A model generated the notes under the pieces. That model searched no databases. It was not told where the DNA came from and saw nothing but the letters and a program-made list of their open reading frames with translations. DNA of 58,375 nt from Chromohalobacter beijerinckii (GTDB taxonomy: Bacteria; Pseudomonadota; Gammaproteobacteria; Pseudomonadales; Halomonadaceae), in assembly GCF_023061185.1 (NCBI RefSeq), contig NZ_JAKGAK010000020.1, forward strand, positions 1 through 58,375, read 5' to 3'. A program made the position numbers and the translations under genes. Numbering within the stretch: position 1 is the first letter of the stretch; the number at the start of each line of letters is the position of its first letter. This document shows positions 1 through 58,375 of the stretch, piece by piece.

Positions 1-2
1 GA

Positions 3-32
3 GAGAGCCTCCGAGGACGACCGGAGGCTCTC
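3..32. terminator. Perfect 11-bp inverted repeat (hairpin)
   Basis: GAGAGCCTCCG at 3-13 is exactly complementary to CGGAGGCTCTC at 22-32, with an 8-nt loop. It is probably the terminator hairpin of a gene lying left of the window. No T-run follows on the plus strand; the minus-strand continuation falls outside the window, so orientation is undecided. Confidence 0.55.
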
Positions 33-166
33 AATCAGCATAAGCCCATGTGTCTGAATGAATTCAGCACGTCCTTGGCAGCTGAGCATCCGTCCTAGAT
101 GCAGGTATTCTGACAAATTTCGAATGCAATAAACTTAACCTGCATCAACAAAAGACTCGTAAGCGG

Positions 167-186
167 GCCAGCATCTTCATGCTGGC
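167..186. terminator. Hairpin with CTTC tetraloop downstream of the Tai-like gene
   Basis: GCCAGCAT (167-174) pairs with ATGCTGGC (179-186) around a CTTC loop. On the plus strand it is followed by TTTCCC. On the minus strand it lies about 60 nt past the stop of the gene at 245-610 but lacks a T-run, so it may be that gene's 3' hairpin or end a short plus-strand transcript. The rest of 33-244 shows nothing recognisable. Confidence 0.4.
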
Positions 187-244
187 TTTCCCGACCCAAT
201 CTTCATGGTAGAAGGCCGCATTTCACCCGACATACGCCATCATG

Positions 245-610
245 TCATTGACATGCGTACGCCTTTTTCAAGGCTTTGGTTACAACATCGCTGGCCGGTT
301 CGTTCCAGCTCCCGGAGGTGTTTTCCAGATATTGCGACACACCATCCAAGATATCGCGACCGCGAACGTCACTGGGTGCACAAATCTTTTCTCGGGATTC
401 TAACCGATCAAAAACCCCTAGTACGTATCCGGTATACGTAAAAAACTTACTAGTATCGTAGGACTCATCATCACGAAACTGCTGGTAATGGCGCTGAAAA
501 TCGAGAAGGTCGGCCCCATTGTAGAAATAGCCCCAGGCGTTGCCGATTCCCGCACTACCCAATCCGGCCACCAATATCACGCTCAATGCCCGCTTGGCGG
601 TTTGTCTCAT
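245..610 (-). CDS. Exported Rap1a/Tai-like immunity family protein
   Basis: A 121-residue protein starting MRQTAKRALS. The ATG at 610 is preceded by AGGGGTGA at good spacing; the open frame runs further upstream, but without a comparable ribosome site. The first 25 or so residues form a signal peptide (hydrophobic LSVILVAGLG, then GIGNAWG). The mature part carries the family pattern: GADLLDF near the N-terminus, a GYVLGVFD segment, a Cys-Ala-Pro motif and a C-terminal ALKKAYAC. Rap1a/Tai proteins are periplasmic inhibitors of type VI secreted Tae4 amidases, but many family members are orphan genes of unknown role. No Tae4-like effector or secretion gene is nearby, so the immunity role is only a family-based suggestion. 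It stands alone, between a hairpin downstream and a strong terminator upstream. Confidence 0.72.
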   Translation of the reverse strand: MRQTAKRALSVILVAGLGSAGIGNAWGYFYNGADLLDFQRHYQQFRDDESYDTSKFFTYTGYVLGVFDRLESREKICAPSDVRGRDILDGVSQYLENTSGSWNEPASDVVTKALKKAYACQ

Positions 611-658
611 GAAAATCACCCCTGACTCTTTGCATTCCTCAAACGTCGAAACGAAGAC

Positions 659-687
659 AAAAAAACGCCGGCTGACAATCAACCGGC
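659..687 (-). terminator. Strong Rho-independent terminator
   Basis: On the minus strand a 9-bp stem (GCCGGTTGA with TCAGCCGGC, one T-G pair, 3-nt loop) is followed by one G and seven T residues. It stops minus-strand transcription arriving from the symporter side, about 285 nt beyond that gene's stop codon, and insulates the Tai-like gene. Confidence 0.85.
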
Positions 688-972
688 AAGCCGCCACGTA
701 CAGCATGGCGAGAGAGATACGCCGGCCTTTGCAGACCGGTTGGAGGCGGATGATCTTCCACCTCTGGAGACACATGAGACCTGCGTCTTCCTTGGCGATT
801 CGGATCACATGAGCCTGCGAGGCGAGATCCGCCTCTTTCCTTGGCTGCCGGCCACCAGCCAGCGCAATCGCGCAATTCCCTTGGCAGCGTCCCAGTGACC
901 GATGATCGCTTGAATCACCTCCATCTTAGACGTCAGACCGGGCTTGGAAAAGCTTTGTACAATAGCACTTAC
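688..972 (-). other. Gene-free stretch between symporter stop and terminator
   Basis: I find no convincing coding sequence here. The open frames present have atypical composition and no ribosome site. The stretch is either a long 3' untranslated region of the symporter transcript or holds a small RNA that ends at the terminator at 659-687. Confidence 0.4.
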
Positions 973-2481
973 TCATCCTCGCGACGCCAAGTCCTCGCTG
1001 TCTGCTCCACTGAGACGACTTCTCGCGGGCGCCGCAATGGCGAAAAACCGCTCGATCACGGCTGTCGAGGCCGGGCGCGTCAAGCAAGTGATCATCACGA
1101 ATACTGGCAGATTGATCAGCAGCCCCCAGAACCCAGCGTGGATTCCCAGCGGATTGCGCCACACCAGCGTAAACAACAGTGTGACGGTAAACCCTGCCAA
1201 AATGCCGCTCAACACGCCCACCTTGGAAGCACGAGTCCAGAAGAACATGCCGATGAAGGCGGGCAATACCTGGGTGGCAAAACCCAGCCCCACGAGCAAT
1301 ATCATCACCAGATTGCTGGGCTCGGCGATGGCCACCGGTGCTACGATCAGCGCCATGATCGGCAATAGCAAGCGCCGCGCCAACTTGGCGGCGGCGGCAT
1401 CGGAAAGCTTGCAAGCCGGCTGGGCGATGTCCTTGGCGTAGGACAGCGCCACCGAATGCAAGAAGGGTTCGCAGGACGACATCGACGCGGCCAACGTGCC
1501 CGCGCCCAATAAGCCCACCAGCCAGACCGGCATCTGTTGCATGGCAAGCTCCAGAGCCACGGTATCGGCACGCGCCAGCTCAGGCAGGCTATAGATGCCG
1601 ATGAAGCCCACCACCACCATCGGCAGGATGACCACGTAATAGCTCGGCAGCCAAGTCGCGCTGCGACGAATGGTGCATGCCGATGACGCACTCATCCACT
1701 GCGTCCAGACCGGCGGCATGAACGACAGCATCGAGACGATGATCGATGTCGTCCAGAAGGCAAAGCTCATATCCCCCTGCGCGCCCGGCAAGGTCAGAAA
1801 GGCAGGATCACGCTCACTCAAAGTGGTAAAAACATCGTCGAACCAAAGGCCGCCGCCGAAGCGCTGTGACGCCCAGAGCCCAATCGCCCACGCCACCGCC
1901 AGCATCAGCACGCCCTGAAAGGCGTTGGTGATACCGATCGCACGTTGGCCGCTGGCATAGAGATAAAGGGCGATACAGCTCAAGACCACCAGCACCCCCA
2001 CCCAGATCGGTAAACGTCCAGCGCTCATGACGTGCAGAATATACGCCGCCCCAATGGTCTGCAGTACCGCATAGGCCAATGACGCGATCGACATTACCCC
2101 TGCGGCCAGGCCACCCAGCAGCGGGCTTTCATAACGATCGGCAATGGCCGCCCCTTGCGTGACATGTCCGAAACGCCGACCAAAGGCCCACACCTTAGGA
2201 CCAAAATACCAAGCCACCAACGCCAGATAGGATAGGTAGATCACCACGTAGAATACCGCAACGCCCTTGGTGTAGGCCCAGCCTGGAGCGCCCATGAAGG
2301 TGTAAGCGCTCACGCTGCCTGCGGCGATCAGCAAATAGAGCGTAACCGGCCCCATGCTGCGACCGGCGACGCCCCACTCTTCCAGCGAGTTCATCGAGCG
2401 TCCTGTCCGGGCGCGCAAGCCAAGGAAGATCGCCACGCCCAGATAAGCGAGCGTCATGATAATCGGCACACTACTCGTCAT
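973..2481 (-). CDS. Sodium:solute symporter (SSS family)
   Basis: A 502-residue integral membrane protein with about 13 hydrophobic segments, the usual length for the SSS family, which drives solute uptake with the sodium gradient. Family features include the N-terminal LEEWGVAGRSMG segment after the first helix, the AAGSVSAYTFMGAPGWAY region of helix 2-3, and GAGTLAASMSSCEPFLHS, matching the conserved helix that precedes the sodium site. The substrate cannot be read from sequence; members of this branch carry organic acids, amino acids or pantothenate. The start overlaps the stop of the small membrane gene upstream by 11 nt, so the two are translated as a pair, like the PanF/YhdT and ActP/YjcH pairs. 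The transcript probably ends at the terminator at 659-687. Confidence 0.88.
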   Translation of the reverse strand: MTSSVPIIMTLAYLGVAIFLGLRARTGRSMNSLEEWGVAGRSMGPVTLYLLIAAGSVSAYTFMGAPGWAYTKGVAVFYVVIYLSYLALVAWYFGPKVWAFGRRFGHVTQGAAIADRYESPLLGGLAAGVMSIASLAYAVLQTIGAAYILHVMSAGRLPIWVGVLVVLSCIALYLYASGQRAIGITNAFQGVLMLAVAWAIGLWASQRFGGGLWFDDVFTTLSERDPAFLTLPGAQGDMSFAFWTTSIIVSMLSFMPPVWTQWMSASSACTIRRSATWLPSYYVVILPMVVVGFIGIYSLPELARADTVALELAMQQMPVWLVGLLGAGTLAASMSSCEPFLHSVALSYAKDIAQPACKLSDAAAAKLARRLLLPIMALIVAPVAIAEPSNLVMILLVGLGFATQVLPAFIGMFFWTRASKVGVLSGILAGFTVTLLFTLVWRNPLGIHAGFWGLLINLPVFVMITCLTRPASTAVIERFFAIAAPARSRLSGADSEDLASRG

Positions 2482-2701
2482 CGCAAGAACGCTCCACTAG
2501 CCGATTGCCGATGGCCATGACACCACAACAGGCAAACACGATGACGTACGCCCATACCGCGATCAGTGGCAAGCCGAGCACCACGCAGGCTTGGTTGAAC
2601 CAACCGATCACCGGCCAGATGCCTGCTGCTATGAGCACGACGAATGCCAGAGTCAAACCCCAGCCACGGCCCGTGGTCGGCCGCACGATATAATGCTTCA
2701 T
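2471..2701 (-). CDS. Small two-helix membrane protein paired with the symporter
   Basis: A 76-residue protein with two hydrophobic segments (roughly residues 14-36 and 42-64), a basic N-terminus (MKHYIVRPTTGRGW) and an acidic C-terminus. It is the first gene of a two-gene unit and overlaps the symporter start by 11 nt. Small partner proteins of this layout commonly precede SSS transporters and are thought to help assembly or activity. I infer that role from position and topology; I do not recognise a diagnostic motif. A divergent gene starts 211 nt away at 2913. Confidence 0.7.
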   Translation of the reverse strand: MKHYIVRPTTGRGWGLTLAFVVLIAAGIWPVIGWFNQACVVLGLPLIAVWAYVIVFACCGVMAIGNRLVERSCDDE

Positions 2702-2912
2702 GAAACGTTCCGCTCAGGAAAGATGGTCTACGTTGCCAAGGCGTATGCCTTACAATGCGATACGAAAAGCGCTCATGGTAGCGCATTCATTCGCTCTAGG
2801 GGATCGACACGTGCTCGCATGTTCTTAACGGCCTATGGGCATAGTCAGTACACTTGCCATAGCATGGCGCCTACCGCTTCCTCTGTTTTTCCTCGGCGAC
2901 AAGGATGTCCTA

Positions 2913-3731
2913 ATGAAATTTTCCCTGGCCGGATTGCGTAACGCACTCAGTGGCACGGCCAGTGCCGGCTATATCGCCAAGGGAATGGTCTACTTCACGG
3001 TGGGCTGGCTGTCGCTGCTCACCACGATTGGGCTCGGTGGCCAGCAGGCCGGTACCAGCGAAGTCATTCGCGCCATCGCGCTATGGCCGTTCGGCACACT
3101 ATTGATCGGGTTGCTCGGTATCGGCCTGCTCGCCTATGTGCTCTGGCGACTCGCCCAGGCCTGGTGGGATCTTGAGCACAAGGTCAACGGCTGGAAAGGC
3201 ATCTTGCAGCGTCTCGGTTTCGCCATCAGCGGGCTTTTATACATCGCCCTGGCCTGGCAATGCGCCACGCTACTGATTCTCTCGCTAGCCAGCGGCGGAG
3301 GCAGCAGCACCTCTCAGCAAACTGCCAAGCTGCTCACCTATCCTGGCGGGCTATTCGTCTTGCTGGGCATCGGAATAATCTTTGTTTGCGTGGGGCTGCA
3401 TCAGTTTTATCGCGCGTGGAAGCGGCACTACCGGCGCAACTGGCATATCGAGGACATGCCCAAGGGCCCGATGCCGCTGCTCGAAGGCATCGCCCGCCTG
3501 GGCCTGGCGGCACGGGGCCTGGTCTTCATGATCATTGGCGTGTTTCTGTGCATTGCTGCCGTCGAGGTCGACCCCGACAATGCCGAGGGGCTGGGAGGCG
3601 TGCTCCACACACTCGCCGAGCAACCCTACGGCCGTTGGTTGCTCGGCGGTGTCTCGCTGGGCCTCGTGGCCTATGGACTCTATTGCTTCATCAATGCCGG
3701 TTATCGGCGTACACGAACGCCGCGCCTGTAA
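2913..3731 (+). CDS. DUF1206 membrane protein
   Basis: A 272-residue membrane protein starting MKFSLAGLRN. The frame is open further upstream, but AAGGATG sits just before the ATG at 2913 and earlier codons look non-coding. It shows three copies of a two-helix unit, each starting with a Gly-Tyr/Leu-Ala-Lys/Arg-Gly-type motif (GYIAKGMVY, LGFAISGLLY, LGLAARGLVF) and containing a GxGLLAYVLWRLAQAWWD-like second helix, which defines DUF1206. The molecular function of the family is unknown. It is transcribed toward the end of the urea block, and its stop lies 11 nt from the ureJ stop, with no room for a separate terminator. Confidence 0.82.
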   Translation: MKFSLAGLRNALSGTASAGYIAKGMVYFTVGWLSLLTTIGLGGQQAGTSEVIRAIALWPFGTLLIGLLGIGLLAYVLWRLAQAWWDLEHKVNGWKGILQRLGFAISGLLYIALAWQCATLLILSLASGGGSSTSQQTAKLLTYPGGLFVLLGIGIIFVCVGLHQFYRAWKRHYRRNWHIEDMPKGPMPLLEGIARLGLAARGLVFMIIGVFLCIAAVEVDPDNAEGLGGVLHTLAEQPYGRWLLGGVSLGLVAYGLYCFINAGYRRTRTPRL

Positions 3732-3742
3732 ACGACGTCGAC

Positions 3743-4348
3743 TCAGCCCATCATCAAGGCGCCGCCGGCAGCCGCGGTAGCGGCGCCGATCCCGCGTAGC
3801 CAACGATTGTCACGACGCGATAGCCACTCGCCCAGCACACGTCCCGTCAGGGTGATGGCCACGCTGGTCGCCACGAAGCCCGCCGCATACAACAACGCGG
3901 ATGCCCCCGGCGCCAATTCGCTGCCATGCGCATGGCCATGCATCAGGATGAACGCGAAAACCAGCGTGCCCCCCAGCACACTCGGCAAACGCACCAGAGT
4001 GGCCAGCAGCACCCCGGCCAGCAACACGCTCGAGGCAATGCCGAATTCGACGCCCAGCAGCGGCACGCCCATCCAGGCCAGACTGGCACCCGCCAGCATA
4101 CCCAGCGCAATCAGCAGTGGCATGGCACGGCGTAACGCGCCCGCCTGGCGGAAGCTCCATAGTCCGATGGCCGCCATTGCCAGCAAGTGATCGAGCCCGG
4201 TCAACGGATGCATCAAACCGGCCATGAAACTTCCGGCATGCGAATGCGATAGATGCCCCGGGTGCGCCAATGCAGAACCAGCGAACAACAAAGCCAAGGG
4301 GGTCAACGCCAGGATCAGATGGCGCATATGAAGACGAGACATGGACAT
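3743..4348 (-). CDS. ureJ: HupE/UreJ family nickel permease
   Basis: A 201-residue membrane protein with an N-terminal signal-like segment ending ALAHPG, about six further hydrophobic stretches, and the family motif HPLTGLDHLLAMAAIG (residues about 47-62), whose His and Asp are the presumed Ni2+ ligands. A second His cluster, LMHGHAHGSE, lies near residue 140. HupE/UreJ proteins import nickel for urease or hydrogenase. As the last gene of the ure cluster, 38 nt after ureG, it would supply Ni2+ for the urease active site. The start at 4348 is chosen because AGGAGAA lies 6-7 nt upstream. Confidence 0.88.
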   Translation of the reverse strand: MSMSRLHMRHLILALTPLALLFAGSALAHPGHLSHSHAGSFMAGLMHPLTGLDHLLAMAAIGLWSFRQAGALRRAMPLLIALGMLAGASLAWMGVPLLGVEFGIASSVLLAGVLLATLVRLPSVLGGTLVFAFILMHGHAHGSELAPGASALLYAAGFVATSVAITLTGRVLGEWLSRRDNRWLRGIGAATAAAGGALMMG

Positions 4349-4386
4349 GAATATTCTCCTTTATAGTCAGTGATAACCAGCGTGTC

Positions 4387-5049
4387 TTAGGTGCTTGACG
4401 CCACATCGGCGTCCGCCGCCTGCCCCACATGCTGCGGACGGCGCTCGGGCAGCATGCCGCGTTCGAGCATGAAGTCGACGATCGTCTCGAGCCCCACCCC
4501 GTCATACAGATTGGCGAACACGAAGGGTCGCTCGCCGCGCATCTTGCGCGCATCACGTTCCATGACGTCCAGTGAGGCATGTACTTGCTCGGCGATATCG
4601 ATCTTGTTGATGATCAAAAGATCGGACTTGGTGATACCCGGCCCGCCCTTGCGCGGGATTTTGTCCCCGGCGGAAACGTCGATGACGTAGATCGTCAGAT
4701 CGGAAAGCTCGGGGCTGAACGTCGCCGACAGGTTGTCGCCACCGGACTCGACCATCACCAGCTCGAGCCCCGGATGACGCGACTGCAACTCGTCGATGGC
4801 CGCCAGGTTCATCGAGGCATCCTCGCGGATCGCGGTGTGCGGGCACCCCCCGGTTTCCACCCCCAGAATGCGGTTGGATTCCAAGGCATCGTGCTTGAGC
4901 AGGAAGTCGGCATCCTCGCGGGTATAGATGTCATTGGTGACCACGGCGATATCGTAATGATCGCGCAGGGCCAGGCAGAGTTGCTTGAGCAGCGCCGTCT
5001 TGCCGGATCCCACCGGGCCGCCGACACCGACGCGTAGACAATGTGTCAT
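4387..5049 (-). CDS. ureG: Urease accessory GTPase UreG
   Basis: A 220-residue SIMIBI-class GTPase that powers nickel delivery to apo-urease through the UreD-UreF-UreG complex. The P-loop GGPVGSGKT is at residues 10-18, and the nickel-binding Cys-Pro-His motif is at 69-71 within [15 protein letters not shown]. The [15 protein letters not shown] and INKIDIA (guanine specificity) motifs follow. The ATG at 5049 has GGAG 7 nt upstream; a TTG codon 15 nt earlier is less likely. The gene lies 11 nt after ureF and is followed by ureJ. Confidence 0.95.
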
Positions 5050-5060
5050 GTTCTTTCTCC

Positions 5061-5753
5061 TCAACTCCTGAACAACCGTGAATACTGGGTTTCATGCAAA
5101 GCGCTAGCTAACGCCAGGCCGGGCAACGCCGGTCCCAAATCATCATCTTCCAACGCCAGGGCCTCGGTGACTGCCGCAACAAGGGCCGGGCGTAGACGTT
5201 CGACGAGACGCTGAGCACTCGTCTGCCCCAGAGGCAAGGCCTTGCAGGCCACCGTCAACTGGTTTTCCAGCCACGCCCAGGCGAAGCCCAGCATGGCGTC
5301 TTCACAACTCACTCCGCGTACGCGTGCCGCCAAAGCAAAGGCCACTATGTAACCCGGCGTCTCGGGCAAAGCCGGCGTCTCGGGCACCTGATCGAGGCTT
5401 CTCAGCAAGCGCACCAGCGTGCCGCCTAGGCGTTGCTCTTCCTCGAGCAGCTCACGGGTTTCACGATTGGCTTGCAGCCAGTCATTCCAATGCGCCAAGG
5501 CCTCGGCGTCGTCCTCCGCCCAGGCACGATGGGCGCGCGCCAGCACCGGTAATTCGCAGCGGGTCAGCCCATCGTCGAGCACACCGGCGAGCCACTCGCC
5601 GAGACTCGCCTCATCATCGACCCAGCCCAGCTCCAGCGCGCTCTCGAGACCCTGCGACCAGGCGAAGGCGCCGATCGGCAACGCCGGACTGACCAGCTGC
5701 ATGAGCCCGGCCAGGGCCAGCGGATCGTGTTGCGACACCGGCTCAGTGGACAT
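5061..5753 (-). CDS. ureF: Urease accessory protein UreF
   Basis: A 230-residue all-helical protein with the family signature [21 protein letters not shown] near residues 18-38. UreF joins UreD and UreG in the complex that carbamylates the active-site lysine and inserts nickel into urease, and acts as a fidelity check on UreG. Length is typical (220-240). The start at 5753 lies inside the 3' end of ureE (11-nt overlap), so the two are translationally coupled. Confidence 0.94.
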
Positions 5754-6237
5754 GTGCCGACGCCTGATGGTGGTGATGATCGTGACCATGGCCTTCCGCC
5801 TGGCCATAGGCGCCCGGCTCGGGATCGAACGGCGCCGCGTGATGCTCGAGCGTCGCACCCAGCCGCTCGGCCAGCTCCTCGAGCACGTGATCCGGCGGAA
5901 AGCGCACCCAGCCGCGCTGCGCGTCGCCCGCGATGGCCAGTTGTACATGCCGGTTGCCCAGGTGATAGCACAGCCGCGCCAGCGCCAGAGCGCCTTCGAT
6001 CCGTGCCGTCACTACCGGCTCGTCGGCCGCCTGCACGCGTACCACCTCGCCGCTCTCGGCACGCAGCCCGTCGCCGTCGCGCAGCACCGGGCCACGATCG
6101 AGGAACAGGCCCAGCTCGCGGCCGGCATCGCTGACCGCCTTGAGCCGCCCGCGCATGCGCGCCTCGAATGGCAACGTCAGAGTCTCGCCGGCCTGCTCCG
6201 CCGCAATCGGCCCCAGACGTTCGATCAGTTTCAACAT
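5743..6237 (-). CDS. ureE: Urease nickel metallochaperone UreE
   Basis: A 164-residue protein starting MLKLIERLG. It has the N-terminal peptide-binding domain followed by the metal-binding domain with LARLCYHLGNRH, containing the conserved dimer-interface His. The C-terminus is histidine-rich ([16 protein letters not shown]), like the Klebsiella protein, which stores and donates several Ni2+ ions. UreE hands nickel to UreG. It is separated from ureC by a GNAT gene, which is unusual. Confidence 0.94.
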   Translation of the reverse strand: MLKLIERLGPIAAEQAGETLTLPFEARMRGRLKAVSDAGRELGLFLDRGPVLRDGDGLRAESGEVVRVQAADEPVVTARIEGALALARLCYHLGNRHVQLAIAGDAQRGWVRFPPDHVLEELAERLGATLEHHAAPFDPEPGAYGQAEGHGHDHHHHQASAHVH

Positions 6238-6247
6238 AATGGCTCCT

Positions 6248-6748
6248 TCAGTATTCATGGCGAGGCGTGAGGCGCCTCCCCAGGATGGCAAGCGAGGTCG
6301 GCTGCCCATCGAGATCCGCAACCTCCGGCAGCAGTCCCCAGCGCTCGAACCCGCAACGCTGGAACAGGGCCAGACTCGGAGCATTGTGGGCAAAGATGAA
6401 CCCCAGCAGCGTCTGACGTCCGAGTGCCATGGCGGAGTCGATCAATCGTTCGACAAGCTGCTTGCCATACCCGCGCCCCTGGTGCTCACGCGCGACATAA
6501 AGGCTTGCCTCATTGGTTGCAGCATAAGCAGCCCGGCCATAGAAAGGCTGCAGGCTCGCCCATCCAACGATCTTCTCGTCCACCTCGAGGACCCATAGCG
6601 GATGGGCTTCATCATGAGCGTCGAACCATGCCTGACGCGCCTCGACCGTGACCGGCACCAGATCGGCCGTCGCCAGCCGCCCGGGTATGGATTGGTTATA
6701 GATTTCCACGATGCGAGCCAGGTCGCGGGATTGCGCATGCCGAAACAT
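6248..6748 (-). CDS. GNAT-family N-acetyltransferase inside the urease cluster
   Basis: A 166-residue acetyltransferase resembling the phosphinothricin/methionine sulfoximine acetyltransferase branch: N-terminal AQSRDLARIVEIYNQSI, the acetyl-CoA loop REHQGRGYGKQLVERL near residue 90, and C-terminal FQRCGFERWGLLPEVADLDG. Family members acetylate the amino group of glutamate-analogue inhibitors of glutamine synthetase, or other amines; the true substrate here is unknown. It lies 12 nt after ureC and 10 nt before ureE, so it is cotranscribed with urease. It is not a canonical urease accessory gene. A link to nitrogen metabolism is plausible but inferred from position only. Confidence 0.85.
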   Translation of the reverse strand: MFRHAQSRDLARIVEIYNQSIPGRLATADLVPVTVEARQAWFDAHDEAHPLWVLEVDEKIVGWASLQPFYGRAAYAATNEASLYVAREHQGRGYGKQLVERLIDSAMALGRQTLLGFIFAHNAPSLALFQRCGFERWGLLPEVADLDGQPTSLAILGRRLTPRHEY

Positions 6749-6760
6749 AAGGGAGCTCTC

Positions 6761-8460
<1,700 letters not shown>

Positions 8461-8464
<4 letters not shown>

Positions 8465-8793
8465 GGCGTTCCTCCCGCACTGGATTGGTCGAGGCTGCCC
8501 ATCACATCGCCGTGAAAGCCGTAGATATGCCGCCGACCGACGAAGGGAATCAGGGTCACCTCGCGGCTCTGGCCGGGCTCGAAGCGAATCGCCGTGCCCG
8601 CCGCCACGTCGAGGCGATAACCGCGCGTCTTGTCGCGGTCGAAGATCAAGGCCGGATTGGCCTCGGCAAAGTGATAGTGCGAACCGATCTGGATGGGCCG
8701 GTCGCCGGTGTTGGCGACCTCGACGGTGATCCGCTCGCGCCCTGCGCAGAGCTCGATCTCGCCGTCTTTCAATTGGTATTCACCGGGAATCAT
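8461..8793 (-). CDS. ureB: Urease beta subunit UreB
   Basis: A 110-residue subunit beginning [11 protein letters not shown], with the family core [18 protein letters not shown] and [18 protein letters not shown]. UreB packs against UreC in the (UreABC)3 trimer. The ATG at 8793 is preferred over upstream in-frame codons because MIPGE is the conserved N-terminus. It lies 10 nt after ureA and overlaps ureC by 4 nt. Confidence 0.96.
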
Positions 8794-8803
8794 CGAGAAC
8801 TCC

Positions 8804-9106
8804 TTACACAATGGGCGCATGCACCGTGACCAGCTTGGTGCCATCCGGGAACGTCGCCTCGACCTGCACCTCATCGACCATCTCGGCGACCCCCTCCATC
8901 ACATCGTCACGGGTCAGAATTTCACGGCCGTAACTCATCAGCTCGGCGACGCTCTTGCCGTCGCGCGCGCCTTCCAGGATCTCGAAGCTGATCAAGGCCA
9001 CCGCCTCGGGGTAGTTGAGCTTGAGGCCACGGTCACGGCGTCGTTCGGCAAGTTGCGCGGCGGAAAACAGCAGCAGCTTGTCCTTGTCTCTCGGGGTCAA
9101 TTCCAT
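8804..9106 (-). CDS. ureA: Urease gamma subunit UreA
   Basis: A 100-residue subunit of standard length with the family pattern [17 protein letters not shown] at the start and [24 protein letters not shown] in the middle. It is the smallest part of the UreABC holoenzyme. It lies 42 nt after ureD; a GAGAG element precedes the ATG. Confidence 0.96.
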
Positions 9107-9148
9107 ATCGGCAACTCTCTCGTGATGAATTCGGGCGTCGGGCCGTCG

Positions 9149-10090
9149 TCAGGTCATCCAGATCCGCGGCACGCTGGCCTGCCGTGACGACAGCCAGGGC
9201 CGCAGCACCTCCCAGGCCTGCTGACAAATCTCCCAGGCGGCATTGCGCTCATCGCCCAGGTAGCGCAGCAGGAGCACGTCACGGCGCTGGGTGACTGCCC
9301 AGTGCCGCGATGCCGGCAAGCATTCCCTCAGGGCCTCCACCGCGGCCTGCGGCGCCGCCAGCCCCACTGCCCAGAGCGTCGCCTGCACCGTACTGCCGCC
9401 CTGTCCCCAATAGCCGTGGAACCGTGGATGCATGGGATCGAGCGGTTGACGTTCACGCCATAGCGGGCGTCCGTCGCGCGTCAACGCGAAGCGCTGCTCG
9501 ACCCGTCCGCTGACGAACGGCAACTGGCTGGCGGGACGCCCCAGCGCCAGGACTTCCCAGCCCACGCAGCACCCATCGCCCTGCACATCCAGCGTCGTGC
9601 TCTGCATGCCACGCGCGCCGTCGAAACACAGGGTTTCCTGCGGCAGCCATTCGAGCAGCGCGCCGGACCGCACGGTCAGATGCGTGTGCTGCCCCCAGCA
9701 CACGCCATGGCTGTCGGCGCGATACAGCTTGGTCGCCGCCGGCGTGGTCAGCAGGGCATGGGCGCCGCGCTCGGCCTCGATGTCGATGCGCAGCTCGTCG
9801 CCGCTGACCAGTCCGCCCGGCGGGTGCAACAGATACACATGACAAGGCTCTGCGTAGCGAGCGTCGGGAACATGGCCCGTTTCGGGATAGAACGGCCGTT
9901 GCACGCGCAGAGGACCGTGGTGGCGAGCGCGCGTCATCCGCGTGCGCGCATCGCGGTCGCGAAAGCCCAGCGACAGGGAAGCCGCCCAGTGGCGCCGGGT
10001 GTCGAAGCGATGCCCCGAACCGCCGGACGGCGTCTGGCCCGCCTCTTCCCCGGGCGACGCCGCCTGGCCTGGAAACGACAAGTCCGTCAT
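9149..10090 (-). CDS. ureD: Urease accessory protein UreD
   Basis: A 313-residue scaffold that binds apo-urease and carries nickel from UreG through an internal tunnel. Recognisable segments are RQRPFYPE-like GPLRVQRPFYPE, CHVYLLHPPGGLVSGDEL and LLTTPAATKLYR, in the expected order, followed by the conserved WLPQETLCFDGA. The N-terminal 35 residues (Gly/Ser-rich) are longer than in some homologues. The ATG at 10090 overlaps the urtE stop (ATGA), tying urease assembly to urea transport. Confidence 0.94.
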   Translation of the reverse strand: MTDLSFPGQAASPGEEAGQTPSGGSGHRFDTRRHWAASLSLGFRDRDARTRMTRARHHGPLRVQRPFYPETGHVPDARYAEPCHVYLLHPPGGLVSGDELRIDIEAERGAHALLTTPAATKLYRADSHGVCWGQHTHLTVRSGALLEWLPQETLCFDGARGMQSTTLDVQGDGCCVGWEVLALGRPASQLPFVSGRVEQRFALTRDGRPLWRERQPLDPMHPRFHGYWGQGGSTVQATLWAVGLAAPQAAVEALRECLPASRHWAVTQRRDVLLLRYLGDERNAAWEICQQAWEVLRPWLSSRQASVPRIWMT

Positions 10091-10797
10091 ACCGTCAGGT
10101 GCCGTTTGATCAGGTCGTCGTCGAGTTCGCCGATCTCGCCGCCGGCGACCGTCTGCCCCCGGTCCATGATCGTGAAGCGATCCGCGTACTTGCGCGCGAA
10201 CGGCAGCTTCTGCTCAACCAGCAACACGGTGAGCCCGTCCTCCTGGTTGAGCCGGCGGATCACCTCGCCGATCTGCGCGACGATGTTGGGCTGGATGCCC
10301 TCGCCGGGTTCGTCGAGGATCAGTAGGCGCGGCTCGATCACCAGCGCCCGGCCGATCGCCAGTTGCTGCTGCTGGCCGCCGGACAGGTCGCCACCACGCC
10401 GGTGGCGCATTTCCCGGAGCACCGGAAAGAGTTCGTAGATACGCTCGGGAATGCCCCGCTCCGCTGCGCCTTGCACACGCTTGCGCCGTGCCGGCAGACC
10501 GATGCGCAGATTCTCCTCCACGCTCAGCGTGGCGAAAATCTGCCGCCCCTGGGGGACGTAGCCGATGCCCAGATCGGCGCGGCTCTCCGGGCGCCGCTTG
10601 AGCAGGTTCTCGTCGGCGAAACGCACCTGACCGTCGCGCACCGCCACTTCGCCCATGATGGCCTTGAGCAGCGTGGTCTTGCCCACGCCGTTGCGGCCCA
10701 TGACGCAGGTGCAGCGCCCCGCCGGTACCTCCAGCGAGAGATCGCGCAGGATATGACTTTCGCCGTAATACTGATTGAGCTTGTCGACGCTGAGCAT
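10087..10797 (-). CDS. urtE: Urea ABC transporter ATPase UrtE
   Basis: A 236-residue ABC ATPase of the LivF type starting MLSVDKLNQYYGESHILRDL. Walker A is GRNGVGKTT (about residues 33-41), the signature is LSGGQQQQLAIGRAL, and Walker B is LLILDEPGEGIQPNI. The GEGIQP segment is typical of UrtE as opposed to amino-acid LivF proteins. It forms the ATPase heterodimer with UrtD under the UrtBC membrane pair. The open frame extends far upstream, but the ATG at 10797 shares one base with the urtD stop (TGATG). Confidence 0.95.
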   Translation of the reverse strand: MLSVDKLNQYYGESHILRDLSLEVPAGRCTCVMGRNGVGKTTLLKAIMGEVAVRDGQVRFADENLLKRRPESRADLGIGYVPQGRQIFATLSVEENLRIGLPARRKRVQGAAERGIPERIYELFPVLREMRHRRGGDLSGGQQQQLAIGRALVIEPRLLILDEPGEGIQPNIVAQIGEVIRRLNQEDGLTVLLVEQKLPFARKYADRFTIMDRGQTVAGGEIGELDDDLIKRHLTV

Positions 10798-11669
10798 CAG
10801 GTTCCCTCCCGCACGTCGGACGATTCGTCGCCGCCCAGATAGACGTCGATCACTCGCGGGTCGTTGGCGACCTCGTCCATGCTGCCCTCGGCGAGCACGC
10901 TGCCCTGGTGCAGCACGGTGACGGTACGGGCGATGGAGCGCACGAACCCCATGTCGTGCTCGACCACCACCACCGACTGCTGGCCGGCCAGGCGCGTCAT
11001 CAAATCCGCCGTGCGATGCATTTCCGGCTCGGTCATGCCCGCCACGGGCTCGTCGACCAGCAACAGGCGCGGACGCTGCATCAGCAACATGCCGATTTCC
11101 AGCCATTGCTTCTGACCATGCGAAAGCACACCGGCCAGCCGGTCGCGTTCGCCGCTCAGGCCGATGATCTCCATGACCTCGTCGATTCGTTCGCGCCCCT
11201 CGTGGTCGAGGCGGGCAAGCAAGGTCTTCCACACGCGCCGGTCGCCCGCCATCGCCAGCTCGAGGTTGGCGCTCACCGACAGCGCCTCGAACACGGTGGG
11301 TTTCTGGAACTTGCGCCCAATCCCCAGGTTGGCGATCTGCGGTTCGTCCATCTGCAGCAGATTATGGCGACTGCCGAACCAGGCCTGTCCGCGATCGGGA
11401 CGCGTCTTGCCGGTGATGATGTCCATCATGGTGGTCTTGCCCGCGCCATTGGGGCCGATGATGCAGCGCAGCTCGCCGTCGTCGATGGTCAGGTTGAGAT
11501 CGTCGATGGCCTGGAAGCCGTCGAAGCTCACGCTGACATCCTCGAGGTAGAGAATCGGCCCGTGACGCACGTCGACGGGGGAATCCGCCGGTGCCATGAA
11601 GTCGAAGACGCGATCGGGACGCGCGAACTCGCGCAGGCGTTGCATGCGCTGCGAATCCATCATGCTCAT
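10797..11669 (-). CDS. urtD: Urea ABC transporter ATPase UrtD
   Basis: A 290-residue LivG-type ABC ATPase with Walker A GPNGAGKTT, signature LSHGQKQWLEIGMLL and Walker B LLLVDEPVAGMTEPE. The LSHGQ (not LSGGQ) signature is characteristic of UrtD. The N-terminal 50 residues before the ABC core are longer than usual but typical of proteobacterial UrtD. MSMMDS offers three close Met starts; the first (11669) overlaps the urtC stop as ATGA. Confidence 0.95.
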   Translation of the reverse strand: MSMMDSQRMQRLREFARPDRVFDFMAPADSPVDVRHGPILYLEDVSVSFDGFQAIDDLNLTIDDGELRCIIGPNGAGKTTMMDIITGKTRPDRGQAWFGSRHNLLQMDEPQIANLGIGRKFQKPTVFEALSVSANLELAMAGDRRVWKTLLARLDHEGRERIDEVMEIIGLSGERDRLAGVLSHGQKQWLEIGMLLMQRPRLLLVDEPVAGMTEPEMHRTADLMTRLAGQQSVVVVEHDMGFVRSIARTVTVLHQGSVLAEGSMDEVANDPRVIDVYLGGDESSDVREGT

Positions 11670-12718
11670 GCGGTCACCTCCCGGCGCCGACGCAGATGCG
11701 CCATCAGGCCCGCCACGCCCTGCGGCAGGAACATGGTGACCACCACGAACAAGCCGCCTAGGAGAAACAGCCAGGCATCCGGCATCACTCCGGTCAGCAC
11801 CGTCTTGAGATAATTGACGACCAAGGCGCCGAGCAACGCGCCGTAAAGCGTGGCGCGGCCGCCCAATGCGACCCAGACCACCACCTCGATGGAAAACAGC
11901 GGCGCGAAGGTGCTCGGGTTGATGATGCCGACCTGCGGCACGTAGAGCGCCCCGGCGATGCCCGCAATCATCGCCGATAGCACGAACACCGCCAGCTTGA
12001 CGTGCTCGACGCGATAGCCGATGAAGCGCACCCGCGCCTCGGCGTCCCGGGTGGCCATGCATACCCGCCCGAGCCGTGACCGCGTGATCGCCTTGCAGCC
12101 CCAGAACGCCAGCAGCACGGCCACGCCCGAGGCCACGAACAGCGCCACGGTCATGCCCTCGCTACTCAGCGAGAAGCCCAGTAATTCATCGAACCGCGTC
12201 AGCCCGGTGCTGCCGCCCATGCCCATCTCGTTACGGTTGAAGGCCAGCATCAGCGCAAAGGTCAAAGCCTGAGTGATGATCGAGAAGTACACGCCGGTGA
12301 CCCGCGAGCGAAACGCCAGCCAGCCGAAGACCAGGGCCAGCAGCCCCGGCGCCAGGACCACGGCAAGCGCCGCTACGGGAAAGTGGGCCATGACAGCCTG
12401 CCAGGGCGCCAGCGGTGCCTGCTGGGCGGTCAGGTAGAGCCCCATGGCGTAGCCGCCCAGAGCGAAGAAGGCCCCGTGGCCCAGGCTCAGGATGCCCAGA
12501 TAACCCCAGATCAGATCCACCGCCAGCGCCAGCAGCATGTAGGTCAGGTACTTGCCCAGCAGCGAGACGACGGAGTCGTTCAGATGCCAGGCATGATCCG
12601 GCGGCAAGGCATGGAGCACGACCACCGCCAGCATGCCGACGATCAGGACGACACTGGTGATCCAGGTCGAGCGTTCATCGAGCAGGGAATTGCGTTTGAA
12701 CACCGTGGCGAGACTCAT
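11666..12718 (-). CDS. urtC: Urea ABC transporter permease UrtC
   Basis: A 350-residue LivM-type permease with about ten membrane segments. Conserved stretches are LAVDLIWGYLGILSLGHGAFFALGGY and the cytoplasmic coupling loop ATRDAEARVRFIGYRVEHVKL (about residues 220-240), which contacts the ATPases. It pairs with UrtB as the urea channel. The start at 12718 overlaps the urtB stop by 4 nt; the long open frame upstream is antisense-type shadow of urtB and is not coding. Confidence 0.95.
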   Translation of the reverse strand: MSLATVFKRNSLLDERSTWITSVVLIVGMLAVVVLHALPPDHAWHLNDSVVSLLGKYLTYMLLALAVDLIWGYLGILSLGHGAFFALGGYAMGLYLTAQQAPLAPWQAVMAHFPVAALAVVLAPGLLALVFGWLAFRSRVTGVYFSIITQALTFALMLAFNRNEMGMGGSTGLTRFDELLGFSLSSEGMTVALFVASGVAVLLAFWGCKAITRSRLGRVCMATRDAEARVRFIGYRVEHVKLAVFVLSAMIAGIAGALYVPQVGIINPSTFAPLFSIEVVVWVALGGRATLYGALLGALVVNYLKTVLTGVMPDAWLFLLGGLFVVVTMFLPQGVAGLMAHLRRRREVTA

Positions 12719-14370
12719 GACGTCCGCCCCTTGGGCGCGAAGAGCCCCTGCGGACGTTTCTGAATGAACAGGATGACGCCGATCAGCACGATCACCTTGG
12801 CCAGCACGGCTCCAACCCAGGGCTGCAGAACCTGATTGATCACGCCCAGCGACATGCCGGCGACCAAGGTGCCCCACAGGTTGCCGACGCCGCCGAAGAC
12901 CACCACCAGGAAGGAGTCGACGATATAGCTCTGCCCCAGATTGGGCCCCACGTTGGTGATCTGGGACAAGGCGACGCCCGCCAGCCCGGCGACACCGGCG
13001 CCCAGGCCGAAGGTGAGCATATCCACCCGCGCGGCGCGCACGCCCATCGAGCGTGCCATGGTGCGATTCTGGGTCACCGCGCGCACCTCGAGCCCCAGCC
13101 GGGTGTAGCGCATCAGCGCCCATAGCGCGGCGAACACCACCAGGCAGAAGAGCAGCACGCCCAGACGGTTGAGGGTCAGCGACAAGGCCTCGTTGATCTG
13201 CCATGCGCCCTGCAGCCAATCCGGCGAAGCCACCCGGCGATTGAGCGGCGAGAACACCGTGCGCACCAGTTGCTGCAGAATCAGACTGATACCGAAGGTC
13301 GCCAGCAACGTCTCGAGCGGGCGCCCCTTGAGAAAGCGGATCACGCTGCGCTCGATGAGAATGCCGAACGCTGCCGCGACCAAGAAGCCGCCGGGGATCG
13401 CCAGCAACAACGCCAGCCCCGGCTGCCCGGGCAGCAACTGCTGGATCATCCAGGTGGTGTAGGCGCCCAGCATGATCAGCTCGCCGTGCGCCATGTTGAT
13501 CACCCCCATCACGCCGAAGGTGATCGCCAGGCCGATCGCCGCCAGCACCAGCACGGACCCTGCGCTCAAGCCGAAGAACAGCGTCTGTCCCCGCTCGTAC
13601 CAAGCACGCTTGCTCTCGATGCCGGCCAGCGTCTCGCCGGCCTCGGCAGCAATGGGAGCATCACTGGCAGCGATGGTAGAGAGCGAATTGCGCACGCGGG
13701 TGTCGAGATTGCCGCGCAGGGTCGACAGAGCCGAGGCATCGCCCTGCTCCACGCGATACAGCGCCAGCGCGGTTTCGATCTCGGCGCGTACCGCGGAACT
13801 CTCCTCGTCGTCGAGTTGTGCAGCGACCGCGTCGACGCTTTGCGCATCGACCTCGCCGATCAAGCGCTTCGCGGCATCGAGACGGGTCGCCTCGTCGCCT
13901 TCGTCGAGCGACAGCGAGGCGATCAGGCCCTGCAACTGGGTGCGCAGCGCGTTGTTGATGCGAAACGCATCGACGCTGCGCCGGGAGCCGGTGCCGGCAT
14001 CCTCGAAAGTGATGGCATCGATGATCGGCCATTCGCGGCCGCTGTCATCGGTGATGATGTAAAAACGCTCGCCACGGCGCTCGCGTCCCAGACGGCCGTC
14101 GAGCAAGGCCTCGAGCCAGCGCGTTTTCTGGGCGGCGTCACTGGCGGCGATGGCCTGGGCGGCCTCGGCCTTGGCATCGAAGTCGTCGGTATCCAGCGCC
14201 TGCAGCAAGGCCTGGGCGCGCTGTGGCGTCACCTCGGCCTGCACCGGCGAGACGATGGCGAACCATACCAGCAGTACGGCCACGACCATCAGGCAATGCC
14301 GGAAACCGAAGCCGGCCTGCGATCCGGTCATGCTTTCTGGCCGAACATTCATCGCGTGAGTTGGCGTCAT
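12715..14370 (-). CDS. urtB: Urea ABC transporter permease UrtB with N-terminal exported domain
   Basis: A 551-residue protein. Residues 1 to about 45 form a signal/anchor segment ending PVQAEV. Residues about 45-255 are a soluble, Ala- and Asp/Glu-rich helical region found in many proteobacterial UrtB proteins. The LivH-type permease follows, with GVMGVINMAHGELIMLGAY, RSMGVRAARVDMLTFGLGAG and a C-terminal PQGLFAPKGRTS. The extension probably lies in the periplasm near the binding protein. The ATG at 14370 has AAGGA upstream. A hairpin at 14456-14478 separates it from urtA. Confidence 0.94.
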   Translation of the reverse strand: MTPTHAMNVRPESMTGSQAGFGFRHCLMVVAVLLVWFAIVSPVQAEVTPQRAQALLQALDTDDFDAKAEAAQAIAASDAAQKTRWLEALLDGRLGRERRGERFYIITDDSGREWPIIDAITFEDAGTGSRRSVDAFRINNALRTQLQGLIASLSLDEGDEATRLDAAKRLIGEVDAQSVDAVAAQLDDEESSAVRAEIETALALYRVEQGDASALSTLRGNLDTRVRNSLSTIAASDAPIAAEAGETLAGIESKRAWYERGQTLFFGLSAGSVLVLAAIGLAITFGVMGVINMAHGELIMLGAYTTWMIQQLLPGQPGLALLLAIPGGFLVAAAFGILIERSVIRFLKGRPLETLLATFGISLILQQLVRTVFSPLNRRVASPDWLQGAWQINEALSLTLNRLGVLLFCLVVFAALWALMRYTRLGLEVRAVTQNRTMARSMGVRAARVDMLTFGLGAGVAGLAGVALSQITNVGPNLGQSYIVDSFLVVVFGGVGNLWGTLVAGMSLGVINQVLQPWVGAVLAKVIVLIGVILFIQKRPQGLFAPKGRTS

Positions 14371-14455
14371 CGAAGGGTTCCTTCTCGCGCCGCGACGGTC
14401 GCGGCGCACGATTCGGGAGCGCCCCGTCCTACAGGGCGTCATGACGTGAAGGAAA

Positions 14456-14478
14456 CGGCGAGCGCCGGACGCTCGCCG
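14456..14478 (-). terminator. Hairpin between urtA and urtB
   Basis: CGGCGAGCG (14456-14464) and CGCTCGCCG (14470-14478) form a perfect 9-bp stem with a 5-nt loop, just after the urtA stop. On the minus strand it is followed by TTTCCTTC. It is probably a partial terminator or an mRNA-stabilising hairpin that lets the binding protein be made in excess over the membrane parts. Confidence 0.6.
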
Positions 14479-14487
14479 TGGGCGTGC

Positions 14488-15774
14488 TTACTCGGCGCCG
14501 GCGCCGTCCTCGCAGGTCATGGTGTCGACGTTGAGCTTTCCGCAGCGCAGCGGCGCGCGCCAGTCGCTGATCAGGTTCTGGGACTCGGGGAGATAGTCGG
14601 ACCAGGCGTCGCCGGCGACATTACCCGAGGTTTCCCAGACCACGCTGAACTGACCGTCGTCCTGGATCTCGCCGATCATCACCGGCTTGGTGATGTGGTG
14701 GTTGGGCATCATCGCCGAGGAGCCGCCGGAGAGGTTGGGCACCGTGACCCCGATGATCGAATCCTTCACCGCGTCGACATCGGTGGTGCCGGCCTCGCGC
14801 ACCGCCTCCAGCCACATGTTGAAGCCGATGTAGTGCGCTTCCATGGGATCGTTGGTCACGGCCATGTCGTCGCCGGTGTATTCGACCCAGTTGTCGATGA
14901 AGTCATAGTTGGCGTCGCTGTCGACGCTCATGAAGTAGTTCCATGCCGCCATGTGCCCCACCAACGGCCCGGTATCGATCCCGCTGAGTTCCTGCTCGCC
15001 CACCGAGAAGGCGACGACCGGAATGTCGGAGGCACTGATGCCCTGGTTGGAAAGCTCGGTGTAGAACGGCACGTTGGCATCGCCGTTGATGGTCGAGACC
15101 ACGGCGGTCTTCTTGCCCTGGCTGCCGAAGTCCTTGACCTCGGAGACGATCGACTGCCAATTGCTGAAGCCGAACGGCGTGTAATTGACCATGATGTCGT
15201 CGTCGGCGACGCCGTGGTCCTTGAGATACGCCTCGAGAATCTTGTTGGTGGTACGCGGGTAGACGTAGTCGGTGCCCAGCAGCGCCCAGCGCTCCACGCC
15301 CTGGCTCATCAGGTAGTCGACCGCCGGGATCGCCTGCTGGTTGGGTGCCGCGCCGGTATAGAAGATGTTCTCGGACGATTCCTCGCCCTCATACTGCACC
15401 GGATAGAACAGCAGCCCGTTCTCTTCCTCGACCACCGGCAGGACCGCCTTGCGCGACGCCGACGTCCAGTTACCGAAGATCACGTCGACCTTATCGTCCC
15501 CGGTAAGCATGTCACGTGCCTGCTCGGCGTACAGCGACCAGTCCGAGGCCGGATCCATCACCACGGGCTCGATCTTCTTGCCCAGCAGACCGCCCTTTTC
15601 ATTCTGCTCTTCGATGAGCATCAGCATTTCGTCTTTCAGCGTCGACTCGCTGATGGCCATGGTGCCGGAGAGCGAATGCAGGATTCCGACCTTGATTGTG
15701 TCTTCCTGGGCCGCGGCCGGAAGCGCGATGCCCATCGAGAGTAAGAGTGCGGCGGTGGAGGTGATCTTGTTCAC
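14488..15774 (-). CDS. urtA: Urea ABC transporter substrate-binding protein UrtA
   Basis: A 428-residue periplasmic binding protein. Signal peptide: VNKITSTAALLLSMGIALPAAAQED, with cleavage expected after AAA-Q or nearby. The mature protein starts IKVGILHSLSGTMAISE and shows the family stretches LLFYPVQYEGEESSENIFYTG and LGTDYVYPRTTN, followed by IDNWVEYTGDDMAVTNDPMEA; these match UrtA rather than amino-acid binders. I chose the GTG start at 15774 because AAGGAG lies 7 nt upstream; an ATG 45 nt earlier would add a hydrophilic extension ahead of the signal peptide. It is the first gene of the urea block, under the sigma-54-type promoter at 15873-15887. Confidence 0.95.
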   Translation of the reverse strand: MNKITSTAALLLSMGIALPAAAQEDTIKVGILHSLSGTMAISESTLKDEMLMLIEEQNEKGGLLGKKIEPVVMDPASDWSLYAEQARDMLTGDDKVDVIFGNWTSASRKAVLPVVEEENGLLFYPVQYEGEESSENIFYTGAAPNQQAIPAVDYLMSQGVERWALLGTDYVYPRTTNKILEAYLKDHGVADDDIMVNYTPFGFSNWQSIVSEVKDFGSQGKKTAVVSTINGDANVPFYTELSNQGISASDIPVVAFSVGEQELSGIDTGPLVGHMAAWNYFMSVDSDANYDFIDNWVEYTGDDMAVTNDPMEAHYIGFNMWLEAVREAGTTDVDAVKDSIIGVTVPNLSGGSSAMMPNHHITKPVMIGEIQDDGQFSVVWETSGNVAGDAWSDYLPESQNLISDWRAPLRCGKLNVDTMTCEDGAGAE

Positions 15775-15872
15775 GAACGACTCCTTGCGGGTCTGATTGT
15801 TGTTGCAGCGCCAATGCACGCTGTTGTCGTGATATCCAGCGACGACGCCCGATGGCGTCTACACGACACCTC

Positions 15873-15887
15873 GCAAGTCATGTGCCA
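15873..15887 (-). promoter_or_regulatory. Sigma-54 (RpoN) promoter for the urt-ure block
   Basis: Read on the minus strand the site is TGGCAC, 5 nt, TTGC, which matches the -24/-12 consensus at every invariant base. The expected transcript start is near 15861, about 87 nt upstream of the urtA GTG. No equally good sigma-70 promoter is evident in the 355-bp gap between cobA and urtA. Confidence 0.85.
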
Positions 15888-15965
15888 ACTTCGTGCACCA
15901 CCCCTAAAAATTCATAAACAACAATTACTTATAGCGTATACAAAAGGCGTGAGAACGAACCGCTC

Positions 15966-15980
15966 GCACCTAAATGGCGC
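15966..15980. promoter_or_regulatory. NtrC-like binding site, proximal
   Basis: GCACCTAAATGGCGC follows the NtrC pattern GCACC-N5-GGTGC with one departure in the right arm (GGCGC). It is centred about 112 nt upstream of the predicted sigma-54 start, the usual enhancer distance. Confidence 0.65.
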
Positions 15981-16028
15981 ACGCCGGATCCGTGGGCGCA
16001 CCAAAGAGGAAGAAGAATGGCGCCATGA

Positions 16029-16043
16029 GCACCAAAAAAGTGC
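16029..16043. promoter_or_regulatory. NtrC-like binding site, distal
   Basis: GCACCAAAAAAGTGC keeps the outer GCAC and GTGC arms with the correct 7-nt spacing. Its centre is 63 nt from the proximal site, about six helical turns, so both would sit on the same face of the DNA, as for cooperating NtrC dimers. Confidence 0.7.
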
Positions 16044-16129
16044 ACACGCGCAAGACAAGGAGGGAAACGGCGGGGACTGCGCCTACGTATTGAGCGGGCG
16101 TAAGCGGCAAAGGAAGCGAGCGCCTGCTA

Positions 16130-17002
16130 TCAGACGCTTGAGGCGTTATCCAGCGGCGTGGGATGCTTGCCGTCGCGCCAGCCCTGGGTGGAAGAGGACG
16201 CCGGTTCGAACCACTCCAGCCGACCGTGTAGCGACACCACATCGCCGACCACGATCAACGTCGGCGGACGAATATCGCCCGTGTCGATGGCTTTCAGCAG
16301 GCCCTCGGGAAGCGTCTCCAAGGTGCCCACATGCACCCGCTGGCGCGCGGTGGTGCCCTGTTCGATCAAGGCCAGGGGCGTGTCGCCGGACATGCCATGC
16401 GCCTGCAGCTCATGGCGGATGGTGGCCAGCGAGCCCAGCCCCATGTAGAACACCAGCGTCTGCCCGGGACGCGCCAGCGTCGGCCATTCGAGGTCGCAGC
16501 CGCCGTTCTTGAGATGCCCGGTGACGAACCGCACCGACTGGGCATGATCGCGATGAGTCAAGGGAATGCCCGCGTAGGCGGCGCAGCCGCTGGCCGCGGT
16601 GATGCCCGGCACCACTTCGAAGGCGATGCCCGCCTGGGCCAGGGTTTCCAGTTCTTCGCCGCCACGCCCGAAAATGAACGGATCGCCGCCCTTGAGCCGC
16701 ACCACGCGATGTCCGGCACGCGCCCAGTCGACCAGCGCCTGGTTGATGCCTTCCTGAGGCACGCTGTGCGACGACCGCGCCTTGCCGACATACAGTCGCC
16801 GCGCCTCGGGGTTGGCCAACGCCATGATCTCCTCGCTGACCAGGCGATCGTGCAGCACCATGTCGGCTTCCTGCAGCAGGCGCAGCGCCTTGAGCGTCAG
16901 CAGCTCCGGATCGCCAGGTCCCGCGCCGACCAGCGCCACATGGCCGTGGAGACGTCGGGGACGCGACGAACGCGATGTCACATCAGGCGAAGAGGCAGGC
17001 AT
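16130..17002 (-). CDS. cobA: Uroporphyrinogen-III C-methyltransferase (SUMT)
   Basis: A 290-residue S-adenosylmethionine-dependent methylase that converts uroporphyrinogen III to precorrin-2, the branch point to sirohaem and cobalamin. Signature segments are [56 protein letters not shown] and the C-terminal [11 protein letters not shown]. It is the stand-alone methylase, without the CysG dehydrogenase/chelatase half. The first 20 residues are polar and basic and not conserved. It lies upstream of the urea promoter on the same strand and is probably a separate unit; sirohaem for nitrite or sulfite reductase is the likely use. Confidence 0.92.
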
Positions 17003-17112
17003 CTTTATTCCCTGTTCGACTTAAAAAACGAGGTCTTATAGCCAAAACGATAAGGTTACTCGGCGTTACGGGGAAGGAACGTCTGGTTGGAAGGTTATAA
17101 CCAAGTGGCGGA

Positions 17113-17145
17113 CCATGCCATTGCCCGTGGCGCGCAATGGCATGG
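17113..17145. terminator. Perfect 12-bp hairpin downstream of serS
   Basis: CCATGCCATTGC (17113-17124) pairs exactly with GCAATGGCATGG (17134-17145), 9-nt loop, starting 12 nt after the serS stop on the minus strand. There is no clear T-run, but position and strength fit the serS terminator, separating it from cobA. Confidence 0.7.
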
Positions 17146-17156
17146 CGGGCGTCGCA

Positions 17157-18506
<1,350 letters not shown>

Positions 18507-18585
18507 TCACCACGCTAACCGCCTTCTCGAACCCGCAGGCGGGATGCGTCACGCGGCAGGCTGCAGTAAAGTACCCCCAATATCC

Positions 18586-18732
18586 CTAGGCACTGTCTGA
18601 AAAGTCGACGAGCGAAGGTCAGACAAGGCAAAAATCAGCGAAAAAGCGGAGTTTACGGGTTGTAAATGAGCATTTTGAGCTGATTTTTAACGCAGTATGG
18701 CCGAGCGCAGACAGTTTTCAGACAATGCCTAG
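18586..18732. mobile_element. MITE-like element with 18-bp terminal inverted repeats
   Basis: A 147-bp segment bounded by CTAGGCACTGTCTGAAAA (18586-18603) and TTTTCAGACAATGCCTAG (18715-18732), which are inverted copies with one mismatch. Inside are nested inverted repeats: AAAAATCAGC (18630-18639) with GCTGATTTTT (18679-18688), and TTTAC/GTAAA around the centre. The whole can fold into one long imperfect hairpin. It is AT-richer than its neighbours and has no coding capacity. It sits between the divergent serS and ydiJ genes, 151 nt from the serS start and 80 nt before ydiJ. Size and ends fit a miniature inverted-repeat element mobilised in trans. The rest of the 378-bp gap shows nothing else clear. 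Confidence 0.75.
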
Positions 18733-18812
18733 ACTGTATCGTCCCGACGACGCCGCACGGCCAGACGGTCGCAGAAACCGTCGTCCGGCGCTGACCGATG
18801 GCTTGAGACTTC

Positions 18813-21800
18813 ATGATCGCACCCCTGGACACCCCAGAACGCACCGCCACACCTTACCTACGCTTTCTCGATGCGCTCGACCAGGCCGGCTTTCGCGGCG
18901 ACATCGCCCCGGACTACGCCAACCGCACGGTGCTGGCCACCGACAACTCCATCTACCAGCGCCTGCCCCAGGCCGTGCTCTATCCCCGCGACGCCGAGGA
19001 CCTCGCCCACCTGGCGCGCCTCGCCGCGCGCGAGGAATTCCAGGCCATCGTGCTCACCCCGCGCGGCGGGGGCACCGGCACCAACGGGCAATCGCTGACC
19101 GACGGACTGGTGGTCGACGTCTCCCGGCACATGAACCGCATCCTCGAGATCGACGCCGACAACCGCCGTGTGCGCGTTCAAGCCGGCGTGGTCAAGGATC
19201 AGCTCAACGCCGCGCTCAAACCGTACGGTCTGTTCTTCGCGCCGGATCTGTCGACCTCCAACCGCGCGACCATCGGCGGCATGATCTCCACCGATGCCAG
19301 CGGCCAGGGCAGTTGCGAGTACGGCAAGACTCGCGATCACGTCCTAGCACTGGACATGCTGCTGCTCGGCGGCGAGCGTCTGCACTGCCAGCCCCTCGAC
19401 GCCGACGCCCTCGACCAGGCCTGCGCCCGCGATGACCGCATCGGCGACGCACACCGCACCTCGCGCGAGATCGCCGACACCCAGGGCGCGTTGATCGAGG
19501 CCACGTTCCCGCCTCTCAACCGCTGCCTGACGGGCTACGACCTGGCCCACCTGCGCCGCGCGGACGGTACCTTCGATCTCAACAGCGTGCTTTGCGGTTC
19601 GGAAGGAACGCTGGGCTTTCTCGCCGAGGCCACGCTCAACGTCCTGCCCATCCCCAAGCATTCGACCCTGGTCAACATTCGCTATCGCGGCTTCATGGAT
19701 GCCCTGCGCGACGCCAAAGCACTGATGAGCGGTGCATCTTCATCAGATCAGCCGCAGGCGCTTCCCACCTCCATCGAGACGGTCGACGACAAGGTGCTGG
19801 GGCTGGCCATGGAGGACTTCGTCTGGGATGGCGTAGCCGAGTTCTTCCCCACCGAGGGCGAGGACATTCACGGCATCAACCTGGTCGAATTCAACGACGA
19901 CGACCCAGAGCGCCTCACGGCGCGCGTCGAGGCCTTCTGCGCGCATCTGGGCACCGACACTCAGGTCGAGCGGCTAGGCTATACCCTGGCCGAAGGCCGC
20001 GAGGCAATCGGCCGTGTCTACGCCATGCGCAAGCGCGCGGTGGGCCTGCTCGGCAACGCCAAGGGCGAAAAGCGCCCGATCCCCTTCGTCGAGGATACTG
20101 CCGTACCGCCCGAGCATCTGGCCGACTACATCGCCGAGTTCCGCGCCTTGCTCGACGCCCACGGACTGGCGTACGGCATGTTCGGCCACGTCGATGCGGG
20201 CGTGCTGCACGTGCGACCGGCCATCGACATGAAAGACCCGGCGCAAGAAGCCCTGATCCGCGAGATTTCCGACCAGGTCGCCACCCTGACCCAGCGCTAC
20301 CACGGTCTGCTGTGGGGCGAGCATGGCAAGGGCGTGCGCTCGGAGTACGCGCCGCAGTTCTTCGGCAAGCTCTACCCCAGCCTGCAGCGCCTCAAGGCGG
20401 CGTTCGACCCGCACAATCAGCTCAACCCCGGCAAGATCGCCACGCCGCTTGCCGCCCAACCCGCTCCCGCTGAGGCCGTTGGCTCGCCCGAAGCCGCCGA
20501 GGCGGAGCCGGTCACATGGGTCGATCCAGGGCTTTTGACCATCGATGGCGTCACCACACGCGGCCAGTTGGATCGCCAGATCGACGAACGCGTCTGGCAA
20601 CACCATGCCAGCGCGGTCTATTGCAACGGCAACGGCGCCTGCTACAACTACGACCCCAATGACGCCATGTGCCCCTCGTGGAAGGCCACCCGCGAGCGCG
20701 TCCACTCGCCCAAGGGGCGCGCCAGCTTGATGCGCGAATGGCTGCGCCTGCAGGACCAAGCCGGCATTGACGTCATCGAAGAATCACGCCAGAAGCAAAC
20801 TGAAGGTCTCTGGGGCGCCACCAAGGCCTTCCCGCGCCGCCTGCGCAACACCCTGCGCAAGCGACGTGGCCAGGAGGATGTCTCCCACGAAGTGTATGAC
20901 GCCATGGCCGGCTGCCTGGCCTGCAAGTCCTGCGCTGGCCAGTGCCCGATCAAGGTGAATGTCCCCGAGTTTCGCTCGCAGTTCCTGGAGCTCTATCACA
21001 ACCGCTATTTGCGCCCGCCACGCGACTACCTGATCGGCTCGCTGGAATTCTTCGTGCCCTACCTCAAGCCGGTGGCGCCTGCGTATAACGCGTTGCTGAA
21101 CACACGCCTGGCAGAGCGCCTGCTCGCCGGGCCGCTAGGCATGGTCGACACCCCGCGCCTGTCTCGGGCGAGTCTCGCCAAGCAGCTCCAGGCATGGGGC
21201 ATCGCCGAGGCCACGCCCACTGCGCTGGGCCTGTTGACCGAACGCCAGAAGACGCGCAGCGTGGTCATCGTTCAAGATGCGTTCACCAGCCACTTCGAGG
21301 CCAAGCTGGTGATGGATATCGTCGAGCTGCTCTCGCGGCTGGATATACGTGTCTTCGTGGCGCCCTTCCGCGCCAACGGCAAACCGCTACACGTGCAAGG
21401 CTTTCTGGGCGCGTTCGAAAAGACCGCCAGCGCCCAGGCGAAGCGTCTCAAGACGCTCGCCGACTTCGGCGTGCCGTTGGTGGGCATCGACCCAGCCATG
21501 ACGCTTGCCTACCGTCAGGAGTATGTCAAGGCGCTGGGGCCCGAGGCCGTGCCCGAGGTGCTGCTGCTTCAGGAGTGGTTGCTGTCCTTGGGGCGCGCCC
21601 TGCCGCCCGCCGGCCTGCCGGCGATCGAAGACCCTGGCTACAAGCTGCTGACGCACTGCACCGAGAAAACCAACGCGCCGGGCGCGACCAAGGCGTGGCA
21701 GCAGGTCTTCGCGGCGTTCGGACTGGACCTGGAAAGTGTCGCCACCGGATGTTGCGGCATGTCCGGCACCTACGGGCACGAAGCCCGTAATCGCGAGACC

Positions 21801-21974
21801 TCCGAGAAAATCTACGATCTCTCGTGGCGAGCGCCGGTCGAGAACGACGCCAATGCCGGGCGCCTGCTGGCCACCGGTTACTCGTGCCGCAGCCAGGCCA
21901 AGCGCCTCTCCGATGCCGTACTGCCGCATCCGTTACAGGGCTTGCTGACGGCACTCAAACGCACCCGATCTTGA
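18813..21974 (+). CDS. ydiJ: FAD/Fe-S D-2-hydroxyglutarate dehydrogenase (YdiJ type)
   Basis: A 1053-residue two-part oxidoreductase. The N-terminal half is an FAD-linked oxidase: FAD-binding motif LTPRGGGTGTNGQSLTDG near residues 80-98, then IGGMISTDASGQGSCEYGKT and the FAD-oxidase C-terminal domain ending LNPGKIATPL. The C-terminal half holds an Fe-S domain with Cys701, Cys704, Cys707 and Cys711 followed by Pro, and a CCG domain (TGCCGMSGTYGHE). This matches E. coli YdiJ (1018 aa), which oxidises D-2-hydroxyglutarate, a side product of SerA. An FAD/Fe-S lactate or glycolate dehydrogenase is the alternative. It is followed 11 nt later by a DUF2905 gene and is transcribed away from serS. Confidence 0.88.
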   Translation: MIAPLDTPERTATPYLRFLDALDQAGFRGDIAPDYANRTVLATDNSIYQRLPQAVLYPRDAEDLAHLARLAAREEFQAIVLTPRGGGTGTNGQSLTDGLVVDVSRHMNRILEIDADNRRVRVQAGVVKDQLNAALKPYGLFFAPDLSTSNRATIGGMISTDASGQGSCEYGKTRDHVLALDMLLLGGERLHCQPLDADALDQACARDDRIGDAHRTSREIADTQGALIEATFPPLNRCLTGYDLAHLRRADGTFDLNSVLCGSEGTLGFLAEATLNVLPIPKHSTLVNIRYRGFMDALRDAKALMSGASSSDQPQALPTSIETVDDKVLGLAMEDFVWDGVAEFFPTEGEDIHGINLVEFNDDDPERLTARVEAFCAHLGTDTQVERLGYTLAEGREAIGRVYAMRKRAVGLLGNAKGEKRPIPFVEDTAVPPEHLADYIAEFRALLDAHGLAYGMFGHVDAGVLHVRPAIDMKDPAQEALIREISDQVATLTQRYHGLLWGEHGKGVRSEYAPQFFGKLYPSLQRLKAAFDPHNQLNPGKIATPLAAQPAPAEAVGSPEAAEAEPVTWVDPGLLTIDGVTTRGQLDRQIDERVWQHHASAVYCNGNGACYNYDPNDAMCPSWKATRERVHSPKGRASLMREWLRLQDQAGIDVIEESRQKQTEGLWGATKAFPRRLRNTLRKRRGQEDVSHEVYDAMAGCLACKSCAGQCPIKVNVPEFRSQFLELYHNRYLRPPRDYLIGSLEFFVPYLKPVAPAYNALLNTRLAERLLAGPLGMVDTPRLSRASLAKQLQAWGIAEATPTALGLLTERQKTRSVVIVQDAFTSHFEAKLVMDIVELLSRLDIRVFVAPFRANGKPLHVQGFLGAFEKTASAQAKRLKTLADFGVPLVGIDPAMTLAYRQEYVKALGPEAVPEVLLLQEWLLSLGRALPPAGLPAIEDPGYKLLTHCTEKTNAPGATKAWQQVFAAFGLDLESVATGCCGMSGTYGHEARNRETSEKIYDLSWRAPVENDANAGRLLATGYSCRSQAKRLSDAVLPHPLQGLLTALKRTRS

Positions 21975-21985
21975 AGGTGTCGACG

Positions 21986-22186
21986 ATGTCCCGATCGATT
22001 ATTTTCATTGGCCTGGCCATCGTGGTCATCGGCTTGTTGTGGCCCTGGCTTTCCAAGCTACCGCTCGGGCATCTGCCCGGCGATATCGCCATCAAGCGCG
22101 AGGGCTTTGCCTTCTATTTTCCGATCACCACCATGATCCTGGTCAGCGTGGTCGTATCGGCTCTGTTGTGGCTATTCAATCGCTGA
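21986..22186 (+). CDS. DUF2905 small membrane protein
   Basis: A 66-residue protein with two transmembrane helices (about residues 4-22 and 46-63) joined by a loop with LGHLPGDIAIKREGFAFYFPI, the DUF2905 signature. The function of the family is unknown. The ATG at 21986 follows AAGGTGT at acceptable spacing, 11 nt after the ydiJ stop, so it is probably cotranscribed. Confidence 0.85.
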   Translation: MSRSIIFIGLAIVVIGLLWPWLSKLPLGHLPGDIAIKREGFAFYFPITTMILVSVVVSALLWLFNR

Positions 22187-22283
22187 ATCGGCGTACACCA
22201 AAACGGTGCAGCGAGCACACCATAACGGGGCATCCAGTAGCGATATAGACACATTCATCATTAACGCTTGCCGTGCATTGCAA

Positions 22284-22303
22284 CTAGCGTGAGGCGACGC
22301 TAG
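22284..22303. terminator. Short hairpin upstream of the antiporter gene
   Basis: CTAGCGT (22284-22290) and ACGCTAG (22297-22303) form a perfect 7-bp stem with a 6-nt loop. It may end the ydiJ-DUF2905 transcript or form part of the antiporter leader. No T-run follows. Confidence 0.35.
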
Positions 22304-22338
22304 GCTTCGCGCTTTCGTTCACCCCAAGGAGCGCGACC

Positions 22339-24138
22339 ATGGAGCACGCTGCCGTCGACCTGACCTTGATCGGCCTGCTCGCGCTGATCTGCCAATGGCT
22401 AGCCTGGCGTCTCAAATTGCCGGCGATCCTGCCGCTTTTGATCGTGGGTATCGTCATGGGCCCCGTGACCGGTCTGCTCCAGCCCGATGCGCTGCTCGGC
22501 GACCTGTTGTTCCCGCTCGTTTCGCTGGCGGTGGCGGTGATCTTGTTCGAGGGCAGCCTGACGCTCGACTTCGGCGATCTGCGCGGCCATGGCCACATCG
22601 TACGTCGGCTCGTCACCTGGGGAGCACTGGTTACCGGCATCATCGGCATCGTCGCGGCACGTTATACCCTGGGACTGTCGTGGGAAATGGCCAGCGTCCT
22701 GGGCGCCGTGCTGGTGGTGACGGGGCCGACAGTGGTGCTGCCCATGTTGCAGACGCTGCGTGCCCGCGAACACCTTTCGCAGATCCTGCGCTGGGAAGGC
22801 ATCCTGATCGATCCGGTGGGCGCCATCGGCGCGGTGCTGGTGTACGAATTCGTCGCCCTGGGCGCATCCAACGGGGCTGCCACCTACACCCTGGTATTGT
22901 TCGCCAAGACGGCACTGATCGGTTTCGGTCTCGGCGGCCTGGGGGGCTATCTGTGGGGGTGTGTCCTGCGCCACCACTGGTTGCCGCAGCGCCTGCACAG
23001 CTTCGGCACGCTGATGGCCATGCTGTCGCTGTTCACGCTCTCCAACATGCTCTTTCACGAATCCGGGCTGTTGACCGTGACGGTGATGGGCGTGTGGCTG
23101 GCCAATATGCGCGGCGTCCCCACGCAGCAAATCATCGAGTTCAAGGAAACGCTCTCGTTGCTATTGATCTCGGGGCTTTTCATCCTGCTCGCCGCACGCT
23201 TGACCGTCGATCAGTTGGCGCAGCTTTCTTGGCCCGCCTGGGCGTTTCTGCTCATCCTGGTGGGCGTGGCTCGCCCTCTGGCGGTCTGGGTCTGCACCCT
23301 GGGCACTCGGCTCAACTGGCGAGAGAAAGCGTTGCTGGCATGGCTCTCGCCGCGCGGCATCGTCGCCGCCGCCGTGGCCTCGCTGTTCGCCCTCAAGCTC
23401 GAGAACCTGAGCATGCCAGGTGCGGAAATGCTGGTGCCGGTCACCTTCCTGGTCATCATCAGCACCGTCGTCGTGCAAAGCTTGCTGTCGCGCCCCATTG
23501 CGCTGGCATTGAAGGTCAGCGAACCGCCGCCCGCCGGCTTTCTGATCATCGGCGCCAACCCAGTGGCCCGTACCATCGCCAAGGCCTTGGAAGAATCCGG
23601 TTTCACCGTGCGCCTGACCGACAACAGCTGGGACGCCGTACAGGAAGCGCGCATGGCCGGCTTGCCTGTCTACTACGGCAACCCACTCTCCGAGCATGCC
23701 ACCCAGCATCTCGAACTGACCGGTATCGGCCACCTGCTGCCGTTGTCGCCCTACCGCGAACTGAACAACCTGGCGATCCTGCATTTCGAGCATGTGCTAG
23801 GGCACGGCAAAGTCTTTCGCCTTGCGGCGGGCACCAGCAAGCATGCCCATCGCCATCAGGAACAGGCGCTGGATCACCTGCCCATGGTCTTCGGCGAAGA
23901 CGTGACGTATGCCCAGCTCTCGAGCGTGGTCTACCGTGGCGGCGAGGTTCGCAAGACCAAGCTGAGTGCCAACTTCAACATCGAGAACTATCGCCAGGCG
24001 CACCAGAACCGCTTGTTGCCCCTATTCTGTATCGGTCCCAACGGCCGCATTCGGGTCGCCAACGACCGGGCACCGCTTACCCCTCGTGCCGGGGACACCC
24101 TGATCAGTTTGATCTACCCCGACTCCCCCGAATTCTGA
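22339..24138 (+). CDS. Cation:proton antiporter (CPA family) with C-terminal RCK domain
   Basis: A 599-residue protein. Residues 1 to about 385 hold about 12 membrane segments with family stretches LPLLIVGIVMGPVTGLL, VILFEGSLTLDF, GAVLVVTGPTVVLPML and WLSPRGIVAAAVASLFALK; LFEGSL and RGIVAA are characteristic of NhaP-type CPA1 antiporters. The last 210 residues begin with a Rossmann-like RCK/TrkA-N domain (GFLIIGANPVARTIAKALE) that would bind a nucleotide and gate transport, followed by an RCK-C-like tail. It likely exchanges Na+ or K+ for H+, which suits a halophile; ion preference cannot be read. GGAGC precedes the ATG closely. Confidence 0.86.
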   Translation: MEHAAVDLTLIGLLALICQWLAWRLKLPAILPLLIVGIVMGPVTGLLQPDALLGDLLFPLVSLAVAVILFEGSLTLDFGDLRGHGHIVRRLVTWGALVTGIIGIVAARYTLGLSWEMASVLGAVLVVTGPTVVLPMLQTLRAREHLSQILRWEGILIDPVGAIGAVLVYEFVALGASNGAATYTLVLFAKTALIGFGLGGLGGYLWGCVLRHHWLPQRLHSFGTLMAMLSLFTLSNMLFHESGLLTVTVMGVWLANMRGVPTQQIIEFKETLSLLLISGLFILLAARLTVDQLAQLSWPAWAFLLILVGVARPLAVWVCTLGTRLNWREKALLAWLSPRGIVAAAVASLFALKLENLSMPGAEMLVPVTFLVIISTVVVQSLLSRPIALALKVSEPPPAGFLIIGANPVARTIAKALEESGFTVRLTDNSWDAVQEARMAGLPVYYGNPLSEHATQHLELTGIGHLLPLSPYRELNNLAILHFEHVLGHGKVFRLAAGTSKHAHRHQEQALDHLPMVFGEDVTYAQLSSVVYRGGEVRKTKLSANFNIENYRQAHQNRLLPLFCIGPNGRIRVANDRAPLTPRAGDTLISLIYPDSPEF

Positions 24139-24175
24139 ACGCCCCACAATTCTTAATACCCCACAATTCTGAATA
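24126..24175 (+). repeat. Three tandem 16-17 bp repeats over the antiporter stop codon
   Basis: CCCCGAATTCTGAACG (24126-24141), CCCCACAATTCTTAATA (24142-24158) and CCCCACAATTCTGAATA (24159-24175) are tandem near-copies. The first contains the gene's own last codons and stop, so the other two look like duplications of the 3' end. Confidence 0.7.
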
Positions 24176-24182
24176 CCCCCAA

Positions 24183-24215
24183 CGCCATCGGGCCGCACAA
24201 GGCGGCCCGATGGCG
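24183..24215. terminator. 14-bp perfect terminator hairpin between convergent genes
   Basis: CGCCATCGGGCCGC (24183-24196) pairs exactly with GCGGCCCGATGGCG (24202-24215) around ACAAG. It lies between the antiporter (plus) and trpC (minus) and can serve both. T-runs are absent on both sides. Confidence 0.8.
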
Positions 24216-24238
24216 GTCAAGACAAGGCAATGCCGAGC

Positions 24239-25051
24239 CTAGAAAAACAGGCGACGCAAGGCACTGCCCGGGTCCGCCTCGCGCATGAAGGCCTCGCCGA
24301 CCAGAAAGGCATTCACGTCATGCTCGCGCATGTGCTCGACATCGTCGCGCGTGTGGATTCCCGACTCGGTGACGACCGTGACATGCTGTGGAATGCGCGG
24401 CAGCAGCTCGAAGGTCGTCGCCAATGAGGTCTCGAAGGTGCGCAAATCGCGGTTGTTGATTCCTACCAGCGTCAAATCCAACGCCAGCGCACGCTCCAGC
24501 TCATGAGCATCGTGGACTTCCACCAGCACGTCCATACCCAGTTCATGGGCGTGTTGATGCAATGCTTTCAGGCGGGCATCGTCGAGTGCCGCGACGATCA
24601 GCAGGATGCAGTCCGCGCCGATGGCCCGTGCTTCGCTGACCTGATAGGCATCGACGATGAAGTCCTTGCGGATCACCGGCAGTGCACAGGCCTCGCGCGC
24701 CGCCTGCAAGTCACGCTCGTGGCCCTGGAAGAAATCGGCATCGGTCAACACCGAGAGGCAGCTGGCCCCGGCTTCGGCGTATGCCTTGGCGACCTGGGCC
24801 GGCTGGAAGTCTTCGCAGATCACACCCTTGGAGGGCGAGGCCTTCTTGACCTCGGCGATCACCGCGGGGTCGCCCTCCACAATGCGCCGCTCGAGCGCGG
24901 CGACGAAGCCTCGCGGCGCGTCTTGCTGGCGCGCCTGTTCTAAAAGCTGTGCTTCGCTGACGCGCGCGCGACGCTCACGAATCTCGTCGTCCTTGCGCGC
25001 CAGAATCTTGGCCAGAATCGTCGGCAGGCCGGTGTCGTGTTCATGGCTCAT
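24239..25051 (-). CDS. trpC: Indole-3-glycerol phosphate synthase
   Basis: A 270-residue (beta/alpha)8 enzyme that closes the indole ring from CdRP, the fourth step of tryptophan synthesis. Conserved motifs: ILARKDDEI near the start, [15 protein letters not shown] with the catalytic Lys, FFQG then [29 protein letters not shown] and [12 protein letters not shown]. It is monofunctional, with no TrpF domain fused. The ATG shares one base with the trpD stop (TGATG), and it is the last gene of trpGDC. Confidence 0.97.
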
Positions 25052-26082
25052 CAGCGGTCGTCCTTATGGGCCAGAATACGCGTGAAATCCGCGAGCTCTT
25101 TCATCTTCTCCAACGGCAGTTTGGACCCTTGAGCATCCTGCGCCAGGATCACGCCCTCTTTCAACGTGTCCGCCACGCCGGCAGCGTAAAGCGCGGCCCC
25201 CGCATTCAGCGCCACGATATCCGCCGCCGGGCCATCTCCCACCAGTGCGGCCTTGACCAGCTTGAGGCTATCCTCGGCGGTCACTACTTTCAGCGGCGCC
25301 AGCGACTGGCGCTCGATGCCGAAGTCCTCCGGCGCGATGGTGTATTCGCGAATCTCGCCGTCCTGCAACTCGGCCACATGCGTCGGAGCGGCCAGGGATA
25401 TCTCATCGAGACCGTCCTCGGCATTGACGACCAGCACATGGTCGCTGCCGAGTCGCTTCAAGGCTTCCGCCATGATCGTCAGCAACGCGGGATCGTAGAC
25501 ACCCAATAACTGATTCGGCGTATTGGCGGGGTTGGTCAGCGGCCCAAGAATGTTGAACACGGTGCGCACGCCCATCTCGCGACGCGGGCCGATGGCATGA
25601 CGCATGGCCTGGTGATGCATGGGCGCGAACATGAAGCCGACCCCGACTTCCTGGATGCAGCGCGCCACTTCATTCGGCGGCAGCTCCAGCGAAATACCCG
25701 CTACGTCGAACAAGTCGGCGCTCCCGGAAGACGACGACACGCTACGATTACCGTGTTTGGCGACACGGCCACCGGCAGCGGCAACCACGAAGCTGGACGC
25801 GGTCGAGACGTTGAACAAGTTGGCCCCGTCGCCGCCCGTGCCGACGATGTCCACTAGGTGCGTGCGGTCGATCTCGACGGGCAGCATCAATTCACGCATC
25901 ACCTGCGCGGCCGCCGTGATCTCGTCCGCCGTCTCGCCCTTCATCGCCAGGCCGATCAGAAAGCCGCCGATCTGGGCGTCGCTGGCCTCACCGGTCATGA
26001 TCGCTTTCATCACCGCGTGGGTGTCATCGAAGCTCAGGTGACGGCGACGCATCACCGCGCCGATGGCTTCTCGCATCTGCAT
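25051..26082 (-). CDS. trpD: Anthranilate phosphoribosyltransferase
   Basis: A 343-residue enzyme transferring phosphoribose from PRPP to anthranilate. The PRPP-binding [18 protein letters not shown] motif lies near residues 81-98, then [18 protein letters not shown] and the anthranilate-site segment [20 protein letters not shown]. It is not fused to TrpG, unlike the E. coli protein. It is 13 nt downstream of trpG and coupled to trpC. Confidence 0.97.
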
Positions 26083-26095
26083 GTTTCGCTCCTCG

Positions 26096-26683
26096 TTACG
26101 CGCGGCGTTTCAGAAAGTTGGCCAGAAGCTCATGGCCCTGACGGGTCATGATCGATTCGGGATGGAACTGCACGCCCTCGATATCCAGCGTCTTGTGGCG
26201 CATGCCCATGATCAAGTCGGGCGTGACGTCATCGGCCACGACGCGTGCTGAAATCTCGAGACACTCAGGCAGGCCTTGTTCGGCCACCACCAACGAGTGA
26301 TAGCGCGTCACCTCGAGCGGGTTGGCCAAGCCGTCGAACACACCACGGCCATCGTGCTCGACCCGCGATGTCTTGCCGTGCATGACCTGCGGTGCTCGCA
26401 CCACCTCGCCGCCGAAGACCTGGCCAATGGCCTGATGTCCCAGACAAATCCCGAGGATCGGTAATTTGCCGGCGAAATGACGTACGGCCTCGAGCGAAAT
26501 GCCCGCTTCATTGGGCGTGCACGGTCCTGGCGAGATCACTAGATGACTCGGCGCAAGGCGTTCGATCTCCTCGAGGGTGATGGCGTCGTTACGGTAGGTG
26601 ACGACCTCGGCCCCCAACTCCGCCAGATACTGCACGACGTTATAGGTAAAGCTGTCGTAATTGTCGATCATCAGCACGGACAT
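26096..26683 (-). CDS. trpG: Anthranilate synthase glutaminase subunit
   Basis: A 195-residue class I glutamine amidotransferase starting [20 protein letters not shown]. It supplies ammonia to TrpE. The catalytic triad is present: Cys in [10 protein letters not shown], and His and Glu in the final FHPESI. The oxyanion segment [13 protein letters not shown] is intact. In many gammaproteobacteria this subunit also serves 4-amino-4-deoxychorismate synthase (PabB). It is the first gene of trpGDC, 123 nt after the attenuator hairpin at 26809-26835. Confidence 0.96.
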
Positions 26684-26805
26684 GGCGATAAAGTCCTGTT
26701 TCACATTAAGTTCTTTGGCATGAGCTCTTGATAACGCAGATTGTGGCTCACAATCTTACCCGAGTCGGCCTCTCCAGGTATGCCAGCCGTGCAGGGAGCG
26801 ATAGA

Positions 26806-26885
26806 CACAAAAATGCCGCCCTGACGGCGGCATTTCGTTCAGTCGCAAGCGTGCCGCCCCTCGCTCAGGAGCGCCACCACTTCAT
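26806..26885 (-). promoter_or_regulatory. Tryptophan attenuator before trpGDC
   Basis: Minus-strand order: a leader ORF with tandem TGG TGG (26874-26879); segment 2 GGCGGCA (26852-26858); segment 3 TGCCGCC and segment 4 GGCGGCA, which form the terminator stem AAATGCCGCC/GGCGGCATTT (26811-26835, 5-nt loop) ending in TTTTT. Segment 2 is identical to segment 4, so 2:3 pairing (antiterminator) excludes 3:4. CGCTCC at the leader stop can pair with GGGGCG of segment 2 as the 1:2 stem. A ribosome stalled at the Trp codons would free segment 2 and allow read-through into trpG. Confidence 0.88.
26865..26885 (-). CDS. trpL: trp leader peptide (Trp-Trp)
   Basis: A 6-residue ORF, M-K-W-W-R-S-stop. An in-frame ATG at 26915 would extend it to 16 residues, but the predicted transcript start is about there, so the shorter form is more likely. 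I see no strong ribosome site. Two Trp codons of six directly before a terminator switch define it as a control peptide rather than a functional product. Confidence 0.8.
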   Translation of the reverse strand: MKWWRS

Positions 26886-26922
26886 GGGACCGAATGTCAG
26901 ATCTGGTATATTCATAGCCGTA

Positions 26923-26952
26923 ATAGTGCTCGTGCGTCACGGGCCATGTCAA
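26923..26952 (-). promoter_or_regulatory. Probable sigma-70 promoter of trpGDC
   Basis: On the minus strand a perfect TTGACA (26947-26952) is followed after 18 nt by CACTAT (26923-26928), a weak -10; TATTAC overlaps it. Transcription would start near 26917, about 30 nt before the leader ATG. The remainder of the 519-bp gap up to 27202 shows no other gene. Confidence 0.55.
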
Positions 26953-27202
26953 GCGCTCACAGCCGCCCGCAACGGCCAGAAACGCCAGATCGACGCCACG
27001 TCCTTTTCACGCCCACACGAAGCTGCATCTATCGCACCTACCGCACGAACCTCTATCGATCGCATCTACTCGCCGATGGCACTAACATCTCGTGAGCGTA
27101 TGATCTTCCAGCAGGAACATCGCTGTAGATAGCTGGTCGAAAGGAAGTCCCTACGTGCGGCATATGTAGGAGACCGCTCTTTAATGACATGGATACGATT
27201 GT

Positions 27203-27655
27203 ATGGATACACGTTTTAAAAGCTTCGCCCTCGCCGGTTTTCTGGGTCTCATGTCTATTGGGCAAGCGCAGGCTTTTTCTCTCGATAGCATGAAAGACGA
27301 GGCAGCAGACATGATGTCCGGCAGCGGAGGAGGAGGCAATGGAAGCGCCAGCCTGTTGAGCACGTTATCCAGCGGTTCCTTCAACCCCGGAAGCCTTACC
27401 AATCTCACGGGCGTAATCAGCTATTGCCAAGATAACGGCTATCTCGGTAGTACTGCCAATATCGCGAAGAATCAGGTCATGGAAAAGTTGGGGGTCAATT
27501 CCGAACCCACCGATGACAGCGACTACCAGCAAGGCTTGAGCGGTATCCTTCAAGGCGAGGATCAGGAATTCAATCTGACTTCCCTCGGCGACAAGGTCGG
27601 CGAGAAAGCCTGTGGGATGGTTGCCGATCAGGCCACGTCTTTTGTTGGAGGCTAA
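27203..27655 (+). CDS. Exported DUF2501 protein
   Basis: A 150-residue protein with a signal peptide (FKSFALAGFLGLMSIGQAQA) followed by a Gly/Ser-rich linker (MSGSGGGGNGSAS). The conserved DUF2501 core has GSLTNLTGVISYCQDNGYL, with a Cys that pairs with a second one near the C-terminus (EKACGMVADQ). E. coli YjjA belongs to this family; the function is unknown, and a periplasmic location is expected. It lies on the opposite strand between the two trp units and is monocistronic. Confidence 0.82.
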   Translation: MDTRFKSFALAGFLGLMSIGQAQAFSLDSMKDEAADMMSGSGGGGNGSASLLSTLSSGSFNPGSLTNLTGVISYCQDNGYLGSTANIAKNQVMEKLGVNSEPTDDSDYQQGLSGILQGEDQEFNLTSLGDKVGEKACGMVADQATSFVGG

Positions 27656-27700
27656 CTTCTCCAAACGGCCCTACTATTGGTACCACTGCGCGTAAGACGT

Positions 27701-27726
27701 ACCGTGCCGAGTATTGACGGCACGGT
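27701..27726 (+). terminator. Hairpin downstream of the DUF2501 gene
   Basis: ACCGTGCCG (27701-27709) and CGGCACGGT (27718-27726) form a perfect 9-bp stem 45 nt after the stop codon. There is no T-run. Confidence 0.55.
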
Positions 27727-27817
27727 CACGACTGGCACTTGATCTCGCCGCGCGACGACGCCATGTCTATTTTTAAAGACATGGCTTAGAGGCATTCCTC
27801 ATCCGCAGGAGGCACCG

Positions 27818-27961
27818 ATGAAACGCATGATAGGCGCAGCCATTGCCAACTGGTTCCGTAAACCCGAGAACCGCGAAAAGGCAAAGCGAACGGCCAAGCA
27901 GATGGCCGATAAGTACCAGAATCGCCGCAAGAAATCGCCCAACGACTCGTCTTCTCGCTAA
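27818..27961 (+). CDS. Small basic protein of unknown function (47 aa)
   Basis: An ORF of 47 residues starting MKRMIGAAIANWFRK and rich in Lys/Arg (17 of 47), with a predicted helical middle (NREKAKRTAKQMADKYQNR). AGGAGG is placed 6 nt before the ATG, the best ribosome site in this area, and a strong hairpin follows 9 nt after the stop. I do not recognise a family. The short hydrophobic/aromatic start (MIGAAIANWF) followed by a basic amphipathic helix could bind membrane or nucleic acid, but this is speculation. It stands between the DUF2501 gene and the convergent trpE. Confidence 0.7.
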   Translation: MKRMIGAAIANWFRKPENREKAKRTAKQMADKYQNRRKKSPNDSSSR

Positions 27962-27970
27962 GCGTGTCTT

Positions 27971-28002
27971 GCACGGCGCTACGTCATAACGCAGCGCCGT
28001 GC
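27971..28002. terminator. Hairpin between the 47-aa gene and trpE
   Basis: GCACGGCGCT (27971-27980) pairs with AGCGCCGTGC (27993-28002); the loop can pair further (CGT with ACG). It sits 30 nt past the trpE stop as well, so it can act for both convergent transcripts. Confidence 0.75.
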
Positions 28003-28032
28003 TCCCCGCATACGTGTGACCCTACAGCCACA

Positions 28033-29523
28033 TTAACCGAGATTGTCGAGGCCCCGCTCAGCCATCGCCACCGCGCGAAACAATGCGCGGCCTTTATTGA
28101 GCGTTTCCTGCCATTCCTGCTCGGGCACCGAGTCGGCGACGATACCCGCGCCCGCCTGCACATGCAGCTGGCCGTCCTTGATGACCGCCGTGCGAATGGC
28201 GATGGCAGTATCCATGTTGCCGTGCCAGGAAAGATAACCGACCGCGCCGCCGTAGACGCCGCGCTTGACCGGCTCTAGTTCATCGAGAATCTGCAAGGCG
28301 CGAAACTTGGGTGCGCCGGAAAGCGTGCCCGCCGGGAAGGTGGCGCGCAGCACGTCGAGTGCCGACATCCCAGGCTTTAGCTTGCCGGTCACGTGGGAGA
28401 CGATATGCATGACGTGTGAGTAACGCTCGATGGCCATGTTGTCGGTGACCTCGACCGAGCCGGTTTCACTGATGCGCCCGATGTCGTTGCGGCCCAGATC
28501 GATCAGCATCAAGTGCTCGGCGATTTCCTTGGGGTCGGCAAGCAGTTCGGCCTCGAGCGCCTTGTCTTCCGCCTCATTTTGGCCTCGCACTCGCGTGCCC
28601 GCGATGGGACGCACCGTGACTTCGCCGTCTTCCAGACGCGTGAGAATTTCCGGCGACGAGCCGACCACGTGATGATCGTCGAGGTTGAAGAAGAACATGT
28701 AAGGCGACGGATTGAGGCTACGTAGCGCGCGATACAGGTCCAACGGCGCCGCGCGATACGGGATCGTCATGCGTTGCGAGGGCACGCATTGCATGACATC
28801 GCCGGCCAGCACGTATTCCTTGATCTGCTCGACCGCGTCCTTGAATCCCGCCTCGGTAAACCCGGAGGTAAAGTGCCCCTCCTCCACCGCCGGCCCGCCG
28901 GTGCCGGGGCTGACGGTGTTGAGCGTGGCGCTGCGCAGCTTCATTTCCAGCGCCTCGAGACGCTCCAAGGCCTGCGGATAGGCATCCGTCGCGTCGGGAT
29001 CAGCGTGCGTCCACAGCGTCAGACGCCCTGAAAGGTTATCGAAAACCACCAGCTCATCGCAGACCATCAGCAGGATGTCCGGCACCCGGATGGGGTCTGG
29101 TTTTTCCACGCCCCGCAGGCGCGGTTCGATATAACGGATGGTGTCATGACCGAAATACCCGACCAAACCGCCATCGAAACGGGGCTGGTCGTCGACCTGG
29201 GGCACCTTGAAGCGCGCCTGGAACTGCTCGATCCATGCCAGCGGGTCTTCGACCTCGGTGGCGCCGAGCACTTCGCCGTCAGCAATATGACGTACCACCT
29301 GGCCGCGCACTTCGATGCGCTCGCGGCTCGGCAAGCCGATGATCGAATAGCGCCCCCACTTCTCGCCGCCCTGCACGGACTCGAGCAGGAAGGTCCAGGG
29401 CGCATCGGCCAGCTTGAGATAGGTGGAGAGCGGCGTGTCGAGATCCGCGAGCACTTCGCGGGTCACGGGGATACGGTTATAGCCGGCCTGCGCCAGCTCG
29501 GTGAAGCGTTCGGGGGTCATCAT
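28033..29523 (-). CDS. trpE: Anthranilate synthase component I
   Basis: A protein of 496 residues catalysing chorismate plus ammonia to anthranilate, with TrpG as partner. The N-terminal tryptophan feedback site is visible as [19 protein letters not shown]. The catalytic chorismate-binding half has [48 protein letters not shown] and [13 protein letters not shown], all intact. [10 protein letters not shown] offers several starts; the ATG at 29523 lies 9 nt after AAGGA, with 29532 as alternative. A leader ORF ending Trp-Arg-Trp precedes it at 29608-29679. Confidence 0.96.
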
Positions 29524-29607
29524 GCCCTGCATTCCTTGGGTGAGAGTCTACGTCGTGACGAATTCGCACTTCCGCATGGGGCCGACACACAGACGAGTCG
29601 GCGAGCA

Positions 29608-29679
29608 TCACCATCGCCAGCGTTTGACTGCGCGCATCAACGCATGGGCGCTACGGAATGAGGGAGCATCCAGATCCAT
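29608..29679 (-). CDS. Candidate trpE leader peptide ending Trp-Arg-Trp
   Basis: A 23-residue ORF on the minus strand whose last five codons read K-R-W-R-W before TGA. It ends 84 nt before the trpE start. TTGATA and TATAAC elements lie just upstream. After the stop, TCGCC can pair with GGCGA spanning the Trp codons, or its overlapping GCCGAC with GTCGGC (stem 29581-29602), giving two exclusive folds. Unlike the trpG leader, no T-run terminator follows, so the mechanism is less clear. Confidence 0.6.
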   Translation of the reverse strand: MDLDAPSFRSAHALMRAVKRWRW

Positions 29680-29747
29680 GAAACGCTATCCGTTATAACA
29701 GATGATTATCAAAGGCTTAGCGTAATAGACGCAAGCATCGAAAAACA

Positions 29748-30419
29748 CTAAACGAGTTCCCCCAGCGATTCAACCATGACATCCGGCTCGCTCGCGGACA
29801 CCGGTTCGCCGTGATTGTACCCGTATGGCACCGCCAATGTACGAAAACCCGCCCGCCGACCGGCTTCCACGTCGTGTCGTGAATCCCCCACCATCAAACA
29901 TGCGCTCGGGACGACCTCAAGGCGCTCCGCCAGATGCAGCAGCGGCGCCGGATCGGGTTTTTTGGTGGGCAGCGCATCACCACCCAGCATCACCACGAAG
30001 TACTGGGAAAGCCCCAGGCATTCCAGAATAGGAGCGATGAACGCGGTCGGCTTGTTGGTGACCAACCCCAGCATCATATCGCGCGCGGCAAGCGCCTCGA
30101 GCGCATCGCGAACGCCGGGATAGACGTACGTCAATTGGCATGGCGCTTGCCGATAGTGCCGTAAGAAGGTCTCGTGCGCGGCCTCGAGCTCCATATCTTG
30201 CGCGCCGACGGCATGTAGCGCCCGCTCGACGAGCTTGCGAGACCCGTTGCCGACCCAGTCCCGCACCGCCGCCTCGCCAACCTCGGGCAGCGCCATGTCA
30301 CGAAGCGCACCATCGACCGCTGCAGCCAGGTCCGGCACGGAATCGATCAGGGTACCGTCGAGATCGAAGACCACGAGCCGGATACCCTCGAGGGCGGGAT
30401 GTGTCGCGCTGAACGACAT
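29748..30419 (-). CDS. gph: Phosphoglycolate phosphatase
   Basis: A 223-residue HAD-superfamily phosphatase. Motif I VVFDLDGTLIDSVPDLA holds the nucleophilic Asp, motif II is GLVTNKP, and motifs III/IV are KPDPAPLLHLAE and MVGDSRHDVEAGRRAG. The cap sequence and length match Gph, which removes phosphoglycolate from oxidative DNA repair. Upstream of trpE on the same strand but 68 nt before the trpE leader; in pseudomonads gph also lies next to trpE and rpe, so the order is ancestral, with the dha/ndh genes placed between gph and rpe. Confidence 0.93.
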   Translation of the reverse strand: MSFSATHPALEGIRLVVFDLDGTLIDSVPDLAAAVDGALRDMALPEVGEAAVRDWVGNGSRKLVERALHAVGAQDMELEAAHETFLRHYRQAPCQLTYVYPGVRDALEALAARDMMLGLVTNKPTAFIAPILECLGLSQYFVVMLGGDALPTKKPDPAPLLHLAERLEVVPSACLMVGDSRHDVEAGRRAGFRTLAVPYGYNHGEPVSASEPDVMVESLGELV

Positions 30420-30682
30420 GAGCGTCTCCTTGAATTAAAAAGCGCCTAGTAGGATGCATGTAATATTACGCAAAAACTCGGCGGCACGCGTGCTTCCCGG
30501 TGTTCTTGGTACGCGAACAGCGTTATTCTATACACAGACGTCGCCGACACTAGGCGCCAGCGCCCACTCGTCACGACGCACAGCTCACTATCGTGCGTTT
30601 CGTGCCCTTGCCATTCCGCTGCGATGCCCGACCCTGGCGACTTTTTTTCGAACCCTTTCAATGCTTTTCTCCAGGAGTCAGT

Positions 30683-31981
30683 ATGTCCACACCCCGCATC
30701 GTGGTGGTCGGTGGCGGCGCCGGCGGTCTCGAACTAGTGACCCGCCTGGGGCGCAAGCTCGGCAAGCGCCAACGCGCCGAGATCGTGCTCGTCGACCGCA
30801 ACTCGACCCATATCTGGAAACCCCTGCTACACGAAGTAGCCACGGGCGTGCTTGACTCGAGTCTCGACGAAGTCTCCTATCAAGGTCATTCCAAGGCGCA
30901 TGGTTACCGCTTCCAGCGCGGCACGCTGAGCAATCTCGATCGTGACAACCGCACCATCACGCTGGCACCGATCATCGACGACGACGGCGTCGTGATCCTC
31001 CCCGCCCGCACGATCAATTACGATTATCTGGTCATGGCGCTAGGCAGCGTCTCCAACGATTTCGGCACCCCCGGCGTCGCCAAGCATTGCCACTTCATAG
31101 ACAGCCCCGGGCAGGCCGAAAACTTCCGTCAGAACATGCTCAACACCTTCCTGCGTTACAGCGACCCTGAACGCCGAACCCATCCCAAGTTGAGTGTGGG
31201 ACTCGTAGGGGCCGGCGCCACCGGGGTCGAACTCGCCGCGGAGTTGATCGGTGCCTCGAAGATGCTGCACAGCTACGGCTTCACCGCCATGGATAGCGGC
31301 AAGCTGGAGATCCATCTGATCGAGGCGGCGCCACGCATTCTGCCAGCGCTCCCCGAACGCATCAGCCAGGCCGTGCATAAGGAACTGGAAAAGCTTGGCG
31401 TACAGATTCACGTCGACACCCGCGTGACCTGCGCCGATGAACACGGCTTCATCACCGCCGACGAGACGCGCATCGCCACCGACCTGAACGTTTGGGCGGC
31501 GGGGATTCGCGCACCGGCATTCTTGTCCGAACTGGGCCTTGCCACCGAGCGCAACCACCAGCTCAAGGTAAATCAGACGCTGCAGAGCCTCGACGACGAG
31601 CGCATCTTCGCCTTCGGCGATTGCGCCTCTTGCCCCCAACCCGACGACAAGCGTGTCCCTCCACGCGCGCAAGCGGCCCACCAACAGGCCACCCTGCTGT
31701 ATCACAACCTGCGCGCCGCCATGGACGACAAACCCCTCAAGCCCTTCGTGTTTCGTGATCGTGGCTCGCTTATTTCGCTGGCTCACTTCGATGCTGTGGG
31801 CAGCCTCATGCGTGGTGCCTCGGCGCGTAGCCTGTTCATCGAGGGGCGTCTGGCCAAGCTGTTCTACGCCTCGCTCTATCGCATGCACCAGATGGCCATT
31901 CATGGCGTGGTCAAAACCGGTATGACCGTGGTCGTCGATGGCCTCAATCGCTACCTGCGCCCACGCATGAAGTTGCACTAA
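30683..31981 (+). CDS. ndh: Type II NADH:quinone oxidoreductase
   Basis: A 432-residue flavoprotein starting MSTPRIVVVGGGAGGLELVTRLG, the FAD-binding Rossmann motif. The second nucleotide-binding motif is VGLVGAGATGVELAAELIGA (about residues 170-190), and the C-terminal FAD contact is IFAFGDCASCPQ. The C-terminal amphipathic region that anchors NDH-2 to the inner membrane is present (ASLYRMHQMAIHGV). It feeds electrons from NADH to quinone without proton pumping. CCAGGAG precedes the ATG. It is divergent from gph across a 263-bp gap in which I see no other feature. Confidence 0.93.
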   Translation: MSTPRIVVVGGGAGGLELVTRLGRKLGKRQRAEIVLVDRNSTHIWKPLLHEVATGVLDSSLDEVSYQGHSKAHGYRFQRGTLSNLDRDNRTITLAPIIDDDGVVILPARTINYDYLVMALGSVSNDFGTPGVAKHCHFIDSPGQAENFRQNMLNTFLRYSDPERRTHPKLSVGLVGAGATGVELAAELIGASKMLHSYGFTAMDSGKLEIHLIEAAPRILPALPERISQAVHKELEKLGVQIHVDTRVTCADEHGFITADETRIATDLNVWAAGIRAPAFLSELGLATERNHQLKVNQTLQSLDDERIFAFGDCASCPQPDDKRVPPRAQAAHQQATLLYHNLRAAMDDKPLKPFVFRDRGSLISLAHFDAVGSLMRGASARSLFIEGRLAKLFYASLYRMHQMAIHGVVKTGMTVVVDGLNRYLRPRMKLH

Positions 31982-31994
31982 TCTAGCCGGACCA

Positions 31995-32027
31995 CCATGA
32001 TCGAGACACCGCACCGCTCGATCATGG
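31995..32027 (+). terminator. Perfect 11-bp hairpin abutting the dhaK ribosome site
   Basis: CCATGATCGAG (31995-32005) pairs with CTCGATCATGG (32017-32027), 11-nt loop. The right arm overlaps the GGAG ribosome site (32026-32029) of the next gene, so besides ending the ndh transcript it could limit translation of the kinase. No T-run. Confidence 0.6.
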
Positions 32028-32036
32028 AGCCCGTTC

Positions 32037-33686
32037 ATGCAACATTTTTTCAATGACACCTCACACGTCGTCGCCGACGTTCTCTACGCCGCCGGCCACC
32101 TCGCTCCCTTGCGTATCGCCGAACCCCAAAGCGGCGTACGCATCCTGATTCGTCGCGACTGGGACCGCGACACGCGCGGCCAGCAACAAGTCGCGGTGCT
32201 ATCCGGTGGCGGCGCAGGACACGAGCCCGCGCATGCCGGTTTCATCGGCGAGGGCATGCTGACCGGGGTGATTTCCGGCAGCCTGTTCGCCTCCCCCAGC
32301 ATGGACGCCGTACTCGCTGCCATTCGCGAAGTCTGCGGGTCGGCTGGCTGCTTGCTGGTCGTCAAGAACTATACCGGAGACCGGCTCAACTTCGGACTGG
32401 CCGCCGAGCAGGCGCGTCGCGAAGGCCTCAAGGTCGCCATGATCATCGTCGCCGACGATATCTCCCTGCCCGATACGCCACAGCCACGTGGCCTAGCCGG
32501 CACCTTGCTGATCCACAAGATCGCTGGCTATCACGCGCAACAGCAAGAGTCGCTGGATGATATTCAAGCCCTTGCCCAACACGCATGCGAGCGCATGGCC
32601 TCAATGGGCATGGCGCTCACGCCAGCCACCTTGCCAGGCCAAGCACGTCCCGACCGAAGCCCGGAACTGGGGCTTGGCATCCACAACGAGCCGGGCGCCC
32701 GGCATATCGTGCCGGATAGCGCACGCGACGCCATTAGCCACGTCGTCACGCCCCTCGCGACCACCCTCGAGGAGCGCGGCCATATCGACGGCTGGATCGC
32801 CCTACTCAACAACCTGGGGAGTTGTTCGACACAGGAGATGGGCGTGCTGGCTGCCAGCTTGATCGATCACCTCGGTGTGGCGCGCATGACTCAACTCATC
32901 GGCCCCGCACCTTTGATGACCTCGTTGGATATGCACGGTTTCTCGGTAACGCTGATGGCCGCCGACGCCACCATGCGTAAAGCCTTGCAGGCGCCTACCG
33001 ATGCACCCGCCTGGCCCGGCGTCAGGAACGTGCGCCAGCCGGACACCTTCACACCCAACCTCGCCGCCCGCAACGGCGCACTGCAAGACAACGCACCCCA
33101 GGCGACGCACATTGCGGCGGCGCTCACTCAGGTGCTCAGTGTTTTACGCGATGCACGTGACGATCTCGATGGGCTCGATGCCCAGAGCGGCGACGGCGAT
33201 GCCGGCAGCAGCTTGGTGGAGGGCGCCGATGCCATCGAGCAGGCGTTGACGGCAGGCCGGCTGGATACCGCTCACTCCGAACGGTTATTCGCAGGCTTGG
33301 GGCAATGCCTGGCCACCGGCATGGGCGGTTCGAGCGGAGTACTGCTATCGATCCTGATGACCGCCACGGCAACCAGCCTCGAGCAGCGTGGCCTGGTCGA
33401 CAGTCTCTGGCAAGGGGTCGAACGCATGCAGACCTATGGCGGCGCCCGGCTCGGCGACCGCACCCTGCTTGACGCCTTGATCCCCGCGCTTCAAGCGCTC
33501 CAAAAAGATGCCACGCTCACCGAAGCGGCCCAAGCCGCGCGTCAGGGGGCCGCGCATACGGCGACGCTCTCCCGCGCCCGAGCCGGACGTGCCGCCTATG
33601 TCCCCGACAGTGCGCTGGAAGGTGTCGTCGACCCTGGCGCTGAAGCCGTTGCCCGGGTCTTCGAGACACTAGCGCGCTGTCTCTGA
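32037..33686 (+). CDS. Single-chain ATP-dependent dihydroxyacetone kinase (DhaK-DhaL)
   Basis: A 549-residue fusion of the substrate-binding DhaK domain (residues 1 to about 325) and the ATP-binding DhaL domain (about 355-549). DhaK shows VAVLSGGGAGHEPAHAGFIG, VKNYTGDRLNFGLAAEQAR and His216 in GIHNEPGA, the residue that binds dihydroxyacetone covalently. DhaL has DAQSGDGDAGSSLVEGA with the Asp cluster that holds Mg-ATP, and GGSSGVLLSIL. It phosphorylates dihydroxyacetone, or glyceraldehyde or related triose-like sugars, with ATP instead of PEP. Its 3' end overlaps the convergent GIY-YIG gene by 18 nt. Confidence 0.93.
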   Translation: MQHFFNDTSHVVADVLYAAGHLAPLRIAEPQSGVRILIRRDWDRDTRGQQQVAVLSGGGAGHEPAHAGFIGEGMLTGVISGSLFASPSMDAVLAAIREVCGSAGCLLVVKNYTGDRLNFGLAAEQARREGLKVAMIIVADDISLPDTPQPRGLAGTLLIHKIAGYHAQQQESLDDIQALAQHACERMASMGMALTPATLPGQARPDRSPELGLGIHNEPGARHIVPDSARDAISHVVTPLATTLEERGHIDGWIALLNNLGSCSTQEMGVLAASLIDHLGVARMTQLIGPAPLMTSLDMHGFSVTLMAADATMRKALQAPTDAPAWPGVRNVRQPDTFTPNLAARNGALQDNAPQATHIAAALTQVLSVLRDARDDLDGLDAQSGDGDAGSSLVEGADAIEQALTAGRLDTAHSERLFAGLGQCLATGMGGSSGVLLSILMTATATSLEQRGLVDSLWQGVERMQTYGGARLGDRTLLDALIPALQALQKDATLTEAAQAARQGAAHTATLSRARAGRAAYVPDSALEGVVDPGAEAVARVFETLARCL

Positions 33687-33977
33687 CGACGTCCCGCCCC
33701 CGCGTGCCGACAACCAGGCACGCTTGGCGGCGGGGCTGAGCTTCTTGAGGGCAGCCTCTTGACGCAGCGCTTCACCGTGGCTGCCCACATATTCCGAATG
33801 ACGCAAGGTCAATGGTCCCTTGCCGCGCAAGGCACGCGCGCCGCGTTTGCCATCGCGGTGCTCACGGAAACGACGCGCCACATCGGTGGTCACCCCGGTA
33901 TAAAGCGCCCCTGACGCCGTTTCGACCAGGTACAGATACCAGGCCTGAGCGCGTGCGGCACGCTCGTCATCGGCCAT
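33669..33977 (-). CDS. GIY-YIG domain protein (UPF0213/YhbQ type)
   Basis: A 102-residue single-domain GIY-YIG nuclease-like protein: WYLYLVETASGALYTGVTTDVARRFREH carries the paired Y-L-Y and Y-T-G motifs and the catalytic Arg, and the GARALRGKGPLTLRHSE segment is typical of the YhbQ group. Members have been linked to DNA repair or remain unassigned. The ATG at 33977 lies 11 nt after the rpe stop, so it probably shares the rpe transcript. Its last codons overlap the kinase gene on the other strand. Confidence 0.85.
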   Translation of the reverse strand: MADDERAARAQAWYLYLVETASGALYTGVTTDVARRFREHRDGKRGARALRGKGPLTLRHSEYVGSHGEALRQEAALKKLSPAAKRAWLSARGGGTSSETAR

Positions 33978-33988
33978 GAATCCCCGAC

Positions 33989-34675
33989 TCAACGCTGTTC
34001 CAGGGCGTCGCGGAAGGCCCGCATGACGCTGTCGTAACGGTGCGGATCCGCCTCGTCGCGTGCCTTGAAGACCGCCGACCCGGCGACGAAAGTATCCGCG
34101 CCGGCACGTGCGATCTCGGCGATATTCTCAACCTTGACGCCACCGTCGACTTCCAGACGAATATCGCGACCACTGGCATCGATGCGTTGGCGTACCTCGC
34201 GTAGCTTATCGAGCGTGCCAGGGATGAAGGATTGCCCGCCGAAGCCGGGATTGACGCTCATCAGCAGCACCATATCGAGCTTGTCCATGACATAGTCGAG
34301 GTAGGAAAGCGGCGTAGCGGGATTGAAGACCAGGCCGGCCTTGCAGCCACCATCGCGGATCAATTGCAGTGAACGGTCGATGTGTTCGCTGGCCTCGGGG
34401 TGAAAGGTGATGTAGCTCGCACCCGCTTCGATGAAATCCCCGATCAGGCGATCCACCGGTTTGACCATCAAATGCGCGTCGATGGGCGCGGTAATGCCAT
34501 GATCACGCAGAGCCTTGCACACCATCGGACCGATGGTGAGGTTGGGGACGTAATGATTATCCATGACATCGAAGTGCACGATATCCGCGCCGGATGCCAA
34601 CACATCCTCCGTCTCCTGACCGAGACGAGCGAAATCGGCGGACAGGATCGAAGGTGCAATCTTGAAGTCGGGCAT
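33989..34675 (-). CDS. rpe: Ribulose-phosphate 3-epimerase
   Basis: A 228-residue TIM-barrel enzyme interconverting ribulose 5-phosphate and xylulose 5-phosphate. Motifs: [48 protein letters not shown] and [12 protein letters not shown], which supply the metal ligands and catalytic Asp residues. I take the ATG at 34675; a TTG two codons upstream is possible. It heads a short unit with the GIY-YIG gene. Confidence 0.95.
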
Positions 34676-34769
34676 AAGCAATAAAGGTGCGTTCGGCTGG
34701 AAATGAGGGCTTCATTCTAGCGAATGCCGGGCGGAAAAACAGGCTCAAGGGCGAGCTCGATCACAGTTG

Positions 34770-34784
34770 CCTTGCATATTCAGG
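34770..34784 (+). repeat. 15-bp direct repeat, left copy
   Basis: CCTTGCATATTCAGG, identical to 37271-37285. The two copies bracket the transporter and aldo/keto reductase genes. Confidence 0.7.
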
Positions 34785-34940
34785 TGCGATACTCGGCATG
34801 CATTCGGACAACGGAATGCGCCTGTCCAGCATAGTTGCAGCGACTACCCCCTGAGGGTAGCGTAGAAATATTGGTTCGTTCTCCAAATGGCCCGCCGTCG
34901 CGCGGGATCCGCCTTGGGCCGTGACGGTCCCGGAGGTTCC

Positions 34941-36275
34941 ATGGTGTCGAATCCGCCGAGTGGCGATGACCGAGTGCCGTTTCTATCGCGTGCCGTCAAC
35001 GTCAGTCGCAGCGAATTGCCCGGCCTGCTAAGCGCTGCGGCCTATTTCTTCTGCCTTTTATGCAGCTACTACATCCTGCGACCAGTGCGCGACGAGATGG
35101 GCGTACGCGGCGGCGTGGAGAACATGCAGTGGCTATTTACCGCCACGTTTTTTGCCATGCTTCTGGCCGTGCCAGTGTTTGCTACCCTGGCCTCGCGCTT
35201 CCGGCGTACGCGCCTTATCCCCGCCGTCTATGGCTTTTTTATCGCTTGTATCGCCTTGTTCTGGCTGTGGCTGCGCGTCGACATGCAGATGGTCTGGGCG
35301 GCACGTAGTTTTTTCGTCTGGCTGTCGGTGTTCAACCTGTTCGTCGTATCGGTCTTCTGGAGTTTCCTGACCGATGTTTTTACGAATCGCCAGGCGACGC
35401 GCCTGTTCGGTGCCATCGCCGCCGGCGGGAGCGCCGGTGCGATCGCCGGTCCTGCGATCACCGGCGTGCTGGCTCAGCAACTCGAGCCGGCAAGCCTATT
35501 GCCCATCGCCGCCGTTATCCTCGCCTGCACCCTGCCGTGCATGTGGGTGCTGGAACGCTGGTCCAGCCGCAGTAGCGAGCATGGCACTACGAATCAGCCA
35601 CTCGGCGGTACGCTATTCGAGGGGGTGAAAGCAGTTCTACAATCGCGTTATCTGCTCGGCATCTGCCTGTTCATCTGGCTATACACGACGCTGGCCACGT
35701 TCCTGTACTTCATCCAGGCCGATATCATCAGCAATGCCATCGACGACAGCGGCGACCGCACCTCGGTATTCGCGATCATCGACCTGCTCACCAACACGCT
35801 CACCGTCGGCATCCAACTGTTTCTCACCGCCCGAGTCGTTCAGTACTTTGGCCTCGGCCGTGCGCTGTCATTCGTGCCGCTGCTCGTCGCCGCGGGCTTT
35901 GTGGTGCTGGTCGCGGCCCCCGTGCTACTCAGTATCGCTGCGGTCCAGGTACTCCGGCGCGCCGGTAACTATGCATTGGCGAAACCAGGTCGGGAGATGC
36001 TGTTCACGGTCGTGCCACGGTACGAGAAGTACAAGTCGAAGAACTTCATCGATACCGTGGTCTATCGTGGAAGTGACGCCATCGCGAGTTGGGTCTATAC
36101 CGGATTGACGGGCCTCGGATTGGGTATCAGCGGCATCTCGGTCGTCGCCATTCCAGTGGCGTTGGTTTGGGCGGTTATCGGCTATCGCCTCGGCGTATCG
36201 CGTCAGGCAAGGGCCACCGGCACTGCACCCCCGTCTCGACGGCGGCAAGGAGAATCCGATGATCGACGGCAATAA
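34941..36275 (+). CDS. MFS-type transporter resembling ATP:ADP antiporter family
   Basis: A 444-residue membrane protein with about 12 hydrophobic segments. The start at 34941 follows CGGAGG at ideal spacing; an earlier in-frame Met is less likely. Segments such as FFCLLCSYYILRPVRDEMG, FWSFLTDVFTNRQATRLFGAIAAGGSAGAIAGP and GREMLFTVVPRYEKYKSKNFIDT recall the bacterial MFS branch annotated as NTP/NDP exchange or AAA-type transporters, whose substrates in free-living bacteria are unknown. It overlaps the next gene by 17 nt, so the two form a unit. Flanking 15-bp repeats suggest the pair arrived together. Confidence 0.75.
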   Translation: MVSNPPSGDDRVPFLSRAVNVSRSELPGLLSAAAYFFCLLCSYYILRPVRDEMGVRGGVENMQWLFTATFFAMLLAVPVFATLASRFRRTRLIPAVYGFFIACIALFWLWLRVDMQMVWAARSFFVWLSVFNLFVVSVFWSFLTDVFTNRQATRLFGAIAAGGSAGAIAGPAITGVLAQQLEPASLLPIAAVILACTLPCMWVLERWSSRSSEHGTTNQPLGGTLFEGVKAVLQSRYLLGICLFIWLYTTLATFLYFIQADIISNAIDDSGDRTSVFAIIDLLTNTLTVGIQLFLTARVVQYFGLGRALSFVPLLVAAGFVVLVAAPVLLSIAAVQVLRRAGNYALAKPGREMLFTVVPRYEKYKSKNFIDTVVYRGSDAIASWVYTGLTGLGLGISGISVVAIPVALVWAVIGYRLGVSRQARATGTAPPSRRRQGESDDRRQ

Positions 36276-37215
36276 TTGTCCCGGCGGGCGCGGTCTCATA
36301 TCGCGCCGCACTTTCCTCCAGTTGTCCGCAGGCGCGGGCCTATTGGCCGCGCTTGGCCCAACGGCCCTGCGTGCCGCATCGGGTACGCTGAACGTCCGTG
36401 AAATCCCGGCTTCCGGACAGCACATTCCGGTCATTGGGCTTGGCACCGCACGCACCTTCAATGTCGACCCCGATAACGCCGCTGCGATGCGGCCGCTGGA
36501 ACAGGTCCTGCAGAATTTCTATGGCGGTGGCGGTCGGCTCGTCGACAGTTCACCGATGTACGGACAGGCTGAAACCGTTGTCGGCCAGCTCGCGGAGCGG
36601 CTCGATATCGCCGACGACCTGTTCATGGCCACCAAGGTATGGACACGTGGCAGGGAGGCCGGGATCGAGGAGTTGGAGGCCTCGCGTAAGCGCATGGGGG
36701 GCGGCCACCTCGACCTGGTCCAAGTTCATAACCTGGTCGATCTACAGACCCAGCTCGATACCCTCAAGGCCTGGCGGGACGAAGGCAGGGTCCGCTACAT
36801 CGGCGTCACCCATTATACGGTGTCGAGTCACGAACGCCTGATCCGGATCGTCGAGCGCGAGCCGATCGACTTCGTCCAGTTCAACTACAACATCGCGACC
36901 CGTCATGCAGAGAAGCGTCTACTACCGGCCGCGGCCCATAACGGTGTCGCGACCCTGATCAACGAGCCGTTCGAGAGAGGATCACTGTTCGGCCGGGTCA
37001 AAGGCGAGTCACTGCCCGAATGGACCAAGGAACTCGGCATCGAGAGCTGGGCGCAACTGTTCCTCAAGTTCATCGTCAGTCACCCGGCGGTGACCTGCGC
37101 CATCCCGGCGACGAGCGATCCGGAGCACGCAACGGACAATATCGGTGCTGCCCATGGCTCACTCCCGGATGCTGACCAACGCGAGCGCATGGCGTCACTG
37201 GTGCGCTCACTATGA
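36259..37215 (+). CDS. Tat-exported aldo/keto reductase
   Basis: A 318-residue protein. The N-terminus has a twin-arginine signal (SRRTFLQLSAGAGLLAALGP, about residues 15-34). The mature part is an aldo/keto reductase: VIGLGTARTF, then the tetrad residues Asp and Tyr in RLVDSSPMYG, Lys in MATKVW and His in LVQVHNLVD, so it looks catalytically complete. An exported AKR is unusual because these enzymes need NADPH; Tat export would carry it folded with cofactor. It uses rare codons (AGG, AGA, GGA) more than its neighbours. It overlaps the transporter by 17 nt. Substrate unknown. Confidence 0.85.
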   Translation: MIDGNNCPGGRGLISRRTFLQLSAGAGLLAALGPTALRAASGTLNVREIPASGQHIPVIGLGTARTFNVDPDNAAAMRPLEQVLQNFYGGGGRLVDSSPMYGQAETVVGQLAERLDIADDLFMATKVWTRGREAGIEELEASRKRMGGGHLDLVQVHNLVDLQTQLDTLKAWRDEGRVRYIGVTHYTVSSHERLIRIVEREPIDFVQFNYNIATRHAEKRLLPAAAHNGVATLINEPFERGSLFGRVKGESLPEWTKELGIESWAQLFLKFIVSHPAVTCAIPATSDPEHATDNIGAAHGSLPDADQRERMASLVRSL

Positions 37216-37270
37216 CCCGATGCCATACAGCATGGCATCCTGCTCGCCACCTTGAGAGGGGCCGCGCAAT

Positions 37271-37285
37271 CCTTGCATATTCAGG
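37271..37285 (+). repeat. 15-bp direct repeat, right copy
   Basis: CCTTGCATATTCAGG, identical to 34770-34784 and 78 nt before the ggt start. The TTGCAT within it, with GATAGT 17-18 nt on, could also be the ggt promoter. Confidence 0.7.
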
Positions 37286-37362
37286 CGACGCCTTCGATAG
37301 TAAAAGCAATTCCTCATAAAAATGCGGCGCCGTATTGCCGCCCCACTCTCGAGAGGCCTGGC

Positions 37363-39093
37363 ATGATTCGACTTACCTTGCGCCATGGACGACGTCTGGC
37401 ACTGTGCGCATTACTTACTACCCTGTCGCTTCCCGCCATCGCTCAACAAGCGATTCTCGAAGGCGAGCGCTTCCATCCCCAGGAAGGCCAACACGGCATG
37501 GCGGCCACCAGCCATTACCTGGCCTCGAAGATTGCCCGCGACGTCATGCAAGACGGCGGCAACGCCGTCGACGCGGCGGTCACCGCAGGGTTCGCACTGG
37601 CCGTCACACAACCCCGCTCCGGCAACATCGGCGGCGGCGGTTTCATGCTGATCTCCGATGAAGAAAGTGGTGACGTCATCGCCATCGATTATCGTGAAAA
37701 GGCGCCAGCGGCGGCCTATGAAACGATGTTCCAGAACGAACAGGGCGAGGCCGTCTCCGAGCTTTCCCGCTACACTCACAACGCCTCCGGCGTGCCCGGC
37801 ACCGTTGCCGGCCTGGCGCTAGCGCTGGAGAAATATGGCACCCTCAGCCTCGCCGATGCCTTGGCACCCGCCATTCGACTCGCCGAGGAAGGCTTCGAGA
37901 TACCGCCGCGCTTCGCGGAAGGACTCGAGCAGTCTCAAGATCGGCTCAAACAATGGGATTCGACGCGCGAGGTATTCTACAAGCCGGACGGCTCGCTATA
38001 TCGCGCTGGTGAACGTTTCCGTCAGCCGGACCTGGCCGCCACGCTCAAGCGCATCGCCGAGCACGGCCCGCGCGAGTTCTACGAGGGCAAAACCGCCGAA
38101 CTCATCGCCGCCGAAATGGAAAAACACGACGGCCTCATGACCGCCGAGGATCTGGCTGCCTACCGGCCCACGCTTCGCGATTCCGTACATGGCAACTATC
38201 GCGGCTACGACGTCTATGCCATGAGCCCGCCTTCCAGCGGTGGCGCGCATATCGTACAGATGCTCAACATCCTCGAGGGTTACGACATCGGCGAGATGGG
38301 CTTCAACTCGGCTCGCACCATCCACGTCATGTCTGAGGCGATGAAGCGCGCTTATGCCGACCGCGCCGAGTATTTGGGCGATACCGATTTCGTCGATGTA
38401 CCACTCGAAGGCATCACCTCCAAAGACTATGCCGACGAACTGCGCGAACAGATCGACCTGGGGCGCGCCACGCCCAGCGATGCCATCGCTGCGGGTGACC
38501 CGCTGCCTTATGAGTCCAACGAAACCACGCACTTCTCGATCGCCGACGATAACGGCCTGGCCGTTTCCAATACCTATACGATCAACTTCAGCTACGGCTC
38601 GGGCATCGTCGTCGATGGCGCAGGCTTCTTGCTCAACAATGAAATGGACGACTTTTCCGCCAAACCGGGCACACCCAATGCCTACGGGCTGATCGGCGGT
38701 GAAGCCAACAAGATCGAGCCCGAAAAGCGCATGCTGTCATCGATGACGCCGACCATCGTCAAGAAAGATGGCAAGAACTTCCTGATCACCGGCAGCCCCG
38801 GTGGATCACGCATCATCACCACGACGCTGCAAGTCGTCATGAATGTCATCGATCATGACATGAACGTGCAAAGCGCCGTGAGTGTGCCGCGCATTCACCA
38901 TCAATGGCTGCCCGACGAGATCCGCATCGAGGAAGGCATCAGCCCGGATACTATCGGCCTGCTCGAATCCATGGGCCATACGATTTCGCAGCAAGACGCG
39001 ATGGGAGCCGCGCAATCGGTGCTGATCGAGAACGGCCACTTCTACGGCGGAGCAGACCCGCGTCGCTCGACGTCTTCAGCATTAGGGCTTTGA
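37363..39093 (+). CDS. ggt: Gamma-glutamyltransferase (periplasmic)
   Basis: A 576-residue precursor with a signal peptide (LALCALLTTLSLPAIAQQ). It self-cleaves before Thr388 in ETTHFSIAD to give large and small subunits, Thr388 becoming the nucleophile. The substrate-binding segments GGGGFMLI-like GNIGGGGFMLIS, SGVPGTVAGLALALEKYG, and LSSMTPTIV followed by GSPGGSRIITT are intact. It hydrolyses or transfers the gamma-glutamyl group of glutathione and related compounds in the periplasm. The ATG at 37363 is preferred to upstream in-frame codons because it starts the signal peptide and follows GAGAGG. Confidence 0.93.
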   Translation: MIRLTLRHGRRLALCALLTTLSLPAIAQQAILEGERFHPQEGQHGMAATSHYLASKIARDVMQDGGNAVDAAVTAGFALAVTQPRSGNIGGGGFMLISDEESGDVIAIDYREKAPAAAYETMFQNEQGEAVSELSRYTHNASGVPGTVAGLALALEKYGTLSLADALAPAIRLAEEGFEIPPRFAEGLEQSQDRLKQWDSTREVFYKPDGSLYRAGERFRQPDLAATLKRIAEHGPREFYEGKTAELIAAEMEKHDGLMTAEDLAAYRPTLRDSVHGNYRGYDVYAMSPPSSGGAHIVQMLNILEGYDIGEMGFNSARTIHVMSEAMKRAYADRAEYLGDTDFVDVPLEGITSKDYADELREQIDLGRATPSDAIAAGDPLPYESNETTHFSIADDNGLAVSNTYTINFSYGSGIVVDGAGFLLNNEMDDFSAKPGTPNAYGLIGGEANKIEPEKRMLSSMTPTIVKKDGKNFLITGSPGGSRIITTTLQVVMNVIDHDMNVQSAVSVPRIHHQWLPDEIRIEEGISPDTIGLLESMGHTISQQDAMGAAQSVLIENGHFYGGADPRRSTSSALGL

Positions 39094-39126
39094 GTGCTAG
39101 GTAGAGCTAGGTGGAGGCGAGCCGCC

Positions 39127-40281
39127 ATGCCCATCGTATGGATCGCCCTGGCCGAGCTGTTCGGCACCGCATTGTGGTTCACCCCCAATGCAGTGATCGG
39201 CGACCTGGAGCGTGAATGGACGCTCGCCGCTCATGACCTGGGTTGGCTCACTGGTGCCGTCCAGGTCGGCTTTCTCCTGGGCACGTTGATGATCGGCCTG
39301 AGCGGCCTTCCCGACCGACGCGACGCAAGCCGCCTGTTCGCCACCTGTTGCCTGATCGGCGCCCTAAGCAATGGCCTGCTTCCCTGGGCAGGTGGCCTGT
39401 GGCCAGCCGTGGCACTACGCCTCGCCACCGGCATGGCACTGGCTGGCATCTACCCGGTAGGCATGAAGCTCATGGTCGGCTGGGCGCCACAACGTACGGG
39501 GCTCGGGCTGGCGTGGCTGGTGGGCATGCTGGTCATCGGGACCGCGACGCCGCATCTTCTGGCCGGGCTATCACTGGGGGGAGATTGGCGCAGCGCCTTG
39601 TGGTGCGCCTCGCTGCTGGCCCTCATAGCGGGCATCATGATCTGGCATCTCGGTGAGGCCCCTCAGTTGCGCAAATCGAGCGGCGAGACACCGCGTTGGG
39701 CAGGGCTCGGCGCCTTTAGAATCGAAGAATTCAGACACGCCGCCAGCGCCTACTTCGGACACATGTGGGAGCTTTATACGCTATGGGCGCTGATACCTCT
39801 TCTTCTGGCCACGGCGCTGCCAACCCTGACGACCACACAACTGGCGCTCGGTAGTTTCGCGCTGATCGCCATCGGCGGACCGGGGTGCTGGCTGGGTGGC
39901 TGGCTGAGTCTGCACCTAGGCAGTCATCGCATCGCCCAGTTGGGATTGAGCGGCTCGGCCGCCTGCTGTCTATTGTACCCTTGGCTCAGCGGCGTATCGG
40001 GGGTCTGGGCGGCATTGTTCCTGGCGCTTTGGAGTCTACTTGCGGTCATCGACTCGCCGCATTTCTCGGCGCTATCGGCACGCGCCTGTCCGGCGTCGCT
40101 GGTCGGCAGCGCCCTGACCCTGCAAAATGCCATCGGCTATGCGGTATCAGCGGCATCCTTGGCATGGCTGCTTCCCGCCTGGTCGACACTAGGCCCTTGG
40201 GTCGCCTGGCTGATGTTGCCCGGTCCACTGATCGGCCTGTGGGTCCTGCGGTCACGCCAAAAGGGCTTCGCGCACTCTTGA
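39127..40281 (+). CDS. Major facilitator superfamily transporter
   Basis: A 384-residue protein with about 12 membrane segments. The loop 2-3 region GLSGLPDRRDASRLF matches the MFS D-R-x-x-R motif, and RLATGMALAGIYPVGMKLM fits helix 4. Substrate cannot be told. It starts 33 nt after ggt with GGAGG upstream, so it may be cotranscribed and move a product of glutathione breakdown, which is only positional inference. Confidence 0.78.
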   Translation: MPIVWIALAELFGTALWFTPNAVIGDLEREWTLAAHDLGWLTGAVQVGFLLGTLMIGLSGLPDRRDASRLFATCCLIGALSNGLLPWAGGLWPAVALRLATGMALAGIYPVGMKLMVGWAPQRTGLGLAWLVGMLVIGTATPHLLAGLSLGGDWRSALWCASLLALIAGIMIWHLGEAPQLRKSSGETPRWAGLGAFRIEEFRHAASAYFGHMWELYTLWALIPLLLATALPTLTTTQLALGSFALIAIGGPGCWLGGWLSLHLGSHRIAQLGLSGSAACCLLYPWLSGVSGVWAALFLALWSLLAVIDSPHFSALSARACPASLVGSALTLQNAIGYAVSAASLAWLLPAWSTLGPWVAWLMLPGPLIGLWVLRSRQKGFAHS

Positions 40282-40349
40282 GCTACCGCTATACTCGCAG
40301 CCAAGCTTCAACTATCTTTTTCCTTTTCATTTCAGGACACACGATACGC

Positions 40350-40961
40350 ATGCGCCGGCTCATTACGGTCAGAACACGTCCCGCGTTCGCTCTCGTCGCA
40401 CTACTCATGACGCCACTACTCATGATCGGTTGCGCCCAGAGCCCTCAGATTCTTCAGGTCAAGCCCGATATCGGGACGGATCTTCCTCACACGGGGAACG
40501 GACAGGAAATTGCCCTGAGCGTGGTCGACGGACGCCGAAGCGATGTGCTGGGCACGCGCTCCGGCTCACCCGCGTCGACATCGACGATCCGCGTCCCCGC
40601 GCATGACGTCATCCCCAAGCTACAGACGCAGGCGGAACAGGCATTGCGTCGCATGGGCTTCTCACCCGTCGAGGACGGTAGCGCCAACGCGACGTTAACG
40701 TTGACGCTTGCCGATCTCAGTTACGCCCCTGTCGAAGCCGATGCACCGCTACTCGACGCCGCGCAGCTACAGGCAGTGCTGCATGCCCAGGTCGCCAACG
40801 ATGGCGGCACATATACCGGCACCTATACGGCCAAGCGCAAGCAGAGCTTCGCGATCAAGCCCGACTGGGACTCCAACAACCGCATGGTCAGCGACCTGCT
40901 GAGCAATGCTTTGCGGCGAGCCTTCAGCGACCCCGAGCTTTCCCGCCAGCTCAAGGACTGA
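40350..40961 (+). CDS. YajG-family lipoprotein
   Basis: A 203-residue precursor with a lipoprotein signal: PLLMIGCAQS has a lipobox-like MIGC, Cys near residue 28 being lipid-modified. The mature part has VVDGRRSDVLGTRSG, then a repeated-strand region ending SDLLSNALRRAFSDPEL, the pattern of the YajG family. Function unknown; outer-membrane attachment is expected. The start codon at 40350 has only a distant AGGA, so a downstream Met cannot be excluded. Confidence 0.82.
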   Translation: MRRLITVRTRPAFALVALLMTPLLMIGCAQSPQILQVKPDIGTDLPHTGNGQEIALSVVDGRRSDVLGTRSGSPASTSTIRVPAHDVIPKLQTQAEQALRRMGFSPVEDGSANATLTLTLADLSYAPVEADAPLLDAAQLQAVLHAQVANDGGTYTGTYTAKRKQSFAIKPDWDSNNRMVSDLLSNALRRAFSDPELSRQLKD

Positions 40962-40985
40962 CGCATGCCGGCGCCGCGACGAGGG

Positions 40986-41627
40986 TCATGCCAGTCGCGG
41001 CCCACGCCTCATCAGCGACCACACGCTTTCCTGCTTGCCGGTGTCATCCGGTGGCCGTGTTTCCAGGTGAGTCAGCTCGAAATTCGCCGCGAACAAACGC
41101 TCGACTTCGTCATCGGCCACCGAATACGGCGGACCGCCCTCAGGCGAGTGCGTATCCACCAAGCTGATCAGCAAGCCTCGCGCACCGGGCAACAATAATT
41201 GCGCCAAGTGAAAGGCATAGCGTTGCCGCGTGGCCTCGGGCAACGCGATCAGCGCCGCACGATCATAGAACGCCGACAACTCTTCGGCCTGCGCGGTATG
41301 GAAATGAAAGAAATCGCCACACCAGAGTTCGATACTGCCCTGACGACAGCACGAGAAAGCCTCCTGCGTGTAGCGTGATATCGGCGCCTCGCTTTCAGCC
41401 ATGAACTGCTCGATGGCCAGCGACGAGAGTTCCAGGCCGAGCACGGGATGCCCCTGCTCGGCCAGCCAGCGCATATCCAGGCTCTTGCCACACAGAGGCA
41501 CCAGCACCTTGCCGCCAGGCTGAGCCCCGAGCGATGGCCAGTGACGTATCAAAGCGTCATGCGGCGCCGACCGATGGAACCCGATCCTGCCTTCCTCCCA
41601 GCGCTCCAACCACTCATCCGTCGGCAT
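40986..41627 (-). CDS. tpm: Thiopurine S-methyltransferase
   Basis: A 213-residue SAM-dependent methyltransferase. TPMT signatures: EWLERWEEGRIGFHR at the N-terminus, KVLVPLCGKSLDMRWLAEQGH for the SAM site, and YDRAALIALPEATRQRYA. Bacterial members methylate selenium and tellurium oxyanions as well as thiopurines. It is convergent with the YajG-like gene, 24 nt away, with no clear hairpin between. Confidence 0.93.
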   Translation of the reverse strand: MPTDEWLERWEEGRIGFHRSAPHDALIRHWPSLGAQPGGKVLVPLCGKSLDMRWLAEQGHPVLGLELSSLAIEQFMAESEAPISRYTQEAFSCCRQGSIELWCGDFFHFHTAQAEELSAFYDRAALIALPEATRQRYAFHLAQLLLPGARGLLISLVDTHSPEGGPPYSVADDEVERLFAANFELTHLETRPPDDTGKQESVWSLMRRGPRLA

Positions 41628-41684
41628 ACGTCGTTAACGCCTCTCTTGTCCATCTTCCATCGTTCACACGTCTGCGACACGCCA

Positions 41685-42302
41685 TTAAAACCATCCACTA
41701 CGGCGCTTACGCCGACGCGGGAGATGCGGCACGATCAGGCCCACCAGCAAGCCGGCCCCGGCCACGGCAGCACCGTAGGTGAAATAACGCATCAAGAGAT
41801 CCTGTTCCTGCGTATCGAGCCGCGCCTTGAGCTCGCGCGTGGTTTCTTCGGCGTCACTGTAAGCGCTATCCAATTCGGCGTTACGCGATTCCAGCTCTTC
41901 GATACGCTCGGCTCTATTGTCCAGCTTCGTGGTCATGCCCTCCACGCGCTGTTCCCATTCTTCATTGATACCGTCGAGCTTCGAGGTCAATTCATCCACA
42001 CGCGCTTGCAACTCGGGCAAGCGCGAGCTGGCACTCGGCGAGTCCTGCAGGTAACGGCTGGGAATCCAGACGGCATCACCATCGTCACCACGGACGCGGC
42101 TATAGTCACCCTGGCGCTCGAGTAGCGTCACGGGATCGCCGCTCTCGAGTGTGCCGACGATACGGTAGCCCTCGGTGGGGCCGCTACGTACATAGGTCGG
42201 CAACTTGTCCGAGACCCAGTACTGCCCATCGTCTTGCGCATGAGCGTTAAAAGCGCAGGCCCCGAGGACCAAGCTCAGCATCAGAGGTTTGATTCTAGAC
42301 AT
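41685..42302 (-). CDS. SH3-domain/coiled-coil membrane protein (TIGR04211/YgiM type)
   Basis: A 205-residue protein: signal peptide (MSRIKPLMLSLVLGACAFNAHA), a bacterial SH3 domain (about residues 26-88, with YVRSGPTEGYRIVGTLESGDPVTLL), a coiled coil (about 95-165, heptads through LPELQARVDELTSKLDGINEEW), one membrane helix (YGAAVAGAGLLVGLIVPHL) and a basic tail RRRKRRSGWF. This order defines the YgiM/TIGR04211 family. The SH3 part faces the periplasm, perhaps binding peptidoglycan. Confidence 0.88.
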   Translation of the reverse strand: MSRIKPLMLSLVLGACAFNAHAQDDGQYWVSDKLPTYVRSGPTEGYRIVGTLESGDPVTLLERQGDYSRVRGDDGDAVWIPSRYLQDSPSASSRLPELQARVDELTSKLDGINEEWEQRVEGMTTKLDNRAERIEELESRNAELDSAYSDAEETTRELKARLDTQEQDLLMRYFTYGAAVAGAGLLVGLIVPHLPRRRKRRSGWF

Positions 42303-42404
42303 AACGTGGCTTCTTCATGAATGACGAACGGCTCACGAGTACGTACTGCTCCACGCGTTGTATCGCCCAGCCAAGAGGACATCCTGTCGCGACTCGGGGG
42401 CGAC

Positions 42405-42426
42405 CATCCACACATTCTGTGGATAA
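42405..42426. promoter_or_regulatory. Perfect DnaA box with an inverted degenerate partner
   Basis: TGTGGATAA (42418-42426) is the complement of the consensus DnaA box TTATCCACA. CCATCCACA (42405-42413) faces it with two mismatches, and TCCACA/TGTGGA can form a hairpin. It lies in the 502-bp gap between the SH3 gene and miaB. One box may be chance or a DnaA-responsive control site. Confidence 0.4.
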
Positions 42427-42690
42427 GTCTTGGGAAAACCGGACCTTGACGGCAGCGAGACCACCGCAATGTCTGTCATAGCGACAAATCGTGCAAATTT
42501 TAACCACTCATCGTCGCGCGATAACCAACTCATCGAAAACGAAAATTCCGCATTCCTGCGTCGATCTTGACTGTCCGCAGCGTACCTTCACGAGGCACCT
42601 CATGCGAGCAACGCTAGCGTATCATAGCCTCGGTATCATCGCGGACGATTCGACTCAGGCGCAAGGCTGGCCCACGATGCCGTCAATCCG

Positions 42691-42696
42691 TATAAT
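42691..42696 (+). promoter_or_regulatory. Consensus -10 element upstream of miaB
   Basis: TATAAT lies 108 nt before the miaB ATG; the -35 region 17 nt upstream (TGGCCC) is poor. It is the best promoter-like element in the 502-bp gap; apart from the DnaA box I see nothing else there. Confidence 0.5.
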
Positions 42697-42804
42697 GTGC
42701 CTTCTTATCCTGGACAAGCGGCTGAGCCACGCATCAAGGCCACGCTTTTACTCACTCCCAATCACGGACATATGTCGGGCGCTCGACGCACCGACCGAAT
42801 CGGT

Positions 42805-44160
42805 ATGGCGAAGAAACTCTTCATCAAGACCCACGGCTGCCAGATGAACGAGTATGACTCCGCACGCATGGCGGATCTACTCGGCGAATCGCATGCACTC
42901 GAGCTGACCGACGACGAGCGGGAGGCCGATGTCATCCTGCTCAATACCTGCTCGATCCGTGAGAAGGCCCAGGAGAAGGTCTTCCACCAGCTCGGGCGCT
43001 GGAAGAAGCTCAAGGCCGCCAATCCCGACCTCGTGATCGGCGTCGGGGGCTGCGTGGCCAGTCAGGAAGGCGACAATATCCAGAAGCGTGCGCCGCATGT
43101 GGACATGGTCTTCGGACCGCAGACCATGCACCGGCTGCCGACCATGCTCGACTCACGCCAAGGCGCGGAGACGGCAGAGACCATCTCCATGGTCGATGTC
43201 ACCTTCCCCGAGATCGAGAAATTCGACCACCTGCCCAAGCCCACGGCAGACGGCGCCACCGCGTTCGTCTCGATCATGGAAGGCTGCTCGAAGTACTGCA
43301 CCTTCTGCGTGGTGCCCTACACCCGTGGTGAAGAGGTTTCGCGGCCCTTCGAGCCGGTGATGGAGGAAGTCATCCACCTCGCCGATCAAGGCGTGCGCGA
43401 GATCAATCTGCTGGGCCAGAACGTCAACGCCTACCGCGGCGAGAACCAGTTGGGCGATGAAATCGACCTCGCCGAGCTGATCGGCTGTGTTGCCGCCGTG
43501 GAAGGCATCGACCGCATCCGCTTCACCACCTCGCATCCCGTGGAATTTTCCGACAGCCTGATCGAGGCCTACGGCGAGATTCCAGAACTGGTCAGCCACT
43601 TGCATCTGCCCGTGCAGGCCGGTTCGGATCGTGTCCTGGCGGCCATGAAGCGCGGCCATACCGTCGAGGAATACGTCGATAAGCTGGAGCGCATCCGCGC
43701 ACTGCGTCCGGACATCAGCTTCTCCTCGGATTTCATCATCGGTTTCCCCGGTGAGACCGAAGAAGACTTCATGAACACCATGGATCTGATCCAGCGCATC
43801 GGTTACGACGCCTCGTTCAGCTTCGTCTATTCCCCGCGCCCGGGCACGCCGGCGGCGAACTTGGAAGACGAAACGCCGGAAGCGACCAAGAAACAGCGCC
43901 TGGCGATCCTGCAGGAACGCCTCAACCAGCAGACCATGCAGATCTCGCGGCGCATGGTCGGCAACACCGAGCGCATTCTGGTCACCGGCTTCTCGCCCAA
44001 GGACCCCGGCCAGCTCTCCGGTCGTACCGAGAACAACCGGGTCGTCAACTTCCGTGCGCCCAACCCGACCGAACTCATCGGTTACTTCGTCGATGTCGAG
44101 ATCACCGAGGCGCTGCCCAACTCCTTGCGTGGCGACCTGGCCTCCCCGGCTCGCTATTGA
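42805..44160 (+). CDS. miaB: tRNA-2-methylthio-N6-dimethylallyladenosine synthase
   Basis: A 451-residue radical-SAM methylthiotransferase that adds the 2-methylthio group to i6A37 of tRNAs reading UNN codons, including tRNA-Trp. The N-terminal UPF0004 domain holds Cys12 ([11 protein letters not shown]) and the [11 protein letters not shown] Cys. The radical-SAM cluster is Cys161, Cys165 and Cys168 ([12 protein letters not shown]). A TRAM domain closes the protein. I start at MAKKLFIK (42805); an in-frame ATG at 42772 would add 11 residues. It heads the miaB-ybeZ-ybeY-corC-lnt run. Confidence 0.96.
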
Positions 44161-44215
44161 GGCGCTGCTAGCGGTCTTTATCTACTATCGCGACGAATCC
44201 TTGCGCAAGATCATT

Positions 44216-44235
44216 GCCCCGGCATTGTCCGGGGC
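44216..44235 (+). terminator. Hairpin between miaB and ybeZ
   Basis: GCCCCGG (44216-44222) pairs with CCGGGGC (44229-44235), 6-nt loop. No T-run, so probably a partial terminator or processing hairpin within the operon. Confidence 0.5.
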
Positions 44236-44262
44236 GCTAAGCTGAATTCACACTTCCAACCC

Positions 44263-45357
44263 ATGGATCTCCTCGAGTTGAGCCAGAACACTTCGCAGGC
44301 ACATCGCATTCTCACGCTGACACTCGAACCCAACGACCCCATGCGCCTGGCCAGTCTATGCGGGCAGCAGGACGAGCATCTCAAGCTCGTCGAGACTCGT
44401 TTGGGAGTGACGCTGCGCAATCGCGGCAACACTTTTCAGCTCGCAGGCCCCGGCCCTCACGTCAAGGCGGCCGCCAATGTCGTCGAGCATCTCTACCGTG
44501 AGACCGAAGCCAGCGAGCTGACGCCCGACACTGTGCACCTTTTTCTGCAGGAATCCGGCCTCGAGTCACTGGAAGAAGACGAGGAAGCGCTCGACGAGGG
44601 CGGCGTTCTCATCCGCACGCCACGTGCCTTGATCAAGCCACGTGGTCACAATCAGCAGACCTACGTCTCCAGCATTCACGATCACGACATCAATTTCGGG
44701 GTCGGCCCGGCGGGCACCGGCAAGACCTATCTGGCGGTCGCGGCGGCGGTCGAGGCGCTCAACCAGCAACAGGTACGGCGGATTCTTCTGGTGCGCCCGG
44801 CGGTGGAAGCCGGCGAGCGCCTGGGCTTCCTCCCCGGCGATCTGGCACAGAAGATCGACCCTTACCTGCGTCCGCTCTATGACGCGCTCTACGAGATGCT
44901 AGGTTTCGAACAGGTCAACAAGCTGATCGAACGGCAAGTGATCGAGATCGCCCCGCTGGCCTACATGCGCGGGCGCACGCTCAACAATGCCTTCATCATT
45001 CTCGATGAGAGCCAGAACACCACGCGCGAACAAATGAAGATGTTCCTGACGCGTATCGGCTTCGGCTCCACCGCCGTGATCACCGGCGATATCACCCAGG
45101 TCGACCTGCCGCGCGGCAATCAATCGGGGCTGATTCAAGTTCTCGATGTGCTCAAGGGCACCGCAGGGATCGGGGTCACGCATTTCGTCGCCAAGGATGT
45201 GGTCCGCCATCCCCTCGTCCAGCGCATCATCGAAGCCTACGATGCCTTCGAAAGCGCCGAGGAAGAGCAGGAACGCGCCCGCCAAGAACGGCGTGCACAG
45301 GCAAAGCGCGAGAAAGACGACGCGCGCCGCGATAACGACGAGCCGGCAGACGCATGA
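44263..45357 (+). CDS. ybeZ: PhoH-like ATPase YbeZ
   Basis: A 364-residue protein. Walker A FGVGPAGTGKTYLA lies near residues 145-158, and Walker B FIILDESQNTTREQ near 246. The N-terminal 110 residues form the KH-like domain of the PhoH2-type branch. The last 35 residues are highly charged (EEEQERARQERRAQ). YbeZ acts with YbeY in rRNA maturation and ribosome quality control. Its stop overlaps the ybeY start by 4 nt (ATGA). Confidence 0.93.
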   Translation: MDLLELSQNTSQAHRILTLTLEPNDPMRLASLCGQQDEHLKLVETRLGVTLRNRGNTFQLAGPGPHVKAAANVVEHLYRETEASELTPDTVHLFLQESGLESLEEDEEALDEGGVLIRTPRALIKPRGHNQQTYVSSIHDHDINFGVGPAGTGKTYLAVAAAVEALNQQQVRRILLVRPAVEAGERLGFLPGDLAQKIDPYLRPLYDALYEMLGFEQVNKLIERQVIEIAPLAYMRGRTLNNAFIILDESQNTTREQMKMFLTRIGFGSTAVITGDITQVDLPRGNQSGLIQVLDVLKGTAGIGVTHFVAKDVVRHPLVQRIIEAYDAFESAEEEQERARQERRAQAKREKDDARRDNDEPADA

Positions 45358-45815
45358 CCCCCGACATCGACCGTCAGGTCGCCATTGACACGGCAACCGC
45401 GCTTCCCACTCAGGCTGACCTCGAGGCCTGGGTGGGCGCTGTGTTCGCTCGCCATCCCGATGAAGCACGCATGGAAATGACCGTGCGCTTCATCTCCCCT
45501 GAAGAGAGCCAGACCCTCAATCACGACTATCGCGGCAAGGACAAGCCCACCAATGTGCTTTCCTTCCCTTTCGAAACGCCGCCCGGCATGTCCTTGCCAT
45601 TGCTTGGCGACTTGGCGATTTGCCACGACGTCGTCGTCACGGAAGCCGCCGCACAGGAAAAGCACCTGGCCCATCACTACACCCATATGGTGATCCACGG
45701 CACCTTGCATTTGCTTGGCTACGATCATATAGATGAGCGTGAAGCCGAAGAGATGGAAGCGTTGGAGCGCGAGCTACTGGCAGGTTTCAAGATCGGTGAC
45801 CCCTATGCCGAGTGA
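45354..45815 (+). CDS. ybeY: Endoribonuclease YbeY
   Basis: A 153-residue zinc-dependent RNase needed for 16S rRNA 3'-end maturation. The metal site HGTLHLLGYDH is present near residues 114-124, and NHDYRGKDKPTNVLSFPFE is the conserved substrate-side segment. Start overlaps ybeZ. Confidence 0.95.
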   Translation: MTPDIDRQVAIDTATALPTQADLEAWVGAVFARHPDEARMEMTVRFISPEESQTLNHDYRGKDKPTNVLSFPFETPPGMSLPLLGDLAICHDVVVTEAAAQEKHLAHHYTHMVIHGTLHLLGYDHIDEREAEEMEALERELLAGFKIGDPYAE

Positions 45816-45923
45816 ACCCCCGCCTGGCACTCATCTCGACGCCCCGCGATGCCCGGCCAATGGCCGTGCACGTCCTTTTATCATCCCCGCGTTATCGTCC
45901 ATGAGGAACGAGAGACCTATCGC

Positions 45924-46817
45924 ATGAGCGAAGACCGATCGAGCAGCCAGGGTGGCAAATCCTGGCTGGATAAACTGCTGAACGCTTTTTCCAACGACTC
46001 CGATGAACCGAGTTCACGAGACGAGTTGCTCACCTTCCTGCGTGAGGCCGGTACACGACTGCGCCTCGACCAGGATGCGCTGACCATCATCGAAGGCGCG
46101 TTCCAGATCAGCGATCAACAAACGCGCGAGGTGATGATCCCGCGCTCCCAGGTAACCGCCTTGCATGTCGATCAGCGTCCCGAGGACTGCCTGCCGATCA
46201 TCCTCGAGACGGCGCACTCTCGTTACCCGATCATCGACGAGAACCTCGACGAGGTACTCGGCATCGTACTGGTCAAGGATCTCCTGCCGTTGCTCAAGCT
46301 CAGCGACGCTGAGCGCCAACGTTTCCAACTACGCGATATCCTGCGCCCGGCGATGTTCATTCCCGAGTCGAAACGCCTTAACAGCCTGCTCAAGGAATTT
46401 CGCGACACCCATAACCACATGGCAGTGGTGGTCGATGAATACGGTGGCACGGCGGGCATCGTGACCATCGAAGACATCCTCGAGCAGATCGTCGGCGACA
46501 TCGAAGACGAACACGACATCGATGAAGAAGACGACATTCGCGACTTGGGCGACGGCACCTATGCGATTCGCGCCCTGACACCCATCGAGGACTTCAACGA
46601 ACGCTTCGACACGGAATTTCCCGACGAAGAATTCGATACCGTCGGCGGTCTGGTCATGCAGCGCTTCGGGCATCTGCCGCGACGCAACGAATACGCCGAC
46701 CTGGGCACCTGGCGCTTCACCGTGCTCAATGCCGACAACCGCCGTATCCGTCTGTTGCAGGTCTCGCCTTGCCCCGAGGATGATGCCGAAGAGTCCGGGA
46801 ACGACGACAAGCATTAA
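45924..46817 (+). CDS. corC: CorC-like CBS-domain protein
   Basis: A 297-residue soluble protein with two CBS domains (about residues 65-185; DQQTREVMIPRSQV opens the first, MAVVVDEYGGTAGIVTIEDILEQIVGDIEDEHD closes the second) and a C-terminal CorC/HlyC transporter-associated domain (LTPIEDFNERF). Implicated in Mg2+/Co2+ homeostasis. The ATG at 45924 starts the conserved MSEDRSS N-terminus. It lies between ybeY and lnt, as usual. Confidence 0.92.
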   Translation: MSEDRSSSQGGKSWLDKLLNAFSNDSDEPSSRDELLTFLREAGTRLRLDQDALTIIEGAFQISDQQTREVMIPRSQVTALHVDQRPEDCLPIILETAHSRYPIIDENLDEVLGIVLVKDLLPLLKLSDAERQRFQLRDILRPAMFIPESKRLNSLLKEFRDTHNHMAVVVDEYGGTAGIVTIEDILEQIVGDIEDEHDIDEEDDIRDLGDGTYAIRALTPIEDFNERFDTEFPDEEFDTVGGLVMQRFGHLPRRNEYADLGTWRFTVLNADNRRIRLLQVSPCPEDDAEESGNDDKH

Positions 46818-46892
46818 AGCGATCGGGCGCACATGCCATGGCCCACGGCGCCCCGCTCTGTTATAAGAGGCACCTTCGACAAGGAGTGCCTC

Positions 46893-48362
46893 ATGCTGTC
46901 TTCCCGAGCCTATCGCCCCTGGATGGGATACCTCGTCGCGCTGGTTGCCGGCGCGCTCACGACGCTTACCTTCGCCCCCTTCGACTGGTGGTGGGTCGGC
47001 CCCTTCGCCGTCGCCTTGGTGTTCTACAGGCTGCACGACCTCACGCCCGGCCAAGCGGCGCTGCGCGGCTGGAGCTATGGCGTCGGCCTATTCGGTGCCG
47101 GCACGTCGTGGATCTATGTCTCGATCCATGACTACGGCTACACCGGTGTGCCACTGGCGGTGTTCCTGACTGGGCTCTTCGTAGTCACCCTGGCGCTGTT
47201 TTATGGCGTGGTGTTCGGTGTTTATCGGCGTTTCACGAGTGCGCGATGGTCCGTGATCACCTTCGCGGGCGTCTGGGTGCTCGGCGAGGCATTGCGTACC
47301 TGGGCATTCTCGGGCTTTCCCTGGCTACTGTTGGGCAGCGCCCATGTCGAATCGCCGCTAGCGCCGTGGGCGCCCATCGGCGGCGTCTACCTGCTGTCGT
47401 TGATCGTCGCCCTCAGCGGCACCTTGCTGGTGGCGCTCCTGAAGCGCCGCCTGTGGGCACTGGTGCCACTCGTCGCGATGTGGTGCCTACCACTGGTGCT
47501 GCCCACTCAGTGGACTTCCCCGCACGGCGACCCCAAGCAAGTCGCCCTGTTGCAAGGCAATCTCCCCCAGCTCTCGAAGTGGAGCCCCGAGGGACAGCGC
47601 AAGGCCGCCAACACCTACGCCGAACTAACCCGTGACCAGAACGACGACACCGACCTGATCGTCTGGCCGGAGACCGCCTTGCCGATGTTTGCGTCCCAAG
47701 CGCGCCCCGTTCTGGAACGCGTCCAGGCAACGCTGCCCGCCGATACCGCGCTGCTGACCGGTATCGTCCAGCGCGACGATCAAGGCGATTACTACAATGC
47801 GGTCATCGGGATGGGCGACAGCCAAGGCAGCTATCGCAAGGAACACCTGGTGCCGTTCGGTGAATATTTACCGTTGGAAGGATTGCTGCGCGGCATCATC
47901 GCCTTCTTCAACCTGCCGATGTCGAGCTTCACCGCCGGCGCTTCCGATCAGGCACCGATTCAAGCCGCGGGTATGCGGTTGGGAAGCGCGATCTGCTACG
48001 AGATCATCTATGCGGACTTGGTCGCCCAGCGTGCGCGCAGCGCCGACGTGCTGCTGACCGTGTCCAACGACACCTGGTTTGGAGACTCCATTGGCCCATT
48101 GCAGCACTTGCAGATGGCCCAATTGCGCGCCCTCGAAAACGGCCGCTACGTACTCCGCGCCACCAGCAACGGCGTCACCGCCATCATCGACGCCCAAGGC
48201 CATATCACCGAACGCGCCCCGCGCTTCGAGACCGCCAGCATCAGTGGCGAGGTTCAGCCCATGCAGGGAATGACCCTATTCACTCGCACCGGCAGCTGGC
48301 CGACGTGGGGGCTCGCCCTGTTGCTACTCATCCCCGGACTGCGTTGGCGGCGCCGCGGATAG
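46893..48362 (+). CDS. lnt: Apolipoprotein N-acyltransferase
   Basis: A 489-residue inner-membrane enzyme adding the third acyl chain to lipoproteins. About six N-terminal helices are followed by a periplasmic nitrilase domain with the triad Glu260 (WPETALP), Lys316 (RKEHLVPFGEYLP) and Cys368 (SAICYEIIY), and a last helix near the C-terminus. AAGGAG precedes the ATG at 46893. Confidence 0.95.
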   Translation: MLSSRAYRPWMGYLVALVAGALTTLTFAPFDWWWVGPFAVALVFYRLHDLTPGQAALRGWSYGVGLFGAGTSWIYVSIHDYGYTGVPLAVFLTGLFVVTLALFYGVVFGVYRRFTSARWSVITFAGVWVLGEALRTWAFSGFPWLLLGSAHVESPLAPWAPIGGVYLLSLIVALSGTLLVALLKRRLWALVPLVAMWCLPLVLPTQWTSPHGDPKQVALLQGNLPQLSKWSPEGQRKAANTYAELTRDQNDDTDLIVWPETALPMFASQARPVLERVQATLPADTALLTGIVQRDDQGDYYNAVIGMGDSQGSYRKEHLVPFGEYLPLEGLLRGIIAFFNLPMSSFTAGASDQAPIQAAGMRLGSAICYEIIYADLVAQRARSADVLLTVSNDTWFGDSIGPLQHLQMAQLRALENGRYVLRATSNGVTAIIDAQGHITERAPRFETASISGEVQPMQGMTLFTRTGSWPTWGLALLLLIPGLRWRRRG

Positions 48363-48375
48363 CATACGGCGATGA

Positions 48376-48413
48376 CACGACGTGGCGTGCAGGCGTCTCC
48401 ACGCCGCGTCGTG
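48376..48413. terminator. Bidirectional terminator hairpin after lnt
   Basis: CACGACGTGGCGTG (48376-48389) and CACGCCGCGTCGTG (48400-48413) form a 14-bp stem with one T-G pair, lying between convergent lnt and the proline-racemase-like gene. Confidence 0.75.
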
Positions 48414-48431
48414 CCCGGGGCGGAAGCGCTC

Positions 48432-49520
48432 CTAGTCTGACAAAGACGCCTCTTCCTCGACGGTCAGTGCCGCCTCGGCCTTGCGATGACCGCTAGTGAC
48501 GATATGGTGCAGGCTGCCGCACTCCACTAGCGGGTCGTTGCAGTTGATGACGATGTCCGAGCGAGCCAGCATATGGGCCTTGCCGGTGATGGTGTTCTCG
48601 GCCACCCGATGATCCCCTTCCTGCCGGGAGCCGGTGAATTCGCCAATGAATCCCGTACCACGCAGGGACACGGTCTCCAGCTTGTCTCCCGGCTGGAGAA
48701 TGCCTTCATGATGCATGAGGGCCAAGCGCGCCGAGGTTCCCGTGCCGGTCGTGCTGCGGCAGATCACGCCTGGATGCACGTAGGTCGTCGAGCGTGAGCG
48801 GAAGAAGCCATCCGCGACATGCTCGACCGGGCCCATGAAATGCAGAAACGGCAGCGGCCCCACATCGCCCAGGGTGTAGTGGGAAAAACCGCGCTCGGCC
48901 TGGATCGCCTCGACGATGGCATGGGCGCACTCCGCCAGCCGTGTCTCCTCATCCCTATTGAGCGAGAAGCCCAGCTCAGCGGCTTCCACCAGGGCATAGA
49001 AACCACCACTATAGGCGACGCTGTAGGTCACATTCCCGATCGAGGGCACATGGATGCTGGCCCGGTAGGTGTCGATGTAACTGGGCAACCCTTCGCAGGT
49101 GATGCCTTCCACCACACCGTTCTCCACGCGCGCCTCGATATGCACCAGGCCGGCCGCGGACTCCAGAACAAAACGCTGGTACCCCTCGCGCTTGGGCACA
49201 AGACCGCTTTCCAGCACGGCCGTGGCGGTGCAGATGGTGTTAGATCCGGAATAGATGGGATAGCCCATCACCTCCATGATGATGTAGCCCACCTCGGCTT
49301 CCGGATCGCTGGCGGGAACCAGCAGGTCCACCGACATCTCGGGAATGCCATAGGGCTCGCTGAGCAATAGCTGGCGCAGGCCATCGGCATCCTCGCGCAG
49401 ATATTCCATCTTTTCGCGCACCGTGTTCCCCGGCAGCGGGTCGATGCCGCCGGTCACGATACGGCTGACATCACCGCCAGCGTGCAAGTCGATCAATTGC
49501 AGCGTTAGTTTGTCGCTCAT
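48432..49520 (-). CDS. Proline racemase superfamily protein with Ser/Thr catalytic positions
   Basis: A 362-residue member of the proline racemase/hydroxyproline epimerase/3-hydroxyproline dehydratase superfamily. The fold signatures are clear: LIDLHAGGDVSRIVTGGIDPLPG at the N-terminus and TGTGTSARLALMHHEG later. The first catalytic motif, normally M-C-G-H, reads Y-S-G-S at 90-93; the second, normally D-R-S-P-C-G-T-G, reads C-R-S-T-T-G-T-G at 254-261. Thus the two expected Cys are Ser91 and Thr258. Cys-Cys or Ser-Cys is usual for racemases and epimerases, Cys-Thr for the dehydratases; Ser-Thr fits neither. Activity is therefore uncertain. Its ATG overlaps the stop of the oxidoreductase gene upstream (ATGA). 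Confidence 0.8.
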   Translation of the reverse strand: MSDKLTLQLIDLHAGGDVSRIVTGGIDPLPGNTVREKMEYLREDADGLRQLLLSEPYGIPEMSVDLLVPASDPEAEVGYIIMEVMGYPIYSGSNTICTATAVLESGLVPKREGYQRFVLESAAGLVHIEARVENGVVEGITCEGLPSYIDTYRASIHVPSIGNVTYSVAYSGGFYALVEAAELGFSLNRDEETRLAECAHAIVEAIQAERGFSHYTLGDVGPLPFLHFMGPVEHVADGFFRSRSTTYVHPGVICRSTTGTGTSARLALMHHEGILQPGDKLETVSLRGTGFIGEFTGSRQEGDHRVAENTITGKAHMLARSDIVINCNDPLVECGSLHHIVTSGHRKAEAALTVEEEASLSD

Positions 49521-50680
49521 TTGCCTTCCTTCAACGCGTAGGGTGCGCCATGTTCTTGCCACTGCGAGTCCGGGACGATCACGATTTTGCCCAAGTAATT
49601 GCTGTTGCGATTGACGAAATAACGTTCAGCGTCATGCAGCTCGGAAAGTTTGAACGCCGCGTGCAAGACCGGCTTCAGTTGCCCCGAGCGAATCCAGGCC
49701 ACCAGTTGCTCGGCCTCATCGCGCGTGCCATGGGAAACACCGAATATCTGCACCTGATAGAGATAGATACGCGTCCACATGATCTCGCTGAGATTGCCGC
49801 CGCTGGCGCCGGCGATGCTCAGGCGTGGATAGGTGGCGCGGCGCGTCATATCGAAGATCATGGTATCGATGAAGCGATCGGTCATCTCGCCCCCGACCAG
49901 GTCCATGACCGCATCGATGGGCACGCCCTGCGTCAGGGATTTCACCTTCTCGGTGAAATCCTCCATGTCCGTGCGGTCTAGCACGGCTTCCGCCCCCAGG
50001 TCTAGAAGCGCCTGAGCCTTGTCCGGTTGGCTCAGCGCGTAAGGAATCGCCCCCATGATCCGACAAAGCCGAATCAAGGACGTGCCTACCCCGCCACTGG
50101 CGCCTGTCACCAGTACACGCTCCCCGGCTTTGACGTTGGCCGCATTCAGCATGTGCAGCGCGGTCTGATAAGAACACATGCCCATCGCCGCGAGTTCGGC
50201 ATCGGCCAGCTCGGAATTCTCCACCGTGTGGAACTGTGCCGAGGGCACGGCAATGTATTCGGCATAGCCGCCATCGGCGCCGTGTCCGTAATAGTCAGGC
50301 GTAAGATTGATGTCGGGACGCGCATCGGCGTAGATATTGAAGTCCAGAAGTCCACGCTGGCCAATGCGCTCAGCGCTCACCTCCTCGCCGACAGCCACCA
50401 CGTGCCCGGCGACATCGGCACCCTGGATGCGCGGAAAGGTCAGCGTCGGAGAACCACCGATCTGGAACGAGGTCGTATCCCCTTTGTCCTTGGTCGGATA
50501 GAGCCCCTCTCGTGCCTTGCGATCGGTATTGTTCTTCGCCGTCGCGGTCACCTGCACCAAAACCTCACCTTTGGCAGGCCTGGGGACGGAAACGTCCTGC
50601 CGATACTCCAGTTTATCGATGTCCCCATGCCCAGTCAGCAGCATCGCCGCCATCGTGTCGGGTAGCGCCTCGCTCCGCAT
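49517..50680 (-). CDS. MDR-superfamily zinc-free quinone/alcohol oxidoreductase
   Basis: A 387-residue medium-chain dehydrogenase/reductase. The GroES-like N-terminal half runs to about residue 160; the NAD(P)-binding Rossmann motif is VLVTGASGGVGTSLIRL. The structural-zinc Cys cluster is absent, so it belongs to the quinone oxidoreductase-like side. AKNNTDRKAREGLY replaces the usual N-x-x-D substrate loop. GAGGAGG stands directly before the ATG. Translationally coupled to the proline-racemase-like gene, so both probably act on one compound; substrate unknown. Confidence 0.82.
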   Translation of the reverse strand: MRSEALPDTMAAMLLTGHGDIDKLEYRQDVSVPRPAKGEVLVQVTATAKNNTDRKAREGLYPTKDKGDTTSFQIGGSPTLTFPRIQGADVAGHVVAVGEEVSAERIGQRGLLDFNIYADARPDINLTPDYYGHGADGGYAEYIAVPSAQFHTVENSELADAELAAMGMCSYQTALHMLNAANVKAGERVLVTGASGGVGTSLIRLCRIMGAIPYALSQPDKAQALLDLGAEAVLDRTDMEDFTEKVKSLTQGVPIDAVMDLVGGEMTDRFIDTMIFDMTRRATYPRLSIAGASGGNLSEIMWTRIYLYQVQIFGVSHGTRDEAEQLVAWIRSGQLKPVLHAAFKLSELHDAERYFVNRNSNYLGKIVIVPDSQWQEHGAPYALKEGK

Positions 50681-50823
50681 ACCTGCCTCCTCATCGTGGT
50701 CGCTGCTTTGAGGTGTGACGATATCAAACTTTTTCCCATGCCAAAGGGGGACGCAGGATCAATCGCACTTGCGTGCCATTACCGGACACTCGCTCGGCAT
50801 AGGGAAAACCATCCCGCGTGAAG

Positions 50824-50854
50824 AAAAACGCCCGTACCAGTCTGGCACGGGCGT
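50824..50854 (-). terminator. Rho-independent terminator of the choline sulfatase gene
   Basis: On the minus strand ACGCCCGT (50847-50854, read in reverse) pairs with ACGGGCGT, extended by CCA/TGG, and is followed by TTTTTCTTC. It lies 48 nt past the sulfatase stop and separates it from the oxidoreductase gene. Confidence 0.85.
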
Positions 50855-50901
50855 GCATGCTGCTCGCCGATTTGGCTCAGACGATGTGTTTTGCCATCGT
50901 C

Positions 50902-52416
50902 TTACTCACCGCGGGGATAGCGCTGAGCTTCTTCGACCTCGTTCAAGTCCATGTGGTTACGCATGTAACGCTCGGAAGCGTCTTGTAGTGGCTGGTAGTC
51001 CCACGGGTAGTAGTGGCCATTGCGCAGCGCTTCGTAGACGATCAGGCGCTGAGCCTGGGAGGCGCACACGTCAGCATAGAAGGCTTGCATGTCCCAGCGC
51101 TCGTGCACCTTGGCCTGGTACTCGGCCAACACGTCGGCATAGTCGGGATCTTCCGCCAGGTTGTGCTGCTCCAGCGGATCGGCTTCGAGGTCGAACAGCT
51201 GTGGTGGATCGATCTCGCAATGGTTGAATTTCCACTTGCCCTCGCGGATGGTCACGATCGGCGAATAGCTAGCCTCGGCGGTGCACTCCATGTACACCGG
51301 TGCATCGCGTTTCTCGCCCCGGGTCAAGGGCAGCAGCGACTGGCCATCGGTATAGGGAGCGATAGAGGAAAGGTCGATCCCAACGAGGTCGGCGATGGTG
51401 GTGTTGACGTCGATGATCGACACCGGATCCTCGACATTGCACGGTTCAATCCCCGGCGCGGAAAGCATCAGCGGCACGCGCGACGAGCCTTCATAGGGAC
51501 TCATCTTGAACCACAGGCCCTTCTCGCCAAGCATGTCACCATGGTCGGCACAGACCACGATGATTGTATTGTCGAGCATGCGTGTGCGCTCAAGCACGTC
51601 TAGAACGCCGCCGATCTTGTCGTCGATATAAGAGATATTGGCGAAATAGCCTTGACGCGCGTTGCGCACGTCCTGGGGCTGGATGTCGAACTTGGTGTAG
51701 TCGTTGGCCTCGAAGATCCGTTGGGAATGCGGATCCAGATCATCGAAGGGCACGGGCCCTTGCTGTGGCTCGAGATACTCGCAGTCGTTATACAGGTCCC
51801 AATACTGACGACGTGCCACATAAGGATCGTGCGGGTGGGTAAAGCTGACACACAGCGCCCAGGGGCGCTCGTCATGACCGCGCGAAAGATCGTAAAGCTT
51901 TTGCTCGGCGTGGAAAGCGACCTCGTCATCGTACTCCATCTGATTGGAGATCTCGGCGACGCCGGCCCCGGTCACCGAGCCCAGGTTGTGGTACCACCAG
52001 TCGATACGCTCGCCTGGCTTGGTGTAGTCCGGTGTCCAACCGAAATCGGCGGGATAGACGTCGGTGGTCAAGCGCGTCTCGAAACCGTGAAGCTGATCGG
52101 GGCCGACGAAATGCATCTTGCCCGACAGACAGGTGGAGTAACCGGCGCGGCGTAGATGGTGCGCCCAGGTCGGCACGCTGGAGGGGAATTCTGCGGCGTT
52201 ATCATATACCCCGGTGCGACTCGGCAACTGGCTCGACATGAAGGCAGCCCGTCCCGGTGCACACAAATAGCTCGGCGTATAGGCATTATTGAAGTTGACC
52301 GAACGCTTGGCCAATTTCTTGAGGTTGGGCGCATGCAGGAAATCGGCGGGACCGTTCTCGAACAACGTGCCGTTGAGTTGGTCGGCCATCAGGACCAATA
52401 CGTTGGGTCGTGTCAT
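50902..52416 (-). CDS. betC: Choline-sulfatase
   Basis: A 504-residue arylsulfatase-fold enzyme hydrolysing choline-O-sulfate to choline and sulfate. The modification motif C-A-P-G-R is at 52-56 (YLCAPGRAAF); Cys52 is converted to formylglycine. Metal ligands appear in MADQLNG (Asp12) and CADHGDMLGEKGLW. The C-terminal half, with QAQRLIVYEALRNGHYYPWDYQPL, is characteristic of BetC. The choline feeds glycine betaine synthesis, the main osmoprotectant route in halophiles; no betABI genes are in the window. GGGAGG precedes the ATG at 52416. No regulator lies next to it. Confidence 0.92.
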   Translation of the reverse strand: MTRPNVLVLMADQLNGTLFENGPADFLHAPNLKKLAKRSVNFNNAYTPSYLCAPGRAAFMSSQLPSRTGVYDNAAEFPSSVPTWAHHLRRAGYSTCLSGKMHFVGPDQLHGFETRLTTDVYPADFGWTPDYTKPGERIDWWYHNLGSVTGAGVAEISNQMEYDDEVAFHAEQKLYDLSRGHDERPWALCVSFTHPHDPYVARRQYWDLYNDCEYLEPQQGPVPFDDLDPHSQRIFEANDYTKFDIQPQDVRNARQGYFANISYIDDKIGGVLDVLERTRMLDNTIIVVCADHGDMLGEKGLWFKMSPYEGSSRVPLMLSAPGIEPCNVEDPVSIIDVNTTIADLVGIDLSSIAPYTDGQSLLPLTRGEKRDAPVYMECTAEASYSPIVTIREGKWKFNHCEIDPPQLFDLEADPLEQHNLAEDPDYADVLAEYQAKVHERWDMQAFYADVCASQAQRLIVYEALRNGHYYPWDYQPLQDASERYMRNHMDLNEVEEAQRYPRGE

Positions 52417-52646
52417 GGGAAACCTCCCTGGCGAGTATTGTTAGCGTCGAAAGCAGCGTATGAGACCGCCTTCGAACTCCTTACAATGACGTGCCAAGAG
52501 CCGACAGACCAGAGACTTATTTGCCCCCTTAGCCCCAACTCACATTAGTCTCCAAGAGGGCTGGCCATGAAGACTCATGCCAGCCACTCTGATGAAGCGT
52601 CAAAAGGCGTCGCATTGCTCTTACGCCTGTTATCCCCTTTTCGGCC

Positions 52647-53156
52647 TTACCCCCTAGTCCGCGCGAAATAGCGATGCCCGCACTGATGGCAGGGTTCGAG
52701 CCGGGTGATGGACTCGAGCACGACTTCCGCGTCGCAGTGCACGCAGCGCATGCGGCCGGGCACGGCCATCTCGCCTTCGACATAGTCAGCGCGCGCCGCT
52801 TCGAGATCGTCCTCGAAACGCGCCTGATCGACGGTGGTGCGGTCGGCGATGGAAAAAAGCGCCTCGGTGACGCGCCGCGAAATGGTGCCTAGATCGATTC
52901 CCAACCAGGTGGCGATGCCTTCGCCACCCCGAGCCAGGAATCCCCGCAAATCGCGCATGTCGCGCTCGATCCAGGCACGCAGCAAGGCCAATTCGTCCTT
53001 GGTATAGGTCTCGAACTCCGCTTCGAACTCGATGGCGTCGTCCATTTCGCGCTGCAACGACTCCCAGGAAAGATCGCCGGCGCCTTTTTCGAGACGCTCG
53101 AGAACCCGCTCATAGGCGCGGCTCAGGCGATGCTCTTGATCGTGACGTTCGCTCAT
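52647..53156 (-). CDS. ybeL: Zinc-ribbon protein of the YbeL/DUF1451 family
   Basis: A 169-residue protein: a charged helical N-terminal region (residues 1 to about 120) and a C-terminal zinc ribbon with two Cys-x2-Cys knuckles (MRCVHCDAEVV and PCHQCGHRYF). This matches YbeL, which lies near leuS in E. coli and in pseudomonads. Function unknown. CAGGAG is 6-7 nt before the ATG at 53156; longer in-frame starts were rejected. It is divergent from leuS across 179 nt. Confidence 0.87.
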   Translation of the reverse strand: MSERHDQEHRLSRAYERVLERLEKGAGDLSWESLQREMDDAIEFEAEFETYTKDELALLRAWIERDMRDLRGFLARGGEGIATWLGIDLGTISRRVTEALFSIADRTTVDQARFEDDLEAARADYVEGEMAVPGRMRCVHCDAEVVLESITRLEPCHQCGHRYFARTRG

Positions 53157-53236
53157 AACGCTTCTCCTGATCTGTCGTCGTCGCCATGCCCCTACCTGTA
53201 GGCGCATGACTGGGGTATCCTGACGGCCTGTCGTAA

Positions 53237-55906
<2,670 letters not shown>

Positions 55907-55918
55907 CTCGGCCCATAC

Positions 55919-55940
55919 GCCCGCTCCTCGAGGAGCGGGC
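55919..55940 (+). terminator. 22-bp perfect palindrome between leuS and lptE
   Basis: A self-complementary stretch centred on CTCGAG, starting 13 nt past the leuS stop. It can form a hairpin in the transcript and lower lptE-holA expression relative to leuS. No T-run. Confidence 0.6.
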
Positions 55941-55962
55941 CCAAGCTCGCAAGGAGGCCTGC

Positions 55963-56457
55963 GTGAAGCGCCGCTCGCTCATCATCCGATCTCTGCTCCT
56001 ACTGACCCTGACGACACTGCTCGCCGGGTGCGGTTTTCAACTGCGCGGACTCGACGCTGCCGCGCTCGACATTCCCGCGCTGACGCTGTCCTCCCCCGAC
56101 GGACGCTTCGAAGACGCCGTGGAACAAGCGCTGCAAGGCACCGGCACCACGCTTGAGGACAACGCCCCGCTACGCGTCAACCTGAGCGAGGAGCAAGTCC
56201 GCGAGACACGCCTGACCCAAGGGGCCAGCGGAAATCAGGAACGCCGCCTGACCCTCAGCGTGCCGTTCTCGGTACAGCGCAGCGAAGACAACGCCTACCT
56301 GCTCGACCAGCAGACCCTCGAGGCCAGCACCACGCTGAGCGTCGACAACAACAACCTGCTGGCGCAGGACGAACTGCGTGACGAAGCGCTCGACTCATTG
56401 CGTCAGGAAGCGGCACGTCAACTCGTCGACCGCCTGCGCGCCCTAGAGATACCATGA
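55963..56457 (+). CDS. lptE: LPS-assembly lipoprotein LptE
   Basis: A 164-residue lipoprotein starting with GTG (AAGGAGG 6 nt upstream). The signal peptide ends LLAGCGFQLRG, with the lipobox Cys near residue 22. LptE plugs and guides the LptD barrel that inserts lipopolysaccharide in the outer membrane. Sequence outside the N-terminus is weakly conserved in this family, but the leuS-lptE-holA order is diagnostic. Its stop overlaps holA (ATGA). Confidence 0.92.
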   Translation: MKRRSLIIRSLLLLTLTTLLAGCGFQLRGLDAAALDIPALTLSSPDGRFEDAVEQALQGTGTTLEDNAPLRVNLSEEQVRETRLTQGASGNQERRLTLSVPFSVQRSEDNAYLLDQQTLEASTTLSVDNNNLLAQDELRDEALDSLRQEAARQLVDRLRALEIP

Positions 56458-57512
56458 AGGTCTTTCCCGACAAGCTCGACGAGGCGCTCGGCAAGCGCCT
56501 CCAACCGGTCTACATCGTCGCCGGCGACGAGCCGTTGATCCACATGGAAGCATGCGACGCCATCCGCGCCGCGGCCCGCCAGCGCGGCGTCGAGGAGCGT
56601 GAGGTGCTGCACGTGGAAAACGGCTTTCAGTGGGGACGGCTCACGGAGTCAGCAGCCAGCATGTCGCTGTTCGCCTCGAGCAAGCTCATCGAGCTGCGCC
56701 TGGGCGGCCAGTCGCCAGGACAAGAAGGCGCCAAGGCCCTCGATGCCTACGCGCGCCAGGCCAAGGACAGCGACGATATTCTCCTGATCAGCAGCGCGCG
56801 TCTCGACCGGCGCGCGCAGTCCAGCGCCTGGTTCAAGGCACTGGATAAGATCGGTGTATTCGTCCCGGTGTGGCCGGTGGATCACCAGCGCCTGCATTTC
56901 TGGGTGCGCGATCGTGCGTCGCGCCATGGGCTGTCACTGGACATGGATGCGGCGCGCCTGCTCGGCGAGCGCACCGAAGGCAACCTGCTGGCCGCCGATC
57001 AGGAGCTGCAAAAGCTCGCCTTGCTCTACCCCGCCAACGCGCGGCTCGACACTCAGGCCATTGCCGGCGGCGTGGAGGACAACGCACGTTATGATGTCTT
57101 CACGCTGATCGACGCCTGCCTGCGCGGCGACCGCGTGCGCGTCTCGCGCATCGTCAGTGGGTTGCGCGGCGAAGGCATCGAGGCGCCGGTGGTGCTGTGG
57201 GCATTGACGCGTGAGTTGCGCATTTTTCTGTCGCTGGCGCAGCATCTCGATCAGGGGCAAAGCCTCGATCACGCCTGCAAGGCACAGCGTCCACCGATTC
57301 CCGACAAGCGGCGTCCGCTTTACCAGCAGGCCTTGAAGCGGATGCCGCTCAAGCGACTACACAAGCTATTATTGTTTGCACAGCGCTTGGACTTGGCCAT
57401 CAAGGGCGCCGCAGCGTTACCCGTCTGGGAAGGGCTTCACGACCTGTCGCTCACTCTGGCCGGCGGGCGCGGCCCTTTGGCCGAGATGGCGTATTCCTAT
57501 CGTATCGCCTAG
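56454..57512 (+). CDS. holA: DNA polymerase III delta subunit
   Basis: A 352-residue clamp-loader subunit that opens the beta clamp. It starts MKVFPDKLDEALGKRLQPVYIVAGDEPLIH, the conserved N-terminus, and shows RTEGNLLAADQELQKLALL and VLWALTRELRIFLSLAQ in the expected positions. Coupled to lptE by a 4-nt overlap. nadD, which follows in E. coli, is not present next to it here. Confidence 0.94.
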   Translation: MKVFPDKLDEALGKRLQPVYIVAGDEPLIHMEACDAIRAAARQRGVEEREVLHVENGFQWGRLTESAASMSLFASSKLIELRLGGQSPGQEGAKALDAYARQAKDSDDILLISSARLDRRAQSSAWFKALDKIGVFVPVWPVDHQRLHFWVRDRASRHGLSLDMDAARLLGERTEGNLLAADQELQKLALLYPANARLDTQAIAGGVEDNARYDVFTLIDACLRGDRVRVSRIVSGLRGEGIEAPVVLWALTRELRIFLSLAQHLDQGQSLDHACKAQRPPIPDKRRPLYQQALKRMPLKRLHKLLLFAQRLDLAIKGAAALPVWEGLHDLSLTLAGGRGPLAEMAYSYRIA

Positions 57513-57572
57513 ATCGATATCGGCTTAGATTGCATCTGGCGAAAGGCACGTATCTGGCCAAGGAGAGCTGGA

Positions 57573-58049
57573 ATGTCGTATACGATCGCACTCAAACGTA
57601 TCTATCAGGCCGCCGAAGAAAGCGATGGTGCACGCGTTCTCGTCGACCGCCTATGGCCACGCGGCAAACGCCGCGAGTCGCTGCAACTGACCGACTGGTA
57701 CCGCGACGCCTCGCCCTCCAACGCCTTGCGCCGAGCCTGGCACCAGGGAGAACTCAATGACGCCGTATTCGGTCACCGCTACCGCTGGGAAGTCGAGGAT
57801 GATCCTGACGTCTTGCTGCCGCTCATGCGCTGGGCGCGCGAAGGCACGCTTACCTTGCTGACCGCTTCCCGGGAACCGCAGCGCTCGCACCTTCCGTATT
57901 TGCGCGACATGCTGCTCAAGGCATTGGAAACCGACGATCGTGAAGCGGACGACCGCACGCCCGCCTCATCGCCCTGCTACGCCGATCAGGTCACGCCACC
58001 CGACACCCACGACAACGCCTCGTCGGAGACACCGAACTCCCGCGACTGA
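57573..58049 (+). CDS. DUF488 (YeaO-like) protein
   Basis: A 158-residue protein with the DUF488 signature LKRIYQAAEESDGARVLVDRLWPRG and a later TLLTASREPQRSHLPYLRDML. The last 40 residues are polar and appear disordered. Function of the family is unknown. It lies 60 nt after holA with AAGGAGAGC before the ATG and could share that transcript. Confidence 0.85.
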   Translation: MSYTIALKRIYQAAEESDGARVLVDRLWPRGKRRESLQLTDWYRDASPSNALRRAWHQGELNDAVFGHRYRWEVEDDPDVLLPLMRWAREGTLTLLTASREPQRSHLPYLRDMLLKALETDDREADDRTPASSPCYADQVTPPDTHDNASSETPNSRD

Positions 58050-58063
58050 CCGTTCTCCGAGGA

Positions 58064-58099
58064 CCCGCGGCGGCGCGACTCCAGGTCGCCCGCAGCGGG
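58064..58099. terminator. Hairpin between the convergent DUF488 and HPP genes
   Basis: A GC-rich stem of about 14 pairs with one mismatch and one bulge (CCCGC with GCGGG outside, GCGAC with GTCGC inside), loop TCCAG. Suits a shared terminator; no T-run. Confidence 0.6.
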
Positions 58100-58169
58100 C
58101 AATACTGGCGCTATGGCATCGAGCATAAGCTGACCAGGCCCTTCCAACCCTGGACTAACATTTACTACC

Positions 58170-58375
58170 TTATACCCAATAGTGGGGCCACTCCTTGTCA
58201 CGGCCGACATTGTTAATGAACAAAGCGATTACCACGAGGACTACCGACCCTGCGAGTACCGGCGTGATCAAAAATTCCCAGTTATGTACGCCAGCCATCA
58301 TTACCACCAGAGGGTTAGCACCAGCTGGAGGATGTACCACTCTAAGCGTCTGCATGAGCGCGATTGCCGCACCTA
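58170..58375 (-). CDS. HPP-family membrane protein, 3' end only
   Basis: The C-terminal 67 residues of a membrane protein whose 5' part lies beyond the window. The segment IALMQTLRVVHPPAGANPLVVM contains the H-P-P motif that names the family, followed by one long hydrophobic helix (FLITPVLAGSVVLVVIALFINN). HPP proteins have four helices; some transport nitrite in plastids and cyanobacteria. Bacterial substrates are mostly unproven. Confidence 0.85.
   Translation of the reverse strand, partial: GAAIALMQTLRVVHPPAGANPLVVMMAGVHNWEFLITPVLAGSVVLVVIALFINNVGRDKEWPHYWV

Follow-up and report, generated by a model that had tools for sequence, protein, structure and literature searches.

The trpGDC operon of Chromohalobacter beijerinckii is preceded by what we take, with a probability of roughly 0.85, to be a ribosome-mediated transcription attenuator in which a leader peptide of 16 codons, encoded on a leaderless transcript, acts as the sensor. 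The element lies in the window (the whole stretch of DNA analysed, 58,375 nucleotides), upstream of three genes of tryptophan biosynthesis, trpG, trpD and trpC. Phage-borne copies of such attenuators in relatives are the surprising part of the analysis and matter more than the window element itself. The features of the window are:

26923..26952, minus strand: promoter, TTGACA (26952-26947), a spacer of 18 bases and CACTAT (26928-26923); from the sequence and relatives
26865..26915, minus strand: leader ORF, MNIPDLTFGPMKWWRS and its stop codon; from translation and relatives, with the start predicted at or next to the first base of the transcript
26874..26879, minus strand: tandem Trp codons TGG TGG, codons 13 and 14 of the leader; from the sequence
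26847..26882, minus strand: 1:2 (pause or protector) hairpin, with the Trp codons within segment 1; from folds and covariation
26852..26860, minus strand: segment 2, GGGGCGGCA; from the sequence, its pairing with segment 3 conserved but not covarying
26809..26834, minus strand: terminator hairpin (segments 3 and 4) and T run; from folds, sequence and conservation
26745..26762, minus strand: CGGGTAAGATTGTGAGCC, a decayed paired repeat between attenuator and trpG, matching TGRGTA-N6-TGRGTA at 9/12 positions; from the sequence
26660..26677, minus strand: trpG codons VLMIDN, which serve islands of relatives as attachment core; from the sequence, the window having no island
26096..26704, minus strand: trpG, listed as an ORF from GTG, with ATG 26683 or 26671 possible too
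25051..26082, minus strand: trpD; from the ORF list and protein-family matches
24239..25051, minus strand: trpC; from the ORF list and protein-family matches

The original prediction, made from the letters alone, was right on the attenuator and wrong on the length of its leader. The marks it had named are present on the minus strand: TTGACA, the tandem TGG TGG, GGCGGCA (within 26860-26849), and TGCCGCC and a second GGCGGCA with TTTTT (within 26834-26809). For the terminator hairpin the folding energy is -16.2 kcal/mol (z -4.67; 0/200 shuffles as good), and for the whole 77-base element it is -39.7 kcal/mol (z -3.52; 1/200 shuffles as good). A generic promoter scan left the leader promoter uncalled in the window because CACTAT matches the -10 consensus at 3/6 positions and the scan needs 4. 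The DUF2501 gene (27203-27655, plus strand) lies on the opposite strand between trpE and the attenuator, and the stretch 5' of the leader diverges strongly among some congeners.

The attenuator is widespread in the family. In a sample of 121 Halomonadaceae genomes, TrpG was found at E<=1e-80 in 119; G086 and G102 were excluded from the counts of trpG upstream regions. An upstream ORF of the form WW..stop followed by a terminator stands before trpG in 57/119 genomes from 14 genus groups (the WW class, whose T run begins 48-83 bases past the leader stop), and an RNA model found eight more with a leader that has one Trp near its end. The original prediction had named relatives without the Trp codons and the alternating pairing as evidence against it; 54/119 genomes have no attenuator that we could find adjoining trpG. 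Among these, 22 have the end of trpE 25-170 bases 5' of trpG; in one of the 54, G014, the attenuator lies ~52 kb off, behind an island. The N-termini of the leaders are highly variable and their C-terminal ends read WWRS, WWRL, WWWRL or similar. A Trp-bearing in-frame leader ORF is found in all 65 elements, of which 57 were selected for WW and eight were not; the Trp codons of the WW set are thus not independent evidence, since the set was chosen for them.

Chance was gauged on 1,503,332 bases over both strands, made up of the window and 80 loci from named genomes. Upstream ORFs with an ATG start and ending in WW plus at most four codons gave 34 rows in these bases, 14 of them with a terminator-like hairpin downstream. 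When a terminator was required together with a -35/-10 pair whose end lies 5-8 bases upstream of the ATG, five rows at four places remained, one place being counted twice owing to a WWW. All four places lie 5' of trpG, one in the window and one each in Billgrantia kenyensis, Salinicola avicenniae and Salinicola salarius. The leaders at such named loci are equal to leaders in the family sample, which points to Halomonadaceae as the family of the window.

In its own genome the window element scores 90 bits with the RNA model and the next match 32.5 bits or less. The E-values of the model are over-optimistic (17 own-genome matches have E<=1, 16 of them at 32.5 bits or below), and the best matches in the family sample away from trp loci, which mark the noise level, reach about 40.6 bits. 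Close kin of the window element were not found outside the family: across 293 genomes of the order, at least 12 of which belong to the family, no outside match exceeded 40 bits. Weaker or different attenuators there may have been missed, as the search applied strict filters and scored 14 candidates in each genome. Membership in the Rfam family Trp_leader (RF00513) was rejected: it aligns over its full length at 17.9 bits against a gathering score of 41. The Rfam scan of the window gave no gathering-level match at the attenuator, where RNAI (18.6) and DnaX (12.5) also score below gathering. Elsewhere in the window (8035-8317, plus strand) 5_ureB_sRNA (RF02514) is matched at 85.6 bits against a gathering score of 40.

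The position of the promoter argues for a leaderless start. TTGACA or TTGACG with a spacer of 16-18 bases is present in 56/57 WW cases. With the -35 and -10 elements scored jointly and the gap to the leader ignored, the distance from the end of the -10 to the leader ATG is 6 or 7 bases in 51/56; the five exceptions have 9-13 bases, and the window has seven. With the single-Trp cases included the gap fits in 64/65, G119 being the exception, a count that favours the result because the in-frame ATG nearest 6.5 was chosen. Initiation about seven bases past the -10 would fall on the first base of the AUG, and the -10 sits where a Shine-Dalgarno sequence would be expected. The near-constant gap therefore places the start of the transcript probably at the leader AUG, as predicted from promoter position. 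The same attenuator could instead be transcribed from further upstream, with an ordinary 5' untranslated region before the leader, and the weak -10 and the predictive nature of the leaderless start leave some room for this; we consider it quite unlikely given how constant the distance from the -35/-10 pair to the ATG is across 14 genus groups and where the -10 sits.

Covariation was assessed in an alignment (A1) of 51 distinct sequences, six of the 57 segments having been dropped as duplicates; one row, L179, is misaligned in segment 3. For the structure made of 1:2 and 3:4, the alignment has 53 cells with changes on both sides, where shuffles give 19.2 +/- 3.2 (0/500 as high). The original prediction had proposed checking segments 2, 3 and 4 for covariance in Halomonadaceae; what covaries is 1:2, with both-side changes in 6/14 pairs, and this covariation-backed pairing takes in the Trp codons. 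The three of these pairs with an unbroken record lie where segment 2 is opposite the codons that follow WW. The 3:4 terminator helix is 97.6% paired and near-invariant, with little covariation, and 2:3 shows no covariation above shuffles (165/500 as high for cells paired). Antiterminator and terminator would exclude each other, as originally claimed; the segments are complementary and 2:3 is 93.6% paired. The missing 2:3 signal would be the expected pattern for a segment with two partners, and the antiterminator is predicted from complementarity only.

The most stable and most conserved part of the element is the terminator, as it would be if the terminator stood by itself, for example as a fixed damper that does not sense Trp. 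We regard a plain terminator as very improbable, since it would leave the Trp-bearing leader ORF, present in every element, and the covariation of the last leader codons with segment 2 without a part to play. That trpGDC is under Trp attenuation, as originally proposed, is supported by the anatomy, the spread of the WW class and the 1:2 covariation. Least tenable is a six-codon leader, MKWWRS from ATG 26885, which the original prediction had put forward: this ATG is present and in frame, and 7/57 WW cases (the window included) have one, but it is missing in 50/57, lacks a preceding Shine-Dalgarno-like sequence, and lies ten codons downstream of the in-frame ATG 26915, the promoter-fitting start, which is kept among relatives (15-17 codons in 54/56). 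From that ATG to the stop (26867-26865) the window leader translates to 16 codons, an ordinary length for a leader peptide, and for that reason the remark that it would be among the shortest falls.

The predicted behaviour of the leader RNA, from its start to its response to Trp, would be as follows. RNA polymerase would start at or next to the A of AUG 26915, and the bare AUG at the 5' end would serve a ribosome as its initiation site. If charged Trp-tRNA is plentiful, that ribosome would reach the stop and cover segment 2; 3:4 would then form and halt transcription in the T run, near 26809, with an RNA of ~107 bases as the product; the fold with a ribosome at the stop is 3:4 at -18.9 kcal/mol. 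With charged Trp-tRNA short, the ribosome would stall at codons 13 and 14, inside segment 1, and 2:3 would pair before segment 4 is made, letting transcription continue into trpGDC; with segment 1 masked and segment 3 just made, the fold is 2:3 at -14.2 kcal/mol. An untranslated RNA would form 1:2 plus 3:4 (-47.2 kcal/mol in the fold without a ribosome) and terminate. Once segment 4 is present, 3:4 (-27.8 kcal/mol) beats a fold constrained to 2:3 (-15.5 kcal/mol); antitermination must therefore precede the emergence of segment 4, a timing that is also that of classic trp attenuation.

The E. coli trp leader has the same plan, with a tandem-Trp leader peptide, 1:2, 2:3 and 3:4 pairings and a U-run terminator before trp genes. 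It differs in that its leader has a ribosome binding site, whereas the operon in the window is trpGDC and its leader is probably leaderless. Pseudomonas shares the operon trpGDC with the window and differs in the leader (RWRW, not WWRS); its trpG leader ends in ARWRWR(A/G) in 8/16 loci. Attenuation in P. putida was reportedly described by Olekhnovich and Gussin in 2001, to go by the title of their paper. For P. aeruginosa, an account available in part places premature 3' ends in trpGDC near a possible GTG upstream ORF. In Sinorhizobium meliloti, according to the portion of the source available (PMC7298713), the rnTrpL RNA of the Trp attenuator begins with the ATG of trpL, a precedent for the leaderless start; trpL is a short ORF of 14 codons compared with 16 here; that leader controls trpE(G), its start was measured and it has known roles in trans, whereas the start before trpGDC in the window is predicted.

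Islands in trpG were found in relatives of the window genome. In G003, a member of genus group g3 (which holds the leaders of the Salinicola loci named above), the first trpG codons come after a WWW attenuator (81 bits), and next to them comes a tyrosine integrase gene with the domains Arm-DNA-bind_3, Phage_int_M and Phage_integrase; a minor head protein match lies near the integrase. The intact trpG comes ~45 kb further along; before it stands a second attenuator, different from the first (52.8 bits, leader MTTAPIASIKSWRLH), which has a promoter of its own in the same layout. G014 has the same arrangement over ~52 kb, and there the trpG end is without an attenuator. Close relatives of the integrase (E<=1e-100) occur in 10/275 family genomes, and 9/10 stand directly after a 5' fragment of trpG (loci L379-L384 and L409-L411); four (G003, G014, G015 and G082) were recognised by a script pattern and five (G058, G443, G535, G493 and G102) by eye, the G102 locus of trpG fragment and integrase being cut by a contig end. 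In the tenth, G055, no trpG fragment was seen beside the related integrase, and trpG lies on another contig with an ordinary WW attenuator. Prophage-like islands of one integrase clade integrate in the 5' end of trpG and part trpG from its attenuator. Seven islands have the intact trpG on the same contig, about 35-52 kb away, and one of the seven (G003) has an attenuator at its trpG end; it is absent in G014, G015, G082, G058, G535 and G493, and a phage-borne attenuator is therefore not the rule.

Two provirus contigs of IMG/VR carry single-Trp attenuators, found with the RNA model, at their trpG-side ends:

L508 5727-5808, plus strand: attenuator at the right end of a 46.8 kb contig (left end L426)
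L509 776-688, minus strand: attenuator of leaderless type before trpG, 57.4 bits, leader MTSISMTIAKQWRLVI

The first contig has an integrase identical to that of G003, and its trpG-side end is identical to G003 at 245/245 bases. L509 is by name from the same genome as contig L427, at whose end lies a 66% identical integrase. Matches to phage families near the ends include an anti-repressor (L509) and an RdgC-like exonuclease and DNA methyltransferases (L508). Two distinct elements, that of G003 and L426-L508 and that of L509, therefore carry an attenuator. Among proviruses with related integrases, the model search found an attenuator in 1/8 (L426). Four of the six viral contigs that matched the segment-2 pattern (L506, L507, L510 and L511) have no model match, look like chance and were set aside.

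At their trpG end, 7/7 same-contig islands have a paired repeat, TGRGTA-N6-TGRGTA, at one offset and with 11 or 12 of 12 positions matched; it stands before the integrase at the other island end too. Matches of at least 10/12 occur in 27/119 trpG upstream regions and 0/105 trpE upstream regions, against about 1.5/119 expected from shuffles that move blocks of two bases; 26 of the 27 are at one of two offsets before trpG (-87 and -97; the -84 of the island comparison is the same place as -87). GTGAGTA alone was rejected as a marker: it does not separate the groups, and the paired repeat does. In the genus of the window, 7/10 genomes have the repeat at 10/12 or better, and the congener G001, which has the same leader peptide as the window, has it at the same offset with 12/12. 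The window copy lies ten bases further from trpG than the repeat of the islands. In two Pseudomonas loci (L056 and L059), paired GCGGGTA-like repeats stand shortly before trpG in a layout like that of the arm-like repeats of Halomonadaceae.

The window genome (G000) has no match to the integrase clade of the islands and none adjoining trpG. Its decayed repeat at 9/12, set beside the 12/12 of G001, suggests that the window attenuator may be what is left of one end of a lost prophage. The window leader is of WW type and has no close resemblance to either of the phage-borne copies (128/176 and 136/182 aligned bases); this argues against recent descent from them. The repeat at 26745-26762 could also be a site for a host regulator or an RNA element and no trace of an integrase arm site: in genomes where no island was found at trpG, repeats lie before the gene at either of two fixed offsets, and the window copy is decayed and displaced relative to those in islands. 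We think a host site unlikely, however, in view of the same repeat at every same-contig trpG end and again before the integrase, and of its excess before trpG over both trpE upstream regions and shuffles.

Comparison of the attenuators hints at exchange between genera. The L509 end comes closest to the single-Trp attenuators of G074, G084, G025, G114, G062 and G098, listed by falling similarity (from 198/237 to 177/239 identical among aligned bases; genus groups g20, g1 and g19), so that similar attenuators stand before trpG in three genera. G025 is of the window's genus; against five of its nine congeners its trpG body is 88-95% identical and the stretch from leader to trpG 60-65%, whereas comparison with G074, which belongs to a different genus, gives 79% identity for the stretch, 96% for the core and 77% for the trpG body. 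Its upstream region scores 138 to G074 and 46.5 within its genus, where the 99th percentile between genera is 98; high between-genus scores arise too where the stretch holds trpE coding sequence (for example G005, G023 and G051), which is not the case in G025. The single-Trp attenuator of G025 (L011) is other-genus-like, and the switch to its own genus falls at the attachment core. By this comparison G025 is a mosaic at the core.

Insertion in the 5' end of a gene has a precedent in SXT, which inserts in the 5' end of prfC and supplies a new one. The trpG islands resemble SXT in the integrase beside a trpG 5' fragment and in the new promoter and start at the far end. They differ in that two of them supply a replacement attenuator, which would sense the end product of the interrupted operon; the window itself is without such an integrative element. 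The main text of PMC2965389 has no mention of trpG, trpE, tryptophan, Chromohalobacter or Oceanospirillales. In P. aeruginosa, according to the part of PMC5467263 available, a prophage-like element lies between trpE and trpG; later papers, also available in part, describe it as a pyocin cluster.

A tentative reading, for which the odds fall a little short of even, is that the trpGDC attenuator of Halomonadaceae is a mobile module, brought by prophages, left behind when they are lost and swapped between genera, and that the window holds such a leftover. Prophages at the 5' end of trpG would cut the operon from its attenuator and bring a leaderless Trp attenuator of their own, and trpGDC would therefore stay under Trp control in the lysogen. 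The attenuator would stay after loss of the prophage, so that attenuators would come to be swapped between genera at the core.

A second Trp leader ORF, MDLDAPSFRSAHALMRAVKRWRW and its stop codon, lies upstream of trpE (window 29608-29679, minus strand), and the leader end TGGCGNTGGTRA occurs in 83/105 family trpE upstream regions. In the window this leader has no convincing terminator, and our guess would be Rho-dependent or translational control. A trpE terminator class was rejected: a lax search flagged 40/83 leaders, and the hairpins it printed were mostly weak or without a proper T run. In genus group g10 (13 genomes, e.g. G010 and G058), 13/13 have no TrpE match at E<=1e-150 and 12/13 have TrpG at 1e-80; another anthranilate synthase may be used.

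Among the open-licence papers of PubMed Central that our searches brought up, no title or abstract beginning reports a leaderless Trp attenuator or a phage-borne copy for Halomonadaceae. With the window element, the classic trp story gains a Trp attenuator spread through the family, its sensor probably leaderless, and leaderless initiation in a gammaproteobacterial attenuator becomes directly testable. If phage ends do carry copies of a host amino-acid attenuator, mobile DNA would preserve, and then exchange, the regulation of the operon that it interrupts.
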